Assembly: GCA_000145985.1 (NCBI GenBank) | Contig: CP002098.1 | Location: forward strand, 372,001 to 436,000 | Reading direction: 5' to 3' | Origin: Ignisphaera aggregans DSM 17230 | GTDB taxonomy: Archaea > Thermoproteota > Thermoprotei_A > Sulfolobales > Ignisphaeraceae | Length of the DNA: 64,000 bases | In this document: positions 1 to 64,000 of the stretch, piece after piece | Position numbering within the stretch: the stretch's first letter is position 1 | How the letters are laid out: each line of letters begins with the position of its first letter | Program-made: the position numbers and the translations under genes | Notes under the pieces: generated by a model | What the model was told of the DNA's origin: nothing | Seen by the model: only the letters and a program-made list of their open reading frames with translations | The model's database searches: none

Positions 1-1056
1 TATATAGTTACAAGTAGAAGTGCTGCAAAGGTTAGTGGTGCACTAGATGATGTTATGGAGATTCTGAATAGATATGGGGTTAAATATGAGGTATTTAGTG
101 GTGTTACACCAAATCCCTTGGAGAATATTATTGAAGATGCTTCGGAGTGTGCATGGAGATTTGGTGCCGAGGCTATTATTGCTATAGGTGGTGGTAGTGT
201 TATTGATACTGCTAAGATAGTATCGGTTATTTCTAGATGTGGAGGTAGGGTGAAGGACTATGTTTTTGGTACTAGAGATTTCTGTGGATCTCTACCGCTT
301 ATAGCTATTAATCTTACTCATGGTACAGGATCTGAGGTGAATAGATATGCTGTTGCAACATTGTTAGAGCCTAGAACAAAGTATGGTCTTGCAAATGAGT
401 ATATGTATCCGTTGATAGGTATTGATGATCCTAGATATACACTGTCTCTTCCATATAACCAGACCCTATATACATCTATAGATGCTATGTACCATGCATT
501 GGAAGCATCCTGTGGAAGAGATTCATCGCCATATGTACTTGCAATTGCTGAAGAAGCTATTAAAAATATTGTTACATGGCTTCCCATAGCACTTAGAGAA
601 CCTAAGAATATTGAGGCTAGATACTGGCTTCTATATGCATCAATGTTAGCAGGGATATCTATAGATCATAGTAGAGCTCATCTAATACACGCAATAGAAA
701 ATGTATTGAGTGGTATAAATACAGAGCTTCCACATGGTGCAGGTCTAGCTATGCTAGGACCTACAGCTATAAAATATCTCTATAGATCTAGACCAAAAGA
801 GCTCCATAGACTACTCAGACATATTGATCCAGAGCTAAAGCCTAGTGAAGATGATGCTATAAAAGCATCTAGAGCTATTGAAGAATTTCAGAAGGGCTTA
901 GGATTCAATGAAAGGCTTAGTAACTATGGATTTAGAGATGAAGATATAGATAGGGTTATTGAAACAACTAATAAATATCTTAGATATGGACTATCATTAG
1001 CACCTATAGAAATCAAAGATGATATCATTAGAGAGATAGTAAGTTCAGCTCTATAA
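1..1056 (+). CDS. iron-containing alcohol dehydrogenase, 5'-truncated
   Basis: This is an iron-dependent alcohol dehydrogenase of the group III type, a cytosolic NAD(P)-dependent oxidoreductase of alcohols or aldehydes with unknown exact substrate. The frame is open to the left edge, and the first 18 visible codons match the family's N-terminal part (TSRSAAKVSG), so the gene starts before the window. Counted from the first visible Met (position 55), the nucleotide-binding motif GGGSVIDTAK lies near residues 46-55, THGTGSE near 88-94, and the metal ligands are D143, H147, H212 and H227. All four ligands are present, so it looks active. The PfkB kinase follows after 3 nt and is probably cotranscribed. 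A glycerol-1-phosphate dehydrogenase relative is less likely. Confidence 0.9.
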   Translation, partial: YIVTSRSAAKVSGALDDVMEILNRYGVKYEVFSGVTPNPLENIIEDASECAWRFGAEAIIAIGGGSVIDTAKIVSVISRCGGRVKDYVFGTRDFCGSLPLIAINLTHGTGSEVNRYAVATLLEPRTKYGLANEYMYPLIGIDDPRYTLSLPYNQTLYTSIDAMYHALEASCGRDSSPYVLAIAEEAIKNIVTWLPIALREPKNIEARYWLLYASMLAGISIDHSRAHLIHAIENVLSGINTELPHGAGLAMLGPTAIKYLYRSRPKELHRLLRHIDPELKPSEDDAIKASRAIEEFQKGLGFNERLSNYGFRDEDIDRVIETTNKYLRYGLSLAPIEIKDDIIREIVSSAL

Positions 1057-1059
1057 ATA

Positions 1060-1953
1060 ATGGGATTTATAATGAGAGCTATATTCATAGGCAATATTAC
1101 TGTAGATGAAGCTGGGGAAAGGTATAGGGTTGGAGGATCTGGGTATTATGGAGGTAGAGCACTAGCATATCTTGGTGTAGATGTATATGTTGCTACCCAT
1201 ATAGCTGAAGAGTATAGGGGTATGATAAAGGGGATTGCAAATACATTTGGGATAAGCATCATAGAGTTAAGCAATAGTGGAACACCGATATTTGTTATAG
1301 AGAGAGGGAAAGCTGTGAGATTCAAATGTGTAAGTCCAAAAATTATGTTTAGAGATATAGAGGTGTTTCTAAAGTCATATAACTTCAACATTATTCTCTT
1401 CACACCAATAATGAATGAACTCGATAGTGATATTATTGATATTGCTAATTATAAAAAGGATGTTGTTTCATTAGATATTCAGGGTTTTGTAAGGATGTAT
1501 AGTGATGATAGTATTAAGTTACAGTGGAGAAATGATTTATTTGAGATATTTCCATATATGGATATAGTTCATGGGAATATCTCAGAGTTTTGTTTCTATA
1601 GAGATGCAAAGTGGGTTCTAAAGACTATGAAGGAATTCTCTATGTCTATCAATACAGCATTTCTAATAAGTAATGATGATAAAGGGACGTATCTAGTGTA
1701 TAGAGGTGAAGTCTTACACATACCACCTCCAGCTATAGAACCTGTAGATGATGTAGGTGCAGGTGATATACTTTTAGCAGTTACTTCATTATATAGAGCA
1801 GAGGGTATGGATATACTATCATCGACAATTAGGGGTGTAGCTGCAGCATCTCTTAAGGTTATGAATGCATATAGAGAATGGTTTGATAGAAATCTCATTG
1901 ATATGTATAGTAAGGAGATAGAAGATAGAGTTAATCCTATAGAGCTTTCTTAG
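1060..1953 (+). CDS. PfkB-family carbohydrate kinase
   Basis: This is a ribokinase/PfkB-type kinase that phosphorylates a sugar, nucleoside or polyol with ATP; the substrate cannot be told from sequence. The substrate-side glycine motif GGSGYYGGRA lies at residues 25-34. The C-terminal signature DDVGAGD lies at 230-236, with D236 as the expected catalytic base. The length of about 297 aa is normal. A second Met at residue 5 (position 1072) is an equally good start, and neither has a clear Shine-Dalgarno. It lies 3 nt behind the alcohol dehydrogenase. Its last 17 nt overlap the tail of the convergent MFS gene. Confidence 0.88.
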   Translation: MGFIMRAIFIGNITVDEAGERYRVGGSGYYGGRALAYLGVDVYVATHIAEEYRGMIKGIANTFGISIIELSNSGTPIFVIERGKAVRFKCVSPKIMFRDIEVFLKSYNFNIILFTPIMNELDSDIIDIANYKKDVVSLDIQGFVRMYSDDSIKLQWRNDLFEIFPYMDIVHGNISEFCFYRDAKWVLKTMKEFSMSINTAFLISNDDKGTYLVYRGEVLHIPPPAIEPVDDVGAGDILLAVTSLYRAEGMDILSSTIRGVAAASLKVMNAYREWFDRNLIDMYSKEIEDRVNPIELS

Positions 1954-3184
1954 AGATAATGAATTCTCTTGATCTATAAGCGTTTATAGCTCCTATCAAT
2001 CTAGCAAGAGTACATATATAATATGTAATTCTTAGTCCTTGTTCTTCACCGTAAATATTCATTAGCACTGCTGATATGATTCCTCCAGTAAAGGATCCTA
2101 CAAATGATGCTAGTCCTAATGCAGTATTATAAAACCCTATATATGTAGTTCTCTCATTACTTGGTGCAATATCTACGATATACATTACAAATATTACATT
2201 ACCTATTCCCGATAAAATACCTGTATATACATTGAGTACATATAGAGGGTAGGGGGATTCTGAGAAAGCATATACTATAGGTACTATGACTAATCCTAAT
2301 CTATTTACAAGTGCCCATAATCTATATCTTTCTCTAGATATATATCTACCAGCATAATATTGACCCAATATAATAGTAGCATTGGATGCTAAAGAAAGAA
2401 GCATTATTTGTGATGGACTCATTTTTATTATTTTTATCTGTGATATTGGAAACAAAGGCCATGCCATAGATAGAAGTAAATTGTAAAGAGTATTAACATG
2501 TAGAAATACTCTAAACATATTATTTCTTAGAGGATTTAACATATCTCTATAGCCATTGATTACACTCTTTATAGAGAGAACTTTCCCTTTATCTATATAG
2601 CTTGGTAATGAAAATGTGAAGAAAAGAGATATACCACTCATAATTATTGATAATAACAATATTATTGTGAAACCCTTTTCACCTACGATGTACGATAATA
2701 TAATCATTGAAAATATATTACCAATAATAATAGCTATATTAGATATATTACTATGGGTTGCATATACATGGTTTCTAATGCTAGGATGAACTATATCTGC
2801 AATAATACTTGCAATAACTGGAGCTGAAGCTGAAGCTAATAGAGATGAGAGTGTGGATACAGCTATTATTGTATATGGAGACATTATATTGAGGAGCATT
2901 AATATGAGATATGATAGAGAGCTAAAGAGTACTGAGATACAGGTTAGCAATAACATAATTCTTCTTTTTCCAGAAACATCGCTAATCCATCCCCATACTA
3001 CTTGTCCAATATTACCAGATAAATTATTAAGTGCTTGAAAGAGACCTGTTTCAAAAGTACCTCCACCACTCTTTACTAAGAGGTAAGGTACTAATGGAGA
3101 GATAATATTGCTTGAGAAAGATAAACTTCCAATCCTCATATAAAGCTTTCTAATTATATTACATTCTTTTACTCTGCATTTCAA
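1937..3184 (-). CDS. major facilitator superfamily transporter
   Basis: This is a polytopic membrane protein with about 12 hydrophobic segments and the MFS loop motif GWISDVSGKRR after the second segment; the substrate is unknown. The open frame extends to 3289, but that start would run into the divergent zinc-ribbon gene at 3274. A TTG at 3184-3182 has a GGTGAT Shine-Dalgarno (3199-3194) about 9 nt upstream and leaves the RKLYMR segment that normally opens archaeal MFS proteins, so I prefer it (about 415 aa). An ATG at 3139 is another option. The 3' end overlaps the PfkB gene by 17 nt, tail to tail. Confidence 0.82.
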   Translation of the reverse strand: MKCRVKECNIIRKLYMRIGSLSFSSNIISPLVPYLLVKSGGGTFETGLFQALNNLSGNIGQVVWGWISDVSGKRRIMLLLTCISVLFSSLSYLILMLLNIMSPYTIIAVSTLSSLLASASAPVIASIIADIVHPSIRNHVYATHSNISNIAIIIGNIFSMIILSYIVGEKGFTIILLLSIIMSGISLFFTFSLPSYIDKGKVLSIKSVINGYRDMLNPLRNNMFRVFLHVNTLYNLLLSMAWPLFPISQIKIIKMSPSQIMLLSLASNATIILGQYYAGRYISRERYRLWALVNRLGLVIVPIVYAFSESPYPLYVLNVYTGILSGIGNVIFVMYIVDIAPSNERTTYIGFYNTALGLASFVGSFTGGIISAVLMNIYGEEQGLRITYYICTLARLIGAINAYRSREFIISKKAL

Positions 3185-3273
3185 TTTAGGTATATCACCA
3201 AGACACTGAAATAGAGTTATTATTAGAAAAATTAAAGTTTTTAAGGGTAGATCGTTTACATAGGGATTGAGAG

Positions 3274-3480
3274 ATGGATGTATGTCCAAAATGTGGATCT
3301 AATGATATAGATTCATATAGCTTTCCACTACCAAAAGAACTTCCAACGCCATTCCTATTATTTATACAGCACGATGTTAAGGAGAATATAGTAAGACTCC
3401 TATCGAGCTATGCCACAATAAGAATTTATATATGTAGACAATGTGGCTATAGCGAAATAGGGTTTTTGAAAAGGAGATGA
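3274..3480 (+). CDS. small zinc-ribbon protein
   Basis: This 68-residue protein has two CxxC knuckles, C4-C7 (CPKCGS) and C54-C57 (CRQCGY), as in a zinc ribbon. The roughly 45 residues between them are hydrophobic to amphipathic. No enzyme motif is visible. Such proteins often bind nucleic acid or act as assembly factors, but the role here is unknown. It is transcribed away from the MFS gene and ends 1 nt before the tail of the convergent beta-propeller gene, which supports it as a real gene. Confidence 0.7.
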   Translation: MDVCPKCGSNDIDSYSFPLPKELPTPFLLFIQHDVKENIVRLLSSYATIRIYICRQCGYSEIGFLKRR

Positions 3481-3481
3481 T

Positions 3482-4795
3482 TTAGCGCCAAACAATAAAG
3501 ATATTTACCCTTGAACCTCCACCCTCTTTTTCTACACCAAGTTTTAATCTTATAAATGAAAACATTTTTCTATGATTATCAATATCTATTACAATACTAT
3601 CATCTTTAGCTAGTGAACCACTACTGATTTTCTTCCAATGCATTGGCATTCCATGGGCGATAAAGCTCTGCAGTGTTCCATAAACCTCCCACAATACTGT
3701 ATCGCTACCTGTATTTGATATCATTATTGAGATATTATCAAATTCTAAAGCCTCTATAGGAGGATCTAGCCACATCTCTCTAGAGTTTATGGGAAACTCC
3801 CATGCCAAGACCCATGGCAGAGGCGATCTGGGGAGAGATAATAGTTCTATTACCATAGAACCGCCTCTACCTTTCCAATCAATAGCTCCTATAGTTCCCC
3901 ATAGCGTTGGAAACACATGTGTTGTCTCCATAACTCCATATCTAGATGGTTTATAGAATGGATATGGAATATAGGAGAAAGGTGTTACTAATCCCCATCT
4001 AGGTCTACATAGAGAATCTATAGCTACTATTCCACCACCTGCCTCCAGACCAACAACAGTAATATTACCACCAAGTTCTGCTAATCCCATTCTAAAAGCA
4101 CTATGAGGCTTATGGAGAAATACATTGTTTAGAGTTCCAGGAGCCTTTGGACATCTCCATACAATATTTCCATTCTCATCTACTTCACATACACCTGAAA
4201 TCTCACTATTCTGTACAACAATATATCTTCCACCCATTGAATCAGAATGTATAGAAGATTTTGTATAGCCATATAGAGGTGAGAGTTTTGCTGCATATGG
4301 CATAGATATACCCCATCTAATTTTTCCATCAAAGTCAATCTTTCTCACAAAACCTCCTCTTCCAAAAGCACCATAATCTGTAACTATAATTCCATCAAAA
4401 TCCTTCGAGATTATTATATCATGAGCCCACCCAACATCTTCTAGAGATAAACCCCATTTAATCTCTCTAGAATCTCTATCAATAACAATCCATCTATTAT
4501 CTCTATCAGCACAAATTATATCACCAGGTTTAGCATTAATCTCAGGTATTGTATCCATTACAATATGTGCTGTATGAGGATTAGGAACAGTATTTCCAGG
4601 GACACGATACTCCCATTCAATCACTTTATTTTCTATATCATAGATAATGACAGATTGTCTCTCATGAGGATCTGCAAGAACTAGTTTCTCTCTACCATCT
4701 CTTGGATCAATAATATGTTCAGCATAGTGTGGGGTATATCCATATCTATAGAAAAGCACTCTATACCTAAAGCCAGATATATCATTATAGTACAT
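3482..4795 (-). CDS. cytosolic beta-propeller (PQQ/arylsulfotransferase-like fold)
   Basis: This 437-residue protein is built from repeated beta-blade segments with recurring patterns such as IEWEYRVPG, IKWGLSLED, IRWGISMP and IVWRCPKA, as in PQQ-like or arylsulfotransferase-like propellers. There is no signal peptide and no membrane segment, so it is probably cytoplasmic. Several conserved-looking His residues (NPHTAH, HDI, HSD, HKPHS, THVF) resemble the propeller His set of arylsulfotransferases, but activity is not shown. The gene is single, with an AT-rich promoter gap upstream shared with the divergent membrane protein at 4865. Function unknown. Confidence 0.7.
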   Translation of the reverse strand: MYYNDISGFRYRVLFYRYGYTPHYAEHIIDPRDGREKLVLADPHERQSVIIYDIENKVIEWEYRVPGNTVPNPHTAHIVMDTIPEINAKPGDIICADRDNRWIVIDRDSREIKWGLSLEDVGWAHDIIISKDFDGIIVTDYGAFGRGGFVRKIDFDGKIRWGISMPYAAKLSPLYGYTKSSIHSDSMGGRYIVVQNSEISGVCEVDENGNIVWRCPKAPGTLNNVFLHKPHSAFRMGLAELGGNITVVGLEAGGGIVAIDSLCRPRWGLVTPFSYIPYPFYKPSRYGVMETTHVFPTLWGTIGAIDWKGRGGSMVIELLSLPRSPLPWVLAWEFPINSREMWLDPPIEALEFDNISIMISNTGSDTVLWEVYGTLQSFIAHGMPMHWKKISSGSLAKDDSIVIDIDNHRKMFSFIRLKLGVEKEGGGSRVNIFIVWR

Positions 4796-4864
4796 ATCCT
4801 AAGACCCTAGGTCATTATACTATGTTTAGTAAAGATATAAAAACTTAGGAGTTCAAAATACTAA

Positions 4865-5221
4865 GTGTGTGGGGTTATGTCTACAACTACACCTATCCCA
4901 GAGGTTAGCGAATTACTAGCAACAGCATTTTCAAATCCACAGTCAGCTATTGTCTTTATAATACAGTTTCTCCTAGGATTAGCACTAGGCTATGTAGCTG
5001 CAAAAGCATTTAAATATATTATAGCTATGATCATAATAATAGTTATCGGAACATTCCTATCTATATGGTCCTTAGGAGGATCGCTATCACAGGTTTTCGA
5101 AACTCTAAGACCTATGTTGGATCTTGCTAGAAATTTTGCAATAGTTCTAGGAATCTTTACAGTAACACCTATAGCCATAGGCTTTGTTATAGGGGTTGTT
5201 ATAGCACTGTTTAGAAAATAG
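4865..5221 (+). CDS. small three-helix membrane protein
   Basis: The protein has about 118 residues and three predicted membrane helices (near residues 28-50, 52-72 and 92-115), with short charged ends. The listed start is a GTG; an ATG four codons on (4877, giving MSTTTP) is equally likely, and neither has a well-spaced Shine-Dalgarno. No known family is recognised. It lies between a divergent propeller gene and the convergent KaiC-like gene. It may be a membrane scaffold or small channel, but nothing in the sequence decides this. Confidence 0.65.
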   Translation: MCGVMSTTTPIPEVSELLATAFSNPQSAIVFIIQFLLGLALGYVAAKAFKYIIAMIIIIVIGTFLSIWSLGGSLSQVFETLRPMLDLARNFAIVLGIFTVTPIAIGFVIGVVIALFRK

Positions 5222-5229
5222 ATATTATG

Positions 5230-6615
5230 CTATAAAGATTTTTTATCTTCAAAGAGACATCTAATTATTTCATCCTCATAGATATAACGTGGTTTTATAC
5301 CTATAAGCTTATCACCTATAACTAGTGGGATGCGTCTATATACCTTATGAATCTCTTTATGTTCCTCAGTAATATGAATCTCATGAACTATGCTATATCT
5401 AGATAACTGTTTTCTTGTATATACACCATCAACGATTTCAAATATTGAAACACCCTTAAGTCTTGCGTAAAGTATTAAATCTCTTAGCATTCGATCAACC
5501 ATTTTTTCAGGATAGTATAGATATAACATTTCTACTCCATGCAATACAAGAGTACCTATATCCTTCTCTAATTCAAGTCTTATCATACCTATAACTTCAT
5601 TAAGTGTATGAATAGATGGGTTAAGTCCTTGGGCAATCTTTATCAGCTTTAATACTTCATCTTGGTTTAAACCCATATACCTAGCTAGAGATGCTATGAG
5701 AGATCTTATTTCAGTGCTTGGCAGTCTAAAACTTATAAAACCGAATGGGATATTATTTTCAATTATTGTATTGAGAAGTAATAGAAGAGCATTAATAGGA
5801 GAGGCACCTCTTCCTATAACTATTCCTATTGCTGTACCTCTTGGTATCTCTTCCCAAACAAGTTCACTACATTTTGACCTCAATACTCTTCCAAGTGTAT
5901 GGGCAGGTATATCCTCAAGTTTTGGTGCTACTAAAGTTCTTATCCCATAGTTTTCAATCATAGTAAAAGGTATTTGTGATACAGGTATCTCTCTACCTCT
6001 AAACTTTCTAATCTCCATATATCTTGCTATCAAACCTCTCTCTGTACGGAACCTAAATACAATGATGGCATCGGCAATAAACTCAAGTCCCTTGAGATCA
6101 ATTGTCTCAGCTCCATAGGGCAAATCAGCTATTAATACTATCAATCCTTTAGAAGCGCTAGCTAAACTATATAGAGCTGCATGGAGATAAGATCTAGCTC
6201 TATCTGTTGTTAAAACATTTAGTATAGGTGTTATAGAATCTACAGTAGCTATCTTATATCCCTCCTCAACTATCTTTCTACTCAAAAGCTCTGTTATAGA
6301 TTCTAACAATTCTTGACCTGAAAGTGTAGGCATATGAATATATTCAAATAACTTTCTCTCAGCTAAACCATTAAAATCTAGTCCTAGTCTAGACATAAAT
6401 GTAGTGAATTTCTCCTTAGATTCAGCAAGACTTATATATACACCCTTTTCATTATATTTCAAAATATTTTCATAGACCATCTTTGCTACAAATGTTGTCT
6501 TCCCTGCACCTGGATGGCCAAGAATTACAAGAAGAGAACCTGGATAAAGACCTTCTAGAAGAGTATTTAGTAATTCTTCACCAAAAGTATAATAATTTAC
6601 TTTCATATCCTTCAC
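5230..6615 (-). CDS. KaiC-like RecA-fold ATPase
   Basis: This is a KaiC/RadA-superfamily ATPase, common in archaea as signalling or regulatory ATPases. The Walker A motif GHPGAGKTT lies at residues 33-41, a Walker B-like segment (ATVDS) near 125, and the KaiC-typical IRKFRG segment near 204-209. The second half, about 220 residues, looks like a RecA domain without a good P-loop (GRGASPINA sits where Walker A would be), so only the first domain should hydrolyse ATP. The start may be GTG at 6615 or ATG at 6606. It is not linked to kaiB or a histidine kinase, and its partner is unknown. Confidence 0.85.
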   Translation of the reverse strand: MKDMKVNYYTFGEELLNTLLEGLYPGSLLVILGHPGAGKTTFVAKMVYENILKYNEKGVYISLAESKEKFTTFMSRLGLDFNGLAERKLFEYIHMPTLSGQELLESITELLSRKIVEEGYKIATVDSITPILNVLTTDRARSYLHAALYSLASASKGLIVLIADLPYGAETIDLKGLEFIADAIIVFRFRTERGLIARYMEIRKFRGREIPVSQIPFTMIENYGIRTLVAPKLEDIPAHTLGRVLRSKCSELVWEEIPRGTAIGIVIGRGASPINALLLLLNTIIENNIPFGFISFRLPSTEIRSLIASLARYMGLNQDEVLKLIKIAQGLNPSIHTLNEVIGMIRLELEKDIGTLVLHGVEMLYLYYPEKMVDRMLRDLILYARLKGVSIFEIVDGVYTRKQLSRYSIVHEIHITEEHKEIHKVYRRIPLVIGDKLIGIKPRYIYEDEIIRCLFEDKKSL

Positions 6616-6679
6616 AACACCTCTAGTTCTATCTCCTTGATAACCCTATGTATTATATTAGCTAAAAAGTGTTATAATT

Positions 6680-7426
6680 CTATATAATGTATAGGAGTGA
6701 TGCAAACCATATTCCAACAGCTATAACAGCTATACCACTTGCAATCCTTATAAATGGTGTGTATCTCGATATAAAGTGGGATATATTTTTATGTTCTATT
6801 GCTATGGCTGTTATTATTCCTATCAACAGCATTGGAGATATAAAGACTAAGTCATATAGAAGTAGATATAGAATTCTTTTCCATATGTTTAAACCAGATA
6901 AAATCCCTGTAAATATTATATATGGACCTGCTGTACATGGAGTTAGTGTGAGGGAGATTATTAGCCCTAGAGCGAATCCCCCTATAATTGGCATTGATGA
7001 AAATCTAGATATATCTCTATCTCTACACACTTTACATTCATCCCCCTTAAGACTTGAAATACCACCATATAGTGTATAGATACCAAATAGAATAGCTACT
7101 GCTATACCTAGCCAAGGTGGAAAGAGTGAAAAGAATTGGGAGAGTCCTATACCTATGAGGAAATATACTAAGTATATAGCTAGTGAGAATGAAATAACAG
7201 CTCCAATAGCCCTATATCTACCGGCTGCAGAAGCTACGGCAATTACTAAAGAAATCATAATAGCAATATCACATGGATTTACCGAGTCTAGGAGTGCTAG
7301 AGAGAGTAGTAGCCATGGGGATAATCCCCTCTCAGCAATGGTATTGTATTGTGCTAGAACTATAGGTATATATGCAAGAGATAAGGCTAGTAACATTAAG
7401 AGTAAGGATAGAAAAACAAATCTCAT
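6680..7426 (-). CDS. ccdA: CcdA/DsbD-type thiol-redox membrane protein
   Basis: CcdA proteins carry reducing power from cytoplasmic thioredoxin across the membrane to extracytoplasmic thiols. This one has an N-terminal hydrophobic segment followed by six membrane helices, with the paired redox cysteines in NPC (residues 50-52) and TPC (162-164). A further CxxC (C131-C134) lies in the central loop, which is unusual. A GGTGAAG Shine-Dalgarno stands about 11 nt upstream of the ATG, inside an 11-bp perfect inverted repeat (7433-7462). No cytochrome c or thioredoxin partner is nearby, so its job is probably protein disulfide exchange at the cell surface. Confidence 0.85.
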   Translation of the reverse strand: MRFVFLSLLLMLLALSLAYIPIVLAQYNTIAERGLSPWLLLSLALLDSVNPCDIAIMISLVIAVASAAGRYRAIGAVISFSLAIYLVYFLIGIGLSQFFSLFPPWLGIAVAILFGIYTLYGGISSLKGDECKVCRDRDISRFSSMPIIGGFALGLIISLTLTPCTAGPYIIFTGILSGLNIWKRILYLLLYDLVFISPMLLIGIITAIAIEHKNISHFISRYTPFIRIASGIAVIAVGIWFASLLYII

Positions 7427-7432
7427 AGCAAT

Positions 7433-7462
7433 TCTTCACCACAGCTGATAGTGTGGTGAAGA
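7433..7462 (-). promoter_or_regulatory. 11-bp inverted repeat over the ccdA start region
   Basis: The arms 7433-7443 and 7452-7462 (TCTTCACCACA and its exact complement) are separated by 8 nt. On the minus strand the arm nearer ccdA carries the Shine-Dalgarno GGTGAAG. TATA-like tracts lie just upstream (about 7466-7482). The site could be a repressor operator near the transcription start, or an mRNA hairpin that hides the ribosome-binding site. Confidence 0.55.
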
Positions 7463-7767
7463 GAGTTTAAAAACTTTATAAAATAATATTACTGTTGATG
7501 TACAATACATTTAGAGGAAGTATTAATTGAGTAGCTAGTCATATTCTTATTATTATCCACATAATCTAATTGTATTGTAGAGATTCAGCGTTTGCACCCA
7601 TCATCATAATACTGGTGATGTCTATCAGATTTAATAAATATCGATGTTCTATCATCATAGTTAGTATACTTAATTGCTACAATTACTATATTAAAACTTA
7701 TAAATCTTGCTTTAGTATTAATCTAATGAATAGAGCTTGTAGAGGAGATCAATAATCCCTATCGTAA
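7463..7767. other. long non-coding gap between ccdA and the MoxR operon
   Basis: About 300 bases hold no convincing protein gene. A 61-codon frame at 7570-7755 has unlikely composition and no ribosome-binding site. What I see here is the ccdA promoter side (7463-7490), the candidate C/D-like RNA on the minus strand, a symmetric TATA-like element at about 7694-7706, and a GAGGAGAT stretch at 7742-7749 that is not followed by a usable start codon. Confidence 0.5.
7581..7665 (-). ncRNA. candidate box C/D-like sRNA (atypical spacing)
   Basis: The minus strand of this long gap has a perfect C box ATGATGA (7658-7652), a CTGA (7628-7625), a second ATGATGA (7607-7601) and a CTGA (7588-7585) exactly 12 nt further on. 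The last pair fits a C'-D guide module. The first half is too long for a standard guide and the CTGA lies 17 nt before the second C box, so this is only a candidate. A TATA-like element (AAGATTTATAAG, about 7694-7708) lies at a suitable distance upstream on the minus strand. Confidence 0.33.
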
Positions 7768-7777
7768 GGTATATACC
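7768..7777 (+). promoter_or_regulatory. TATA element for the DUF4129 gene
   Basis: GGTATATACC is centred about 28 nt upstream of the ATG at 7800, the distance expected for a leaderless archaeal transcript. This agrees with the lack of a spaced Shine-Dalgarno before that ATG. A second TATA-like element near 7700 could give a longer leader. Confidence 0.4.
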
Positions 7778-7799
7778 ATTACGTGAAAATGTTGAAGGT

Positions 7800-8276
7800 A
7801 TGAATATATCGTTAAAGGGGGCTAATCTCTCATTTATAAATCTTAGTATATCTCCTGGTGTAGAACGAGTGGTAGTTGCTACAGAAAGTTATACATATTC
7901 AGATATATTTCTCTATATTATACTCATAATTTCTCTAGCTTTTATAATCATTATGATATTTCTATATCTCTGGGGATCACAAAAATTTTCCTCATCACCT
8001 ATATACATAGGTAGAAAGAAATCCTCTGATACTATACCAATAATATCATATGTATATGAAGGTGTTAAGAGAGTATTGAGGGAGCACTATATTGTGATTA
8101 GAGATCGTATGAGATGTAGGCACTGTACGCCAAGGGAAATAGCTATAAAAATTAAATCAAAACCTTTAGAGCTTTTTGCACATGTATATGAGGATGTTGT
8201 TTACGGTTCAAAGTCTAGGAAGGATATCTATAATGTTATAGATATGGTGAAGAATTTCCTTGAGAAAAATGAGTAA
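7800..8276 (+). CDS. DUF4129-domain membrane protein, first gene of MoxR operon
   Basis: This 158-residue protein has a short outside N-terminus, one membrane helix (about 35-58) and a cytoplasmic helical domain with the DUF4129 signature TPREIA (110-115) and a downstream YEDVVYG. DUF4129 is normally the C-terminal part of a larger transglutaminase-like membrane protein; here only this part stands alone. The frame is open upstream to a stop at 7740 but offers no ATG, GTG or TTG, so ATG 7800 is the start. It overlaps the DUF4350 gene by 8 nt and opens the MoxR operon, which suggests membrane-bound assembly or chaperone work. Confidence 0.72.
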   Translation: MNISLKGANLSFINLSISPGVERVVVATESYTYSDIFLYIILIISLAFIIIMIFLYLWGSQKFSSSPIYIGRKKSSDTIPIISYVYEGVKRVLREHYIVIRDRMRCRHCTPREIAIKIKSKPLELFAHVYEDVVYGSKSRKDIYNVIDMVKNFLEKNE

Positions 8277-9231
8277 AGCATTTATATTTTCAATAACCAT
8301 TATATTCCTATTACTCTTTGCATACTCTAGAATATCTATATATAGTCTTCTTGAAGGGGATCCCCCATCTATATATAACTATGGATTAGGAGGTATATCT
8401 AACTATTTTGGCAAGAGAATATTTATGCATAGAATTAATATTATATTCAATTTTAAGAATTTAGATTCTTATAATCCAAGGACAAATACGCTTCTTATTA
8501 TTGGTCCTGATAAACCTATTACTGAGGAGGATATAAATATTATTCTTAAATGGACTTCTCAAGGAGGGAAAACTATTATAGCGGATGAATCTAATAATAC
8601 AGCTCTATTGCTAAATAATATTGGAGTCTCTATAAAGAGTACTATATGGGGTACAACAAATGCATCATGTATAATTAACTACGGTAATACTTCACATATA
8701 GATGTACTCTTTAATGTCTATAACATTCTCGGTGTATTGCAAAACATAAATGCTAGTTCTCTATGTATATATGGAGATTCTATTCTTGCAATAGAGAGAC
8801 CCTATGGAGAGGGTCTATTTATCGTCATAGGAGATTCTAGTATTGTTATAAATGATGTTCTTCTTAAGAGTTCTCTAGCTACAAATAATACATTATTTAT
8901 GGACTATGTTATAGGTGATAGAGATATTATTTTATACGAAGGCTCTAGAATTTATAGATCTACAGATGCTGAAATCTTTATAGGAATTCTAAATGCATTG
9001 GTAAATGCATTAAGCTTTATTGCTAGTCTTATTATTGGTGTAAACTTCTCTAGCATATTTATAAGGGTCAGTGTCTTATCATCTATTATAATAGTGGGTC
9101 TTATAATGAAATTCGGATTTCCAAGGCCTCCCCAAAGCTATAGATATGGCGAGGGAGAGGAAAAGGTTTCATTTGATTTAAGAAAACATGTTTTAGAGGG
9201 TCTTAGGAAATGGGGTATAGTAGAACAATAG
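8269..9231 (+). CDS. DUF4350-like membrane protein of the MoxR operon
   Basis: The protein has an N-terminal membrane anchor (about residues 5-20), an extracytoplasmic domain resembling DUF4350, a glutamine-amidotransferase-like fold with the TNTLLIIGPDKPITEED region, one or two C-terminal helices (about 235-275) and a short charged tail. I prefer ATG 8269, which overlaps the upstream stop, over TTG 8260. It overlaps MoxR by 22 nt. DUF4350 proteins regularly accompany MoxR, DUF58 and DUF4129, probably as a membrane complex whose substrate is unknown. Confidence 0.7.
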   Translation: MSKAFIFSITIIFLLLFAYSRISIYSLLEGDPPSIYNYGLGGISNYFGKRIFMHRINIIFNFKNLDSYNPRTNTLLIIGPDKPITEEDINIILKWTSQGGKTIIADESNNTALLLNNIGVSIKSTIWGTTNASCIINYGNTSHIDVLFNVYNILGVLQNINASSLCIYGDSILAIERPYGEGLFIVIGDSSIVINDVLLKSSLATNNTLFMDYVIGDRDIILYEGSRIYRSTDAEIFIGILNALVNALSFIASLIIGVNFSSIFIRVSVLSSIIIVGLIMKFGFPRPPQSYRYGEGEEKVSFDLRKHVLEGLRKWGIVEQ

Positions 9232-10175
9232 ATGAAAAAGATCTAAATACATTTAGTATGTTAGTAAAAACTGCTATAGAGAATATAAGTAGAAAGGTTA
9301 TTGGAAAACAAAGAGAGCTTGAGCTAATATTAGCTACACTTCTTGCTGAGGGACATGTTCTTCTAGAGGGTGTTCCAGGGGTTGCTAAAACTCTTATAGC
9401 AAAGTGTTTAGCTATTACTCTAGGCCTTGATTTTAGGAGAATTCAGGCTACACCAGATATGCTTCCATCGGATATAATTGGCGTTCAGATCTATGATCCT
9501 AGGACATCACAATTTTTCTTTAGGAAAGGACCTATATTTACAAATATTCTATTTGTTGATGAGATTAATAGAGCTCCACCAAAGACACAAGCAGCTCTTC
9601 TAGAGGCTATGCAGGAGAGACAGGTTACTGTAGAGGGAACCACCTATAGACTTCCACAGCCATTTTTAGTAATAGCTACAATGAATCCTATAGAGATTGA
9701 GGGAACCTTTCCATTATCAGAGGCGCAAGTAGATAGATTTTTATCAAAGGTAGTTATAGGTTATCCAACAGTTGAGGAGACTGTAGAGATTCTAGATAGA
9801 TTTAATGAGATATCTACTATTGAGGATCTAAAACCTGTATTGGATAGAGATAAGATAGTCACGCTTATAAATATGGCTAAAAATGTATATGTAGATCAAA
9901 ACATTAAGAAATATATAGCTGCAATTGTTGAAGCAACAAGAAGGCATAGCATGGTCAGACTAGGAGCTTCTCCAAGGGGTGCTATAGCACTTTATACGCT
10001 AGCTAAATCTATTGCTATAATGCGGGGAAGGGATTATGTTACACCGGATGATGTGAAATATGTAGCTAAATCTGCTTTAATACATAGAATAATTTTGAGG
10101 GGAGAGGCGAGAATATCTGGAATTACAGAGGCTGATATAATTGATGAGATTATCGAGAAGGTTGAAGTACCTTGA
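9210..10175 (+). CDS. MoxR-family AAA+ ATPase
   Basis: MoxR ATPases act as chaperones that mature or activate partner proteins, often those with VWA or DUF58 domains. Walker A GVPGVAKT is at residues 54-61, Walker B LFVDEIN at 114-120, followed by RAPPKTQAALLEAMQE, the MoxR hallmark; sensor and arginine-finger segments (ATMNP, VDRF) follow. Length 321 aa is typical. The gene overlaps DUF4350 by 22 nt and the DUF58 gene by 4 nt, so the subunits are surely coexpressed. Confidence 0.95.
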   Translation: MGYSRTIDEKDLNTFSMLVKTAIENISRKVIGKQRELELILATLLAEGHVLLEGVPGVAKTLIAKCLAITLGLDFRRIQATPDMLPSDIIGVQIYDPRTSQFFFRKGPIFTNILFVDEINRAPPKTQAALLEAMQERQVTVEGTTYRLPQPFLVIATMNPIEIEGTFPLSEAQVDRFLSKVVIGYPTVEETVEILDRFNEISTIEDLKPVLDRDKIVTLINMAKNVYVDQNIKKYIAAIVEATRRHSMVRLGASPRGAIALYTLAKSIAIMRGRDYVTPDDVKYVAKSALIHRIILRGEARISGITEADIIDEIIEKVEVP

Positions 10176-11428
10176 AAATAACTCTAGCTGGAATAGTCCA
10201 TGCAATAATAATGATATTATTACTTATTTATTCACTTGCAAATAGAGATCCAATATCATTTGCAGTATCTCTCTCTCTGATATTGATATTCTATAATGAA
10301 TACAAAGTATTCTCACAAGTGAGAAGATACATTAGCAACATAGATATTATTCGAACAACAGATAAAAGAATTTGTACAGAGTTAGACAATATAGAAATAT
10401 CTATAAATATTGAGAATAGAAATCCTATTGAGTTTCCAAGAGTTGTATTAATAGATGTTCTACCAAGATATATAGTGGCAGAGGATAGAAAACCAATATT
10501 TATATTTCCAATACCTCCAAGAAATATAGTTAGTATAAAATATGATGCAAAGGTCTATGCCCCTGGCAGTCATGATTTTAGGAGATTGTTTATTATAGTT
10601 TCAGATCCCTTAAACTATTTCTATGAAGCATATGAATTTAGTGTTAGGGAGACTATAGTCTCACTCCCATTAGGTATTTCCTCACAGACAATGTTCAAAA
10701 GTCTACAGAGGTTAATCGGTATCTATACCTTGGGAAAATCTATTGGAGGGCAATATGATCTAGCTACCTTTAGAGAATATAGCCCTGGTGATGATATTAG
10801 AAAAATACTTTGGAAGCACTTTGCAAAGAGCGGTAAATTAATTATTAGAGAAGATTATGGTGAAACAAGAGCAAGAATACTTGTGCTAATAGATATGAAG
10901 AATTATTTATGGTTAATAGGAGAAACACCTAATTCTCTAGCTCATATTCAGCTAAGAGCTGCTAGATCAGTTATAGAGTATTTATCTAGAGCTAATGCAC
11001 AGATAGATGCTTCAATATGTAGTGGAGTAACACCCAAGGTGTATAGAAATATTGAAAAGAATACCATGGACTCTCTATACAATATGATGTCTGTTCTTGT
11101 AAGTGGTGGAGGTTGTGAATCTCCTCTAAGTATCTTAGGCGATGTTCCGAAATATATTGGTAGAGATCCTGAGGAATACGATGTAGTTATCCTCATAACA
11201 AATCCAATTACTATAGCTATAGAAGGTGAGCTTCCAATCAAAGAATTGTTGAAGATATATGGTAAGAAGTTGCTCATATTAATGCCCATGTTTAACTATA
11301 AAGATTATATGGGTAGTGATAATATGAATAGGCTTATGTCCATAATTATAGATATTGTTGAGGAGAATGGTATGGGTATAGAGATGCTGGAAGAGAGTTT
11401 TGCTATGGTAGAAAGGGATGCAAAATGA
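10172..11428 (+). CDS. DUF58 protein, MoxR partner
   Basis: Two N-terminal membrane helices (about 5-22 and 27-42) are followed by an immunoglobulin-like region and the DUF58 signature FREYSPGDDIRKILWK (200-215). A degenerate VWA-like domain lies after it. DUF58 proteins are the usual clients or partners of MoxR. Translation starts at a TTG that overlaps the MoxR stop codon (TTGA). Length 418 aa is typical. The next gene starts inside its stop (ATGA). Confidence 0.9.
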   Translation: MKITLAGIVHAIIMILLLIYSLANRDPISFAVSLSLILIFYNEYKVFSQVRRYISNIDIIRTTDKRICTELDNIEISINIENRNPIEFPRVVLIDVLPRYIVAEDRKPIFIFPIPPRNIVSIKYDAKVYAPGSHDFRRLFIIVSDPLNYFYEAYEFSVRETIVSLPLGISSQTMFKSLQRLIGIYTLGKSIGGQYDLATFREYSPGDDIRKILWKHFAKSGKLIIREDYGETRARILVLIDMKNYLWLIGETPNSLAHIQLRAARSVIEYLSRANAQIDASICSGVTPKVYRNIEKNTMDSLYNMMSVLVSGGGCESPLSILGDVPKYIGRDPEEYDVVILITNPITIAIEGELPIKELLKIYGKKLLILMPMFNYKDYMGSDNMNRLMSIIIDIVEENGMGIEMLEESFAMVERDAK

Positions 11429-12072
11429 TTAGCTATATAATTCTATCAATGGTTTTAGCAATATCAATAGCTATAGAGATTTTGAAAGGAATAGAGATAT
11501 CAGCACCAGTATTTTTATTTATTGAGATAATCTCTATATCTCTAGGGTTACGTAACTATGCAGTAATCGTTGCATTATTACTACCAATATCTAGGGCTAT
11601 ACAATTGCTTCTCACAAAGATATATATTAAAGAGGTAGAGATTAGATATATCATTCCATCAATAATAAAACCCTTTACCTATATCCTCATAGCAATTTCA
11701 TTAGGTATATATCTATACAGAGTTTCCCTTCCATTGATGGATCCGTGGACCTCATCAATAATATTTCTTACCATAGTATTTCTAGTATTAACATTAACCG
11801 TAGAACTCTCTATAGATACTCTTAGCTATATCGGCTATAAATTATCTCTGCCTATAGAACGTCTCATTACAATTCTAAATAGATTTTCAATAATTTTAAC
11901 AATAATTTTAATACCAATAATGGCTATATACCTAAGCCTCTATACAATAATATTCTTAATCTCTTTAGGAATTTCAATGCTATATATGAATAGAGTTAAA
12001 TCGAGGACTTTAAAGATATTATTATCATTACTGCCTTTCTTTATAGCTTTTATACTCACAATAGTCTTATAA
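11425..12072 (+). CDS. polytopic membrane protein of MoxR operon
   Basis: This is a very hydrophobic protein of 215 residues with about seven membrane helices and few charged residues. No family is recognised. It starts in an ATGA overlap with the DUF58 gene, so it belongs to the same operon. It may take the place of the missing membrane portion of the split DUF4129/transglutaminase protein, but that is inference from context only. Confidence 0.7.
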   Translation: MISYIILSMVLAISIAIEILKGIEISAPVFLFIEIISISLGLRNYAVIVALLLPISRAIQLLLTKIYIKEVEIRYIIPSIIKPFTYILIAISLGIYLYRVSLPLMDPWTSSIIFLTIVFLVLTLTVELSIDTLSYIGYKLSLPIERLITILNRFSIILTIILIPIMAIYLSLYTIIFLISLGISMLYMNRVKSRTLKILLSLLPFFIAFILTIVL

Positions 12073-12105
12073 AATGATTAGAGTAATTATCTTAAGGTAT
12101 AGCAT

Positions 12106-12294
12106 ATGAATAGAGTTATAATAACTATGATAATAGTATTGCTAATATCATCAATAGTATTTTTAGGTATATCAACATGGTTACTATATATAGAGAAACC
12201 GTTACAAGCTCTTCTTTCACTAGTAATAGGGATAATTTTACTTAGTGCTTCTTTATCATTGGCAAGAGAATATAGTATGGAGAGTAGTAGATAG
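12106..12294 (+). CDS. small two-helix membrane protein
   Basis: The protein has 62 residues and two hydrophobic helices (about 5-27 and 32-50) with a charged C-terminal tail (AREYSMESSR). It lies 33 nt after the previous membrane protein on the same strand and is probably the last gene of the MoxR operon. No family is recognised. Confidence 0.55.
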   Translation: MNRVIITMIIVLLISSIVFLGISTWLLYIEKPLQALLSLVIGIILLSASLSLAREYSMESSR

Positions 12295-12310
12295 AACTAT
12301 AATTACTTCA

Positions 12311-12324
12311 AAAAACTTTTATAG
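12311..12324 (+). promoter_or_regulatory. BRE/TATA promoter of the box C/D sRNA
   Basis: An A-rich BRE-like run followed by CTTTTATA is centred near 12320. Transcription would start about 26 nt downstream, at 12343-12347, exactly where the sRNA C box begins. Confidence 0.5.
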
Positions 12325-12342
12325 ATATATAACATAGAGAGT

Positions 12343-12399
12343 ATTCTGATGAAGATTTGCATCCTAACTGAACTGTGATGTATACGAACCCCTCTGATA
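12343..12399 (+). ncRNA. box C/D guide sRNA
   Basis: The order and spacing are those of an archaeal C/D guide RNA: C box CTGATGA (12346-12352), 15-nt spacer, D' CTGA (12368-12371), 3-nt gap, C' GTGATGT (12375-12381), 12-nt spacer, D CTGA (12394-12397). A TATA element lies about 26 nt upstream and a T-rich tract follows (12404-12425). By the rule that the residue paired with the fifth base upstream of D or D' is methylated, the predicted targets are G in AGGGGUUCGUAU (D guide) and G in UUAGGAUGCAAAU (D' guide). The target RNAs are not identified. It would direct fibrillarin-dependent 2'-O-methylation of rRNA or tRNA. Confidence 0.75.
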
Positions 12400-12445
12400 C
12401 ATAGATTTTTATTTATCTATCTTTAGATTTAAAATAGGTGGTTTT

Positions 12446-13690
12446 ATGTCTAGAGAAATAGATATTAGAATTGATAAGGAGATGAAATGGGCTCTAGATG
12501 TACTTATAAATATGATTAATATCCCTACCGTTAATCCTCCTGGGAAGAGTTTTTATGATTTTGCTGAATATATATCTAAGGTTATGGAGTCTATCGGAAT
12601 GTCTGTAAAGGTTATTGAAGTTCCTAGGGATATTGTTGAGAAGATTTGTAGAGAGTGTGCTGATAGTCCTAGGTATATAGTTATAGGTAGAATTGATGGT
12701 GGTAAACCTGTTATTCAATTCAATGGCCATTACGATGTTGTTCCTGCTGGAGAAGGGTGGAGCTTTGATCCATTTAAAGCTTTTATCGATGGTGATAAGG
12801 TGTATGGTAGAGGTTCTGTCGATATGAAGGGAGGTATTGCATCGATACTATTAGCAGTAAAAATCTTTACATCTATATACAGGGAGTTCAATGGATCTAT
12901 AGAAATTGCTCTCGTTCCGGATGAGGAGATAGGTGGTGATAGTGGTACTGGGTATCTAGTATCAGAAATCTCTAGACCTAACTATGCAATAATTGCTGAG
13001 GGGAGCGGCTCTAGTAATATTTGGATAGGTCATAAAGGTGCTCTATGGGGCTATATAGAGGTATATGGTACACAAAGTCATGGTTCAACTCCTTGGCGAG
13101 GTATAAATGCATTTGAATATATGTCTAAAATTGTCATGAGGATTATTGACGAATATAAACCTTTTATAGAGATGAGGAAGAGTAGCTATGATTATGGTGA
13201 TCCTAAAGGAAATATACCAACTATTAATATAGGTGGTGAGGTAAGAGGTTCTACAAAGATAAATATAGTTCCAGGATACTATGCATTTTCATTTGATAGG
13301 AGAATTATTCCAGAGGAGAATATTGATGATGTTGAGATGGAGTTAAAGAGCTTTGTAGATAGATTGAGGAGGATATATCCTGAGGTAAATATAGAGATGA
13401 AAGTTGTAAATAGATTAGCACCAGCAATAACAAAACCTGATAGCATACTTGTCAAAATAGCTATAGAGTCCATAGAAAATGCCTTAGGGATAAAACCAAA
13501 ACCTATAGTATGTCTTGGGGGATTAGATCTACATTACTATACTGAGAAAGGAATAGATGCTATATCCTATGGTCCTGGACCTGAGGAAAATGCCCATATA
13601 GCAAATGAATATGTACTCATATCTGAGATTAGAAATGTTGCAAAAAGCTATGTATACATGTTGTCAAAACTACTTGGTGTAGATACTTAG
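12446..13690 (+). CDS. M20-family metallopeptidase / amidohydrolase (ArgE/DapE type)
   Basis: This is a zinc-dependent aminoacylase, deacetylase or dipeptidase of the M20 family. GHYDVVP gives the ligands H95 and D97; GRGSVDMKGG gives the bridging D126; PDEE gives the catalytic E160 and ligand E161; a late His lies in ENAHIAN. The lid domain lies at about 190-300. The exact substrate is open; ArgE, DapE and LysK relatives all share these motifs. The ATG is preceded by AGGTGG. The gene lies just downstream of the C/D sRNA but probably has its own transcript or reads through. Confidence 0.9.
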   Translation: MSREIDIRIDKEMKWALDVLINMINIPTVNPPGKSFYDFAEYISKVMESIGMSVKVIEVPRDIVEKICRECADSPRYIVIGRIDGGKPVIQFNGHYDVVPAGEGWSFDPFKAFIDGDKVYGRGSVDMKGGIASILLAVKIFTSIYREFNGSIEIALVPDEEIGGDSGTGYLVSEISRPNYAIIAEGSGSSNIWIGHKGALWGYIEVYGTQSHGSTPWRGINAFEYMSKIVMRIIDEYKPFIEMRKSSYDYGDPKGNIPTINIGGEVRGSTKINIVPGYYAFSFDRRIIPEENIDDVEMELKSFVDRLRRIYPEVNIEMKVVNRLAPAITKPDSILVKIAIESIENALGIKPKPIVCLGGLDLHYYTEKGIDAISYGPGPEENAHIANEYVLISEIRNVAKSYVYMLSKLLGVDT

Positions 13691-13713
13691 GGAGATTTTG
13701 TTTTAGCAGACAT

Positions 13714-13998
13714 CTATTGCTTAGCTTCAGCTTGTTTTGATTCCTGCTCTAACTTCTTCAATTCTTCCTCAATCTCCTTCTCTATCTCCTCTATTGGTTT
13801 TGGTGGAGGAGTAGTTGCAAGTGTATATCCTATCCATCCAGCTATACCTGCAATAGCTATGATAGCTAGTGCAACTACAATCTTTATTGTGAGAATAGCT
13901 ACTGCTTCACTTGCTAAGAAGAGTAGATAAATAACTATTATACTCACTAGTATAGCTCCACCAACAAGACTAATACCAATTACCTTATCCTTATTCAT
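13714..13998 (-). CDS. small membrane protein with charged coiled-coil tail
   Basis: The 94-residue protein has two membrane helices (about 7-28 and 36-62), a proline hinge (TPPPKP) and a Glu/Lys-rich C-terminal helix that should form a cytosolic coiled coil. No enzymatic motif is visible. It is convergent with the M20 peptidase and has its own AT-rich promoter gap (13999-14061). The function is unknown; a scaffold or complex subunit is possible. Confidence 0.65.
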   Translation of the reverse strand: MNKDKVIGISLVGGAILVSIIVIYLLFLASEAVAILTIKIVVALAIIAIAGIAGWIGYTLATTPPPKPIEEIEKEIEEELKKLEQESKQAEAKQ

Positions 13999-14061
13999 AT
14001 TGCATACCTATGAGATATACAATAAAGGAGGATATTTAAATATTTTTCTTCAAAACACTTG

Positions 14062-14358
14062 TTATACCATTGCATTGGATCTTGGAACACCTTCCAAGTA
14101 TCTTCTACTTAACCAAAATAGTAGAAAGATTGTTACTATCATCACTATTGCTATTATCATGACAATAACAGTCATCAATACTGAAGTACCTATACATATG
14201 GGTATAAAGCCTATAACTATACATCCTCCTCCAACAACCGATATATTTTCAGAACCCATAGCTCCAGCTATAGATGCTATAAATAATATTGCTATACTTG
14301 TAAAAGCCATCAATACACCAATAACAATTAATACAAAGCCATATTTTTCATTCATCAA
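14062..14358 (-). CDS. DUF131 (TIGR00304) family membrane protein
   Basis: This 98-residue protein has two or three hydrophobic segments around the family core GGGCIVIGFIPICIGTS, the DUF131 pattern of a glycine turn followed by I-G-x-I/F-P and a second G-S/T. It overlaps the 101-residue neighbour by 4 nt (ATGA), so the two paralogues are translationally coupled and may form a heteromer. The role of the family is unknown. Confidence 0.7.
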   Translation of the reverse strand: MMNEKYGFVLIVIGVLMAFTSIAILFIASIAGAMGSENISVVGGGCIVIGFIPICIGTSVLMTVIVMIIAIVMIVTIFLLFWLSRRYLEGVPRSNAMV

Positions 14359-14660
14359 GGTATCACCAGCTTAGGTATATAGAGAAGTACAAAGAATAGT
14401 ATTACTATGATGATGAAGAAAATTATTGATAAAATTAGTAGCGGTTTAATAATCCTCCTACTTCCAATAGCAAATGGAAATGGCCCAATAATTATTACAG
14501 CACCACTCTCTATATCCCTTTCACTCTCACCATATTCCTTTGCTCTAGGCTTTCTAGATATAAGAGATGATATCATTATTATTAACATACCGATGAATAT
14601 CAGTATAAATGAGATTATAAACATTATAAGTGCTATGAATGTTATGCTCATGTGTATCAC
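14355..14660 (-). CDS. DUF131 (TIGR00304) family membrane protein, second paralogue
   Basis: The 101-residue protein has an N-terminal helix (about 6-32), a charged loop (SRKPRAKEYGESERD), the DUF131 core GAVIIIGPFPFAIGSR and a C-terminal helix (about 72-95). It is the upstream member of a tandem pair. The start may be Met1 or Met4. The role is unknown. Confidence 0.72.
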   Translation of the reverse strand: MIHMSITFIALIMFIISFILIFIGMLIIMISSLISRKPRAKEYGESERDIESGAVIIIGPFPFAIGSRRIIKPLLILSIIFFIIIVILFFVLLYIPKLVIP

Positions 14661-14790
14661 AACATAGAACTAAGCTATAAGGGTTATTAAGTACTATATA
14701 TTAATGTTATATAAATAATGATGTTAGATTTATTATAAGAAAGTACTTATTATGTATCTAAACATCTATTTTAGAGAGGGATATACTTAG

Positions 14791-16044
14791 ATGTGTATCA
14801 TTAAAGAAGTAATTATTATAATAGCTTTTTTATTATTAGTATCTACATCCATAATATATTCTGTTGCAGATGAGGGTTGGGCTATATATTTAAATCCAAG
14901 TAATTCTTATGATAAAGCATTTGGAGTCTGTGGCTATGGAAATTATATATATGTTGTTGGATATGATAGTGGTTGGGGTGATAAGGGATATAGAATTGAG
15001 CTATATGATAAAAATAGTGGAAGATTTATTAAGACTTGGAGATATAATCCTTCGAGAGATACTGATGGATTTTTTGATTGTATTGTTGTTGATGGTAAAC
15101 TCTATGTTGTAGGTGTTGATGCATCTATAGATTATGGTCGGTGGAGTATCTATGTATTTGATCTAAATCTAACTCTTTTAAAAACATATACAGTAAATCC
15201 TTCTAATCTATGGGATATGCCGTTCTATATTGTATATGCAGATGGATATCTCTATATAGCTGGAATGGATCAGAGAACCAATGATAGTGAGTGGCTGGTT
15301 ATGAAAATAAGAGCTAGTGACCTGGAGATTATAGGGGAATATAATTCTAATCCATCAAATAGTTGGGATGCGCCCTATAGTATGGGTATAAATCCATCTA
15401 CAGGTGATATTTGGGTTGTTGGAGATAGAGATAAGGATTATGGGCATATTGAAGTATTGGATAAAAACCTTAGTATAAAGAAATTTCTTGATACAGAATA
15501 TAGATTATATGGAGTAACATTTGATGAAGATGGTAATGTATATATTGTTGGAGAGAATATAACATATAAATTTGATAAGTATGGAAATATTATAGCTAAG
15601 AAGAATATAGATGGAATAGGCTATAAGATCTTATGGAATAATCACTATCTATATATAGCTGCAGAAGAATTTGTTGAGGGTTATTGGCATCATGTACTAT
15701 ATATACTTAGAGATGATCTAGAGCCTATTAGCAAAATTATACTATCTAGAGATGTTAATGCAAATGCATATTTCTGTTGTGGAGGGAAAACATTTTTTGA
15801 TGGAGAGAATATGTTTTTTGCAGGTTTTATATGTACTACTACATCTGATTACAAATGGGCTATATATTCAATACCTATCTATAAGTTTCCCAGAGAGATA
15901 GGTATAAGGACTATAGAATATAATATTACTGCCTCTAGAGAATACACTGAGGAAAATTATGTTATTGTCATCGGAATTATAATTACTATATTTATAGCTA
16001 TTCTAATCTTAAAGATTAGGAAAAGATTTCATAGAGTATCATAG
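14791..16044 (+). CDS. surface-anchored beta-propeller protein
   Basis: An N-terminal signal sequence (about residues 5-25) and a C-terminal membrane helix (about 390-408) followed by a basic tail (KIRKRFHR) place the propeller domain outside the cell. The middle has repeated blades with YVVG, YIAG, WVVG and YIVG strands, and a recurring NPS-N-WD element (NPSNSYD, NPSNLWD, NPSNSWD). The fold may hold ligands or other surface proteins, but no catalytic residues are evident. It is unrelated in context to the cytosolic propeller at 3482. Function unknown. Confidence 0.75.
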   Translation: MCIIKEVIIIIAFLLLVSTSIIYSVADEGWAIYLNPSNSYDKAFGVCGYGNYIYVVGYDSGWGDKGYRIELYDKNSGRFIKTWRYNPSRDTDGFFDCIVVDGKLYVVGVDASIDYGRWSIYVFDLNLTLLKTYTVNPSNLWDMPFYIVYADGYLYIAGMDQRTNDSEWLVMKIRASDLEIIGEYNSNPSNSWDAPYSMGINPSTGDIWVVGDRDKDYGHIEVLDKNLSIKKFLDTEYRLYGVTFDEDGNVYIVGENITYKFDKYGNIIAKKNIDGIGYKILWNNHYLYIAAEEFVEGYWHHVLYILRDDLEPISKIILSRDVNANAYFCCGGKTFFDGENMFFAGFICTTTSDYKWAIYSIPIYKFPREIGIRTIEYNITASREYTEENYVIVIGIIITIFIAILILKIRKRFHRVS

Positions 16045-16059
16045 ATATATTTTTGCTAG

Positions 16060-16085
16060 AATATATCCTTTTTCAAGGATATATT
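16060..16085. terminator. perfect 11-bp hairpin between convergent genes
   Basis: The arms AATATATCCTT (16060-16070) and AAGGATATATT (16075-16085) are separated by 4 nt. It lies in the 97-nt gap where the propeller gene and the ThiR-like gene converge, so a bidirectional terminator or 3'-end processing element is likely. The T-rich run at 16071-16073 and downstream favour termination. Confidence 0.45.
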
Positions 16086-16141
16086 TATTATAAGTATTAG
16101 AGGAATGGTAATTAAAGTTCATCTCTATTAATAGTCTAAAG

Positions 16142-17050
16142 CTATATTACTTCTAAACACTTCCTCACTTTATTAATCAGTTTATCACCATTTTCAGCAA
16201 AAACATATATTACAGGTTCTAGAGCTATACCTCCCTTATCTATAATAACATCAATTCTATTTTCAAAACCTTTTAATGTTTCAGCAATATCTATTAATAA
16301 CTCCTTTGGATCTTTATGAGGACCTGTCTCAATTGATACAAATTCTCTTTTGTATAGTGTGCTACAATCATCTATATATCTAATAACAATTCCACATCTA
16401 AGATCCTTCCACTTCCTTCTAACTAGTAGTAGTATTGATGCTGTATGTCTACTTCCACCATAGACAGGTTCTCCAACAGCTTCAAGAGTATTTCTAATAG
16501 CTATCACTCTTCCAGAGAATCCTACAACCCCTTCAACATCTTCTGCATCTGGAGTTGAACAAACAATATTCATTCCAACCTCTGGTACAAGTCTATAGGC
16601 CTTCAGAGACTCTTTTAATGCATTGTATATATACATAACCTCCTCTATATATGGATCTACTACAGTTGGAATAAGCTTCATACACACATCACAATCCTTT
16701 GGTAGAAGTGGATAGTTCTTTCTATGAATTTCACATAGATATCCCTTTCTCAAGATATATCCACAATATGTAGAAAATATTCTAATATATTCTCTATATC
16801 TTTCTCTCTCAAGTGTTTTAGCAAGCATATTTACAATAGCCTCTATTTCATCTTGGAATAAACCAAGTTTTAGAAGATGATTTAGAAGGGCATCTCTACC
16901 AAGCTTAATATATTTACTTACCATAGGCTGTGAAATTCCCATCATTCTCGATATCTTTGGCTGACTATAACCCATTTCAGCAAGCCTAATTATCACTAAG
17001 CCTCTTAGATATGGAGCTATATACTCTGCTACAAGTTCATATGGCGTCAT
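16142..17050 (-). CDS. thiR: HTH-ThiN transcriptional regulator (ThiR-like)
   Basis: The N-terminal 60 residues form a helix-turn-helix (GYSQPKISRMMGISQPMVSKYI), and the C-terminal half (about 125-302) matches the ThiN thiamine-phosphate synthase domain, with VVGFSGRVI, GGSRHTAS and IALEPVIYVF. Archaeal HTH-ThiN proteins of this order (ThiR) sense thiamine phosphates and repress thiamine genes. A cysteine set (C97, C106, C120, C123) lies between the domains and may bind metal. The start has the Shine-Dalgarno AGGTGAT. Because the RHTA motif is kept, residual enzymatic activity cannot be excluded. No thiamine genes lie nearby. Confidence 0.8.
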   Translation of the reverse strand: MTPYELVAEYIAPYLRGLVIIRLAEMGYSQPKISRMMGISQPMVSKYIKLGRDALLNHLLKLGLFQDEIEAIVNMLAKTLERERYREYIRIFSTYCGYILRKGYLCEIHRKNYPLLPKDCDVCMKLIPTVVDPYIEEVMYIYNALKESLKAYRLVPEVGMNIVCSTPDAEDVEGVVGFSGRVIAIRNTLEAVGEPVYGGSRHTASILLLVRRKWKDLRCGIVIRYIDDCSTLYKREFVSIETGPHKDPKELLIDIAETLKGFENRIDVIIDKGGIALEPVIYVFAENGDKLINKVRKCLEVI

Positions 17051-17176
17051 CTATATCACCTAAACTATATAGTGTTGCGATATAAAACTCACTTATACTT
17101 TAAGAAGTAAAAATTTAGAGAATTTTTATACCTATCCATAATAAATCTAGTATAGCTATATTGATATAGAAGAATA

Positions 17177-17404
17177 CTATTGGCTACATAATTCCAACAA
17201 TAATTTTTTCCTCTCCATCGAAGGTGTTTTACATATGGTTCCATCTATTATTAGATTTGATATAATTTTTCTAAGTATTAATCCATCAATATATATACCA
17301 TAGACATTTTCAACAATATCTCTAAGTTCTTCAAAACTTAGCCTAGGTCTATTCCTAAGTATCTCTATAACTATTCTCTGAACACTGTCCTCTGAAATAC
17401 TCAT
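17177..17404 (-). CDS. small winged-helix-like protein
   Basis: The 75-residue protein has helix pattern and size like a single winged-helix domain (RIVIEILRNRPRLSFEELRDIV, then a wing-like C-terminus). It starts 50 nt inside the end of the radical SAM gene on the same strand, so translation is probably coupled. No family is recognised. It could regulate or assist the radical SAM enzyme, which is inference from position. Confidence 0.55.
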   Translation of the reverse strand: MSISEDSVQRIVIEILRNRPRLSFEELRDIVENVYGIYIDGLILRKIISNLIIDGTICKTPSMERKKLLLELCSQ

Positions 17405-18197
17405 CTATTTCCAATCCTCTAAGAACTCTCCTTAATCTCTTATCTATCGCAATCCAAGGTTTTAAACCTTTTCTACATAGTCTATCCATATTTGATCTAT
17501 ATAGAAATACTATCTCCATCTCTATTCTATCAATAATATTCTTGTCTATGTCTAGTAATCTCTCTAGCAGTAGTGATGTAGAAGAAGTTTTACAGAAGCT
17601 TATCGGTATAACAACTCTAGTATCTATACTATAATCAACTAGATTCTTTATCCCCATTAGCTGATAGCTATAGAAATTCTTATCTGCACCTGTAACAATA
17701 CTAAACTCTTCTTCGGAACACCCCTTTAGAGAAACTCTAACAGTTATAAAATCATTATAATTAACTAGTTCTCTAATAATATCTGGCTTATATCCAAGTA
17801 GAATACCGTTGGTCTCTATAATAAATCTTCCAATGTCTCTAATGCCCATGGACACTAGATTCTCTAAAACTTGTAACAGATGTGTATATGCTAATGTAGG
17901 TTCACCACCTGTAATCCTTATAAATCTATACCTATTCTCTCTAGCTATTGTCATAAGTTTATGGGCAACATCATAAGGGCTATAGAAAACTCCTATACTT
18001 CTATACATAGAATTAATCCTATAGCTCCAACAATATATACACATAAGATTACATCCAACTACATCAGCTGTAGAAGAACCTCCATAGAATTTTGTAGCTC
18101 TAAAACGATAATACTTTCTATAGATAGTACCATTAACATCCATAGAGATGGACTTTTCAACAATATTCCCAATATCTATAGGGTTATAACCCTTCAT
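17355..18197 (-). CDS. radical SAM protein
   Basis: The radical SAM cluster motif CNLMCIYC gives C49, C53 and C56, which bind a 4Fe-4S cluster and S-adenosylmethionine. A TGGEPT motif follows near residue 96, and an ETNG strand near 128-131. Layout resembles activating-enzyme or NrdG/QueE-like proteins of 280 residues, and the reaction is unknown. It is divergent from the second radical SAM gene at 18292 across a 94-nt promoter gap. The 3' end overlaps the small winged-helix gene by 50 nt. Confidence 0.82.
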   Translation of the reverse strand: MKGYNPIDIGNIVEKSISMDVNGTIYRKYYRFRATKFYGGSSTADVVGCNLMCIYCWSYRINSMYRSIGVFYSPYDVAHKLMTIARENRYRFIRITGGEPTLAYTHLLQVLENLVSMGIRDIGRFIIETNGILLGYKPDIIRELVNYNDFITVRVSLKGCSEEEFSIVTGADKNFYSYQLMGIKNLVDYSIDTRVVIPISFCKTSSTSLLLERLLDIDKNIIDRIEMEIVFLYRSNMDRLCRKGLKPWIAIDKRLRRVLRGLEIDEYFRGQCSENSYRDT

Positions 18198-18291
18198 ATC
18201 ACTACACTATAAGCCTTAATATATATATTTCCTAAAACATAAATCTATGATATAGACAATAAATATTATTATAAGTGATGTGTAGAGTGCT

Positions 18292-19416
18292 ATGGGGATA
18301 ATAACAAGGGTTTTAGAAGAGAAAATGAATATTGTTAAGAAATTGGAGGAGATCCTTGAGAAGAGCTCTATAGATAAAGCATTGTCTGATCCCCATAGCT
18401 ATAGAAAGCCAAGGCCTTGTGGAATAACAATTCATACAGGTATAGGATGTAGCTATAGATGTTCCTACTGCTATATATATGACATGGGTTTTCCAGCAAC
18501 AGTAAAACCATATCCTCTAAATCATCTTGAAATTGTATATGCATTAGCAAGAAATCCATATGTAGTACCAGGATATACGCTAGCTGCTTATGGATCTGTA
18601 ACAGAACCTTTTCTCAATGAGACAAGAGATTTAGCATTAGAGTATATAGAGAGTATTTATAGATGGCTAAGGCTTATGAGCCAAATCTCAACTAAGGGTC
18701 TACTCACTGCTGAAATCATTAAAAGAATAAAATCAGCTGAACCAAATATAAGTATCTTGATAACTATAGTAACCATAGATAGATATAGAGATCTAGAACC
18801 CTATGCACCCAATCCTATTGATAGAATACAATATGCAGCTGAAGCATCTAGACAAGGTCTACATATATCTCTATTCATAAGACCTATAATACCAACAGTA
18901 ACAGATAGAGAGATTAACAATATTCTCAAAATCGCTATAGAGAACAACATAAACAATATTGTTCTAGGTTCTCTAAGGGTAACACAAAGTATAATAGATA
19001 GACTTTGGATAAAAGGTATCGATATAGATGAAATTCTTAGAAGAATGCCGAGAAAACCCATGAGAAAAAATGAGCAGATAACTATTGAGAGTAGAGATTT
19101 AAAGGAGAAGATAGAGAAAATAGCTCAAGACCTAGGTTTTAATATATATCCCTCAGCATGTTCTGCAAACATATATTCACATAAATCCTATTGTAATGCA
19201 TGTAGATATGGTCCCTGTGGATATAGGGAATCTGATGTTAAGATATATGAAGATGATATTAGAGATTTTCTAGAGTATAAAGGAATAAAGGTGAAGCATA
19301 TAGGTATTAGTGAAAAGCATATTGAAATCGTATTAAAGTACTCTAGGAAGAAAGATATTGAAAATATAAAGTCTGTTATTAGAGATATAGCAAAAAGGGA
19401 GGTTATTATTAGATAA
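18292..19416 (+). CDS. SplB-like radical SAM protein with extra C-terminal Cys cluster
   Basis: The motif GCSYRCSYCY gives C53, C57 and C60 for the radical SAM cluster. The region GYTLAAYGSVTEPF resembles the second strand of spore photoproduct lyase-like proteins. After the barrel, near residues 291-311, a set of cysteines (CSANIYSHKSYCNACRYGPCG) may bind a second Fe-S cluster or zinc. The reaction is unknown. It is divergent from another radical SAM gene, and both could be controlled from the shared gap. Confidence 0.8.
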   Translation: MGIITRVLEEKMNIVKKLEEILEKSSIDKALSDPHSYRKPRPCGITIHTGIGCSYRCSYCYIYDMGFPATVKPYPLNHLEIVYALARNPYVVPGYTLAAYGSVTEPFLNETRDLALEYIESIYRWLRLMSQISTKGLLTAEIIKRIKSAEPNISILITIVTIDRYRDLEPYAPNPIDRIQYAAEASRQGLHISLFIRPIIPTVTDREINNILKIAIENNINNIVLGSLRVTQSIIDRLWIKGIDIDEILRRMPRKPMRKNEQITIESRDLKEKIEKIAQDLGFNIYPSACSANIYSHKSYCNACRYGPCGYRESDVKIYEDDIRDFLEYKGIKVKHIGISEKHIEIVLKYSRKKDIENIKSVIRDIAKREVIIR

Positions 19417-19435
19417 TGTTATGATTGTTATTAAA

Positions 19436-20413
19436 CTATCTATTCTTATAATCTAGATCCTCTCTCATGAGGTGTTGCGAACATAGACATTCTCTTAGAT
19501 ATCCAAGTGCAGAATTCTCTATATAGTATTGATCCTTTATCGGTATCATCTCAAGATTATCCCTATATCTATATCCATAGCTAGACATATAGAAGTTTCT
19601 ATTTATTATAAAACCAATTGTTCCTGTATCCGCATTACATATAAATATCTTTTTCCCATATAGCTCCTGGAGCTCTATATAGCTTACCAAATAGTTTTTA
19701 TAGTCAACACCACATTTCTTCGCTTCATAGATAGTTGGAGATGGTACTACAAGAAATATCCTTTTATTATTTAATATAGCTTTCTTTAAAAGATTCTCTA
19801 TACTACTTAGAGTATTATTGTCAATGCATGGTAGAAGGAATATTATTTCCCCAATAGCATTTAGATTATTCTCAATCTCTTTTATAACATCCATAGCTAT
19901 TGTTGATCTAATATTGAGTTGTATAGGTTTGAAAAGCTTATCTATAGTACTAACTATTAGTGGCATTGCTATTGTTTTTGGTATTATGGCTTTCTTATAC
20001 CTAATACCCTCCCTATATCCAGATTCATAGTATATTATTGATGAGATATCTCCTAGAACAATAGATAAAAGTATTTCAACATCAAAACACTCAGAATATA
20101 CATTAATGTTTGTCCCATCATCATATATAGATAGCTTTATTCTTGGCCCACGCTCTCTACATAACGATAAAAGATTTCCACATATATGAGAATCGACATG
20201 AGCATCGATAAAACTCTTGAAGTCATTGTGATAAAGCTTCATAAGTGCACCACTTGCTTCAAGTGGATATACCCTCAATATATCTACTATAATGTTTTTT
20301 GCTATTGCTAATGGGTCTTCAGATAGATTTATCTTTTGTCTACAGTATGCTTCTTCTACAATAAATTTATTTTCCCTAAATATATATTCTATTGGTATGC
20401 CTCTGAAGCTCAA
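19436..20413 (-). CDS. unknown protein, weak PLD-like C-terminal fold
   Basis: The 325-residue protein has no membrane segment. The C-terminal half has the strand-helix order of phospholipase D-like nucleases (EIIFLLPCIDNNTLSSIENL, then KRIFLVVPS, then KKIFICNADTGTIGFIINRN), but the HxK motif is absent, so nuclease activity is doubtful. Scattered cysteines (including CLCSQH near the end) could bind metal. It is the last of three same-strand genes (20964, 20677, 20413) separated by 3-26 nt, one of which encodes a zinc finger. Function unknown. Confidence 0.62.
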   Translation of the reverse strand: MSFRGIPIEYIFRENKFIVEEAYCRQKINLSEDPLAIAKNIIVDILRVYPLEASGALMKLYHNDFKSFIDAHVDSHICGNLLSLCRERGPRIKLSIYDDGTNINVYSECFDVEILLSIVLGDISSIIYYESGYREGIRYKKAIIPKTIAMPLIVSTIDKLFKPIQLNIRSTIAMDVIKEIENNLNAIGEIIFLLPCIDNNTLSSIENLLKKAILNNKRIFLVVPSPTIYEAKKCGVDYKNYLVSYIELQELYGKKIFICNADTGTIGFIINRNFYMSSYGYRYRDNLEMIPIKDQYYIENSALGYLRECLCSQHLMREDLDYKNR

Positions 20414-20416
20414 TAT

Positions 20417-20677
20417 CTATTCCTCTTCTACGGGTTCTGCACCAAGATATTCCTCTGCAAGTTTATCAGCTTCACTATCTGTAGCTTCTCTATAGCTATT
20501 CTTTATCCTATTAATAGTCTCAGAAGCTTTCATTATCTCTGAAGCTTTTACTAGATAGATATTTCCTTCCCAATCCTCAAAGAATACTGCATAGATTTTT
20601 CTTGTGTCATCTACAACTACATGTATACATGGAGGTTCTAAACATTCATACTTATTCCTCTGCATGGGCTTTCCCAA
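20417..20677 (-). CDS. small hypothetical protein
   Basis: The 86-residue soluble protein is acidic at the C-terminus (EYLGAEPVEEE) and has a beta-rich first half (HVVVDDTRKIYAVFFEDWEG) and a helical second half. No family is recognised. It lies 3 nt upstream of the 325-residue gene and 26 nt downstream of the zinc-finger gene, so all three are probably one operon. The start might be Met5 instead of Met1. Confidence 0.6.
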   Translation of the reverse strand: MGKPMQRNKYECLEPPCIHVVVDDTRKIYAVFFEDWEGNIYLVKASEIMKASETINRIKNSYREATDSEADKLAEEYLGAEPVEEE

Positions 20678-20703
20678 CTACCTCTAGATCTATATTACTA
20701 TAG

Positions 20704-20964
20704 CTATTCTGATTCTAACAGCTCCTCTAATTCATCACTATGATTCTTAAGTATATGTGAAACAAATGCGGAGGGTCTTAAGAAGTTTTTTCCACAGAAT
20801 GGACATACTCTTAAACCTCTATAGGGCTTAAGCTTCTCTATAACCTTAGAAGCAGAGGAGTATTTCTCAAAATAGTGTCTATATCCAAAAGTTGGAGATA
20901 ATCCAGCAAGCCATCGAGCAATAGATCTTAGAACCTTATCTCTATCTCTATGATTAAGAGCCAT
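20704..20964 (-). CDS. C2H2 zinc-finger protein
   Basis: The 86-residue protein has a basic helical N-terminal half and a C2H2-type finger (CPFCGKNFLRPSAFVSHILKNH) near residues 54-75, followed by an acidic end. Small archaeal C2H2 proteins can bind DNA or RNA. It is the first gene of the three-gene operon and is divergent from the gene at 21058; the gap has A/T tracts suitable for promoters in both directions. Confidence 0.72.
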   Translation of the reverse strand: MALNHRDRDKVLRSIARWLAGLSPTFGYRHYFEKYSSASKVIEKLKPYRGLRVCPFCGKNFLRPSAFVSHILKNHSDELEELLESE

Positions 20965-21057
20965 AAAGACACCTAAATCTTAGTCTACTTATACTAGCTA
21001 AATTATTTAAATTTTTTTGTGTAAAATGTTATCATAGACTAGGAGGGCTCCTCTAAT

Positions 21058-21522
21058 GTGAGGAAAATGTTTAGGGATATATTAAATAGACTTAGGGGGA
21101 AGAGAGTAGATATATCATCAATGGATAGAGAATCTCTACAGATTGTATATAGAATTCTATATGATGTTAGAATAGACCTTGTTGAAGCATTCTATAAGAT
21201 TAAGGATAGAAGATTGAGAGATATATACGACCCCTTCTCTATGTTGATGCTAAAACTAGATAAGCTTATACAATATCTAAGAAGAATCTTAGGAGAACCC
21301 CTCTATGCAAAATATGATAGACTTTCACAAGAGGATATAGAGAATTATATTTATAAATTACCACTAGAGTTATCAATAACTCTAAGAAACCTTATACATA
21401 ATTCTAGAATGCTCAAGGACTTTGCATCAAGTTCTGCAACATATTATCTAAAATCAATGTTAAGTAATATAGATGATGAGGTAGAGGATATAGCAAAACA
21501 TATAGACTCTATTATAAAATGA
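21058..21522 (+). CDS. hypothetical all-helical protein
   Basis: The 154-residue protein is charged and mainly helical, without membrane segments or recognised motifs. The GTG at 21058 is preceded at 10 nt by AGGAGGG (21041-21047), a strong Shine-Dalgarno, which decides it against ATG 21067. The Shine-Dalgarno sits in the near-palindrome AGGAGGGCTCCT. Function unknown. Confidence 0.62.
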   Translation: MRKMFRDILNRLRGKRVDISSMDRESLQIVYRILYDVRIDLVEAFYKIKDRRLRDIYDPFSMLMLKLDKLIQYLRRILGEPLYAKYDRLSQEDIENYIYKLPLELSITLRNLIHNSRMLKDFASSSATYYLKSMLSNIDDEVEDIAKHIDSIIK

Positions 21523-21686
21523 ATTAAGATATAAACAGCTATCTAATAATATTTAACCAATTATATGAATCAATATGGCATTGACCATATATTTTACTGT
21601 GAAATTGATTCTAATTAAGATATTAACTTTTTGTGAGTAAAACTATTATATCTGGTCAGAGAGCACTTTGTCGAAAGGGCATCATT

Positions 21687-23789
21687 ATGTTAAGGATATT
21701 AGGTAATACAAGTATTAAATTATTGGTGACTTTGGTATTAATATCATTAATAATATTGTCTTCCAATATTCTAACATTAAATAGTTTTAGTATTGTTGAT
21801 GAATCTAGACATGTAGTTATAGTTGCTGTTTCAACACTTCCAAATGGTTCTTATACTGGTGTTTCTGCTGATCTATATGTAAGGGTTGTATGTCCTGGGA
21901 GTGGCCATGTATATGTAGAGACATATCCTCTAAGTGAAATAGATTTACAAGCTTCTACAAGGATAGCTGCATTGGTAGCGAGTCAGATAGCTAATAGAAG
22001 TTTCTATAGCTGTGATTTCTTTACATCAATAAAATCTGATAGCCCTATAATAGGAGGTCCTAGTGCAAGTGGTGTAACAGCAGTAGCATTTACAGCAGCT
22101 TTACTGGGAATGCCATTGAATGAATCTATAGTTATGACAGGTATGATAATGCCTGATGGTAGTATAGGTCCTGTAGGTGGATTAAAATACAAGCTTGAGG
22201 CTGCTGCTTCAAGAGGAGCTAAAATATTTCTTGTTCCCTATGGACAGACTACAGATGTAGAATACAGAGTTGTTACTACAAGAAGAGGTCCATTTATATA
22301 TCAACAAATTGTTCCTGTAACAATAGATCTTATATCCTATGGACATCAACTAGGTGTTGAAGTTATACCTGTAGCAAATGTTTATGAAGCTCTTCAGATA
22401 TTTACAAATGGACTATTTAGAGCTCCTACCCCTAGAATAAATACAGAGGTTATTGATAAAGTAAACAATATGCTAAAACCTGTTTTAAGCATATGGATAG
22501 ATAACATCTCTAAACACATCGATAATATCATCAATGAGAGTAAATCTATTGAAAGCAAGGCATTGAATTCTTTCAGTGGATGGACAAGATATTACATTAT
22601 CAATGCACTATCAAATATTGATAACATGATGAATTCATATATAAGTACTGCCAAGAGTTTAGCTGATTCCGGTCAACTATATTCTTCTTCATCATCATAT
22701 TTCTCAGCTCTAATCTATGCATATTGGAGGCTATATCTACTCAAATCAATTCTTAATAATAGTTATATAGCTAACCAGGCTACATCTATTAACAGCTCTA
22801 TTTATAGAATAATCGACAATGTTAATACATATATAATGTATAGACCTATAGTAGATCTCACAACTCTCTCCATAGCTATAAACACTCTTGATAGAGCTTA
22901 TGAAGCTTTAATCTATCTTAATAGATCATTGGCATCTCAAGATATTTTAACATCTTCACAACTATTAGCATACTCATCGGCAAGACTATATACAGCAAAT
23001 CTATGGCTATCACTATTTAATTATAGCTATACAGGGACTGAGATAAGCTCTAGTGATATAGATAATATGTCTATATATGTAGAGGCATTAGCTAGAAATA
23101 TCTATAGCTATATAATCTCATTTTCATCTAGTATACAACTACCCCAGGATATATTCTCAGAGGCTAGCACTAGATATGAAATGATGGTGGAGAGTAAGAG
23201 GAGCTTAGATAAGCTAACCCTGGGCATAAGCTCTATAAGCTATATGTATCTAACATTGATATCAGTATTTACACAGAATCTCGATGCAACAATAGATGCT
23301 CTAAATAGAACTATAGGTATAACACTAACTCTACTAGGAAATGCTATTCCAATAGATGTTCCACTCTATATGGATCTAATAAAAACATATTCTGGGGATA
23401 AACAGACAGCTATATATATGTTAGCAAGGCTATCAATGCTTTTATCAATATACAGAATAATTCATGGAACAGCTATGGGAAGACTCTATACAACAACATC
23501 ACCACAAACAGTACAGCAGTATACAAATGTATGCATAATAACACCTATAACCATATTATCGATATCAACTACAACTATACCTATGTGCATTACAACTACA
23601 ACAAGTCTGTATACATCATCAATATCATCTAGAGAGACAATAACATTAACGATAACACATACTGAAAAAGCTATGGCCACAAATATCTTTCTATTCGATA
23701 TAGTAGCAATAGCAATTCTAACACTTGTTCTAGGGTTATTACTAGGCATCATCATATTTCGTTCTTCAGTAGTGAGAAGATATAGCTAG
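21687..23789 (+). CDS. membrane-anchored Lon-type (S16) serine protease domain protein
   Basis: This is a large surface protein with an S16 protease domain and no ATPase. From the upstream Met (21633; I prefer Met19 at 21687) the order is: membrane anchor about 28-50; S16 domain about 60-265, with catalytic S144 in GGPSASG and K187 in GGLKYKLEAA; a long helical region rich in Ser/Asn/Tyr (about 270-630); a Thr/Ser-rich stretch; a C-terminal helix (about 690-712) and short basic tail. The Ser-Lys dyad is intact, so proteolysis outside the membrane is likely. ATP-independent Lon-like proteins of this build occur in archaea; the substrates are unknown. Confidence 0.82.
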   Translation: MLRILGNTSIKLLVTLVLISLIILSSNILTLNSFSIVDESRHVVIVAVSTLPNGSYTGVSADLYVRVVCPGSGHVYVETYPLSEIDLQASTRIAALVASQIANRSFYSCDFFTSIKSDSPIIGGPSASGVTAVAFTAALLGMPLNESIVMTGMIMPDGSIGPVGGLKYKLEAAASRGAKIFLVPYGQTTDVEYRVVTTRRGPFIYQQIVPVTIDLISYGHQLGVEVIPVANVYEALQIFTNGLFRAPTPRINTEVIDKVNNMLKPVLSIWIDNISKHIDNIINESKSIESKALNSFSGWTRYYIINALSNIDNMMNSYISTAKSLADSGQLYSSSSSYFSALIYAYWRLYLLKSILNNSYIANQATSINSSIYRIIDNVNTYIMYRPIVDLTTLSIAINTLDRAYEALIYLNRSLASQDILTSSQLLAYSSARLYTANLWLSLFNYSYTGTEISSSDIDNMSIYVEALARNIYSYIISFSSSIQLPQDIFSEASTRYEMMVESKRSLDKLTLGISSISYMYLTLISVFTQNLDATIDALNRTIGITLTLLGNAIPIDVPLYMDLIKTYSGDKQTAIYMLARLSMLLSIYRIIHGTAMGRLYTTTSPQTVQQYTNVCIITPITILSISTTTIPMCITTTTSLYTSSISSRETITLTITHTEKAMATNIFLFDIVAIAILTLVLGLLLGIIIFRSSVVRRYS

Positions 23790-23853
23790 GTATTACTTTC
23801 ATAAAAACATAATATATCTTTGAAACAGATATAGATAGATTGGTGGATGAGTT

Positions 23854-25020
23854 TTGTCTACAGTTATATCTATAGCTAGCGAGCCCAAGATCTTAGCAAA
23901 ACCATCTATGAGGATTGGTGAGATTGTTCCCAAGATGAAGGAATATGGTGTTAAGGAGATACCTGTTGTAGATGATGACAATAGGATTATCGGTATTTTG
24001 AGTTATAGGAGGATTGCTGTTAAAGGTGTTGGCAGGGATACAAGAGTTCAAAGTGTTATGGACCCACCGTTCTATTTTGTTGAGGATACTGATATTGATA
24101 GAGCAATAGCATCTATTGTGAATTGGAGAGCTAGAGAGGTTCCAGTAGTTAATGCAAAGGGTATTGTTATAGGTATTGTTTCTAGGAATAATGTTTTAAG
24201 ATATGTTTATGAGAGAGGTTTATTGCCAAGAATAAGAGTTGAAACTATAATGAGTTCTCCACCTATAACTATAAATAAGGATGAGAGTATTGCGAGAGCA
24301 AGATGGCTTATGAATAAGAGTGGTATTTCTAGACTCCCTGTACTGGATGATAATGAGAAGATTGTTGGTGTTATTACTCTAAGTGATATTATTGAGAAGA
24401 TATTTAGTATTAGACTTAGTAGGAGGAAGGGCTATGAATGGATACAGAGTGAGGAATCATTTCTAGCAGCTCCAGTATCAGAATTCATGTCCTCACCACC
24501 TATAGTAGCTCCTCCTGATATAGATGTCTATAAAGCTATGGAGATTCTCCTCAATAACAATATCTCTGGAATTCCAATTACTAGAGGTGATGATAGAGTT
24601 ATAGGTGTTCTTAGTGGTATAGACATACTTAGAAAATATGTTGAATCTCTAGTAGCTTTACAGCCTATTTCAGCCAAGATCTCCAATGCTATCGAAGGTG
24701 ATGAAGCAGTAAGGCTACAGATAGAGAAGCTGGTTAATAATTATCTCTCTAAATTCTCAAGATATTTAAACGTTATAGACTTTAAGATCTCTGTAAAGAC
24801 TCTTACAAAATCAGGTAAAAATGAGTCGAGGGAAGGAAGAAAACAGTTCGATGTAAAGATAAGAGTTGTTACTAGTGCTGGAGCATTTGCATCAGAATCT
24901 ATATGCTGGGATCTACCAACATGTATAAGAGAAGCTCTAGAGATTATTGAAAAAAGGATTAGAAAGAATATTGAGAAAAGAATGTTTAGAGGAAGGATAA
25001 GTACAGAGGAATCTACCTAA
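23854..25020 (+). CDS. four-CBS-domain protein
   Basis: Four CBS motifs lie in tandem over the first 270 residues (around 10-65, 68-125, 130-190 and 205-265) and should form two Bateman modules that bind adenine nucleotides. The last 110 residues form a separate alpha/beta domain ending in a basic helix. The TTG start is preceded by GGTGG. The neighbouring MscS, TrkA and TrkH genes on the other strand suggest, but do not prove, a role in sensing energy or ionic state. The tail overlaps the MscS-like gene by 8 nt. Confidence 0.85.
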   Translation: MSTVISIASEPKILAKPSMRIGEIVPKMKEYGVKEIPVVDDDNRIIGILSYRRIAVKGVGRDTRVQSVMDPPFYFVEDTDIDRAIASIVNWRAREVPVVNAKGIVIGIVSRNNVLRYVYERGLLPRIRVETIMSSPPITINKDESIARARWLMNKSGISRLPVLDDNEKIVGVITLSDIIEKIFSIRLSRRKGYEWIQSEESFLAAPVSEFMSSPPIVAPPDIDVYKAMEILLNNNISGIPITRGDDRVIGVLSGIDILRKYVESLVALQPISAKISNAIEGDEAVRLQIEKLVNNYLSKFSRYLNVIDFKISVKTLTKSGKNESREGRKQFDVKIRVVTSAGAFASESICWDLPTCIREALEIIEKRIRKNIEKRMFRGRISTEEST

Positions 25021-25843
25021 TTATCTCTATAGATGCTCTATATGGTACCTCTCTAGTTATAATTTTAATTAATTCTTCATAGCACTCATTAATCTTTCTA
25101 GGATTGGCAATATCTGCTTCTAACAATAGTGTTACACTCTCATCGTCCACTTCTACAGGTTTTATAGATATGTTCGTCTTATCTATATACTTTGAGCTTT
25201 TCTTAATAATATTAGAAATATCGTTAACTAGCTTTTCTATATCTATACCCTGCCCATGGATATAAAGCTTAGCCATTATATGTGATTGCACCATCTTTAT
25301 AATTACAGATTTTAGAACTATGCTATAGGGAATATAGATATAGTTTCCATGATCAGTTTTAAGAAGCATATACTCTCCCTCTTTAAGTATTGCAGTACCT
25401 TCATAGCTTTTACCACCAAATTCTATACGTACATTATCACCATCATTTATGATACCAGATGAAACTATAAATAAGAATGATATGGAATTCTCTAAGGAAT
25501 TTCTAAGTGAATATATTCCAATGAATATCATTATAAGGAGTATTGCCATAGTAATCCACTTAACTTCAGCAATTGCAAATACAGATGAAAGTAACATAGG
25601 GATAACTATTATCATTGTTGCTATAAGTGCTATCATCTTACCTGTTTCTTCAACTCTCCTACTAATTTTGCCTTTAATCCTTAGACTAGACAATGCTCTT
25701 TTTGTTATAGTATATACTACAACAATTATTGTTATTGCTAAAGCTATATAAAGTAGTACATCGAGTGGTATTGGAAGTGTTATGTTTAGACTATCCAAGT
25801 TCACACCACTATAGATAACAATGTTACAGCTACAATATTCCAC
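25013..25843 (-). CDS. MscS-like mechanosensitive channel
   Basis: Three membrane helices (about 25-46, 68-90 and 93-113) precede a conserved MscS-type segment, with a pore-helix-like stretch (IVSSGIINDGDNVRIEFGG) and a beta domain with YIPYSIVLKSVI, the counterpart of the family's IPNS motif. A C-terminal alpha/beta domain follows. It should release osmolytes on hypo-osmotic shock. It overlaps trkA by 14 nt and is probably in the same transcript as the potassium system. Length 276 aa is typical of short MscS proteins. Confidence 0.75.
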   Translation of the reverse strand: MEYCSCNIVIYSGVNLDSLNITLPIPLDVLLYIALAITIIVVVYTITKRALSSLRIKGKISRRVEETGKMIALIATMIIVIPMLLSSVFAIAEVKWITMAILLIMIFIGIYSLRNSLENSISFLFIVSSGIINDGDNVRIEFGGKSYEGTAILKEGEYMLLKTDHGNYIYIPYSIVLKSVIIKMVQSHIMAKLYIHGQGIDIEKLVNDISNIIKKSSKYIDKTNISIKPVEVDDESVTLLLEADIANPRKINECYEELIKIITREVPYRASIEIIR

Positions 25844-26474
25844 TTATTTCCTTTAACTTATTTGTTTTAGTGTAAATAACTATTTTATCTCCTTCCCTCA
25901 ATACATAATCCTTGGCATTGTCTGTATTCAAAATATTTCCATCTCTTGTTAATACAATTAGTATCTTAGTATTTTCATCAAATAATTCCTTAATATTCTT
26001 ACCTATGTATTGCTTTAATTTATTTGTGTCTATGACAGCTATAACATTCTCATTATCTATATAGATATAGCTAATATTGTGCATTTTTTCAATAATTTTT
26101 GATGCTATTTCATCACTTCTAACAATGACTTCACTCACTATTTCTAGTTCTTTTATAACATCAGCAATTTTTCTATTAGATACTATAGCTATGATTCTAG
26201 GTACGCCAAGTTTTTTTGCATACATACAAACAATAACATTTATTGTATCCTGAGGATGTGCAGCAATAACCATATCTGCCTTATGGAGACCTACCTCGAC
26301 GTAAATATTGAAATTCAATAGATCTCCTAGAAAACTTGCTACATCGAATTCTCTTCTTAGGTTCTCAATACGATTCTTATCATCATCTATAATCATTACT
26401 TCGTGATCCTCTCTAATAAACTCTTTTATTATATTTTTTACCTCTTCTGGAGCTCCGATAAATGCTATTTTCAT
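25830..26474 (-). CDS. trkA: TrkA-type potassium uptake regulator
   Basis: An RCK/TrkA-N domain (about residues 1-125 from Met at 26474) is followed by a TrkA-C domain. The nucleotide-binding loop is IGAPEEV, degenerate compared with GxGxxG, with the acidic strand end IIDDD retained. The open frame begins at 26513, but Met14 (26474) starts right at the first strand (MKIAFIGAP) and is preferred. It should gate TrkH in response to nucleotides. It lies 37-76 nt downstream of trkH on the same strand. Confidence 0.85.
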   Translation of the reverse strand: MKIAFIGAPEEVKNIIKEFIREDHEVMIIDDDKNRIENLRREFDVASFLGDLLNFNIYVEVGLHKADMVIAAHPQDTINVIVCMYAKKLGVPRIIAIVSNRKIADVIKELEIVSEVIVRSDEIASKIIEKMHNISYIYIDNENVIAVIDTNKLKQYIGKNIKELFDENTKILIVLTRDGNILNTDNAKDYVLREGDKIVIYTKTNKLKEISGIL

Positions 26475-26550
26475 ATCACACACTATTTCTTTTAATATAC
26501 TTATTATCAACATTTAAATTTTTATGATACATAAACCTTAAGTATTATGT

Positions 26551-28029
26551 TTATTCAAATACATATCTCTTCCTATAGTAGCTTCCAATAAGTAGATATA
26601 TAGGTAGAAATTCTAGTCTTCCCAGATACATTGCTATAATTAATACCATTTTTGATGCAATAGGTGCTGAAATATTTGTTATTCCTATGCTAAGTCCTAC
26701 GGCTGATTGTGCAGATATTGTTTCAAAGAGGCAATCGATATAGCTATACATATATATATTGTTTATGATTAGTGTAATATATAGAGTTGATGAGAGTATT
26801 ATTGCTGTAATAAAGTAGAGAAATATAAAGGATAGAACCATGGAAACTTCTGATTCGTCTAGAACCTCTCTACCAAGTCTCTTAACCACAATAGTTTCCT
26901 CAGGTATGAAGGGTCTTAATAATTCCCATGAGATAGACTTTAAAGCTATAATAAACCTCTTAATCTTTATCCCACCTGCTGTAGAAAATGTTGCTCCTCC
27001 TATAACCATAGCTAATATCAATATCAATTTAATTATATCAGGATCATTATAAATGTTATCTATTTGAAAACCTGTTGTTGTAAATCCTGACAACATGTGA
27101 TATATCCATATAATTGTCTTGTTAGAAATATTCATTATATATCCCACTATACCTATTACTAATGTGAAAATCAATGATATAGCTATAAAACCTCTCACCT
27201 CGGGAGAACTAAAGAAATTTCTGAGTTTAAACCTTATGAGATTGTATAGATCGTTAAAATTGAATGCTCCTAACACCATAACAATACCAGATGTTGCCAA
27301 TATCAAATAATTCTTACCTTGAAACCAATAGCCTATGCTCTGTGAGTTTGTGGACATACCTCCAGTAGCTATAGCTGTCATTGAATGAGCTATTGAATCT
27401 AAGATATTCATTCCACTAATGCTAAGAAGAATCACACCAATAGATGTATATATTATGTATACAATGAACAATCTTCTAATTGTTGATATTATTGTTGGAG
27501 CTAGTCTACTTCCTCTCTCAGCCATGTATACTGTTCTCAAAAATCTATGGAGAAACGGCAGAAGTGCTCCTGAGACAACAACTATGCCAAGTTCTCCAGT
27601 CCACTGTGTTATCGATCTCCACAATAGAATTACATAGGGTAAGTCTTCTGGAGTAGTTATGATTGTTAAACCTGTACCTGTAAAACCACTTATTGATTCA
27701 AAGAATGCATCAAAGATATCTAGATCTATGGTATACCTATATATTATTGCAGATACACAAGGTATTATGAGCCATGACAAGACAACAACAATAAAAGCAT
27801 CTATAATTTCTGTAATGGGTTCTCCACGGCAAAGATAAGTTGGAATAAGAAATATTAATATCATAACTAGTGATATTTCAATAAGTCTTATACTACTTAG
27901 TTTTTCTATCTCGATACCGGTATAGGAACTATATAGAAAGAATATCACTCCTAGAAGTAAGGCTATAAATAGGATCGTTGTAACTAGTATTGATACTGAG
28001 AATATTATTGCTTTCAGTCTCTTCGACAT
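26551..28029 (-). CDS. trkH: TrkH-type potassium transporter membrane subunit
   Basis: Eight main membrane helices plus four pore loops are expected. The four filter segments are visible in order: GFTGTGL, ATGGMST, GFTTTGF and AQSAVGL. The first three keep the central Gly, and the fourth keeps VGL. The C-terminal GRLEFLPIY is a family hallmark. Length 492 aa is normal. Together with the downstream trkA gene it forms a complete Trk system for potassium uptake. Confidence 0.93.
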   Translation of the reverse strand: MSKRLKAIIFSVSILVTTILFIALLLGVIFFLYSSYTGIEIEKLSSIRLIEISLVMILIFLIPTYLCRGEPITEIIDAFIVVVLSWLIIPCVSAIIYRYTIDLDIFDAFFESISGFTGTGLTIITTPEDLPYVILLWRSITQWTGELGIVVVSGALLPFLHRFLRTVYMAERGSRLAPTIISTIRRLFIVYIIYTSIGVILLSISGMNILDSIAHSMTAIATGGMSTNSQSIGYWFQGKNYLILATSGIVMVLGAFNFNDLYNLIRFKLRNFFSSPEVRGFIAISLIFTLVIGIVGYIMNISNKTIIWIYHMLSGFTTTGFQIDNIYNDPDIIKLILILAMVIGGATFSTAGGIKIKRFIIALKSISWELLRPFIPEETIVVKRLGREVLDESEVSMVLSFIFLYFITAIILSSTLYITLIINNIYMYSYIDCLFETISAQSAVGLSIGITNISAPIASKMVLIIAMYLGRLEFLPIYLLIGSYYRKRYVFE

Positions 28030-28062
28030 ATCTATGAAAATAGATGTTTTAAGTATAAAAAT

Positions 28063-28473
28063 TTATTGTTTTATAGGAATAAACTTTATTCCATATATAA
28101 TGAGATTCTCATTAGACTCTTCCCATATTCTTCTAAGAACAGCTTCTACCTCCATACCAATATAAACCTCGTTTGGCTCAACATCAGCTAAAGTTGATAA
28201 AACTTTGACACCATTTTCAAGCTCTATTAATGCGGCTATAATTGGTGCTCTAGATCTATATCCTTCGGGTACTGTATATTCTACTGTCCATGAAATAACC
28301 TTTCCCTTCTTCGGCAGTTCTATTCTAGTTGTTTCTCTAGATCCACAGTAGGGACATGATGGCTTTGGTGGATAGAACTCTTTTCCACATCTTAGACATT
28401 TAGATCCTATTAGTCTATATCTAGCATCTCTTTCTCTCCATACTCTTGCGGGAGAGATCTTCATATCCATCAC
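28063..28473 (-). CDS. DUF35 OB-fold protein, thiolase/HMG-CoA synthase partner
   Basis: A zinc-ribbon (C26, C29, C40, C43) is followed by an OB-fold, the layout of archaeal DUF35 proteins that bridge acetoacetyl-CoA thiolase and HMG-CoA synthase and bind the CoA arm in the mevalonate pathway. It overlaps the thiolase by 4 nt, so the two are co-translated. HMG-CoA synthase is encoded about 16 kb away at 44143, not next to it as in many archaea. Met4 is an alternative start. Confidence 0.88.
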   Translation of the reverse strand: MMDMKISPARVWRERDARYRLIGSKCLRCGKEFYPPKPSCPYCGSRETTRIELPKKGKVISWTVEYTVPEGYRSRAPIIAALIELENGVKVLSTLADVEPNEVYIGMEVEAVLRRIWEESNENLIIYGIKFIPIKQ

Positions 28474-29621
28474 CTCCTAAGAATTATAACAGATGTTAGT
28501 GTAGCTACTCCTCCAGTATTCATTGCAAGTCCTATCAATGGTGATGGAGCTCTTACTCCTGGGAAATCACCTCTTAGCTGCATTGCTATTTCAGCTACCT
28601 GATATACACCTGTAGCACCTACAGGATGTCCTCTTGCCTTCAGTCCTCCACTAAGATTTATACTGGGTTTATCCCCTACAGAGAATCTTCCATCTCTAAT
28701 CATCTTCCACGACTCTCCAGGTCTAGTAAATCCGAGACCCTCTATAGATAGTAGAGCTGTTATTGTAAATGCATCATGTATCTCAGCTACATCAATATCC
28801 TTAGGCTCTACTCCAGCCATCTTATAAGCCTTTTCAGCAGCTCTCACCACACTCAGTGGATATAATAGATCTTCTCTTGATGAAAGATCAAGAGCATCTG
28901 AACCTAGACCAACACCAGCTATCTCTATAGGAGTATCGCTTATCTTTCTAGCGATATCCTCAGATGCTATTAGAATAGCTGCAGCTCCATCACCTATAGG
29001 TGCAGAGTCCATAAGCTTTATAGGATCTGCTATAGTTGGAGAATTTATTACATCTTCAACTGTTATCATATTTCTCAGCTGTGCAAAAGGATTTTTAGAG
29101 CCATATTCATGCATTCTCACAGGCCATATAGCTAAATCCTCTCTTCTAGCTTCATATCTATTCATATACAACCTCATTACAAGAGCATTTAGAGCAGGAA
29201 AACTTATCCCATAGATATATTCATGTTCGGCATCAGCAGCTTGTGCAAGTGCTGATGTAACTGTAGCTGTTGGATAATCACTCATTTTCTCAACACCAAC
29301 AACAAGAACCTGGTTATAGAGTCCAGAAGCAACAAGAGAATAGCCAACAGCAACAGCATGGCCACCACTACCACATGCAGCCTCAACCTTCATCCCCCCA
29401 ACACCACGAAGACCAGCAGCATCAGCTACAAGAGCAGCAAGAGAATCTTGTTGATATAGTGAACTACTCATCATATTGCCAACAACTATAGCTTCAGGGC
29501 TAAACATCTTAACATCTTTCTCTAACATTCTAATAGCACTATAAACAAGATCATGATATCCCTTATCATAGTGTCTATCAATTTTTGTCATTCCAACTCC
29601 AACAATATATGCTCTAGCCAT
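28470..29621 (-). CDS. acetyl-CoA acetyltransferase (archaeal thiolase)
   Basis: This archaeal SCP-x-like thiolase condenses acetyl-CoA into acetoacetyl-CoA, the first step of the mevalonate pathway. The nucleophile is C83 (AACGSGGH), H282 lies in the HDAF motif and H332 in GHPVGATG. Length 383 aa is typical. It is the first gene of a two-gene unit with DUF35. A role in fatty-acid breakdown is possible, but the DUF35 partner favours the mevalonate pathway. Confidence 0.92.
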   Translation of the reverse strand: MARAYIVGVGMTKIDRHYDKGYHDLVYSAIRMLEKDVKMFSPEAIVVGNMMSSSLYQQDSLAALVADAAGLRGVGGMKVEAACGSGGHAVAVGYSLVASGLYNQVLVVGVEKMSDYPTATVTSALAQAADAEHEYIYGISFPALNALVMRLYMNRYEARREDLAIWPVRMHEYGSKNPFAQLRNMITVEDVINSPTIADPIKLMDSAPIGDGAAAILIASEDIARKISDTPIEIAGVGLGSDALDLSSREDLLYPLSVVRAAEKAYKMAGVEPKDIDVAEIHDAFTITALLSIEGLGFTRPGESWKMIRDGRFSVGDKPSINLSGGLKARGHPVGATGVYQVAEIAMQLRGDFPGVRAPSPLIGLAMNTGGVATLTSVIILRR

Positions 29622-29742
29622 TGCTATACACCCTAGACTTTATAACAATAAATCATGGTAGCGATATTTAAGGCATACGCTGTTCATTGAGAATTTCGTT
29701 ATTCTAGGACAATAAAGTTTTTTAGCTAATTGAGTGGTATAG

Positions 29743-29797
29743 ATATTGATGACTTGAGTTATGCCCACTGAGAGATGATGAGTATCGGGGTATAGGA
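29743..29797 (+). ncRNA. possible box C/D sRNA with degenerate D box
   Basis: In the 241-nt gap between the thiolase and antiporter genes, TTGATGA (29746-29752), then CTGA (29768-29771), a 3-nt gap and ATGATGA (29775-29781) reproduce the C-D'-C' order and spacing. The expected D box 12 nt on reads AGGA, not CTGA. A TATA-like GTTTTTTAG (29717-29725) lies about 26 nt before the C box. The missing D box keeps confidence low. Confidence 0.28.
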
Positions 29798-29862
29798 TAT
29801 TGTTTAGAGTTACATAAATTGCTAGATAAATGGTATAGAAATATTTTAGTGATTTGTAATAT

Positions 29863-31026
29863 CTATGAATAGAATTTAATTATCTGAATTACTACTAATG
29901 TAGCTAGAGTTACTATTATTGGTGTGACAGCTATTGTTGAATAGAATGCTGTATCCATATATCCATGGATAAATAGCGTAAGTATCAAGGTATTTTCTAG
30001 GAATCCTCTTAAATTCATTATTACTCCCAATTCTATTGACTTCAATCTATCTTTAACAATGTAGTAGCTAGGTATTGAGCATCCCAAGAATTTACCTATA
30101 CTCATAGCTAATGCCAACATTATTATATTGTTTATATTAATGCTACTTATATTTATCATTAATCCTATTGATGTAAAGAGTATTGGTAGAAAGAATATAT
30201 TTAGAATCTTCTCAAGATCATCTCTAAGTTCAGATACTATTGATGCATATCTTAGTAGATGGTCATGTCCTCTAGAAACATATTTAATGAATAGACCTAG
30301 GAGAAATGCTATGAGAATCTCACTGAATTCTATGTATATAGCGATAGCTGTTGATATAAAGAGCAACGCTATAAATATAGATTTTAGAAACTCCTTTCTC
30401 ACTACTATATAGATTCTACTAAAAACATATATTAATGTAATTATAGCTATGAATATAGGAATACCTATCATAGCACTGTTGATTATTTTAATAGGATTGG
30501 TTAGCATTAGATATATACTTGTAAAGACTATTGCTAATATGTCGTCAAATATACTTGCACCTATGGCATAGTCTTTAACATCTAAATGGCTTATTGCTTT
30601 TGTTGCTACTGATACTATTTCTGATGCTGTATTTGATAATATTATTGATAGTATGAGAGATAGTGATAGGCTAATCCTAATTATTATATGGAGTACTATG
30701 AATGTTAATATGAATGTAAGGGATATACCAAAAATCCCTATTATAATACTATTTCTAGCTCTATGCTTTAAGAATTCCACATCTGTGGATAAACCCATTA
30801 GAAATACTATAAGGATTGCGGTAAACCTTATGATATTCTCAAAATATTGTGTTGAGATATTGTTGCCAACAACTATATTTAGTATTATCCCTGCTATAAA
30901 CCATGATATAAATGGCTCTATATGTATATATCTAAGGAATGCTTCAAAAATTTTTGCTAGCGATAAAAGGAGTAGAATGAGTGTTATATCTATAATCAAT
31001 TTATTTACCGTGAGATTTCTCTCCAT
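29863..31026 (-). CDS. CPA2-family cation/proton antiporter
   Basis: The protein has about 11-12 membrane helices. The family's discontinuous-helix motif SNTASEI lies at 131-137, and the ion-binding double aspartate is D161-D162 (SIFDDILAI), as in electrogenic antiporters. Length 387 aa matches a transporter without the C-terminal TrkA domain. It should exchange Na+ or K+ for H+. Its start overlaps the radical SAM gene by 22 nt on the same strand, so the two share a transcript. Confidence 0.87.
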   Translation of the reverse strand: MERNLTVNKLIIDITLILLLLSLAKIFEAFLRYIHIEPFISWFIAGIILNIVVGNNISTQYFENIIRFTAILIVFLMGLSTDVEFLKHRARNSIIIGIFGISLTFILTFIVLHIIIRISLSLSLILSIILSNTASEIVSVATKAISHLDVKDYAIGASIFDDILAIVFTSIYLMLTNPIKIINSAMIGIPIFIAIITLIYVFSRIYIVVRKEFLKSIFIALLFISTAIAIYIEFSEILIAFLLGLFIKYVSRGHDHLLRYASIVSELRDDLEKILNIFFLPILFTSIGLMINISSININNIIMLALAMSIGKFLGCSIPSYYIVKDRLKSIELGVIMNLRGFLENTLILTLFIHGYMDTAFYSTIAVTPIIVTLATLVVIQIIKFYS

Positions 31027-32141
31027 AGAATTCCTAAAGAATCTGCATAGCTATAAACCTCTTCTAGCTCCTCACGCTTTGGCCTTCTAGCAATATCTCT
31101 ATATTCATATGCTTTATATTCAGGTCTATACTGATCCATTATATTGACAAGAACTCTATCCTTTGGTAGATTCTCTGCTATCCATCTTAGTACAGGTTTT
31201 GAACAACATTCTATATGGTTTGGCAGTACCAGATGTCTTATTATCATATCTCCCCATTCTATGGCTATCCTATGGTTTCTACCAACAATATCTATATATC
31301 TAGTTATCTTTGATAATCTATATGCACATTCATTGTTTCCATATTTGAAGTCTGGGAGCCATATATCTATTACATGTATCAATAGCTTCATAGATTCTAT
31401 ACTCATATAGAAATTGCTATTCCATAGCTGTGCAATATTTATATCAAGATATTTAAGGCTTTCCAAGATATTATGGATATTTGGGGTAGGTTCACCACCA
31501 ACATGATTAATATTTCTAGCTCCATTCCTTGTAAGCTCTTTCTGCATAACAGCTATATTCTTTGCATCAACCTCTATACCACCAAATGGATGTTCCTGAG
31601 ATATATCCCAGTTCTGGCAAAATACACATCTAAAGTTACAGCTACCATAGAAAATAGTTCCACTAGGTACAAGAGGAGCTTCCTCACCTATATGTAGAAA
31701 CCAGCTATGCACATAACTATTTGTCTCAAGTCTACACCTACCTACATAGCCCTTCGTCCTATCTACACCACATCTCCATTCACAAAAACTACATTTGCCC
31801 AGGATTTTTCTTGCAATAGCTATCTTTAGATCAAGAAAACTTCTCTCACTATATCTATATCTTTTTAAGAACTCATTAAACTTTATACCTTCCCCTCTAA
31901 CCTCCTTCCAAAGAGATAGAAAAGTCTTCTCTAGAGAGTCGTGATACCACCAAAGAGATTCTATATCATCGTCGAATCTCACATCACTAGGAATCTCAAT
32001 AACTTTAGCTATATGGAATTTAGCTGGAGATTCTTCAAGTAGAATTGAATAATACCAACTAAGAACGCTTTTGAAGGTACTGTTATGTAGAGCTTCAAGA
32101 GCATCTGGACGAATAAAATAAACCTCGCTAACTCTAAACAT
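31005..32141 (-). CDS. COG1313-type radical SAM protein (PflA-related)
   Basis: From Met at 32141, the radical SAM cysteines are C168, C172 and C175 (SCNFRCVFC), preceded by an auxiliary cysteine set C117, C120, C124 and C136 (CSFCEWRC, then CRLE). VGGEPTPN follows. This resembles the uncharacterised pyruvate-formate lyase activase-like COG1313 proteins of archaea, whose substrate is unknown. The open frame starts at 32192, but ATG 32141 follows a GTGGAG and a TATAAAG about 30 nt upstream, and is preferred. It is coupled to the antiporter gene by a 22-nt overlap. Confidence 0.8.
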   Translation of the reverse strand: MFRVSEVYFIRPDALEALHNSTFKSVLSWYYSILLEESPAKFHIAKVIEIPSDVRFDDDIESLWWYHDSLEKTFLSLWKEVRGEGIKFNEFLKRYRYSERSFLDLKIAIARKILGKCSFCEWRCGVDRTKGYVGRCRLETNSYVHSWFLHIGEEAPLVPSGTIFYGSCNFRCVFCQNWDISQEHPFGGIEVDAKNIAVMQKELTRNGARNINHVGGEPTPNIHNILESLKYLDINIAQLWNSNFYMSIESMKLLIHVIDIWLPDFKYGNNECAYRLSKITRYIDIVGRNHRIAIEWGDMIIRHLVLPNHIECCSKPVLRWIAENLPKDRVLVNIMDQYRPEYKAYEYRDIARRPKREELEEVYSYADSLGILWREISR

Positions 32142-32203
32142 AGGCTCCACATAATTTCCACGACTCTTGTAATCTTTATAAATGTTAAACATGCTTAAAA
32201 GAT

Positions 32204-32215
32204 ATGATGCATCAT
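32204..32215. promoter_or_regulatory. 12-bp perfect palindrome upstream of radical SAM gene
   Basis: ATGATGCATCAT is a perfect palindrome in the gap before the radical SAM/antiporter unit, on the upstream side of its TATA-like sequences. It may be an operator, but a 12-bp palindrome in AT-rich DNA can arise by chance. Confidence 0.25.
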
Positions 32216-32278
32216 TATCTATCTACTTCCATTTTTATCTCTCATAAACCTCTCTATCAATAACCATAGTATTGATAT

Positions 32279-32749
32279 CTACTTTGTAGATGGTTTAAAT
32301 ATATCACTATCTATTATTATTGGATCTAGATAATCTATGAGATCAACTACATAGACTTTGTATAGCCTTTTCCTAGATCCTCCTCCACATATGATATATT
32401 CATGATTAAGTATTGCTAAATCCATAAAAATTCTACATATTTTAATCTTGTTGCTAATAGGTGTTACACCTCCTATTTCTACACCTGTTATCTCCTTTAC
32501 TTCTCTAGGTCTTGCCAATCTTATCTTCTTACCGAGGTATCTAGATAGACCATCCATATCTATACGATTATCACCTCTAACAATAGCAACAATACATTCA
32601 TCATCGCTCTTCAGTATTAGTGTCTTAGCTATTCTCTCTATAGGTTCACCACTAAGTCTAGAAGCATCCTCAACTGTATCTACATATGAATCATATTCGT
32701 AGACCTCTACATCAATACCTTCTATATGGTCAATATATTTTTTAGCCAT
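32279..32749 (-). CDS. YbaK/EbsC-type aminoacyl-tRNA deacylase
   Basis: The 156-residue protein matches the YbaK/ProX editing fold that removes wrongly attached amino acids from tRNA. The conserved Lys is in AKTLILK, with GGVTPI and GGGSRK loops after it, all in family order. It is cytoplasmic and free-standing. Substrate could be Cys-tRNA-Pro, Ala-tRNA-Pro or another; sequence does not decide. Monocistronic, with a divergent NfeD gene upstream. Confidence 0.85.
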   Translation of the reverse strand: MAKKYIDHIEGIDVEVYEYDSYVDTVEDASRLSGEPIERIAKTLILKSDDECIVAIVRGDNRIDMDGLSRYLGKKIRLARPREVKEITGVEIGGVTPISNKIKICRIFMDLAILNHEYIICGGGSRKRLYKVYVVDLIDYLDPIIIDSDIFKPSTK

Positions 32750-32818
32750 ATAGACCTAGACACCATTATATCAAAAGGCTATAAGTAGCTATTAATATAT
32801 CTTTCTCTGGCTATCCAT

Positions 32819-34045
32819 ATGAGGACAGCAATAGTTATTTTGATACTTTTTATCACACTTATATCTATACCACATGCTATGGGTTTATCCTCAAAAAAGG
32901 CACTTATTCTAGAGATTGATGATACTATTGATGGTGGAATGGCTTCATATATAAGTAGAAATATTGAGGGTATCAACATCTCTAACGCTATAGTGATTCT
33001 CTCTATAAATAGCTATGGTGGTTATCTAGCATCTGCAGATGAGATAATAAATAAAATTCTATCCTCTGGCATAGAATGCTACTCATGGATTCCACCAGGA
33101 GGTAAAGCAGTTTCTGCAGCGGCTCTTATTGCTTTATCATGTAGAGATATCTATATGGCTCCTGGAACAGTTTTTGGCGGGATGCTCCCCTATCCATCAG
33201 ATGAAAAGGTGCTTAGCTATGTAGAGTCTAGAGCTTTATCACTAGTTGAGAGAAGGATGAATATAACAGATGATGTTAAGTCTCTTATAAGATCTATGGT
33301 TAGAGATGGAAAGTCTTATACAGCTGAAGAGCTTAGGAATATAGGGTTTATCAAAATGGTTTATAGTCTTGATGATGTTCTTCGTGATCTAGGTGTATCC
33401 TCATATACAGTTGCTAGAAGAGGTATAGGTGATAAGTTTCTATCTATATTATCAAATACTGTTATCTCTAGTCTTCTTCTTGCTACAGGTATATTATTAA
33501 TAATAATTGAGGTTCTTACAACAGGTTTCCAAGGATATGGTATTGCAGGGGTTATAGCAATAGCTCTTGCACTCTATGGAATGCATCTAGTTCCACCAGA
33601 TATAATAGTGTTGACCATATTGTTATCAGGTATAGTCCTTATAGCAATAGAGCTACATACACCTGGCTTTGGAGCATTTGGAATAGCTGGAACTACGCTC
33701 TTGGTAATAGGTGTAGTACTAGGTATATACTTTACACCACCTGAGCTTAGATCCGAAGCTATGTATTCTATAGTAAGTGGTTTACTAATATTTTCAGGTC
33801 TAATGATATTTATAGCAGTAAAAGCATCATCAGTACTAAGGATTAGAAGACCTTCTCTTAGTGAAAAACTTATGAATTCTATAGGTATAGCGAAGACAGA
33901 TGTATATGAGAATAGCCCTGGAGTGGTATATATACTTAATGAGGAGTGGACTGCATATTCTGTTAAAGGTGTTATAAAAGCTGGGTCAAAGGTTAAAGTA
34001 GTAAGGGTTGAAGGTCTTAAGCTATATGTAGAAGAGGTTAGATAG
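32819..34045 (+). CDS. NfeD/ClpP-like membrane serine protease
   Basis: This is a STOPP/NfeD-type membrane protease that cleaves stomatin partners. The signal sequence is about 1-20; the ClpP-like domain has catalytic S99 (GGKAVSAAALIA) and K130 (PSDEKVLSY), the Ser-Lys pair of the Pyrococcus 1510-N homologue. Five or so membrane helices (about 212-340) and a C-terminal NfeD OB domain (about 350-408) follow. It lies 43 nt upstream of the stomatin gene, as in Pyrococcus. It probably controls membrane protein quality. Confidence 0.92.
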   Translation: MRTAIVILILFITLISIPHAMGLSSKKALILEIDDTIDGGMASYISRNIEGINISNAIVILSINSYGGYLASADEIINKILSSGIECYSWIPPGGKAVSAAALIALSCRDIYMAPGTVFGGMLPYPSDEKVLSYVESRALSLVERRMNITDDVKSLIRSMVRDGKSYTAEELRNIGFIKMVYSLDDVLRDLGVSSYTVARRGIGDKFLSILSNTVISSLLLATGILLIIIEVLTTGFQGYGIAGVIAIALALYGMHLVPPDIIVLTILLSGIVLIAIELHTPGFGAFGIAGTTLLVIGVVLGIYFTPPELRSEAMYSIVSGLLIFSGLMIFIAVKASSVLRIRRPSLSEKLMNSIGIAKTDVYENSPGVVYILNEEWTAYSVKGVIKAGSKVKVVRVEGLKLYVEEVR

Positions 34046-34088
34046 ATATATTTACCAGCTCTATATATTATCTAGATAGGTGATATCT

Positions 34089-34952
34089 ATGGATATAGTA
34101 TCAATAGCATTTTTATCAATATTCATAGTAATATTCATTGCTATAATCATAACCCATCTAAAGGTTGTACCAGAATATAAAAGGCTTGTAGTATTTAGAT
34201 TGGGGAGACTATTAAGTGTTAAGGGCCCTGGAATAGTCTTCTTAGTACCTATAATAGATCGAGGTGTTGAGGTAGATCTAAGGGAATTTGTACTAGATAT
34301 ACCTCCACAGACATGTATAACAAAGGATAATGCTCCTGTGGATGTAGATCTACTTATATATATGAAGATATTTGATGCTATAAAAGCTGTAACAGAAGTT
34401 CAAAACTATGTTACTGCTTCTACAGGTATTGCAATAACAACGCTAAGAGCTATTATCGGTGATATGCAGTTAGATGATGTACTGGCTAAGAGGGAGTACA
34501 TAAATTCTACTCTTAGAGCAAAGCTAGATGAGGTAACAGATAGATGGGGGATAAAGGTAACATCAGTTGAAATCAAAGAGATTAAACCTCCAAGAGAGGT
34601 TCAAGAGGCCATGATAAAGCAGATGGCTGCAGAGAGAAATAGAAGAGCAATGATTCTAGAGGCAGAGGGTAAAAAGACAGCAGCAATACTTGAGGCAGAG
34701 GGTCAGCGTGAAGCAATGATAAAGAAGGGAGAGGGTGAGAAACAGTATGAGATACTTGTAGCAGAAGGCAAAGCCAAAGCACTAGAGATGATTAATGAAG
34801 TTGCAATGAGGTTAGGATCAAATGCTCTACTCCTACAGTATATGGAGGCATTGAAAACAATTGCACAGAGTCCAGCTACAAAGATAGTTATACCATTAGA
34901 GATGTTATCAGCAATGACGAGGATATTTAGTATTAGGGAGGAGAGACATTAG
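34089..34952 (+). CDS. SPFH/stomatin-like protein
   Basis: The N-terminal membrane helix (about 5-25) is followed by the SPFH/band 7 domain (VPEYKRLVVFRLGRL to IKPPREVQEAM) and a long Glu/Ala/Lys-rich coiled coil (about 180-250), then a hydrophobic end, which is the site cleaved by the partner protease in homologues. ATG 34089 is preceded by GGTGAT (34079-34084), which decides it over GTG 34080. It forms an operon with the NfeD protease. Confidence 0.92.
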   Translation: MDIVSIAFLSIFIVIFIAIIITHLKVVPEYKRLVVFRLGRLLSVKGPGIVFLVPIIDRGVEVDLREFVLDIPPQTCITKDNAPVDVDLLIYMKIFDAIKAVTEVQNYVTASTGIAITTLRAIIGDMQLDDVLAKREYINSTLRAKLDEVTDRWGIKVTSVEIKEIKPPREVQEAMIKQMAAERNRRAMILEAEGKKTAAILEAEGQREAMIKKGEGEKQYEILVAEGKAKALEMINEVAMRLGSNALLLQYMEALKTIAQSPATKIVIPLEMLSAMTRIFSIREERH

Positions 34953-34958
34953 ATAGAT

Positions 34959-35006
34959 TAAAGTAGATAAATTTAAAAAATATATTTTTATCTATCTCTA
35001 CTTTAT
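34959..35006. terminator. imperfect inverted repeat between convergent genes
   Basis: AAAGTAGATAAA (34960-34971) pairs, with a small bulge, with TTTATCTATCTCTACTTT (about 34987-35004). The repeat contains A and T runs and separates the stomatin gene from the convergent GH12 gene. It may terminate both. Confidence 0.35.
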
Positions 35007-36164
35007 TTCAATGCCAGGTATAGCCATGAAGTCTCTTATGGTCCACTCAAATATGGCTATACCATTTGAGGTTCTTGAACCCCATTCTGTACCTATTTCC
35101 CAATCAAGTAGATAGTAATTCGATATATCTATACCATCTGTGTATTTAGATAGGGCTTTTACAAATTGTGTTGGATCATATACTACAGAACCACATCTTA
35201 TACTCCAATCCTTTGGTTTAAATGCTATATAGTCCCATCCACCCCATGGAACACTATTCATTTTCCATACCTCGAATGTCTTATAGTATTTAGTACCATT
35301 TATAACTATTGGCAATATCTCTTCACCAATTCTACTTCCAGCAGGCTGGAGATTTTGGTTAAATAGCCATACCATTATCTCTATATCTCCTTGACTAGGA
35401 GAGGCACCAGCATTTCTAGCTATTGATTCTCTGACGATCCATGCATCTGCAGCTATATTAAAGTTCATAGAGGGATCTAGCCTATCTATACATATATAGA
35501 AGCTTACTACAAATGGCTTAAGCTCACTTATCTTCATTGGAAATGCTACACCAAATCCATTAACATAGCTATAGTCCCAAGGCTTTCTACCAATATAGAT
35601 CTCTGGATATCCATTAGTCCATTCAGCTGGAGATACATTGGTGAGATTGCTTATGAATTTTATAGATCTTGTAGAGAGATTTATAATCATTTTCTGATAG
35701 CCTTGGGCCGATCTCATATTCCATGGATTTATAGCTACCTTTACATCTGAAATACCATCACCATTAATATCTAGGGTTTTTACAGTACTAAGATCCTTTG
35801 GATATTCAAGTATTATCGACATAGGTGAAGTAATTGTAGTTGTAGTATATATAGTTTGCGATACTGTTTGATAGACTGTTGAAGTTAGTATTGATGTCAT
35901 TGTAACTGTTGCTATAGATGTTACTGTTGTATATTGTGTTTCTGTTGTGGTTTCTCTCACAATTCCCTCTATAGTTGTTGGTATTATAGTTGTTATTGTT
36001 TTTGTTTCTTGCTGTATTATTGTTCTAGGTACTGTTTCTGTATATGTGATAGTCTCTGTAACTATAGTCTTTGTCCCTGGACCACCAATAACAATATATA
36101 TGCCTAGAGCTAACAGAGCAATAACAAGTATTACAACAATAATCTGTAAACCACTTACAGCCAT
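34998..36164 (-). CDS. membrane-anchored GH12 endo-beta-glucanase
   Basis: GH12 enzymes cleave beta-1,4-glucans by a retaining mechanism. Here the N-terminal helix (about 7-27) anchors the protein, a Thr/Val-rich linker (about 30-115) extends it, and the catalytic domain holds nucleophile E262 (GDIEIMVWL) and acid/base E360 (EIGTEWGS). A DxNxDG loop (DINGDGISD, 132-140) may bind calcium. The build is like the surface endoglucanases of Sulfolobus and Pyrococcus. The Shine-Dalgarno AGGTGAG is 6 nt before the ATG. It points to cellulose or mixed glucans as a growth substrate. Confidence 0.88.
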   Translation of the reverse strand: MAVSGLQIIVVILVIALLALGIYIVIGGPGTKTIVTETITYTETVPRTIIQQETKTITTIIPTTIEGIVRETTTETQYTTVTSIATVTMTSILTSTVYQTVSQTIYTTTTITSPMSIILEYPKDLSTVKTLDINGDGISDVKVAINPWNMRSAQGYQKMIINLSTRSIKFISNLTNVSPAEWTNGYPEIYIGRKPWDYSYVNGFGVAFPMKISELKPFVVSFYICIDRLDPSMNFNIAADAWIVRESIARNAGASPSQGDIEIMVWLFNQNLQPAGSRIGEEILPIVINGTKYYKTFEVWKMNSVPWGGWDYIAFKPKDWSIRCGSVVYDPTQFVKALSKYTDGIDISNYYLLDWEIGTEWGSRTSNGIAIFEWTIRDFMAIPGIEIK

Positions 36165-36233
36165 ATACTACTCACCTAGGGCTACAGAACTTAGCTATTA
36201 TTAATAAATCTTTATGTTGCTAAAAATATTGAA

Positions 36234-36243
36234 ATATTTATAA
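36234..36243 (-). promoter_or_regulatory. TATA element of the GH12 gene
   Basis: On the minus strand GTTATAAATA lies just beyond the 3' end of the tRNA-Leu gene. Transcription would start near 36212 and give a leader of about 48 nt that carries the AGGTGAG Shine-Dalgarno (36177-36171). Confidence 0.45.
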
Positions 36244-36259
36244 CGGATACCATTGTTAG

Positions 36260-36344
36260 TGCGGGGGGTGGGATTTGAACCCACGCAGGCCTACGCCATC
36301 GGGTCCTGAGCCCGACCCCTTTGACCTGGCTCGGGCACCCCCGC
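36260..36344 (-). tRNA. tRNA-Leu (anticodon CAG)
   Basis: The minus strand folds as a class II tRNA: acceptor stem GCGGGGG/CCCCCGC, D-arm with GG, anticodon stem TCGGG/CCCGA with loop CTCAGGA, a long variable arm of about 14 nt and T-arm GTGGG-TTCAAAT-CCCAC. The discriminator is A (36260) and CCA is not encoded, as in many archaea. No intron is needed for the fold. It reads CUG codons. Confidence 0.97.
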
Positions 36345-36387
36345 ACCATGTCTATTTTCAGTACTTGACGCTATCTCTTTTAACAGA

Positions 36388-36395
36388 TTATATAA
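36388..36395 (-). promoter_or_regulatory. TATA element of tRNA-Leu
   Basis: TTATATAA on the minus strand is centred about 47 nt upstream of the mature tRNA 5' end, which would give a leader of about 20 nt before RNase P cleavage. Confidence 0.5.
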
Positions 36396-36508
36396 GAGCT
36401 TAATAAATATTTTAATAATTAATTTAGAATATAGGTTATCTATTATTTATTATGAAAAGAGAATAAATAATTTATTCTAATTGGATATTGTAATTAAAAG
36501 TGGTTACT

Positions 36509-36745
36509 TTATAGTTCTTTCTCACTAATTATCTTTTGTAATATTTTTATTGTTTCATCTCTACTGTATCTCTTTAATAGCTCTGTATATAGAAGAAGTG
36601 CTTCTCTTATTAATTCTGATCTACTTCTATAGTTATACTTTCTATAGATGGTATCTATATCTCTAACCATATCCTCATCTAACTTTATTGATATAACTCT
36701 TGTGAGCCCTAAATTTATTTCTATTACATTGTTTTCTTTTTTCAT
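36509..36745 (-). CDS. ribbon-helix-helix (CopG-type) regulator
   Basis: The 78-residue protein has an RHH core: a strand (TRVISIKLDEDM) and two helices (VRDIDTIYRKYN, SRSELIREALLLYTELL). It should bind palindromic DNA as a dimer or tetramer. ATG 36745 has the Shine-Dalgarno GGTG about 7 nt upstream and is preferred to TTG 36784. An 11-bp inverted repeat with 33-bp centre spacing (36795-36838) lies upstream and is a likely operator for autoregulation. No toxin gene partner is adjacent, so a toxin-antitoxin role is unlikely. Confidence 0.78.
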   Translation of the reverse strand: MKKENNVIEINLGLTRVISIKLDEDMVRDIDTIYRKYNYRSRSELIREALLLYTELLKRYSRDETIKILQKIISEKEL

Positions 36746-36794
36746 AATTTTGCACCAGAGATAAGCGAATCTAAAAATACTCAATATCTATACA

Positions 36795-36838
36795 TATATG
36801 CTTAGTTATATATCTTATAATCATTAGCTAAGCATATA
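36795..36838. promoter_or_regulatory. 11-bp inverted repeat, likely RHH operator
   Basis: TATATGCTTAG (36795-36805) and CTAAGCATATA (36828-36838) are exact complements whose centres are 33 bp apart, about three helical turns. They flank a TATA-like TTATAAGATAT on the minus strand, upstream of the RHH gene. The two sites on one DNA face suggest cooperative binding. Confidence 0.5.
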
Positions 36839-37012
36839 CGTATAGATATATCTTTGAATTATATTCATATCCTGCTTTCGCACTCTAAAACACCCCTTCT
36901 ATGAGGTATACTCCAGTAATACCGACACAACATTTTTAAATAGTAGTAATCTACCACTTTTTAAAATATTTCTCAGATATCTCTATACTATGATGATATT
37001 ACTATTTCACTC

Positions 37013-37039
37013 TATTTATAAGCTTCTAGCTTATAAATA
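37013..37039. promoter_or_regulatory. inverted repeat embedding the TATA box of the HTH-zinc gene
   Basis: TATTTATAAGC (37013-37023) and GCTTATAAATA (37029-37039) are exact complements with 5 nt between. Each arm contains a TATA-like core, and the right arm is centred about 37 nt upstream of ATG 37072. A regulator bound here would block TBP, or the element could work in both directions. Confidence 0.45.
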
Positions 37040-37071
37040 TTTATGAAACTAAGAAATATATAGGGTTTACA

Positions 37072-37494
37072 ATGAGCTCTAGTGCTGAAGCTGTACTAGA
37101 GTATCTAATAGTTAAATCATTAGCAGGAAGACAGGAAGTAGTTAAGGCTCTCTATGAATATTTTGTAGAGGGTTCTTCACCAAGTGTATTAGCATCTAAA
37201 TATGGTTTAAGTAAACATCAAGTAAGGGGATATATACAAAGGATAACTGAGAAGACTGGTTCTATAACTAAAGCTAGAGTTTTACTTAAGTATACAGTTC
37301 CATTAATTCTTAGATTAAAGCCTATAACAAAGAATATAAATAATTCTATTGTTCTCTGTTCCTTATGCAATGAAGAATTACCTATACAGATAATAGAGGA
37401 TCATATAAGGAAGAAACATGCAACTGTAGTTCAGGAGAGCCTTATGTCTATTATAGAGATAATAAAGAAGGATATAGCTATTGGAAGAAGCTAG
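37072..37494 (+). CDS. HTH and zinc-finger DNA-binding protein
   Basis: The N-terminal half has a helix-turn-helix (SSPSVLASKYGLSKHQVRGYIQRI, about 35-58). The C-terminal half has a C2H2-like finger (LCSLCNEELPIQIIEDHIRKKH). It is therefore a likely small transcription factor. Its promoter holds a perfect 11-bp inverted repeat around the TATA box, consistent with autoregulation. Targets are unknown; the radical SAM gene downstream (37585) has its own palindrome. Confidence 0.75.
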   Translation: MSSSAEAVLEYLIVKSLAGRQEVVKALYEYFVEGSSPSVLASKYGLSKHQVRGYIQRITEKTGSITKARVLLKYTVPLILRLKPITKNINNSIVLCSLCNEELPIQIIEDHIRKKHATVVQESLMSIIEIIKKDIAIGRS

Positions 37495-37507
37495 AATTTG
37501 TCACATC

Positions 37508-37541
37508 ATAGTTATCTCCATATAACTATAGTTATAGTTAT
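37508..37541. promoter_or_regulatory. 16-bp palindrome and three ATAGTTAT repeats
   Basis: TATAACTATAGTTATA (37521-37536) is a perfect palindrome. ATAGTTAT occurs at 37508-37515, 37528-37535 and 37534-37541. The set lies just upstream of a TATA-like TCTTATAAG for the radical SAM gene at 37585, where an activator or repressor would sit. Confidence 0.4.
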
Positions 37542-37584
37542 TCTTATAAGCTAGGTTAAATGAGATTTATGTAAAGGTATCTAG

Positions 37585-39144
37585 ATGGATATTGTTTTTA
37601 GACCTAGGAGAGAAGCTAATAGATTTATCAAGAGAGGAAGACCTAGCGATATAAAGATAGGAATATTAATGCTTCTACCATATAATGCTGCAATATCATC
37701 ACTATTTCTGCAGATTAGCTATGAATATCTAAACTCTATTGATGGAGTATTGGCATATAGATATGTTTATAATACCTATGAAGATGTTGTTGAAGCTCTC
37801 GATAGTAATATTCCGTTATCAAAACTCGATGCACTCTTAATTTCTTTGCCATACGAAATAGATTATATATATGCGGCAAGGGTTTTATTAGGGTTAAAAC
37901 TTAGTAAAAGGTTTAAGGGTGATAATAAGCCTATTGTTATAGTTGGAGGTGCGGCTCCCACAGCTAATCCACTACCCCTAGCAGATATTGTTGATGCTGT
38001 CTTTATAGGTGAGGTTGAGGATGTGTTTATGGAGCTTGTATATGCAGTTGGCGATGAAAATCCTATAAAATCTTTAGAGTCCATAAAATGTGTATCTCTA
38101 TCACCATTTAATGAAAGGGTTAGGAGATGTATAGTATCAGATCTTGATAGAGCTTTCCATCCCATTTATCAAGTATATCCTATTGATGAAGAACCTATAT
38201 ATGGCCATGGAATGCGTATAGAGCTGTCAAGAGGATGTCCATATCTATGTCCATTCTGTTTAGAGGGACATATTTTCTATCCATTTAGATATAGATCTAT
38301 GGAAAAAGTCTTAAGTATTATTAATAGAGGCTTAGATACATATAAATTGAGAAGAATTGTGCTATACTCTCTATCTCTATTCAGTATTCCCTATATAGAT
38401 AGATTCTTTGAGAAGATGTTAGAAAGAGGTATAGAGGTTAGTGTTCCATCTATAAGAATTGAACATTTAAATGAATCTAGAATAGAAATGCTAAGAAAAC
38501 TAGGGCAAAAGACACTTACAATAGCACCAGAAATTCTTATAGATAAATACTCTTGTTATATAGGTAAATGTTTTGGTGAAGAAAGACTTCATGAAATAGT
38601 GGTTAATGCATATAGAAATGGATTTGAACATCTTAAGCTATATCTAATCACAGGATTTCCATTTACAGATATAGATATGGAGATTAAAGAGCTAGAGAAA
38701 TTCCTTGAGAATATAAGGGGTATTGTAAAGAAGGAGAAATTCATTAGAATATCACTAAATCCATTAATACCAAAGCCTTGGACACCCTATCAGTATATTC
38801 CACCAGCGAGAGTTCTTAGTCTTGAAGAGAATATGAAGAGATATAGAGAAGTTGTAAAAAGGTATTCACGAATTGTAGAATTAGAGATATTTGATGTTGA
38901 ATGGGCTTTTATACAAGCTATAATAGCATTGGGACATAGAGGGGTATCTAAGCTTATAGAGAAATGGGCTCAGAGTAGAATAGATATCGGATTGTTAATG
39001 AGGACTATCAACGAGGTTGATATGGATAAGAACTATATATTTCAGGGTTGGGAGGAACCTCCATGGCATAGTGTAGTAGATATAGGTATACCAACAAACT
39101 ATCTAGAGAATAGATATAGATTTTTATCGTTACTTAAATCTTAA
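37585..39144 (+). CDS. B12-binding-type radical SAM protein
   Basis: The N-terminal 200 residues resemble a cobalamin-binding Rossmann domain (IVIVGGAAPTANP, then ADIVDAVFIGEVEDVF) without the DxHxxG motif. The radical SAM cysteines are C218, C222 and C225 (RGCPYLCPFC). A C-terminal 120-residue domain follows. Length 519 aa fits archaeal B12-type radical SAM methyltransferases or methylthiotransferase-like proteins of unknown substrate. It has a palindrome-rich promoter and overlaps the convergent MDR gene by 15 nt. Confidence 0.8.
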   Translation: MDIVFRPRREANRFIKRGRPSDIKIGILMLLPYNAAISSLFLQISYEYLNSIDGVLAYRYVYNTYEDVVEALDSNIPLSKLDALLISLPYEIDYIYAARVLLGLKLSKRFKGDNKPIVIVGGAAPTANPLPLADIVDAVFIGEVEDVFMELVYAVGDENPIKSLESIKCVSLSPFNERVRRCIVSDLDRAFHPIYQVYPIDEEPIYGHGMRIELSRGCPYLCPFCLEGHIFYPFRYRSMEKVLSIINRGLDTYKLRRIVLYSLSLFSIPYIDRFFEKMLERGIEVSVPSIRIEHLNESRIEMLRKLGQKTLTIAPEILIDKYSCYIGKCFGEERLHEIVVNAYRNGFEHLKLYLITGFPFTDIDMEIKELEKFLENIRGIVKKEKFIRISLNPLIPKPWTPYQYIPPARVLSLEENMKRYREVVKRYSRIVELEIFDVEWAFIQAIIALGHRGVSKLIEKWAQSRIDIGLLMRTINEVDMDKNYIFQGWEEPPWHSVVDIGIPTNYLENRYRFLSLLKS

Positions 39145-40002
39145 TATAATTGGTACACCCATAGATTTTATAGAGAATTTCTCTATATCTATAACATTAA
39201 TCTTTAAATCATTCTTAATGCTGTTATATACCTCTTCACCTATTCTAAGATCACCAAATCTCATAGGAACTATAGTAATGTTTTTCATAAGTCCTCTAAG
39301 GGAGCTTCCTATGGTATTTACTATTGATGGATATAATATTATGATAGAACTGTTTATTCCAAAGTTATTTAATACAAGATCTATTACATATTGGTCATGT
39401 AGTGCTAATACAACTACATCGAATGTCTTATCTCTACTAAATAGAGATTCGTGAGAGAGTTTCACATTATTTATAGCATATGTATACTTAGGAATTATTG
39501 AAATACTAGAGGAGTAGAGAGATGCATAGTATATAAATGATAATATGGAGGGGTCTCTTCCAACAATAAGAGTTCTAGCACCTCTAACAAGATCTAGAAT
39601 ATTTCTATCTATAGATAGAGAACCTATTAAAAGCGCCTCAACATCTGTATATATCTTCATATTAGCTAACTTAACTATATCATAATCAGCTGTATACATC
39701 TCCTGTGCAGCACCATCTATATCTATAGGAGCTCCACGGTTTATAGGGAACAGTAGTGCTCTCGATCCAATCTCTAGATCATTTATATCAAAGCTCTTCT
39801 CAACTATTTTTCCAATGCCTATAGATCCTAGAACCCTCTTAAAACCTGTTGAAACTATCCAACATCTACTCAATGCATCATCAGCTATTGAGTATAGTGT
39901 ATGAGTTATATTTATAAGAATCTGTGATTTTCTAATTATAACAGCTCTATACTCCTCAATCCTAGGGATACCACAGTAGCTTGTAACTAGACGTCTATAC
40001 AT
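39130..40002 (-). CDS. degenerate MDR (alcohol dehydrogenase-like) protein
   Basis: The first half resembles the GroES-like domain of medium-chain dehydrogenases (VLGSIGIGKIVEKS, then LEIGSRALLFP), and the second half the Rossmann part (RTLIVGRDPSILSFIYYASLY). The usual catalytic zinc ligands and GxGxxG are absent, and at 290 aa it is shorter than the family (330-360). It has probably lost dehydrogenase activity or uses another cofactor. It converges with the radical SAM gene (15-nt overlap). Substrate unknown. Confidence 0.6.
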   Translation of the reverse strand: MYRRLVTSYCGIPRIEEYRAVIIRKSQILINITHTLYSIADDALSRCWIVSTGFKRVLGSIGIGKIVEKSFDINDLEIGSRALLFPINRGAPIDIDGAAQEMYTADYDIVKLANMKIYTDVEALLIGSLSIDRNILDLVRGARTLIVGRDPSILSFIYYASLYSSSISIIPKYTYAINNVKLSHESLFSRDKTFDVVVLALHDQYVIDLVLNNFGINSSIIILYPSIVNTIGSSLRGLMKNITIVPMRFGDLRIGEEVYNSIKNDLKINVIDIEKFSIKSMGVPIILRFK

Positions 40003-40054
40003 AGAATTATCCCAATCACTCTCATAAACTGGTATACTTGCTTAGCTCTATAAT

Positions 40055-40432
40055 CTATTCCTTAGGTAGACTACCAACAATTCTTATCAACCCTAGTGCC
40101 TCTGCAATCTCTATAACCCATCCAGCCATATCCATAGCAATTCTATCTATTGCTATAGATTCATCAACCTCTATACCATAGACATCTCTAAAAGCTTCTT
40201 TAGCTATATCACCATAGATTTTAAGTTTTAGCCTATTTGCTAACATATTTATCATCTGTAAGAGATTTATAGAGCCCTCCATAGCCATACTAACCACGGT
40301 CTCTATATCGCTTGATGTTGGCATTAGATTTGATTTATCTATGTTCCTCTTGTCTAACAACTCGAAATATCTATTTAGGAGTCTATAGTCTTTAACTATT
40401 TTTCCACTACCAAATAACATAAAAATCCACAT
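40055..40432 (-). CDS. hypothetical helical protein
   Basis: The 125-residue protein is helical and soluble, with no recognised motif. The start may be Met5 (40420). It is divergent from the GNAT gene at 40475 over about 42 nt that must hold both promoters. The C-terminal half (DRIAMDMAGWVIEIAEALGL) looks like a packing helix. Function unknown. Confidence 0.6.
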   Translation of the reverse strand: MWIFMLFGSGKIVKDYRLLNRYFELLDKRNIDKSNLMPTSSDIETVVSMAMEGSINLLQMINMLANRLKLKIYGDIAKEAFRDVYGIEVDESIAIDRIAMDMAGWVIEIAEALGLIRIVGSLPKE

Positions 40433-40474
40433 AAAATAGATTTATATAGAGCTAATATAGTTTTGGTGTAAATT

Positions 40475-40960
40475 ATGGATGTAGTTACAGAGAGGATAAG
40501 GATTAGACCAGCTTCAATGGATGATTTAGATAGTGTTATAGCTATAAATATAGAGTGTCTACCTGAACACTATCTAAAGTCCTTTTGGATTGAACATATT
40601 GAAAAATGGAATGATCTTTTCTATGTAGCTGAAGTTAATAATGAGATTGTTGGATATGCTCTTGCAAGAGTTGAAAATGGCTCGCCAATTACGAAAAACA
40701 TGTTTTCAAAAGTTGGACATGTAGTAAGTATAGCTGTTAGAGAGAAGTATAGGAGGAAGGGAATAGCTACAATGCTTATGAGTGCTCTTATCTATACTCT
40801 AAAGACAATATATGGTGCAGAAGAGGTCTATCTAGAGGTTAGGGTATCAAATGAACCAGCAATTAGGTTGTATCAAAAACTAGGTTTTGTTATAGCTAAG
40901 AGGATAGAACAATATTATCTAGATGGTGAGGATGCATATCTGATGATTAAAAAGCTTTAG
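40475..40960 (+). CDS. rimI: N-alpha-acetyltransferase (RimI/Ard1 type)
   Basis: This GNAT-fold enzyme of 161 residues has the acetyl-CoA motif RRKGIA (93-98) and the following LEVRVSNEPAIRLYQKLGF, nearly the consensus of archaeal Ard1/NatA-like enzymes. These acetylate N-termini of proteins, mostly at Ser, Ala and Met. It has its own TATA-like promoter in the gap shared with the gene at 40055. Confidence 0.92.
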   Translation: MDVVTERIRIRPASMDDLDSVIAINIECLPEHYLKSFWIEHIEKWNDLFYVAEVNNEIVGYALARVENGSPITKNMFSKVGHVVSIAVREKYRRKGIATMLMSALIYTLKTIYGAEEVYLEVRVSNEPAIRLYQKLGFVIAKRIEQYYLDGEDAYLMIKKL

Positions 40961-41046
40961 TAAATATCCACAATTTTACTGCGACTTCAAAGGTTAGACT
41001 TTGGGCATTACACCATAGCTGTCTACCTAAGGTATTCCTAGTCTAG

Positions 41047-41079
41047 AACAATATTGAATTCATCTATGCTAATATTGTT
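41047..41079. repeat. 9-bp inverted repeat in convergent gap
   Basis: AACAATATT (41047-41055) and AATATTGTT (41071-41079) are exact complements with 15 nt between. They lie between the GNAT gene and the convergent gene ending at 41090. The gap also holds the direct repeat TTCCTAGTCTA, once at 41036-41046 (with A for the first bases) and again at 41087-41097. A termination or processing hairpin is plausible. Confidence 0.35.
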
Positions 41080-41089
41080 GCTGAATTTC

Positions 41090-41533
41090 CTAGTCTACAA
41101 CTATATTTATAACATCTTTTTGCATTGCTTGGGCTAATGCTACTATCATTGAAATTGGTAAGGGGATGCTATCTTTCTTTGATATTATTGCTATGGTATC
41201 TGAAAAACTTATACATTTTAGGAAAGAGTCGTATCTATGCTTTGATATCTCATTATTAGAATTACTACATAGTTCTATTACCTCTATATATCTATGTTTA
41301 TAGCTTGTTCTACATGTGTATACTATGCATGTCACTATATTATTTTCTATAGCAAAATCTATAAATCTCAATAGCTTTTCATAATCTGTAGAAATTCCTC
41401 TTCTAATAAAGATACATTCCTGAGATCTATATATACATCTAACGTTACTAGGTATTGGAATTACTACTATAGCTAATCTATGAAGACCCTTTCTAAATAT
41501 GTCAAAAGCTTTGTCAATTTCTATCATATGCAT
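41090..41533 (-). CDS. hypothetical protein
   Basis: The 147-residue protein has alternating strands and helices (RLAIVVIPIPSNVRC, ENNIVTCIVYTCR, SDTIAIISKKD) like a Rossmann-type fold, with several cysteines. No family is recognised. It overlaps the phosphoesterase-like gene by 20 nt and is the last gene of the operon led by the HTH-phosphoribosyltransferase. Confidence 0.6.
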   Translation of the reverse strand: MHMIEIDKAFDIFRKGLHRLAIVVIPIPSNVRCIYRSQECIFIRRGISTDYEKLLRFIDFAIENNIVTCIVYTCRTSYKHRYIEVIELCSNSNNEISKHRYDSFLKCISFSDTIAIISKKDSIPLPISMIVALAQAMQKDVINIVVD

Positions 41534-42140
41534 ACTCTATACCCACTATACTATTAAATAATATCTTAATTATTATTGGACTCTCTCCCCCTATATGAAT
41601 ATGAATAAAACTATCATTTATCTTATCTATACATATTCTGTCAATTAGATTGCTATAAGATATATATACAATTCTATGTCTATCTATAGATATTTTTTCT
41701 AGAAATTTACTAAGATCTATCCCTATAGATATCTTCTTATTGAGGATATTGATAAATGAACATGATGTAGATTTCATTGGATAAGGAGAGACTAATACAA
41801 GATTTCTACAAATCCCTGGTATAGAGCTAGATAGCATTTCTAGATTTTGTATAGGGTTATGACCATCTATACCCCCTATACATATATTGCTAGAGATAAT
41901 TTTCCAGTGCCCTGCTATATATGAATCTCTATTCTTTAGCATTCTAATAATAGATACATCGTCATATACATCAGTTATTCCAATAATATTTACTGATTCC
42001 TGAATAATCTTGTTACACTCATTAAGAGATCCTATTGCTACAACAATCAGATTACTATTCTTTCTAATCTTCTCTAAAAGCTTACTACATCTACTATATG
42101 TAACTCCTTTAACTATATATAGCTCTAATACCCCTCTCAT
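41514..42140 (-). CDS. metallophosphoesterase-like protein, metal site degenerate
   Basis: The strand order follows archaeal calcineurin-like phosphoesterases: VVAIGSLNE, GITDVYDD (normally GNxD), then AGHWKI, CIGGIDGHNP and NLVLVSPYPM (normally GHxP). Most metal ligands are replaced, so activity is doubtful and a binding role is more likely. It lies 8 nt after the HTH-phosphoribosyltransferase gene and overlaps the next gene by 20 nt. The retained fold was recognised from pattern only. Confidence 0.55.
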   Translation of the reverse strand: MRGVLELYIVKGVTYSRCSKLLEKIRKNSNLIVVAIGSLNECNKIIQESVNIIGITDVYDDVSIIRMLKNRDSYIAGHWKIISSNICIGGIDGHNPIQNLEMLSSSIPGICRNLVLVSPYPMKSTSCSFINILNKKISIGIDLSKFLEKISIDRHRIVYISYSNLIDRICIDKINDSFIHIHIGGESPIIIKILFNSIVGIEYAYDRN

Positions 42141-42148
42141 ATATCTAG

Positions 42149-42886
42149 TTACTCCTTGCTTCTTTCCTCAACCTGGAATAAAACTTTATAGTTATTTCCT
42201 ACATATCTCTCTAGAATATTTCTCCATGCTGATCCTATACCAATTAATGCATAGAAACCTGTAGCCCTACCCCCAGCCTTTCTAATCAATTCGAATACAG
42301 CAGAACTTGTTCTACCACTCCTAACCAGATCATCAACAACTAGTATCTTTTCCCCATAATCTATCACACCATCGGGAATGTATAGAGTTACTACCTCAGG
42401 TGGTGATAGTGTTACATAGCTAGTCTCTATAAAACGTTCAAATCCTATCTCCTTCTTTCTCTTTATAGTTATAAGCTTAGTATTTAATCTCTTAGCTATT
42501 AGAGTAGCTAGAGGAATGCCATCTGTTTCAACAGTTGCTACAGCAGTATAGCCAGCGTTCTGTGCCCATAGCATAGCATCTATAGAAGCAATTGTTAGTA
42601 CATCTATATTATATGCAAGGCTATAAACATCAACTATACCTTCATCAACCATCTTAACAACTCTCTCCTTTATAGTATTAATCATGTCATGGTTTAATAA
42701 CTTCATTAACATTTGTCTTGATCTATCTATAGAGGGCTTTATATCTCCATGAATATATCTCCAGAGTGTAGGAATAGTTATTCCAAGAATATTTTCAAGC
42801 TCTTTAAACTTAAAGAATTTCTTTAGACTAGATAAAATCTCTATCACAAGTTCTCTTTCATCTATCTCAAATGTCATTTCTATCAC
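42149..42886 (-). CDS. HTH-phosphoribosyltransferase regulator (GfcR/PyrE-like)
   Basis: The N-terminal part (about 20-60) is a helix-turn-helix (KFKELENILGITIPTLWRYIHGD). The C-terminal part is a PRTase fold with the PRPP loop ILVVDDLVRSGRTS (181-194). This matches archaeal GfcR/PurR-like regulators, in which PRPP or a nucleotide controls DNA binding. Targets are unknown; it leads an operon with two poorly known genes. True orotate PRTase activity is unlikely. Confidence 0.82.
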   Translation of the reverse strand: MIEMTFEIDERELVIEILSSLKKFFKFKELENILGITIPTLWRYIHGDIKPSIDRSRQMLMKLLNHDMINTIKERVVKMVDEGIVDVYSLAYNIDVLTIASIDAMLWAQNAGYTAVATVETDGIPLATLIAKRLNTKLITIKRKKEIGFERFIETSYVTLSPPEVVTLYIPDGVIDYGEKILVVDDLVRSGRTSSAVFELIRKAGGRATGFYALIGIGSAWRNILERYVGNNYKVLFQVEERSKE

Positions 42887-42988
42887 TTACAGTATTCACA
42901 AGATACTCTAAGCCTATAAATTATCATGAATGCAAAAACTCTAATACTCCTCCCAATAAAGATGCTTATGTAGATTTATTTTGATAAT

Positions 42989-43288
42989 TTATGTAGATTC
43001 CTTAAATGTAGCTGCAGCTACTTCTACCTCAAATAATCTTCTCTTTGATATATATCTAGCTATTCTATCTATAAGAATATCTATGGTCTCCTCATCATCA
43101 CTACATGGAACAGTATCTTCATCTTCAATAAAAATTACATTCACATTTTTTATATTTGGTGTTATAAGTATATGGACATCGGCAAATCTCTGTATATATC
43201 TTCTAACTCTATTTGCAATTAATGTACATTTAACTATGTTTTCAGGATCTGATGCTGTTACAATAAGTTTTATATATGGCTTTGACAT
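42989..43288 (-). CDS. hypothetical alpha/beta protein
   Basis: The 99-residue protein has strands (YIKLIVTASD, ADVHILITP, NVIFIED) and helices without a known motif; the acidic centre (EDEDTVPCSDDEET) is notable. A frame on the opposite strand covers the same bases but has less protein-like composition. It is upstream of the HTH-PRTase gene on the same strand but separated by about 100 nt. Function unknown. Confidence 0.58.
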   Translation of the reverse strand: MSKPYIKLIVTASDPENIVKCTLIANRVRRYIQRFADVHILITPNIKNVNVIFIEDEDTVPCSDDEETIDILIDRIARYISKRRLFEVEVAAATFKEST

Positions 43289-43482
43289 TTTATATCATTT
43301 TATTTCTTTGATTAGTCTTACTATATAAGATATGCGAATTAATTATTTATCAATCAATATAGATACATTGTGTCTATTTTCAAAAAGATATATAACCTTT
43401 GGTAGAGTTTCATTGTAAAAAAGTTTATAAGCTCTTATGCTATATATTTATCTAGAAAAAAAGTATAGATGGTGGGAAAACT

Positions 43483-43926
43483 ATGATGAGGCTTAAAAAG
43501 CTTTATGAGGATATAGATGTAGAGGTATATAAGGCTCCAACAGAAGAGGAGCTAGAGAGACTTGTGAAGGAGACTATAACTAATATGGGAAGGCCCATGA
43601 GCTGGAAGGAGCTGAGAGAGAGATTTAGTGGTATTGCAGGTGAGGATAGATTGAGAAAGGTTTTGATAAGACTTATAGAGAGGGATGAGATTATAGAGCT
43701 ACCTGATGGAGCTTTTGCTATACCTGGGATGGAGCAGAACTATATACCTAGGAAGAATGCTAAGAGAGTTAGACCACTAGTCCCATCAAAGTTTAGAGCT
43801 AGATGGGGTAATATGGCAGCAAAGTTGAGGAGAGTGGGTATACCTCTAGGAGAGATAATGAAGGAGATGGAGGAGGAGCTTCCCACTGAAGAGGAATACG
43901 AATATTCTGAATCTGAAGAGGAATAG
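43483..43926 (+). CDS. winged-helix-like conserved crenarchaeal protein
   Basis: The 147-residue protein has a winged-helix pattern (MSWKELRERFSGIAGEDRLRKVLIRLIERDEIIELPDGAFAIPG, about 38-82), a basic middle (RKNAKRVRP, KFRARWGNMAAKLRR) and a very acidic end (EEELPTEEEYEYSESEEE). It may act in transcription or RNA metabolism. The Shine-Dalgarno GGTGGG is well placed before ATG 43483, and a TATA-like GTTTATAAG lies near 43427. Confidence 0.68.
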   Translation: MMRLKKLYEDIDVEVYKAPTEEELERLVKETITNMGRPMSWKELRERFSGIAGEDRLRKVLIRLIERDEIIELPDGAFAIPGMEQNYIPRKNAKRVRPLVPSKFRARWGNMAAKLRRVGIPLGEIMKEMEEELPTEEEYEYSESEEE

Positions 43927-43988
43927 ACTTCTCACTATATAGATTGATTCATCTTAGCTAGATATAGTTCTTAGGTGTATCACTGGCA

Positions 43989-44141
43989 ATGAGTTCTAAC
44001 TGTGAAAAAGCTTATGTTAAAGTTATTGGGCGTTCAGCTGTTATAAGAACTGAGAGAGGTTCAAAAGCTTTAATTTCTCTAGAGAATTTGTGTCAATATG
44101 CTCAAAGGCTTGGTCTATGCTTAGAGAACTATAAGTGTTGA
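43989..44141 (+). CDS. small 50-residue protein
   Basis: A 50-codon frame reads MSSNCEKAYVKVIGRSAVIR and on to a C-terminal Cys, with three more cysteines. Composition is protein-like (beta strand, then a helix LENLCQYAQRLG). A GGTG lies about 12 nt before the ATG. It fits exactly between the gene at 43483 and the convergent HMG-CoA synthase, ending 1 nt before the latter. No family is recognised. Confidence 0.5.
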   Translation: MSSNCEKAYVKVIGRSAVIRTERGSKALISLENLCQYAQRLGLCLENYKC

Positions 44142-44142
44142 T

Positions 44143-45210
44143 TTATAGTGCATATGCCTTGATAAGACCTCTCATCTTTGCATATTCTTGATAGCTAATA
44201 TATTTTTTATTTTTAACAAAGTACTCTACCCTTGGAGCTCTATCAATTTTTTCATATATTTTATCTGTAACTATAATACTAAATGCATCACTTCCAGCAC
44301 CACTACCAAAAGATGCGACAAGTATTCTTTGCCCAGGTTTCGCCTCTTCTAAGACTTTTGCAAGACCTATTAGAACAGAGCCATTATATGTATTACCTAT
44401 ATATGGTGTTAATAGACCTGGTAATACTTTTTCCCTCGGTATACCAAGCATTGATGCAACTCTTAGAGGGAATTTACCATTTGGTTGGTGAAATACAGCA
44501 TAGTCAAAATCTGATGGCTTTAGCCCAAGTTCCTCCATAAGCTGTTTAACAGCATTCATTATATGGCTAAAATATGCTGGTTCCCCTGTAAACCCCTCTC
44601 CATGTCTAGGATACGTCGCCCCCTCTCTACGCCAGAAATCTGGTGTATCTGTTGAATAAGTTGTACTTCCCTCAAATATAGCTACAGATTCCTCTATAGG
44701 TCCCACTATATATGCTGCTCCCCCAGCACTAACAGTAAACTCTAGTACATCTCCAGGGCTACTCTGAGAGGTATCTGCACCAATAGCTAATACATATCTC
44801 GCCTGCCCACTATCTACAAGAGCTATACCTATCCTAATAGCTTCAGCACCAGCTCTACAAGCAAACTCTAGATCTGCAACCTGATGTCTTGGAGATATAC
44901 CTAGGGCTTCAGCAATAATAGATGCGCCAGGTTTAACTGCATAAGGCTTACTCTCAGTACCTAGATAAACAGCATCTATATTCCTAGGATCTATACCTGC
45001 TCTCTTAATAGCATATAGAGAAGCTCTATAGCCTATAGTAACAGAGTCCTCATCTATATCAGCAACACTTTTCTCCTCTATCCATATCCCCTTAGTAGCC
45101 TCTTCATTAAATCCCCATAGCCTTGCAATCTCCTCAGCCTTTATCCTATACCTAGGTATATATACACCCCATCCAACAATACCACATCTATGACCTTTCA
45201 TCAACATCAC
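44143..45210 (-). CDS. hydroxymethylglutaryl-CoA synthase
   Basis: This enzyme condenses acetyl-CoA with acetoacetyl-CoA to HMG-CoA, the second step of the mevalonate pathway. The nucleophile is C118 ([11 protein letters not shown]), the conserved Glu is E86 (GTESKPYA) and H241 lies in FHQPNGKFP. Length about 352 aa is typical of the archaeal type. The true start is likely ATG 45201 (Met4). It is about 15 kb from the thiolase-DUF35 pair with which it should form a complex. Confidence 0.95.
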
Positions 45211-45754
45211 TTTACAGTCTATAAAATGTGCAGAGATATAATAGGGTTACGCTCAAAACCAATTATATTTCCTTCTATAGGAATATCCCAATTTGAGAAG
45301 CTATATAGATAAGTGTTTTAGACATAAATAAAAGGATTGATAAATGAGATAGAAGAATCTACACCCTGGATAAGAAGATGGAAACTTTGGAAATACCATA
45401 AGCTATGTAGTAAAGATAAACTATATGTTTGTATATCCCTGGTGATGAGCATGAGATATACAAATAATTCTAACACCATAAAATAGCTGTTAAATCTCAC
45501 CAAAGACAAAGATATTGTTGATTTAGAACACCACTAGATCTTGATTTGAATCAACTAGGATACCATTGTAATACTAATTACATCGTCCTAATAGATTTTG
45601 TTTAAGCCCTATTTCTATCTTAGCTATAGATGCTAATGTTCTAGCAAAGTCTTTACATCTTTAAAGATGATCAATACTTAGCTATGTCTAGAAATAAGAA
45701 GTTGTGGATTGACATTGTTTTCTTTGAATGGCTCTCAAAGGAATTTGGCTAAGG
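45211..45754. other. gene-free stretch
   Basis: These 544 bases hold no intact gene. The first 60 bases contain the HMG-CoA synthase promoter (TATA-like CTATTATATC on the minus strand near 45239). The rest looks like the decayed frame described separately. A 63-codon minus-strand frame (45318-45509) has implausible composition and is rejected. Confidence 0.55.
45328..45752 (+). pseudogene. probable decayed protein gene
   Basis: Segments on the plus strand read as protein in two frames. One runs 45328-45483 (ESTPWIRRWKLWKYHKLC, KLYVCISLVMSMRYTNNSN) to a TAG and continues to 45537. The second frame is 45522-45605 (PLDLDLNQLGYHCNTNYIVL) and, after several stops, 45645-45752 (KDDQYLAMSRNKKLWIDIVF). 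Stops and a frame change break the line. The piece could be the relic of a transposase, but no family is proven. Confidence 0.35.
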
Positions 45755-46231
45755 TTATACAATACCCTCTTCCTCTATAACCTCTACAACAAACCTAATA
45801 GTTCTCTTAATAATTTCTTCTAATTTATTATGAAGATCTTCATCTAGGTCTATTCTTTCATATCTTAGACCCTCATATAGTATATGTAGCCATGTTTTCT
45901 CCGTATATGCTATACCCATTGTTGATCTAGCTATTGCATATCCATAGTAGATCCATCCATGATCACACATAATCCTAAAGTTTATAATGGACTTATCTAT
46001 ATTGTCTTTAGAGATCTTCTCTATATCTATAGTCATCTCAATTATATTTTCTCCCGCAAGCTCTGTATTAATTGGAGAGATAACTATATAGGCATATGGA
46101 TGGTGGATAGGACTATAATCAATATTGATGTTTAACACATCTCTTCCGTTATCAATAACAAGTTTATAGATAAGCTCTAGCTTTTTATCTCCAGAGAAAC
46201 CATGTTTAGCTGTCTCGCTCTTCTTACTCAT
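45755..46231 (-). CDS. hypothetical protein
   Basis: The 158-residue protein has beta strands (YIVISPIN, IIEMTIDIE, NFRIMCDHGWIYYGYAIA) and a final acidic helix. No family is recognised. It is divergent from nep1, with a 24-bp palindrome in the gap (46296-46319). Function unknown. Confidence 0.6.
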   Translation of the reverse strand: MSKKSETAKHGFSGDKKLELIYKLVIDNGRDVLNINIDYSPIHHPYAYIVISPINTELAGENIIEMTIDIEKISKDNIDKSIINFRIMCDHGWIYYGYAIARSTMGIAYTEKTWLHILYEGLRYERIDLDEDLHNKLEEIIKRTIRFVVEVIEEEGIV

Positions 46232-46295
46232 TAAAACACCTCACATATTCTATTCTCCTAATTCTATAGAGCTATATTAAAAACTTGCTAGTGTT

Positions 46296-46319
46296 ATTAA
46301 CTATTTGTAAATAGTTAAT
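46296..46319. promoter_or_regulatory. 24-bp palindrome between divergent genes
   Basis: ATTAACTATTT (46296-46306) and AAATAGTTAAT (46309-46319) are exact complements separated by 2 nt. It lies midway between the divergent genes at 46231 and 46422, upstream of both TATA-like regions, as an operator or activator site would. Confidence 0.5.
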
Positions 46320-46421
46320 TCTATTGGAAATATGCTATTTTATATCAATATCCTTAGATATTAAAGATTTATAAGCTTTCTATAAACATCTCCCACCATA
46401 GATAGTGAATTTCTAGATAGG

Positions 46422-47144
46422 GTGAGAATATTGTCATTAAGTATTATTCTTGCTGAGTCAGCTCTAGAACTTATTCCCAAGGAGCTTCACGATAATCCAA
46501 TTATTATTAGAAGTGCGAGAAAACGTAATAAAAGACCTAGTGAGATGTTGCTAGATATATCACTTCATTATAAAGCTATGAAATTCCTTCCATTGTGGTA
46601 TAAGAGGGGTAGACCTGATATCATACATATATCACTTCTAAATATTCTTTCAAGTCCTTTAAACTATGAGGGTATGGTTAATGTATATATCCACACATTT
46701 AGTAATATAGTAATATTTATAGATCCTAAGACTAGGATTCCTAAGAATTATAATAGATTTGTGGGATTAATAGAACAGCTACTTACTATTGGAAGAGTTC
46801 CACCAGATTCTGATAAACCATTGATGTGGATAAAGAGTAGTAGTATTTCAGACTTGGTGAAGGATATTGGTTGTAGTGATGTTATACTTATGCATGAGGA
46901 GGGAGAATTTTTATCTCCATATAGACTTGGAAAACTTATAGCTGGTAAAATATTTTCTAATGAGAATATATGTATTGTTGTTGGTGGTTTTCAGAGAGGT
47001 GATTTTAGTGAGGAGACTATAAAGATTGCTACAAAGAGAATATCTATATATAGGAAATCGTTACCCACATGGATTGTTGTTGATAGAGTTATAGGAGGTG
47101 TTGAAGAAGCGCTAGGTATTTATAGAAAGACACATATCTTTTAA
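46422..47144 (+). CDS. nep1: 16S rRNA pseudouridine N1-methyltransferase Nep1
   Basis: Nep1/Emg1 is a SPOUT methyltransferase that methylates a pseudouridine in helix 35 of 16S rRNA and helps small-subunit assembly. The family motifs KRGRPDIIHISLLNILSSPLN and IDPKTRIPKNYNRFVGLIEQLL (quoted in parts) are strongly kept, and VVGGFQRGDF marks the SAM knot. The start is GTG 46422. It overlaps the convergent HhH gene by 33 nt. Confidence 0.95.
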   Translation: MRILSLSIILAESALELIPKELHDNPIIIRSARKRNKRPSEMLLDISLHYKAMKFLPLWYKRGRPDIIHISLLNILSSPLNYEGMVNVYIHTFSNIVIFIDPKTRIPKNYNRFVGLIEQLLTIGRVPPDSDKPLMWIKSSSISDLVKDIGCSDVILMHEEGEFLSPYRLGKLIAGKIFSNENICIVVGGFQRGDFSEETIKIATKRISIYRKSLPTWIVVDRVIGGVEEALGIYRKTHIF

Positions 47145-48017
47145 TAAACATGAGGAACAGAGTCTCCTCAGACAATAGAGTTTGTTTTGTAGATATGCAA
47201 TATTCTGGATCCATCCACTAAGAGATCTAAAAGCATCTCTATATAGATAAGAAGTGCATCTCTCTCTAGCAGGACAATTCTCACAGATATATTTGCTACA
47301 GAGATCCTTCTTAGGATCTTGGTGAAGAAGCTCTCTTGTCTGATAAAATCTCCCTAGAAATTCTCTAAGATTTCTATCTATAGGAGCAAACCCCTGATTC
47401 TTCTTAACAAAAAGTATATATGCATCAGATACCTTTGGACCTACATAACTTATAGAGAGAAGCATCTTTCTAACCCTATACATATCCTCCTCAATAGCTA
47501 AAACATCTCTAACCCTATAATACTCCTTCAACGCTACTGAAAGTTGTTTCAACTGAAAGCTCCTCCCAATGAGTTCAACATATCTATCTATGGAATCATC
47601 TCTTGGAAGTGTTAGGAATATTTTCATCCATCTAACAGTATTTCTATGAAAATCTGTAGCTCTAGATAGAAATATTGATGTAAAAAGCTCGATATCATCC
47701 ATAGGGGATGTAGCTATACCAAGCCATCCATATATATCTATCAATCTATCAACAAGTTCTCTATATCTACTCCTAACATGGGATATATACATCTCTGGTT
47801 TTATCCATAGACCAAGTATCTCATCTGCATAGTCCAAACATATTCTATTTTCATGGATTATCTCTAAGAATGATTCATATTTCTTAATTATTAATCCGCT
47901 GCAATATCCATAGATCTTTACAGCTCTATCTCTAGAAACATCTATTAAAGGTAATGCAAATGATGGATAGAATAGTTTCTCTAGATCAAAATGTTTATCA
48001 ACTTTAATAAGCCTCAT
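47112..48017 (-). CDS. HhH DNA glycosylase-like protein with Fe-S cysteines
   Basis: A helix-hairpin-helix (SISYVGPKVSDAY, about 188-200) is followed by an Asp in APIDRNL (D214), the place of the catalytic Asp of HhH-GPD glycosylases. Two cysteine sets come after it: C240, C245, C248, C254 and C282, C287, C290, C296; the first resembles the endonuclease III cluster. No catalytic Lys is seen, so it should be monofunctional. It probably removes damaged bases. A second cysteine set is unusual. Confidence 0.68.
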   Translation of the reverse strand: MRLIKVDKHFDLEKLFYPSFALPLIDVSRDRAVKIYGYCSGLIIKKYESFLEIIHENRICLDYADEILGLWIKPEMYISHVRSRYRELVDRLIDIYGWLGIATSPMDDIELFTSIFLSRATDFHRNTVRWMKIFLTLPRDDSIDRYVELIGRSFQLKQLSVALKEYYRVRDVLAIEEDMYRVRKMLLSISYVGPKVSDAYILFVKKNQGFAPIDRNLREFLGRFYQTRELLHQDPKKDLCSKYICENCPARERCTSYLYRDAFRSLSGWIQNIAYLQNKLYCLRRLCSSCLLKDMCLSINT

Positions 48018-48048
48018 ATCCTATGTAGCCAAGGTACTGTCTGATACA

Positions 48049-49080
48049 TTATAGATCTATGGATATAGATTCGAGATACCTAAGTTTTTTCACAAGATTT
48101 GGTGGTGGATATAGTGCTAATGCTAATGCTCCTATTAGAACTATATCATCTCCAAGTGGTGTTACATCTATTCTTGGACGAGCTGTTACAACACCTTTTG
48201 AATTCTCAATACCTCTTACTATGGGCTCTACAACAAGTTCTGGATTTCTTAGAGCAACAGATCCTCCAACTGTTATAATCTCTGGATCATAGGAATTTAT
48301 AACATTTTCAAATCCAGCTATATTATATTTATTAACTTCATTGATAATCCTTAGAGCTAGGCTATCACCTTTCTTAGCATATGTATAGATAAGTTCTGAT
48401 GTAAGTTCTCTATTGAGGTATGCTCTATATACTGGTGATTCTCTTTCATTTTGTGTTAAGTTCCACTCATCTATGAGTCTATATGCAAACCTCGGTATAT
48501 TTGCACCACTTGCATATGCTTCCCAATGACCCTTTCCTCCACACCCACATTCCATTTTTCCACTAGTATCTACAACTATATGTCCTATCTCATGAGCATT
48601 TCCCATCTTTCCTAGGAGTAGTGTATCATCAACAATAATACCACCTCCTATACCAGTACTTATAGTTATATAAACAATATTGCTATACCCTCTACCAAGA
48701 CCAAAATATTTTTCACCCCATACAGCAGTAACACAGTCGTTAGCCATTACTACAGGCTTTTTAAATTCCTCTAAAATAGGTTTAGCTACTTCAAATGTAC
48801 GTATAGCTACATTTGGAGAGTTTATGACCATACCTTGAGTTAGATCAAGAGGACCTATAGTTCCAATACCAATAGCCTTAACATTATCTAAATAGTTTGA
48901 GAATTCCCTTCTTATACTACTGATTATAGTATTTGCAATTGTATATCTATCACCCTCCCTAGGAGTTCTAAAAACATGTCTACTAGCTATAGATCCATCT
49001 ACTCTAGCCAAAGCTATACGTGTCCATGTAGCACCTATATCTATTCCTATAACATATTGATTACCCAAAAACATCACCAT
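48049..49080 (-). CDS. ROK-family glucokinase/hexokinase
   Basis: The N-terminal phosphate motif DIGATWTRIA (14-23), the catalytic base D115 (ANDC) and the ROK zinc motif E164-x2-H167 with CGCGGKGH (178-185) are present. The last zinc-motif Cys of the family is His185 here. Archaeal ROK kinases phosphorylate glucose with ATP, and in crenarchaea many hexoses. It lies beside the ApgM gene, in keeping with glycolysis, and downstream of the C/D sRNA at 49116. Confidence 0.9.
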   Translation of the reverse strand: MVMFLGNQYVIGIDIGATWTRIALARVDGSIASRHVFRTPREGDRYTIANTIISSIRREFSNYLDNVKAIGIGTIGPLDLTQGMVINSPNVAIRTFEVAKPILEEFKKPVVMANDCVTAVWGEKYFGLGRGYSNIVYITISTGIGGGIIVDDTLLLGKMGNAHEIGHIVVDTSGKMECGCGGKGHWEAYASGANIPRFAYRLIDEWNLTQNERESPVYRAYLNRELTSELIYTYAKKGDSLALRIINEVNKYNIAGFENVINSYDPEIITVGGSVALRNPELVVEPIVRGIENSKGVVTARPRIDVTPLGDDIVLIGALALALYPPPNLVKKLRYLESISIDL

Positions 49081-49115
49081 AGTATTCTTGTATTAGAGGA
49101 AAAAATGCTTTACTA

Positions 49116-49172
49116 GTATCAGAAAGCTTACCGATCATCACATATCAGTTAGGAGGTGCACACATCACTCCT
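49116..49172 (-). ncRNA. box C/D guide sRNA
   Basis: On the minus strand the order is C box GTGATGT (49168-49162), 13-nt spacer, D' CTGA (49148-49145), 3-nt gap, C' GTGATGA (49141-49135), 12-nt spacer, D CTGA (49122-49119), exactly the archaeal architecture. A TATA-like GTATATAAGT lies at 49211-49202, about 30 nt upstream. Predicted targets are C in AAAGCUUACCGA (D guide) and G in UUAGGAGGUGCAC (D' guide) by the fifth-base rule. The target RNAs are not identified. It sits between apgM and the ROK kinase gene. Confidence 0.75.
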
Positions 49173-49201
49173 ATCTATATCATACTTTAAACTCTTATCT
49201 A

Positions 49202-49211
49202 CTTATATACT
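49202..49211 (-). promoter_or_regulatory. TATA element of the minus-strand sRNA
   Basis: GTATATAAGT on the minus strand is centred near 49206, right after the apgM stop codon. Initiation about 26 nt further would fall near 49179, a few bases before the C box. Confidence 0.45.
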
Positions 49212-49213
49212 GA

Positions 49214-50497
49214 TTACCATCTAGATAAAAAATCGAAAACTCTTCTTAAAACCATAAAGCCATGTGGTACTATTCCTAGAGAGCCTTTTGAGCAACATTC
49301 AGCTTCATTAAAACCTGTAAATCCATCGGTCTTTGTAAACCTCTTAGATGCAACTATTATGGGTACAGGATCAGCACTATGAGCTTTCATCTCAGGTGGT
49401 GTTGAGTGATCTGCTGTTACTATAACTATATTTTTCTCAAGATCTATAGACTCTATTAATCTCTGTATATAGTATCTATCTATAGCTTCTATAGAAGCTA
49501 TCTTCCTCTCCTTATCACCATCATGCCCAGGTTCATCAGGACCTTTAAGATGTACATATACAACATCAACTCTATTCAATAGCTCTAATGTCTTCTCTAG
49601 TCTTTCTTCATAATCTCTCTTTAGATCTCCTGTAGGTGGTGATACTGTTGCTATTTCCATGCCTAGGAGAGCTCCTATACCTCTCTCAACAGGCATTTCA
49701 GCAACTATACCAAATCTCTTCCCATATAGACTCTCTATAGGTTTTATAGATGGATACCTATCTTCGGCATCTCTAAGAAGAATAGCATTTCCCTTTGGAA
49801 GACCCTTTCTCTGTCTCTCTATATTTATCCTATGGTTATCTAGAATCTCTATAACCTTTCGGGTAAAGATGTTTACAAGTTCACATGTTATTCTAGCTTC
49901 TTCAGAATCATCAAGAGGTTTACATGGAGCTATATATGGCTCATAGGTCTTTAGAGCTATAGACAACCTACCCTCTCTAGCATATGCAGGATCTGTATTT
50001 GATACATTTGCACTAAGCCTTTTCTCCCTACTGCCAATAACAACAACAGCTCTATGACCAATAGATGCATACACCCTTGCATAACCACCATATATACCTA
50101 GATCTATATACTCAATATCTTTTGCAAGCATATGTGCCTCTTCAGATGTTAAGCTTCTACCAACCCTTCTATCAATTATCTTCAGATCTCTTGGATCAAC
50201 AGTAGCAAAGTTTCCTCTAAATACAACCTCACTTCCTTCAACAATTCTTATACCTAGTCCTAGAGCCTCAAGCAACCCTCTACCAATACTTATCTCTCTA
50301 GGGTCGTAGCCAAGTATTGAGAATACTGCAGCATCGCTTTCAGGTGCTGTCTGGCTATCTATAGGATAGAAGCATCCACCTATAGATATTCTAGCTAACT
50401 CGTCAAGACCTGGTTTATTTGCTAGCTCTAGTGATGTAGGTCTATATCTAAGTCCATCAGATACCCCATCTATAACAACCATAATAGTTTTACCCAT
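49214..50497 (-). CDS. apgM: archaeal 2,3-bisphosphoglycerate-independent phosphoglycerate mutase
   Basis: This enzyme of the alkaline phosphatase superfamily interconverts 3- and 2-phosphoglycerate in glycolysis and gluconeogenesis. D10 (VVIDGVSD) and the phosphoserine S54 (APESDAA) are the first metal and nucleophile residues; KGPDEPGHDG and TADHSTPPEMKAHS supply the remaining metal ligands. Length 427 aa and order are those of ApgM. It has its own promoter gap, divergent from the AbrB-PhoU gene. Confidence 0.95.
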   Translation of the reverse strand: MGKTIMVVIDGVSDGLRYRPTSLELANKPGLDELARISIGGCFYPIDSQTAPESDAAVFSILGYDPREISIGRGLLEALGLGIRIVEGSEVVFRGNFATVDPRDLKIIDRRVGRSLTSEEAHMLAKDIEYIDLGIYGGYARVYASIGHRAVVVIGSREKRLSANVSNTDPAYAREGRLSIALKTYEPYIAPCKPLDDSEEARITCELVNIFTRKVIEILDNHRINIERQRKGLPKGNAILLRDAEDRYPSIKPIESLYGKRFGIVAEMPVERGIGALLGMEIATVSPPTGDLKRDYEERLEKTLELLNRVDVVYVHLKGPDEPGHDGDKERKIASIEAIDRYYIQRLIESIDLEKNIVIVTADHSTPPEMKAHSADPVPIIVASKRFTKTDGFTGFNEAECCSKGSLGIVPHGFMVLRRVFDFLSRW

Positions 50498-50626
50498 TTT
50501 AAATCCCTCTAACTTACTCTAAAGACAATGGTATTATAAGTCTATTGGACTAAAGATATATAATACTATTAACTGTAAAACTCTTATATATCTAGTAACA
50601 AACATATGTTGTGTGGTGTAAGCTTT

Positions 50627-51640
50627 ATGAGTGTTATAGCAACTAGTATTAGAAAGATTATTAAGATTGGTGAAAGAAGTGTAGGTATTACAATACCTAG
50701 GGAATGGCTAAATGTATTAGGTATGTCTATAGGTTCAAGTGTAGAGGTATCACTATCACCAGGATATCTGCTCATTAAACCTCTATCTATTTCACAGACA
50801 AAACCTATACATAGTGTTAAAGTAAAACATGATGATATCAATGTACTCTCTAGATTAATTATAGCTGGATATATAGAGGGATATGATATTATTAGTGTAG
50901 ATGTTGCAAGAGATTTAGCTAGAAAAGCCTTTTACTCAATAGCTATGAGGCTTCCAGGAGCTATTGCTATGGACGGACCAGAGTTCAAGGTTAAGATATC
51001 TGTAGATGAAATTAATACTGATTTGAATGAAGTTATATCGTCTATGAGATCAACTCTTAGTACAATGTTTGATCTATTAATAGACTATTTTAATACGGGG
51101 GATAGGAAGAGACTTGAGGAGATAATAAGACTTGATGATGATCTCGACAGACTTCACTTCCTAGGTATGAGAGCTATTAAGAGAACAGCATTTAAAGAGC
51201 CTTCAGATTCTCTTGACTATGCAATAGTTATAAAGAGTTTGGAGCATATAGGGGACTGTCTTGATAGAGTATCAAATACTATGTTGAAAATAGGACTTGA
51301 GGATCTTCATATAAATAATGAGTGTAGAGCTATATTTAAGGATATATTTGCAAAAGTATCTTCATATGTATCAAAAGCTATAAACTCTCTAGGAACAAAC
51401 AATATTACTTTAGCTATGAAGGTACTCCTAGGTAGGGAGGAGCTAGCTACAGAAGCTCTAAACTCTATTAAACAATGTTTAGATGTTCCAGGTGTATTGG
51501 CTATAACACATGAAGCTATTGTAGCAGTCTATGAGGCTGCAGAAATAGGGGAGGTAGCGACACTTAAAGCAATAAAATCTATGGAGGAAGAGCATAGGGT
51601 TCCTGTTAAGGAGGAGCTCTCTCAAGAACTCTCCGAATAG
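50627..51640 (+). CDS. AbrB-PhoU domain regulator
   Basis: A short AbrB/SpoVT-like swapped-hairpin domain at the N-terminus (RKIIKIGERSVGITIPREWL) is followed by two PhoU helical bundles (about 90-335), with the acidic metal-binding motif LDDDLDR. Such archaeal fusions are thought to regulate phosphate uptake genes. The open frame starts at 50606, but Met8 (50627) begins the domain directly and is preferred. No pst genes are nearby. It overlaps fau-1 by 35 nt, tail to tail. Confidence 0.82.
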   Translation: MSVIATSIRKIIKIGERSVGITIPREWLNVLGMSIGSSVEVSLSPGYLLIKPLSISQTKPIHSVKVKHDDINVLSRLIIAGYIEGYDIISVDVARDLARKAFYSIAMRLPGAIAMDGPEFKVKISVDEINTDLNEVISSMRSTLSTMFDLLIDYFNTGDRKRLEEIIRLDDDLDRLHFLGMRAIKRTAFKEPSDSLDYAIVIKSLEHIGDCLDRVSNTMLKIGLEDLHINNECRAIFKDIFAKVSSYVSKAINSLGTNNITLAMKVLLGREELATEALNSIKQCLDVPGVLAITHEAIVAVYEAAEIGEVATLKAIKSMEEEHRVPVKEELSQELSE

Positions 51641-53036
51641 CTTCTATAGACATTGCTATATTTTTTATTGTTTCATGAGCCATATACACTAGATCCTGAT
51701 CTATAGCTCCCTGGTTACTAGCTTTTTCAAGTTCATCTAGATCGATTATCCTCATATTGTTTCCTACTATAGCGATATCTGCTAATAGATCTAGATATCT
51801 TATTGTATATGTGTTATAGCATATCTCTGGAGGGGTATTGATATTTATGTATATACCTTTCTCTCTTCCGCTCTGATCTAGATATCTATGTATTATAAAC
51901 CAGTTGTTTAGGGGTATCAACGTTATTGCTATATCTCCACTCTTCTTCTCAACATTAATACCATCGTATACACCATTACTTTGTATAACCCTTCTACACA
52001 CAAGAAACTCTCCTAGCTCTGTCTCTATAACGTTGACAACATCTAGTGGTCCTATCTTAATCTTCTTTCCACTGGGTTTTACATGTTCTATAGTTATTGT
52101 TCTACCTATGAGTCTCTCCATTGCATAGTATTTTACTGCTCTCTCTAGAATCTCTCTATCTATATATTTTGTCATTCTATCCAATAGATCTACAACATCC
52201 TCACTTACATCACAGGTCTTTAACATATGGTGATATGGTGTTGTTGGAATGATCTTCCTCCTCATCTCGTCAAGATACTCCTTAGATAATCTAGTTAATC
52301 TTATGAATGCTATTGCCTCTCCATGTACAAGGATCATAGGCTCTTTATATCTAGTCTTCTTAATCTTTTCAATACTACTAATAGCTTCTTCTACATCTTG
52401 TAGAGCTTTCTCTAGGGGAACAGATCTTGCAGAGCTTCTCCATCTAACACTATATCCATATCTTGTAGCTTGATTTGCTATTGTTTGTAGTGATGCTCTT
52501 CTATTAAAATCCTTTACATGTTCACTGAAATAGACTTTCCCAAGCCCATCATCTAGTAGTACAAGTGTATCCTTTAGTATAGCTGCACCGGGTAGTAATA
52601 CTGCTCTTGTATTTAGGCTTGAAGCAGGTTTAACTACATGTGCAATTATAGTTTCACCAGTGTTGCATCCCTTATAGCTCTGAAGTATTGCTTCTCCGCC
52701 AGGTATCTCTACAATACACTCATTCTCTTCATAACCTTTTACTCTAGCTATAACAGTTGTATATGGACCTAGTTCCCTATATTCATGGTATATAAATGGT
52801 ATTCTAGATAATAGTTCATATAGCATTTCCTCTACAGCATCCTTATATCCTACGATTATTATAGTATTTGGATCTTCATCACTAGGCTTTATAGTTGCTT
52901 GTGGTGCTACCTCGGTTTTCTGTGGTATTCCAAATCTTTCTGATAGCTGTCTAGATACATCTACAAGTTCGTGTCCAGATTCCAATACTATTCTTGCTAA
53001 AGCTGTTGCGTATGGACCTCTAACTCTATAGTTCAT
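51606..53036 (-). CDS. fau-1: FAU-1 family RNA-binding/ribonuclease protein
   Basis: The protein has about 476 residues, an N-terminal S1-like region (RELGPYTTVIARVKGY) and a C-terminal DUF402 domain (about 330-440), as in the archaeal FAU-1 family that binds AU-rich RNA and processes rRNA precursors. ATG 53036 follows an AGGAT and is preferred to TTG 53045. It is coupled to the UPF0147 gene upstream (a few nt) and overlaps the AbrB-PhoU gene by 35 nt. Confidence 0.85.
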   Translation of the reverse strand: MNYRVRGPYATALARIVLESGHELVDVSRQLSERFGIPQKTEVAPQATIKPSDEDPNTIIIVGYKDAVEEMLYELLSRIPFIYHEYRELGPYTTVIARVKGYEENECIVEIPGGEAILQSYKGCNTGETIIAHVVKPASSLNTRAVLLPGAAILKDTLVLLDDGLGKVYFSEHVKDFNRRASLQTIANQATRYGYSVRWRSSARSVPLEKALQDVEEAISSIEKIKKTRYKEPMILVHGEAIAFIRLTRLSKEYLDEMRRKIIPTTPYHHMLKTCDVSEDVVDLLDRMTKYIDREILERAVKYYAMERLIGRTITIEHVKPSGKKIKIGPLDVVNVIETELGEFLVCRRVIQSNGVYDGINVEKKSGDIAITLIPLNNWFIIHRYLDQSGREKGIYININTPPEICYNTYTIRYLDLLADIAIVGNNMRIIDLDELEKASNQGAIDQDLVYMAHETIKNIAMSIEAIRRVLERAPP

Positions 53037-53041
53037 CCCTA

Positions 53042-53368
53042 TCAATCCTTTACAGTTTCAAGAATTGTTATAGCAGACCATAGTAATGTTCTTGCATGTA
53101 GAGGCATATTAGGGTCTTGACTAACCTCATCAAGAATCCCTACAGCATTTGCAGCTCTTACACCAGGTGATAGCCCTTTTTCATTCAATGCTCTTATAGC
53201 AAACATAGCAGCTCTTCTTATATTTCTAGGAATAGATGGATCATTCATAACTCTAGATAGAACTAGCAATGCCTGTTTAATCTTTGCCTCATTATCGTAT
53301 TGCATAGCCTTAGACTCAAATCGTCTTTTAGTAACATCGCCTTGTTGCGAAACACCCTGGTTCTCCAT
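53042..53368 (-). CDS. UPF0147 family protein
   Basis: The 108-residue helical protein matches UPF0147: [19 protein letters not shown]-like centre and the family ending [19 protein letters not shown]. The role is unknown. The N-terminal 25 residues are extra and polar. It precedes fau-1 in the same operon, a pairing that suggests an RNA-related job. Confidence 0.85.
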
Positions 53369-53473
53369 AAAATATCACCCAGTTTTATCTCTATTTTTAT
53401 AGACCTAAATAAAATATATGCTTATCTAGCTTTATACGTATACTGGTGTTAAAAAGTAAAATGGGTGTAAAAT

Positions 53474-54130
53474 TTGATAACAATTAAATGGCATGGTCAT
53501 GCATGTTTTGAGATAATATCATCAAAAGGTATTAGAATAGTTATAGATCCACATGATGGTAAGAGCCTTGGTATAAAGCCTCCAGATGCACAAGCTGATA
53601 TTGTGCTAATAACTCATGAGCATTTTGATCATAATGCATTTAGCGTTGTAGCAAAACCAAGTGCACAAGTATTCTCTATGTATGAGGGGAGGACGACTGT
53701 TGATGATATAGAGATACTTGGTGTTAGGACATATCATGATAGAGAGAAGGGGAGGAGAAGAGGACAGAATATGATATATAGAGTAACAGTTGATGGTATA
53801 GTATTTCTACATCTAGGAGATCTTGGACACGAGCTAGATGATAGCTATGCAGAAAAACTTGGACATATAGATATAGTGATGATACCTGTTGGAGGTACAT
53901 TTACAATAGATTCTAGTGGTGCATGGAAAACTATAGAGGTTATTAAGCCAAAGATTGTCATACCTATGCATTACTGGATAAGAGGTTTAAATCTACCTCT
54001 AAGACCTGTAGATGATTTCATATCTAAGAAGCCATCTATGTGGAGCGTAGTTAAATTAGATAGCAATATTCTTACTATTGATCCAAAGAAAATAGAGAGT
54101 AATATGATCTATGTCTTTAATGCTCCATAA
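53474..54130 (+). CDS. metallo-beta-lactamase fold hydrolase (UPF0173-like)
   Basis: The 218-residue protein has the metal motif THEHFDHN (48-55), with HLGDLGH and IPMHYW supplying further ligands. It is similar in layout to UPF0173 proteins. The substrate is unknown. The TTG start is preceded by GGTG at 6 nt. It is divergent from the UPF0147 gene. Confidence 0.85.
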   Translation: MITIKWHGHACFEIISSKGIRIVIDPHDGKSLGIKPPDAQADIVLITHEHFDHNAFSVVAKPSAQVFSMYEGRTTVDDIEILGVRTYHDREKGRRRGQNMIYRVTVDGIVFLHLGDLGHELDDSYAEKLGHIDIVMIPVGGTFTIDSSGAWKTIEVIKPKIVIPMHYWIRGLNLPLRPVDDFISKKPSMWSVVKLDSNILTIDPKKIESNMIYVFNAP

Positions 54131-54218
54131 AATATTTGAATAAGACTTTTTTCCTCATCATCTATCTAGCAATAAAATATATAGTTATATAGTATAGATA
54201 TGTTTCGGGTTTATAGCT

Positions 54219-54809
54219 ATGGTAATATTCAACTGTCTTATGAGAGGCCATTGCTGTAAGAAGTTTTGGATTCCTGTTACACATCTAGATCTACTTAGAA
54301 TTATGGAATATTGTGGTATAGAGATAACAAGAGATATTGTATCTCTCTATGAGGCTGAATTATATGAAGATCTTTTCTATCCACGCATATCTCTAGGGGG
54401 TAAAAAATATTTTTTAGCACTTGCATCGAGAAGCGATGGTTCATGTATATTTCTTGATAATGGCAAATGTTCTATTCATAGATTTAAACCATATGTATGT
54501 AGATTTTATCCATTTGTATACGTGGAGAAAGATGGTGATGTAGATATAGAGGTAAATGAGAATGCAATAGGCGAGTGTCCAGGGCTAATACTAGATAACG
54601 ATAGTATTCCAATAGATCTAAAGAATACATTAAAGATGTATGCAAGGATAAGAATCCAAGAGTTAAAACTCTATGAGAAAGTCGTTGATGATTGGAATAA
54701 GTCAGAATTCTCAGCTAATGGTGATATAGATTATCTTCTTCTATACATATTAAGGAGAGCTGTATATGATAAAAAATATTTAGAGTCTATAGGCATGTGG
54801 CACATCTAA
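54219..54809 (+). CDS. YkgJ-type cysteine cluster protein
   Basis: The zinc/iron-chelating YkgJ domain has C6, C12 and C13 (CLMRGHCC), then C76, C84, C94 (GSCIFLDNGKCSIHRFKPYVCRFYP-type core, quoted in parts) and C120. The Arg and Pro of RFYP are conserved in the family. The role is unknown; it probably carries a metal or Fe-S centre. It lies 41 nt upstream of the methyltransferase gene on the same strand. Confidence 0.8.
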   Translation: MVIFNCLMRGHCCKKFWIPVTHLDLLRIMEYCGIEITRDIVSLYEAELYEDLFYPRISLGGKKYFLALASRSDGSCIFLDNGKCSIHRFKPYVCRFYPFVYVEKDGDVDIEVNENAIGECPGLILDNDSIPIDLKNTLKMYARIRIQELKLYEKVVDDWNKSEFSANGDIDYLLLYILRRAVYDKKYLESIGMWHI

Positions 54810-54849
54810 ATACAGTTAAATACGATAAATTTTTAGGTGTTATCTGCAT

Positions 54850-55383
54850 ATGCTAGGTTTTTGGAGCTATGAAGAGGTGCTTGGAGTGACATCGAGTTAT
54901 TATGAAGGTGCTCGAGTGCCATGGGTACCGACTAGAGAGGAGCTACTAGATATAATTATGAGGTTAGCCAATATTCGTCCAGATGATATATTTTATGATC
55001 TAGGCTGTGGAGATGGAAGAATAGTGGTGAAAGCTGCTAAAGAGGGTGTTAAGAAGGCTGTTTGTGTAGAGATTAATCCTAGCTTGATAGAGAAGGCTAA
55101 GGAGTATGCAAGAAATGAGAATGTTATCGATAGGATAGAGTTTGTCAATATGGATTTCTTTAAAGCTCCTATAAGTGATGCAACAGTTATGTATATGTAT
55201 CTACTAACCTCTGTAAACAAGGCTTTGAGACCAAAGCTTGAGGCAGAGCTTAAGGATGGTACAAGAGTTGTAACACTAGATTTTGAGATACCTGGATGGA
55301 AGCCTATTCAAGTTGTAGAAATTTCACTGCCTATGAGAACAGCAAAACTATATCTATATGTCAAGGGAATAAGCAATAGATAG
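54850..55383 (+). CDS. aKMT4-type protein lysine methyltransferase
   Basis: The 177-residue class I methyltransferase has motif I YDLGCGDGRI (49-58), acidic E in CVEINPS, and the TSVNKALRPKLEAELKDGTR and LDFEIPGWKP segments typical of crenarchaeal aKMT4, which methylates many lysines in thermophile proteins. An AGGTG lies 10 nt before the ATG. It abuts the convergent ESCRT-III-like gene without any gap. Confidence 0.82.
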   Translation: MLGFWSYEEVLGVTSSYYEGARVPWVPTREELLDIIMRLANIRPDDIFYDLGCGDGRIVVKAAKEGVKKAVCVEINPSLIEKAKEYARNENVIDRIEFVNMDFFKAPISDATVMYMYLLTSVNKALRPKLEAELKDGTRVVTLDFEIPGWKPIQVVEISLPMRTAKLYLYVKGISNR

Positions 55384-55878
55384 CTATAGAATTCCCGCCA
55401 CCTTTTTTGCTTCATTAACAATTTTTTTAGCTTCATTAGAACTATAAGCTATTTGCCTACTATCTATATCCAATGTCTTCATATCTTGGTAAAGACTTCT
55501 AGAGATTTCATCAAGACGATCTATAAGTACATTGAATATCGGTATAGTGTTAGACATATTCTGTTTTAATTGCTTTGCAACCTCTCTTACAACATGAATA
55601 CTAGCAATAATGTTTCCAGCCATTGCTAGGGTCTCTAGCCTTAGAATTACATGTTCGAGAAATATTTCAATAGTATTTAGATTCTTGTCAAGAGTATCTA
55701 AATTCTTTAACTCTCTATCTATAGACAAAGCCTTTTCACTATCAATACCACTAATCTTCTCTCTATACTCTCTATATACAGATAGATTCTTTCTAACAAC
55801 ATTTCTGTAATATTTAATCTTACTATGGAACTCTCTTAATATTGCTATCGATAGCAGTATCTTTGCCTTAACAGACAT
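55384..55878 (-). CDS. ESCRT-III-like (CdvB paralogue) protein
   Basis: The 164-residue helical protein has the pattern of Snf7/CdvB proteins: a basic first helix (SVKAKILLSIAILREFHSK), a long second helix and the stretch VILRLETLAMAGNIIASIHVV, comparable to the RLET-x-G segment of CdvB paralogues. It has no C-terminal MIM or winged helix, so it is like the short CdvB1-3 forms. These form membrane-remodelling filaments in division. No cdvA or cdvC lies here. Recognition is by pattern. Confidence 0.6.
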   Translation of the reverse strand: MSVKAKILLSIAILREFHSKIKYYRNVVRKNLSVYREYREKISGIDSEKALSIDRELKNLDTLDKNLNTIEIFLEHVILRLETLAMAGNIIASIHVVREVAKQLKQNMSNTIPIFNVLIDRLDEISRSLYQDMKTLDIDSRQIAYSSNEAKKIVNEAKKVAGIL

Positions 55879-55963
55879 CTTTACTCCTAATATAAAATTG
55901 TATTACAAATACTATTAAACTCTATACCACATTGAATAATTTCCTAGGAGAATTTTCTATTAG

Positions 55964-57535
55964 CTATGTGCCACATATTCTCCCATACTCCTTCTCTTCA
56001 TGTATACCAAGATCTTTACCTGTAAATCTTGGGAGTACTTTCTTCTCTATATCTTTCATCTTCCTCCTTGCAAACCATAGAAATATCCTTAGCAATATCT
56101 TTACAGGTTCATATACAAGTCCCTTCATATAGAAATTAGCTATTATATCTTCAGCCCATTTAACTGTATGCCAAAAAGCTATCTTCATAGCCTCTGCATG
56201 TTCTGGTGTTATACGCATTCCAACTATCCCTCCCTCTTCACTCTTTAGAGCTCCCATGGGAACAAAGAGCATTGGTACAATTAGACTTCTATACTTTTTA
56301 AGTCTGTCCAAAAGCTCTATAGTCTTAACAACATCGTCAGGTTCTTCACCTGGAAGACCAAGTATAAATGTTGCTGCAGGTATTATTCTATGGTCATGCA
56401 TAATACTAAAGGCTTCCTCAACAATATCTGGCCATTCCTCAACTCTAAATGGAAGAGCTTTTGCAGGCATAATTATCTTTGCTAGTCTTGGCGACCCCGT
56501 CTCTATACCTACCTCTACACCTAGATAATTCTGATCAAGATTTGAATATATAGTTTCTGTAACCCTTGATATCAATCTATATTTTCTCTGTGAAACAACT
56601 ATTGCTGCAAGAGATGCGTGTGCCCATGCCAAACTTTCTATCTTCTTAACAACAGCTTCATGGAGTTTTAGAACTGCATCGGCATTTGGCTCTACACCAT
56701 GTGCTCCATAGAGTAGAACATCTTCACTATGTAGAACTGCTCCCTTAACACCATTAGATATATTTACATCTATCTCCTTCAATATCCTCTCAATTGGCAT
56801 ATGCCTCAAGGGTCTAAGTGTAACACTACAGAATTTACATCCCCTTGGACAACCCCTGGTAATCTCTATAAGACCATTTACACTTGCCCCCTTTATAATA
56901 GGTATCTTCTCTATTGGTGGTACCTCTCTAGCACCTATAGATATATACCTAGGGACTTTCTCATTATTCAAAAGCTTTTCAACAATTTCTATAATAGCTA
57001 TATCTGCTTCACCATCAACAATAACATCTATTCCCCATCTCTCAACAAGTTCTGGCTCCCATAGCCATTGCCATGCCGCAGGACCTCCAACAACTATCTT
57101 AACCCCTCTCTTCTTCATAGCTCTAACAGCATCACTTTCCATAAGCCTAATAAAACTCTTCCTATTGACAGGCTCCTTACCTGTTAAAAGCCACCATTCA
57201 GAGCTTGGAGGTCCATATGCAAAAAAGTCATGATGGCCTATCATAAGTATCTTAGCTTTCTCAACATATCTATCAAGATAATCTGGATCTATTATAGCTG
57301 CCTTATATCCAGCATCAATTAGAGCAGCTTCAATCTTCCTAAGTCCGTATGGAGCTTCTCTAGGTCTACCAAATCTATCCACCTTTGGCTTAGGGCAACA
57401 GATATACATCCACCAACTCTCAGGTATACCATAGGCAGGTGCTGTAGCCATAAAACCTAGAAACTCTCTACCATGGTGATTCGTCATCATAGATCTATCT
57501 GTTGTAATAGCTATATCGAGATCTAGAGAACTCAT
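55964..57535 (-). CDS. B12-binding domain radical SAM protein
   Basis: The N-terminal 215 residues form a cobalamin-binding Rossmann-like domain (KIVVGGPAAWQWLWEPELV, then DVIVDGEAD) without DxHxxG. The radical SAM cysteines are C229, C233 and C236 (RGCPRGCKFC). A C-terminal 200-residue helical part follows. The group includes archaeal enzymes that make membrane-lipid rings (GrsA/B) and other C-methylation enzymes; which applies cannot be told here. It is monocistronic, with its own promoter gap at 57536-57626. Confidence 0.82.
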   Translation of the reverse strand: MSSLDLDIAITTDRSMMTNHHGREFLGFMATAPAYGIPESWWMYICCPKPKVDRFGRPREAPYGLRKIEAALIDAGYKAAIIDPDYLDRYVEKAKILMIGHHDFFAYGPPSSEWWLLTGKEPVNRKSFIRLMESDAVRAMKKRGVKIVVGGPAAWQWLWEPELVERWGIDVIVDGEADIAIIEIVEKLLNNEKVPRYISIGAREVPPIEKIPIIKGASVNGLIEITRGCPRGCKFCSVTLRPLRHMPIERILKEIDVNISNGVKGAVLHSEDVLLYGAHGVEPNADAVLKLHEAVVKKIESLAWAHASLAAIVVSQRKYRLISRVTETIYSNLDQNYLGVEVGIETGSPRLAKIIMPAKALPFRVEEWPDIVEEAFSIMHDHRIIPAATFILGLPGEEPDDVVKTIELLDRLKKYRSLIVPMLFVPMGALKSEEGGIVGMRITPEHAEAMKIAFWHTVKWAEDIIANFYMKGLVYEPVKILLRIFLWFARRKMKDIEKKVLPRFTGKDLGIHEEKEYGRICGT

Positions 57536-57626
57536 TGATTATACCCTTTATCTTAGCAATATATGTCATTGAGTTATATATACCTAGCCTTAATAACTAG
57601 ATTTAGAGAACCGATTTATAGTATCT

Positions 57627-58379
57627 ATGGTGAAGATCTTGGATATTAAGAGAAAGAGAATATCAGTACTAGTAAATGTATGGAGTGCTATAGTTAGGGA
57701 GAGTGGGATTGATAGAGATAGAGTTGTAGAGATACTTAGAAAGGAATATGAATCTATGGGGATAGAGCCTATTAGGGGGGCTAGTAAGCCTCCAGATATC
57801 TATGATAAGGAGATGATATCTCTATATATAATTGGTAAGTGGGGTCTTGGTATAGATAGGGAACTAGATAAGGAGTTTATGGAGAGAATATTCTCTAAAG
57901 AGATAGCTATTGAGAAGGTTATAGAGGCTATTAGAAATTCGAATTCATTTGATGAACTGTGTAGAGCTGTGGGTGATATATGTAGCTCTATAGATGATGG
58001 ATTTATAGCAAGAGTTCTAAGATTTGCATTCACCTTATACTACTTTGGCTTTATTGATAATCTAGAGCTTATATCTATACTAAGAAAATCCTATAGCATA
58101 TTTGTAAATAATAGAGAGACTATACAGAGATTTGTAAAGTTCTATATAGCTTATGAAATAGGTCAGAAGATAGCATCTAGGAACATAAGGAGTAGTCTTG
58201 ATCTAAATATGAATAAGAATCTTCTTGCTCTAGAGATAGGAATTCCAAAAACACTTCCATCAACTAGCTATATAGCTGAAGTAGCTAAACACTTCTTCAA
58301 TCTTCCTCACGATTTTCTAAATAGCTTAAAAATGTCTAGCCATAGTGAAGAATCTAATAGGGTTGTTGATAATGATTAG
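57627..58379 (+). CDS. DUF2192-like conserved crenarchaeal protein
   Basis: The 250-residue protein is helical and soluble, and its opening (RISVLVNVWSAIVRESGIDR, then IEPIRGASKPPDIYDKEM) resembles the DUF2192 family of Thermoproteota. The function is unknown. It overlaps the following small gene by 8 nt and both precede the Lhr helicase gene, so a link to nucleic-acid metabolism is possible. Confidence 0.6.
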   Translation: MVKILDIKRKRISVLVNVWSAIVRESGIDRDRVVEILRKEYESMGIEPIRGASKPPDIYDKEMISLYIIGKWGLGIDRELDKEFMERIFSKEIAIEKVIEAIRNSNSFDELCRAVGDICSSIDDGFIARVLRFAFTLYYFGFIDNLELISILRKSYSIFVNNRETIQRFVKFYIAYEIGQKIASRNIRSSLDLNMNKNLLALEIGIPKTLPSTSYIAEVAKHFFNLPHDFLNSLKMSSHSEESNRVVDND

Positions 58380-58620
58380 TACATCTACTGAGAAGATATA
58401 TATTGTTAAGAAGGGTGATAAGAGAATAGTTGTAGAGCTATGTAGATCTAGTGATGGAAAGCTATTTGTAGTTCCAATAAACATGGTTAAACATAGATAT
58501 GTTACTGAAGATGGTGAGGAAAAGGAGTGGGAATACGATACCTCTAAAGCTGAAGAGATAGACTATTTATCACTACCACAAAATATTAGAAGTGCTCTTT
58601 CAAAACTACATTTACTATAA
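58372..58620 (+). CDS. small hypothetical protein
   Basis: The 82-residue protein begins at ATG 58372, inside the end of the upstream gene; the open frame could start at 58345, but that would add a hydrophobic stretch overlapping 35 nt. It has a beta-rich N-terminus (KIYIVKKGDKRIVVELCRSS) and an acidic region. No family is recognised. Translational coupling with the DUF2192-like gene is probable. Confidence 0.6.
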   Translation: MISTSTEKIYIVKKGDKRIVVELCRSSDGKLFVVPINMVKHRYVTEDGEEKEWEYDTSKAEEIDYLSLPQNIRSALSKLHLL

Positions 58621-58742
58621 CATAAATATAGTTTGTATTATCCATAAAAATTCTTTCATATGCCTAATGCTTATTAAATCGGTCATAGCTATAGATATGG
58701 AAATAGGTAATACTAGAGTATTTAGTGTTATGGAGAATGTAT

Positions 58743-61400
58743 ATGGATAGCAGTATTATCTATGCAGAGGAGTATAGTGATGACTATGTACTTAATATGC
58801 TTCTCAACCCAATTGCTAGCTGGTTTAAGGAGCATTTCAATTCTATGACACCTCCTCAGAGAATGGCTATTCCATATATTAAGCAGAAGTATAATGTCTT
58901 AATCTCTAGTCCTACAGGTACAGGTAAGACCTTAGCAGCTTTTCTCCCAATAATAGATGATCTTTTTAGGCTTGGGATAGAGGGTAGGCTTGAGGATAAG
59001 GTATATGTAGTATATGTATCTCCCCTAAGAGCTTTGAATAATGATATGAGGAAGAATCTTATCTATCCATTGGAAGAGCTTAAGAAGGTTATATATAATG
59101 CATATGGTGTTAATATTGATATTAGAGTTGCTGTTAGAACTAGTGATACATTGCCAAATGAGAAAGCGAAGATGCTTAGAAATCCTCCACATATATTGAT
59201 AACAACACCTGAGAGTCTTGCTCTTGCTCTTAATGCTACAAAGTTTAGGGAGAAGCTGAGTGGTGTTGAGTGGATAGTTGTTGATGAGATTCACGATCTT
59301 GCTAGTAGTAAACGTGGATCACATCTAATGGTATCTCTAGAACGTCTTGTTGATCTTGTTGGAAGAGATATTCAGAGGATTGGTCTTAGCGCAACTATAT
59401 CTCCTCTAGAGGAGGTTGCAAGGTTTTTAGCTGGATATAGAGATGATGGTAGTCCTAGACCCGTTGTCATAGTTGATGCAAGATTTTCAAAGCCTCTTGA
59501 TATAAAGGTTGTCTGTCCAAAGATGGATCTTGTATATACACCTGCACAAGTTCTTAATGAAGCTATATATGAAGAGCTAACCAAGTATGTTCTTAGCCAT
59601 AGAACAACACTTGTATTTACAAATACTAGGAGTGCTACTGAGAGAGTTGTATATAAGTTGAAGAAGAGTTTGAGTAGTAATGGTGTTCTTGATGCAGATG
59701 AGATTGAGGCTCATCATAGTAGTCTTAGTAGAGATATAAGACTTGAGGTTGAGGAGAAGCTTAAGCAGGGTCAGCTAAGAGTTGTAGTATCTTCAACAAG
59801 TCTTGAGCTAGGTATAGATATAGGCTATATAGATCTTGTAGCACTTCTTAGCAGTCCTAAGAGTGTTACAAGACTTTTGCAGAGGGTTGGTAGATCTGGT
59901 CATAGTGCATATGCTGTTAGTAAGGGTGTGATAATTGTTGTTGATAGAGATGATCTTGTTGAGTGTACAGTACTTGCAAAACTTGCTAGGGAGAGGAAGA
60001 TAGATAGGGTTAAGATACCTACAAATCCTCTAGATGTTCTTGCACAACATATTGTTGGTATGGCTCTAGAGAAGCCTAGGACTATAGATGAGATTCTAAG
60101 GATTCTTAGGAGGAGCTATCCATATCATAATCTAGATAGAGATATGTTTATGAGGGTTATAGACTATCTAGCTGGTAGATACCCTGGTCTAGAGGACTAT
60201 AATATCTATGCAAAGATAAGATTTGATGAAGAGACTATGACTATAGGTAGAAAGAGAGGTTCTAGAATGATATACCAGTTAAATGTTGGTACAATACCTG
60301 ATGAGGCAAAGGTTCCTGTTATAGCTATTAAGGATGGGAGGAAGCAGTATGTTGGTGATCTTGAGGAGGGCTTTGTAGAGATTCTATCCCCAGAAGACAT
60401 ATTTGTATTAGGTGGTAGAACCTATAAGGTTATAGCTATACACCCTACACATATAGTTGTAATACCTGCTGAAGGCGAAAAGCCAACTGTTCCAACATGG
60501 TTCTCAGAAATGCTTCCACTAGCCTATGACTCTGCTATAGAGGTTGGAAGATTTAGGAGGATTGTCGCTGAGATGATAAAGGTGTTGCCCAGGGAGAAGG
60601 TTGTTGAATGGCTTATGAAGGAATATGATATTGAGAGACATGCTGCTGAGTATATATATGAATATATCTATGAACAGCTTGTTTTTATGGATGGAAGAAT
60701 ACCTTCAGATAAACTTATAGTTATAGAGATGTGGAGAAATCCTGAGAGAGGGGGTATGGACATAATATTCCATTCACTATTTGGTAGAAGAGTAAACGAT
60801 GTGTTGTCAAGAGCATATGCATATATACTTGCTAAAGCCATTGGTGAGAGCGTTAGGATAACTGTTACGGATAACGGATTTATGTTGACAATACCAACGA
60901 TAGTTGATATAAAGACTATTGCGAGAGTTGTAAATGAGGTTAGAAGCTATAATGTAGAGACAATAGTTAGAGAGGCTATTAGAAGAACAGAGCTATTCAA
61001 AAAGAGATTTAGACACTGTGCAGAGAGAGCATTTATGATATTGAGAAGATATAAAGGGGTAGATGTATCGCTAGCTAGAAGACAGATAAACGCAGAAAAA
61101 CTTGTGCAATTCATAGAGGAATACAAAGGATTTCCAATAATAGAGGAGACATATAGGGAAATCCTAGAAGACTTTATGGATCTAACACATGCTAAAGAGG
61201 TTTTGGAAAAGATAGAGAGGGGAGAGATAGCAATAGACTATATCTATAGCGACTATGCACCAAGCCCATTTGCACACAACATAATTGCATGGGGATACAG
61301 CGACATTGTTCTAATGGAGGATAAGAGAAAGCTTATAGCAAGACTACAAGACATGGTAAAGAAAGTCCTTGAAACAAAAACCATGGAAACTAATACCTAG
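58743..61400 (+). CDS. Lhr-type superfamily 2 helicase (aLhr2)
   Basis: Helicase motifs occur in order: Q/I SSPTGTGKT (about 60 residues in), VSPLRALN (Ia), TTPESL (Ib), VVDEIHDL (II, DEIH), LSATI (III), VFTNTRS (IV), SSTSLELGIDIG (V) and QRVGRSGH (VI). The C-terminal half has the winged-helix and Lhr-core parts of about 890 residues. aLhr2-type enzymes unwind or anneal DNA/RNA and influence homologous recombination. ATG 58743 has GGAGA (58732-58736) and is preferred to GTG 58725. Confidence 0.9.
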   Translation: MDSSIIYAEEYSDDYVLNMLLNPIASWFKEHFNSMTPPQRMAIPYIKQKYNVLISSPTGTGKTLAAFLPIIDDLFRLGIEGRLEDKVYVVYVSPLRALNNDMRKNLIYPLEELKKVIYNAYGVNIDIRVAVRTSDTLPNEKAKMLRNPPHILITTPESLALALNATKFREKLSGVEWIVVDEIHDLASSKRGSHLMVSLERLVDLVGRDIQRIGLSATISPLEEVARFLAGYRDDGSPRPVVIVDARFSKPLDIKVVCPKMDLVYTPAQVLNEAIYEELTKYVLSHRTTLVFTNTRSATERVVYKLKKSLSSNGVLDADEIEAHHSSLSRDIRLEVEEKLKQGQLRVVVSSTSLELGIDIGYIDLVALLSSPKSVTRLLQRVGRSGHSAYAVSKGVIIVVDRDDLVECTVLAKLARERKIDRVKIPTNPLDVLAQHIVGMALEKPRTIDEILRILRRSYPYHNLDRDMFMRVIDYLAGRYPGLEDYNIYAKIRFDEETMTIGRKRGSRMIYQLNVGTIPDEAKVPVIAIKDGRKQYVGDLEEGFVEILSPEDIFVLGGRTYKVIAIHPTHIVVIPAEGEKPTVPTWFSEMLPLAYDSAIEVGRFRRIVAEMIKVLPREKVVEWLMKEYDIERHAAEYIYEYIYEQLVFMDGRIPSDKLIVIEMWRNPERGGMDIIFHSLFGRRVNDVLSRAYAYILAKAIGESVRITVTDNGFMLTIPTIVDIKTIARVVNEVRSYNVETIVREAIRRTELFKKRFRHCAERAFMILRRYKGVDVSLARRQINAEKLVQFIEEYKGFPIIEETYREILEDFMDLTHAKEVLEKIERGEIAIDYIYSDYAPSPFAHNIIAWGYSDIVLMEDKRKLIARLQDMVKKVLETKTMETNT

Positions 61401-61492
61401 ACACATTCACCCACCACTCAATTCGTTCATATCTACATATCTTGGAGCGTTAAAAAACCTATACATTGTATAATATTTGTGTAGGTGGTTGT

Positions 61493-63214
61493 GTGGCTAT
61501 AGACATCATAAATAGATTTGGTAAGAAGAGAACAGCCATATTATTAGCTATAGCCATAGCAATTCCCATCATAGCTATAACAACAATCTCTATACCCCCA
61601 CCAGGTATATATATTGAGCTAAACCTTTTAGAGAATATCAATGGTAGACTCAGAAATCTTAACATGAACAGCATAGGTGTTGCTATATCCATCCTAGCTA
61701 CAGCACCACCAAATTATAATGGTAGTGATTTTGTGCCTATATATGCTGGTAGATATTCTGGAGAATCAATATATATTCCAGCAGAGGGAAAACTTCTAGA
61801 TATATCAAGGGCTTGGGAAAAGGAGCACATGATACATAATGCAAAAATAGATGAATTTGAATATGGATTAATAATATTTGTACATATTCTAAACCTAACG
61901 GCTATAAAGAATGGTGACTATAGAAATATAGAGATATCGAGATATGTAGATACAATAACTGTGAAGCCTATTGACATAATAAATGGTAGAGCTGTGGAAT
62001 ACAGAGTATCTATGGAGATGGGCAACAAAAGAATAACAAGGACGTTGTCGATAGGGAGAAAATATCTATCAGTAGAATTCAGAATACCAGGCATGGTAAA
62101 AATATATGCAGCATCATCTGTAGATTCTCAGCAATCACTAATTGGTGATGAGAGGAGGTGGTGTATACATCTAGTAGCCGACAAAACCAGTCAATATCCA
62201 AGTCTGTGCTACGAAAGGAAAATGTATATAGCACCAGAAAACATGTCTAGGTATCTACCACAAGGATATGTATCTCCATGTATACCAGATAGTAGTAGAA
62301 CATGTATGAAGATCCCAATAATGATTATAGAGAACATAGGCTCTAGGTCTGGTATGGTTACAGGGGCTATAGGATTACCAGTGATATACAGATCCAATGT
62401 AAATCTTGTATGGGCTGTTGGAAACTTCGTTAAAAGTATATATGGAGCTATACCCCTAGTTAGCAGTATAAACGTTGGTGGAGCTACAATAAGCGATTTC
62501 TACAGACTTAGTGCAGGTGGCTGTATAACGATACCTAATTCGGTTTGTTGGAGATGGATTTTTGCAAGACCTATATATGCTATATACAGCACATACTATG
62601 TATGGTTATCAGAGTATATCTCGCAGTTTTTGGGAGGTCTAGATACATATACATGTATACAACAAGGTATGTGTGTATATACTAACGATACAGCTATATC
62701 ATCAATAACATATCTGGGCTACGCCATTGAGAGCGATGGTAAAAAAGAGATTATTAGTAATGCCTCACTAGGATATCCACCATCAGCACTAATATCATTT
62801 ATATTTAGGGGTACAAGTTCAAGTAATGCAACAAAACTTAATGTTGGAGAAGAAATAACTCTGGCTGATATTATTGGTAAATATGGGCCATCATATATTT
62901 TTGGTATAGGTATACCTGTGGGAGCAATAGCAGCATATTTCATAAATGCTATCGCTAGTAGTGCTAATCCAGCCCTCTTGGAATTTGTATCGGCATTTAG
63001 TGTAGGGATAACACAATCTACACCAATGGGCATTGAGGGGGGTCTAGAGGGGAGAATTAGGAACTATGGCTCTGCAGCGGGTAAGGTGAGCGTAGGATAT
63101 GACGTACCTGTGGTTGTATATGTTAGGGTTAGTAGCTATGAATATGTCATGGGTAGCTATAGATTTAAGGTGCCTATAGGCATATACTTTACTGTTTTTG
63201 GAGCCTCTGCTTGA
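61493..63214 (+). CDS. large secreted/membrane-anchored protein of unknown function
   Basis: From GTG 61493 (preceded by AGGTGG, and preferred to the frame start 61466), the 573-residue protein has a basic start and a signal or anchor helix (RTAILLAIAIAIPIIAITTI), then an extracytoplasmic domain with paired cysteines (CIPDSSRTC, CITIPNSVC, CIQQGMC), suggesting disulfides. A hydrophobic stretch near residue 470 (IFGIGIPVGAIAAYFINAIA) could be a membrane helix. No family is recognised. It may be a pilus-, adhesin- or surface-layer-related protein. Confidence 0.62.
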   Translation: MAIDIINRFGKKRTAILLAIAIAIPIIAITTISIPPPGIYIELNLLENINGRLRNLNMNSIGVAISILATAPPNYNGSDFVPIYAGRYSGESIYIPAEGKLLDISRAWEKEHMIHNAKIDEFEYGLIIFVHILNLTAIKNGDYRNIEISRYVDTITVKPIDIINGRAVEYRVSMEMGNKRITRTLSIGRKYLSVEFRIPGMVKIYAASSVDSQQSLIGDERRWCIHLVADKTSQYPSLCYERKMYIAPENMSRYLPQGYVSPCIPDSSRTCMKIPIMIIENIGSRSGMVTGAIGLPVIYRSNVNLVWAVGNFVKSIYGAIPLVSSINVGGATISDFYRLSAGGCITIPNSVCWRWIFARPIYAIYSTYYVWLSEYISQFLGGLDTYTCIQQGMCVYTNDTAISSITYLGYAIESDGKKEIISNASLGYPPSALISFIFRGTSSSNATKLNVGEEITLADIIGKYGPSYIFGIGIPVGAIAAYFINAIASSANPALLEFVSAFSVGITQSTPMGIEGGLEGRIRNYGSAAGKVSVGYDVPVVVYVRVSSYEYVMGSYRFKVPIGIYFTVFGASA

Positions 63215-63256
63215 TTTTATAATCTAAAAATATTTATTTTGCTGGTATTCCATAGG

Positions 63257-63457
63257 CTATTCTCTTATGGCTCCATATGGACATGTATATATACATATCT
63301 TTATGGAGCATTTTCTACATTTGTTGTAGTCTATCTTTATATATCCATCTATATCCATGTATATTGCTTTGAATATACATGTATCTATACATGTTGTACA
63401 TTTTTTGCATACTGTATAGTTTATATATGGAGCCTTGTTTTTCTTGGCTATACCCAT
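63257..63457 (-). CDS. small ferredoxin-like 4Fe-4S protein
   Basis: The 66-residue protein has two Cys sets: C17-x2-C20-x2-C23-x3-C27 and C47-x2-C50-x4-C55-x3-C59 followed by PYGAI. The second has a longer spacing than in a standard ferredoxin. It should carry two 4Fe-4S clusters for cytosolic electron transfer. It is a single gene, convergent with the secreted-protein gene and divergent from glmS. Confidence 0.8.
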   Translation of the reverse strand: MGIAKKNKAPYINYTVCKKCTTCIDTCIFKAIYMDIDGYIKIDYNKCRKCSIKICIYTCPYGAIRE

Positions 63458-63517
63458 TGTATTTCCTTGTATATTGCTTATATATTCAGCTCTATATATC
63501 TAGATTAGGCTGGTATT

Positions 63518-64000
63518 GTGTGTGGTATTATAGGTGTTGTGTTATCTAGGTGTGGTGTGCTTGGGAAGCCTCTTGGTAGTGTGCTTAGGGATTGTCTGAA
63601 GAGGCTTGAGTATAGGGGTTATGATTCTGTTGGTTTTGCTTTGATTGGCTGTGGTGGGGGTATTGTTGTTAGGAAGTCTAGGGGTATGATAGATGCTGTT
63701 TCTGAGAAGCTTGGATTTGATTTCTATGATGGCTATATAGGTATTGGGCATACTAGATGGGCTACACATGGAGCTCCAAGTGATGTTAATGCTCATCCAC
63801 ATACAGATTGCTTTAATAGGCTTGGAGTTGTTCATAATGGTATTATTGAGAATTATAGAGAGTTGAAGGAGTATCTAGTTGATAGAGGCCATAGATTTGT
63901 TTCTGATACTGATACAGAGGTTATTCCACATCTTATCGAGGAGTTTAAGAGGAATGGCTATAGACCTTATGAAGCTTTTAAAAAGGCTGTAGAGCTTTTG
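63518..64000 (+). CDS. glmS: glutamine--fructose-6-phosphate aminotransferase, 3'-truncated
   Basis: The enzyme makes glucosamine 6-phosphate from fructose 6-phosphate and glutamine, the first step to UDP-GlcNAc. The frame starts at GTG 63518 so that Cys2 is the N-terminal nucleophile (VCGIIGVV), followed by RLEYRGYDSVG, GHTRWATHGAPS, HNGIIENY and SDTDTEVIPHLI. Only the glutaminase domain (161 codons) is inside the window and the frame is open at the end. The start has no good Shine-Dalgarno, so a leaderless transcript is possible. Confidence 0.95.
   Translation, partial: MCGIIGVVLSRCGVLGKPLGSVLRDCLKRLEYRGYDSVGFALIGCGGGIVVRKSRGMIDAVSEKLGFDFYDGYIGIGHTRWATHGAPSDVNAHPHTDCFNRLGVVHNGIIENYRELKEYLVDRGHRFVSDTDTEVIPHLIEEFKRNGYRPYEAFKKAVELL

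Follow-up and report, generated by a model that had tools for sequence, protein, structure and literature searches.

A box C/D sRNA gene of Ignisphaera aggregans and its most likely target, tRNA-Gln in its D and T arms

Among the systems closest to the one described here, the tRNA-Gln of Sulfolobus acidocaldarius receives C/D-guided methylation at U34 and G18 (PMC7668247), and the tRNA-directed C/D sRNAs of Pyrobaculum, in the account of Lui et al. (2018) given in PMC7994747, set one guide on a tRNA and leave the other without a target. The described example in which both guides fall on one tRNA is the RNA of the tRNA-Trp intron (PMC7994747). According to the same source, a TATA-like element lies within 50 nt upstream of only about 20% of archaeal C/D genes.

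The gene considered here belongs to I. aggregans AQ1.S1, a hyperthermophilic crenarchaeon with a genome of 1,875,953 bp, in which the genome paper counts 52 RNA genes (PMC3035270). That genome is one contig, and the window—the whole 64-kb stretch of DNA that we analyzed, bases 372001-436000—supplies the positions given below unless a contig is named. An earlier note on this DNA had proposed a box C/D guide sRNA with its own promoter. Box statistics, homologues in three related genomes that keep boxes and guides, and sub-threshold matches to Rfam sR families bear out the sRNA, and because of them we conclude, judging from the sequence, that the feature, about 50-56 nt long, is a genuine, unannotated archaeal box C/D sRNA gene. 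As for which RNA its guides were kept to find, the most likely answer is the D and T arms of tRNA-Gln.

The gene and its relatives

The gene is flanked by a 62-aa ORF and an M20 peptidase gene, which lie 151 bp apart, all on the + strand; MoxR-type ATPase and DUF58 genes stand farther upstream. Its parts and neighbors are these (boxes, TATA-like element, T-rich tract and small ORF as read in the sequence; pairing and +5 nucleotides as predicted):

12106..12294, + strand: 62-aa membrane-protein-like ORF, upstream of the sRNA
12317..12332, + strand: TATA-like element AAAAAAC TTTTATAGATATATAA, centered about 26 nt 5' of the C box
12346-12352, + strand: CTGATGA, the C box as first proposed, 15 nt before the D' box
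12349..12355, + strand: C box ATGAAGA, RTGAAGA in 4 of 4 homologues (I. aggregans included), 12-nt spacing
12356..12367, + strand: D' guide TTTGCATCCTAA, pairing with the tRNA-Gln D arm (7 Watson-Crick and 3 G-U pairs), +5 at G23
12368..12371, + strand: D' box CTGA
12375..12381, + strand: C' box GTGATGT, 3 nt (ACT) after the D' box
12382..12393, + strand: D guide ATACGAACCCCT, pairing with the tRNA-Gln T arm, +5 at G53
12394..12397, + strand: D box CTGA
About 12406-12417, + strand: T-rich tract, 3' of the sRNA
12446..13690, + strand: M20-family peptidase gene (Pfam PF01546), whose orthologue lies 3' of the sRNA in two relatives

Read directly, the four boxes (C, D', C' and D) stand in the proposed order and place on the + strand, and the pattern TGATGA-N9-16-CTGA-N2-9-TGATGN-N9-14-CTGA is matched once in the 64-kb window, against 0.0025 matches expected from first-order Markov sequence with both strands counted. 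What did not hold is the register of the C box and, with it, the first of the proposed spacings of 15, 3 and 12 nt: the CTGATGA taken as a standard C box begins with C, not R, and we rejected it as the conserved register because the homologues keep RTGAAGA (here ATGAAGA), 3 nt downstream. That shared motif places the conserved C box at 12349-12355 and makes the spacing 12/3/12, with guide intervals of 12 and 12 nt, inside the range of about 10-13 nt for box C/D RNAs. The D', C' and D boxes are perfect; the C box is one base off the RUGAUGA consensus, yet it is kept in four genomes. The C/D pairs can be read off as G3-A4, A4-G3, A5-U2 and G6-C1, which suits a kink-turn, with its tandem G-A and its pair between the sixth nucleotide of C and the first of D; the A5 opposite U2 of box D gives a Watson-Crick pair where U-U is usual. 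A terminal stem is weak in I. aggregans and better in two relatives (G004 and G010 below), and the single-strand fold of the sRNA is no better than that of shuffled sequences, which is what one expects of C/D sRNAs.

The TATA element predicted about 26 nt before the C box was found at 12317-12332, although it is weak evidence by itself because the surrounding DNA is AT-rich. The predicted T-rich tract is also there, possibly a termination signal or a piece of the next gene's promoter, and a T-rich stretch likewise lies 3' of the homologues; transcription could also run from the sRNA region into the M20 gene by read-through. A scan of the locus for bacterial promoters and terminators found nothing, as expected for an archaeon.

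The homologues come from three congeneric genomes, G004, G009 and G010 (I. aggregans being G000), and all three keep the RTGAAGA, D', C' and D boxes and both guides. Those of G004 (ATGAAGA-AGCGCATCCTTTT-ATGA-TTG-ATGATTG-GTACGAATCCCG-CTGA) and G010 (ATGAAGA-GACGTGTCCTTGA-ATGA-TTG-GTGATTT-GCACGAATCCCG-CGGA) lie at the same place, upstream of the M20 orthologue, and in G004 a 68-aa upstream ORF resembles, by eye, the 62-aa ORF. The G009 copy (GTGAAGA-AACGCATCCTTA-CTGA-ATT-ATGATGA-GTAGCGAATCCCT-CTGA) was found by a pattern built from the G000, G004 and G010 sequences, whose other matches were without boxes; it stands beside other genes, with no M20 gene behind it. Two contigs of the G010 assembly (L146 = C22 and L153 = C53) each carry the M20 gene and an identical sRNA, through either a true duplication or assembly redundancy. 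A search for related loci by means of the M20 protein yielded 5, all of them distant. Loci L010, L011, L012, L017, L023 and L027 were chance matches in which the boxes are absent. Locus L005 (G019:C11; E 0.008) has the linker and C box in common with the family and looks like a C/D RNA whose C box (GTGAAGA) and D box (CGGA) are degenerate, with 12/3/12 spacing and a D guide that makes 10 bp with 23S GUACCGUGAGG; because its guides fit 23S instead, we have not counted it as a homologue.

Against Rfam, the sRNA gave no match at the gathering threshold (best 17.6 bits, against 36). At a relaxed threshold, archaeal sR box C/D families made up 8 of the 10 best matches, and the top three cover 12345-12399 end to end, at 15-18 bits.

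Other C/D sRNAs were seen as well. The window holds a second one, at 49119-49168 on the - strand (GTGATGT-GTGCACCTCCTAA-CTGA-TAT-GTGATGA-TCGGTAAGCTTT-CTGA), whose D' guide pairs over 11 bp with AGAGGAGGTGCAT, a site conserved in the 16S of four relatives. Two candidates lie close together on the - strand of L056 (I. aggregans, near C1:1740600); for one of them, with TAGGTCCGCTT as D' guide and TAGAACCCGAGT as D guide, there are relatives in G009 and G010 in which the D guide has hardly changed, and no target stood out clearly.

Two guides and one tRNA

We set the guides against every tRNA detected in the four genomes and against the SSU and LSU rRNAs of relatives. In 4 of 4 genomes, tRNA-Gln pairs through its D arm with the D' guide and through its T arm with the D guide, by 8-10 bp each when G-U is counted. 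The first pairing takes in CAAGGAUGCGGG, from the D stem into the anticodon stem (nucleotides about 20b-28), and the second CGGGGUUCGAAU, in the T stem and loop (nucleotides about 49-57); in all four genomes, the complementarity covers position +5. For both guides, tRNA-Gln is the top tRNA in G004, G009 and G010 (level, in the case of the G010 D guide, with tRNA-Arg(gcg)), and it is the top joint tRNA in G000. The paired parts of tRNA-Gln are identical in all four genomes; the guides differ from genome to genome and still make their 8-10 pairs. A site for the D' guide in the anticodon loop of tRNA-Leu(UAG) was set aside, at only 6 bp.

The earlier note had expected guide targets in rRNA or tRNA, with at least 9 bp of complement in a stable RNA. 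In the rRNAs compared, no common site emerged; for tRNA, tRNA-Gln proved the best common target. The length is reached only with G-U pairs counted, because in I. aggregans the D guide makes 8 contiguous Watson-Crick pairs with the T arm (then one mismatch and 2 more) and the D' guide 7, with 3 G-U, on the D arm. Counted as contiguous Watson-Crick pairs, 9 were not found in I. aggregans, and the D' guide has 9 in G004 and G009; that number is the prediction cut-off of PMC4644070, not a defining trait.

How surprising is such a fit? Taken over four genomes, the joint score for tRNA-Gln is 174, against a column-permuted null with mean 121 and sd 8, and it was reached in 0 of 1500 permutations; the three genomes found by synteny gave 0 of 1500 on their own, and single genomes 3-4 of 1500 (G000 alone, 3). 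The null is somewhat lenient, because the same test gave a control sRNA family a z of about 3.4 (2 of 200), with sites that differ among genomes. Consistency of the site across genomes is a stronger argument for tRNA-Gln than the permutation score. In a scan that scored the guides at the same positions across 44 tRNAs and the SSU and LSU of relatives, tRNA-Gln came first for the D' guide (87.5; best rRNA 74) and tied for first with tRNA-Arg(UCU) for the D guide (86.5; best rRNA 84.5, at a site found only in G009). Unrelated single sRNAs reach joint scores of 46-48 against pooled tRNAs; because a joint score for one sRNA does not discriminate by itself, the case for tRNA-Gln rests on the four-genome test. 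Since the guides best match two arms of tRNA-Gln, the sRNA probably directs the marking, and perhaps the folding, of that tRNA and not of rRNA. We think it likely that this box C/D sRNA uses its two 12-nt guides to bind the two arms and direct methylation there.

Methylation, folding and other readings

The RNA would fold into two kink-turns (C/D and C'/D') and, we infer, would be bound by L7Ae, Nop5 and fibrillarin. Both guides would pair with the same tRNA, tRNA-Gln in both isoacceptors, and the +5 rule (from PMC4644070; tRNA numbering from the ARAGORN layout) makes G23 (D') and G53 (D) the nucleotides that fibrillarin would 2'-O-methylate. Methylation would probably take place on pre-tRNA or unfolded tRNA, at about 90 °C, and the grip on both arms could also aid the folding of tRNA-Gln. 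Transcription, protein binding, methylation and a folding role are all proposed here from the letters of the gene and its targets. If they hold, G23 and G53 would be added as modification sites of archaeal tRNA-Gln; to our knowledge, neither is a known methylation site of archaeal tRNA.

In I. aggregans, position 5 of both guides forms a C-G pair with tRNA-Gln. The D guides of G004, G009 and G010 have a U at position 5, opposite G53, a wobble at the very nucleotide to be methylated, so that the guide for the T arm may serve for binding and not for methylation; in G004 and G010, the D' box (ATGA) comes one base later, so that the D' site becomes G22. The exact methylation site is, that is, poorly conserved and the binding well conserved, which leaves room for a chaperone role. 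Might the RNA, then, pair with the two arms of tRNA-Gln chiefly to help it fold, as a chaperone that methylates little or not at all? The arms to which its guides pair are the ones that come together in the elbow of the tRNA, and a chaperone role has been proposed for double-guide sRNAs on rRNA (PMC7994747), but I. aggregans keeps the C', D' and D boxes and the 12-nt spacing that methylation requires, along with the C-G at position 5, and we hold so pure a chaperone to be unlikely. Guided methylation of the two arms remains our preferred account.

A sRNA in G011, a genome of the same taxonomic family, bears on the wider picture. It lies at about 595-645 of L313 (G011:C24, near 12800), shares the D guide (AAACGAACCCCT; also given as ACGAACCCCT) and has a different D' guide. 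Among G011 tRNAs, its best joint partner is elongator tRNA-Met, with pairing to the D loop and to the T arm and a score matched by 2 of 3000 shuffles. The parallel to tRNA-Gln is suggestive only, because joint scores of that order against pooled tRNAs are also seen for unrelated sRNAs. One might speculate that relatives of Ignisphaera possess a class of double-guide C/D sRNAs, each holding a particular tRNA by its D and T arms (tRNA-Gln in the present case, elongator tRNA-Met in that of G011) and serving as its folding chaperone in a life near boiling, with methylation secondary; we consider this unlikely.

Somewhat less probable again is a box C/D sRNA that acts on rRNA (the 16S or 5' 23S of I. 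aggregans) or whose guides are partly orphan. rRNA is the target of most archaeal C/D sRNAs, and 28% of Pyrobaculum guides have no recognized target (PMC7994747); moreover, the organism's own 16S and 5' 23S read as 5000 N (L039 2502-7501), and the comparison used the SSU and LSU of relatives. There, the D guide makes 9 bp with the 23S of G009, at a site not conserved in G000 or the others, and in seven SSU/LSU sequences, no site fits the four D' guides as well as tRNA-Gln does. No rRNA site in those relatives fits both guides across the four-genome family, whereas the window's other sRNA finds its 16S site readily, with 11 bp. A near-universal 23S site, AGGGGUUAAUAU, was rejected as a target because it pairs by 7+3 only.

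A kink-turn that acts in cis as the leader of the M20 peptidase mRNA, and through which L7Ae controls translation, would account for the position of the element (about 48 nt 5' of the M20 start codon, on the same strand, an order kept in G004 and G010), and L7Ae-bound mRNA elements have been reported (PMC5539422); G009, however, has both guides and no M20 gene behind them, and conserved guides are unexpected in a leader, so that we consider this explanation very improbable. Chance, finally, can make short boxes in AT-rich DNA with a fold no better than shuffles, but the small expected number of matches and, above all, conservation in three further genomes effectively refute it, and we assign it next to no weight.

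The gene beside known systems

Apart from its predicted two-arm targeting, this is an ordinary unannotated guide RNA gene of a kind already known. The unusual part is the predicted arrangement—one tRNA addressed at two of its arms by the two guides, a match that outlasts guide base changes in four genomes—and the family makes a tRNA-chaperone or paired-methylation role directly testable. In the order C, D', C', D, in its two guides of about 12 nt and in its length of about 55 nt, the sRNA is like the archaeal sR7, sR9, sR28 and other families of Rfam, with which it aligns, sub-threshold, over the whole I. aggregans gene in covariance-model comparison; it differs in its unrelated guides, in a family-wide C box of RUGAAGA rather than RUGAUGA and in scores of at most 17.6 bits against gathering scores of 36 and more. 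Unlike most archaeal C/D genes, it has a TATA-like element (12317-12332). With S. acidocaldarius it would share box C/D guidance of the same tRNA, but the sites differ, G18 and U34 there and the predicted G23 (D stem) and G53 (T stem) here. The tRNA-targeting sRNAs of Pyrobaculum, as PMC7994747 relates them from Lui et al. (2018), likewise address structurally conserved regions, with one guide on the tRNA where the Ignisphaera sRNA is predicted to place both on the same one. Closest in this respect is the box C/D RNA of pre-tRNA-Trp in Haloferax and Pyrococcus (PMC7994747), which also sets both guides on one tRNA; it is a tRNA intron that acts on C34 and U39, whereas the Ignisphaera sRNA is a separate intergenic gene whose guides would reach for the D and T arms.

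Follow-up and report, generated by a model that had tools for sequence, protein, structure and literature searches.

The box C/D sRNA sets described for Sulfolobus, Pyrobaculum and Ignicoccus combine a common box consensus (RUGAUGA for C and C', CUGA for D and D') with guides of about 12 nt and a D'-C' spacer of 3-4 nt; they include dual guides to neighbouring 16S sites and adjoin ORF stop codons (PMC4644070, PMC7994747). The position to be methylated is set by the N+5 rule (PMC4644070). A TATA-like motif is present on about 20% of archaeal C/D genes, many genes overlap or abut ORF ends, and published hyperthermophile sets reach 128 C/D sRNAs (PMC7994747). Ignisphaera aggregans AQ1.S1 is a hyperthermophile with a genome of 1,875,953 bp (PMC3035270), and the literature searched yielded no description of a box C/D sRNA for its genus. 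We compared a locus from a 64,000-nucleotide stretch of DNA of the hot-spring archaeon I. aggregans (the window) to these systems, with which it shares the box consensus, the guide and spacer lengths, the neighbouring 16S sites and, in relatives, the position next to a stop codon. The locus very probably specifies an archaeal dual-guide box C/D sRNA that would direct 16S methylation at G1048 and C980. Both numbers were counted by alignment to the E. coli sequence and are provisional.

Architecture and conservation of the sRNA

Read on the minus strand, the locus contains a complete box C/D sRNA in the order C-D'-C'-D, with the sequence GTGATGT-GTGCACCTCCTAA-CTGA-TAT-GTGATGA-TCGGTAAGCTTT-CTGA (Table 1). 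The boxes are spaced 13, 3 and 12 nt apart, just as the first-pass annotation had described them, in agreement with archaeal guides of about 10-13 nt and a short D'-C' spacer, which measures 3-4 nt across the homologues. The one departure from the consensus is the seventh base of box C, a T (U in the RNA) in place of A; this T is common to all 12 sequences of our alignment A1, and in two further homologues (G008 and G009) the box is the canonical TGATGA. The mature sRNA probably extends a few nucleotides past the core at both ends, to about 49172-49116.

Table 1. Coordinates of the sRNA, its neighbours and related motifs in the window
Feature	Position	Strand	Basis
apgM, 2,3-bisphosphoglycerate-independent phosphoglycerate mutase, upstream neighbour	49214..50497	-	TIGR00306 above cut-off
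Candidate archaeal TATA box TATATAAG, 33 nt before box C	49202..49209	-	sequence; promoter function putative
Core of the box C/D sRNA, from C through D	49119..49168	-	sequence; 14 other family homologues
Box C, GTGATGT	49162..49168	-	sequence
D' guide, 13 nt	49149..49161	-	sequence, 16S pairing
Box D', CTGA	49145..49148	-	invariant in alignment
Box C', GTGATGA, 3 nt past D' (spacer TAT)	49135..49141	-	sequence, alignment
D guide, 12 nt	49123..49134	-	sequence, 16S pairing
Box D, CTGA	49119..49122	-	invariant in alignment
ROK-family glucokinase-like gene, downstream neighbour	48049..49080	-	GK_Pyrobac and ROK_glcA, below curated cut-offs
Sibling C/D sRNA with AGATTTGCATCCTAA as D' guide and its D guide close to TATACGAACCCCT	12343-12400	+	all boxes present
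Third C-D'-C' motif, TGATGACTTGAGTTATGCCCACTGAGAGATGATGA, between two minus-strand ORFs	29745-29800	+	motif match

No Rfam family matched the sRNA at its gathering threshold. The nearest sub-threshold models that span it are archaeal C/D families (snoPyro_CD, sR5, sR3 and others), the best being RF00095 snoPyro_CD, with 26 bits against a gathering score of 45 and an E value of 0.001. This model of Pyrococcus C/D sRNAs aligns over the whole length with all boxes in register, but its guides differ, and the two are thus not the same sRNA. The models sR5, sR3, sR1, sR12 and sR7 likewise share the full-length C/D architecture and differ in their guides, all scoring far below their gathering values. 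Judged by its sequence, the sRNA belongs to the archaeal box C/D class, a well-known kind of gene, as a member unlisted so far.

We searched 41 genomes, our own and 40 relatives. BLAST located the sRNA in nine genus genomes (I. aggregans included) and in three other family genomes, and a sequence model built from these homologues added the two genus copies in G008 and G009, which BLAST had missed, and a diverged copy in the family genome G013. The total is thereby 15 genomes: all 11 of the genus that were searched, and 4 of the 7 others from the family, one of these with a divergent copy. All four boxes are conserved in the 11 genus genomes at the same site, between apgM and the ROK kinase gene and on the strand of both, so the check for conserved boxes in related species that had been proposed at the outset came out positive. 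In two family genomes (G015 and G016) the boxes are kept, while neither apgM nor the ROK gene was found within 1.5 kb on each side. The homologues align with nearly invariant boxes and guide cores and with diverged flanks: in the nine syntenic loci found by BLAST, mean pairwise identity is 0.92 from box C to D' versus 0.39 and 0.30 in the anchored flanks, which argues that selection acts on the RNA element. A pattern for the D' guide occurs in 12 of 18 family genomes and in 2 of 196 other genomes of the order, and C/D boxes are absent at both of the latter matches. Within the order searched, the guide pair appears to be confined to the family, which sets it apart from the Sulfolobus, Pyrobaculum and Ignicoccus sets. 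Directly upstream of the homologue in G011 (locus L007) and G013 (L098) we observed a second C/D-like unit ending in GGTCGGAGTTCTGA, which suggests tandem sRNA genes.

Other C/D-like loci are present in the genome. Scanning for TGATG-N10-16-CTGA-N2-10-TGATG (C-D'-C') returned three matches in the window versus 0.11 expected from dinucleotide shuffles (0 of 100 shuffles gave three), and genome-wide a tighter motif gave 25 matches at ~23 separate places versus one with a reversed-pattern control. For the sibling sRNA at 12343, the homologue search advised by the first-pass annotation produced no BLAST match in the other ten genomes of the genus (threshold E <= 0.01), and the rRNA stretches of two relatives showed no clear target for this sRNA; its D' region weakly matches a locus in G019 (L108). 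The third motif lacks a clear D box after it and may thus be a degenerate C/D sRNA. A further box C/D sRNA-like locus, TGATGAAAGCTAGATTATCTGATTGAATGATGAACGGTTTCTGGTCTGA, lies elsewhere in the I. aggregans genome (L106; G000:C1:1776654-1776700).

Predicted targets in 16S rRNA

Targets were analyzed on the 16S rRNA of sister species, with 23S covered where it lies inside the fetched rRNA stretches. The D' guide matches sister-species 16S at AGGAGGUGCA, its positions N3-N13 pairing with AGGAGGUGCAU (N13 by G-U) and its core meeting AGGAGGTGCA within CTGAGAGGAGGTGCATGG in the 16S of four genus members. Here, 2'-O-methylation is predicted at G1048 (E. coli numbering). Of 16 16S loci retrieved from throughout the order, 14 carry the target string GGAGGTGCA and the remaining two are partial, so I. 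aggregans 16S almost surely has it as well. The D guide matches UCUUACCG in relatives' 16S, about 60 nt upstream of the D' target; its core CGGTAAG pairs with CUUACCG and meets CTTACCG within GGAATCTTACCGGGG in the same four genus members, for a predicted 2'-O-methylation at C980 (E. coli numbering). Both guides place a Watson-Crick pair at N+5 on sister-species 16S. Conservation follows the pairing: N3-N12 of the D' guide and N4-N11 of the D guide are conserved, these being the positions that pair with 16S, and N13 and N1 of the former and N12 and N1-N3 of the latter vary among relatives. Position N2 of the D' guide is conserved though unpaired.

The first-pass reading of the locus as a box C/D guide sRNA is thus supported by conserved boxes and by two neighbouring 16S targets, whereas several of its details have to be revised. 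The rRNA search that it called for, carried out on relatives, did return two targets, but AAAGCUUACCGA is absent from the D site, which reads GAAUCUUACCGG, and UUAGGAGGUGCAC has no exact match, relatives' 16S having AGAGGAGGUGCAU. The D' target had been expected to begin with UUAGG; sister 16S reads AGAGGAGGTGCAT, with N1 and N2 unpaired. With these two bases, the closest to D', left out of the 16S duplex, it is probably by coincidence that the sRNA at 12343 has the same CCTAA. A reading of UUAGG as a tRNA anticodon-loop target was dropped on the same grounds and because N1 varies. None of the tRNAs in the I. aggregans genome contains an exact TAGGAGGTGCA or AAGCTTACCG, and longer guide matches near tRNA loci fall outside the tRNAs (30 of 43 tRNA loci fetched).

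Among 200,000 shuffled pairs of the conserved cores, none gave a joint rRNA match with both partners inside 100 nt. When full-length guides were scored more loosely, 6 of 400 shuffles did as well in the joint test and 201 of 400 did so for the D guide alone, the latter not being significant. The case for the D target is thus carried by conservation and proximity rather than by length. A literature search by site name (Gm1048, Cm980) returned nothing on archaeal rRNA, the published supplementary site lists lying outside this comparison.

Genomic context and transcription

The sRNA lies in the spacer between apgM and the ROK gene, both encoded on its own strand, and so is beside apgM and antisense to no gene, as had been noted earlier. 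The TATA element claimed upstream is present as the TATA-like TATATAAG, recognized by sequence and without an equivalent spacer in the relatives; a second TATA-like element, TTTAAA, is located at 49191-49186 on the minus strand. From its position, TATATAAG could set a transcription start about 12 nt before box C. In ten sister species box C begins 0-21 nt past the apgM stop codon, and there the sRNA is probably made within the apgM transcript for that reason. In I. aggregans this distance is 45 nt, the spacer being ~34 nt longer than in a typical sister species, and together with the TATA-like element it may provide the sRNA with a promoter of its own. Between these species the same sRNA gene would thus shift from abutting an ORF stop to lying behind a longer spacer that may supply its promoter.

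Proposed mechanism and alternatives

We propose that the sRNA is expressed in I. aggregans, where L7Ae would bind its C/D and C'/D' kink-turns and Nop5 and fibrillarin would join. Pairing of the D' guide with its 16S site would lead to methylation of G1048, and pairing of the D guide around CUUACCG to methylation of C980 by the N+5 rule. Because the two sites are about 60 nt apart in the 3' major (head) domain, one sRNP could hold both during ribosome assembly. It is extremely improbable that there is no RNA gene here and that the boxes arose in the spacer by chance or belong to a regulatory TAGGAG/CTCCTA hairpin of the downstream gene. Single-strand folding does find this hairpin, but shuffled sequences fold equally well (z -0.22) and relatives lack its upstream arm, while the boxes are conserved in 15 genomes, including the two in which apgM and the ROK gene were not found nearby. 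Methylation could also be secondary to a role in which the sRNA mainly chaperones the folding of the 16S head, a function proposed for dual-guide sRNAs (PMC4644070). The spacing of the two guide sites would suit such a role, and AGGAGGUG, the 16S sequence at the D' target, has a second complement in the 3' tail of 16S, CACCUCCU, the D' guide core being identical to this anti-Shine-Dalgarno tail. We nevertheless consider a mainly chaperoning sRNA unlikely, as each guide conforms to the N+5 geometry and forms a Watson-Crick pair with the base to be methylated. As a separate observation on the 16S rRNAs of the order (L061 at about 2501 being one example), the head-domain sequence AGGAGGTG is a perfect complement of the rRNA's own anti-Shine-Dalgarno tail CACCTCCT, which the D' guide core equals.

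A real box C/D sRNA of which only the D' guide works in I. aggregans, the D guide having decayed to a weak or orphan one, is a less probable but tangible possibility. Position N4 of the D guide is C in I. aggregans, versus A in the 11 other A1 sequences, where it pairs with 16S U979. If I. aggregans 16S reads like that of its relatives, this pair is lost, which would shorten the duplex to 7-8 bp and put the methylation site at its end. Against this, the I. aggregans bases CTTT at N4-N1, adjacent to the methylation site, would all be paired on a 16S with the sequence GAAGCUUACCGG / GAAGCUUACC, and a 16S with AAGCUUACCGGGGGCGACAGCAG does exist in one Bathyarchaeota MAG, so that a compensatory U979G change is possible. 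The D guide thus predicts a G at position 979 of its own 16S: either the I. aggregans 16S changed there by compensatory evolution or the D guide has been weakened. At E. coli positions 977-986, AAGCUUACCG would fit a co-evolved, working D guide and AAUCUUACCG a weakened one. A bolder combination, in which the sRNA shields the 16S head segment from mispairing with the 3' tail during assembly and the I. aggregans D guide has co-evolved with a change of U979 to G, seems to us very unlikely.

For the preferred dual-guide reading, what is new is a family-wide guide RNA with two 16S sites assigned to it by prediction. It would provide two exact predicted methylation positions and a candidate case of guide-target co-evolution.
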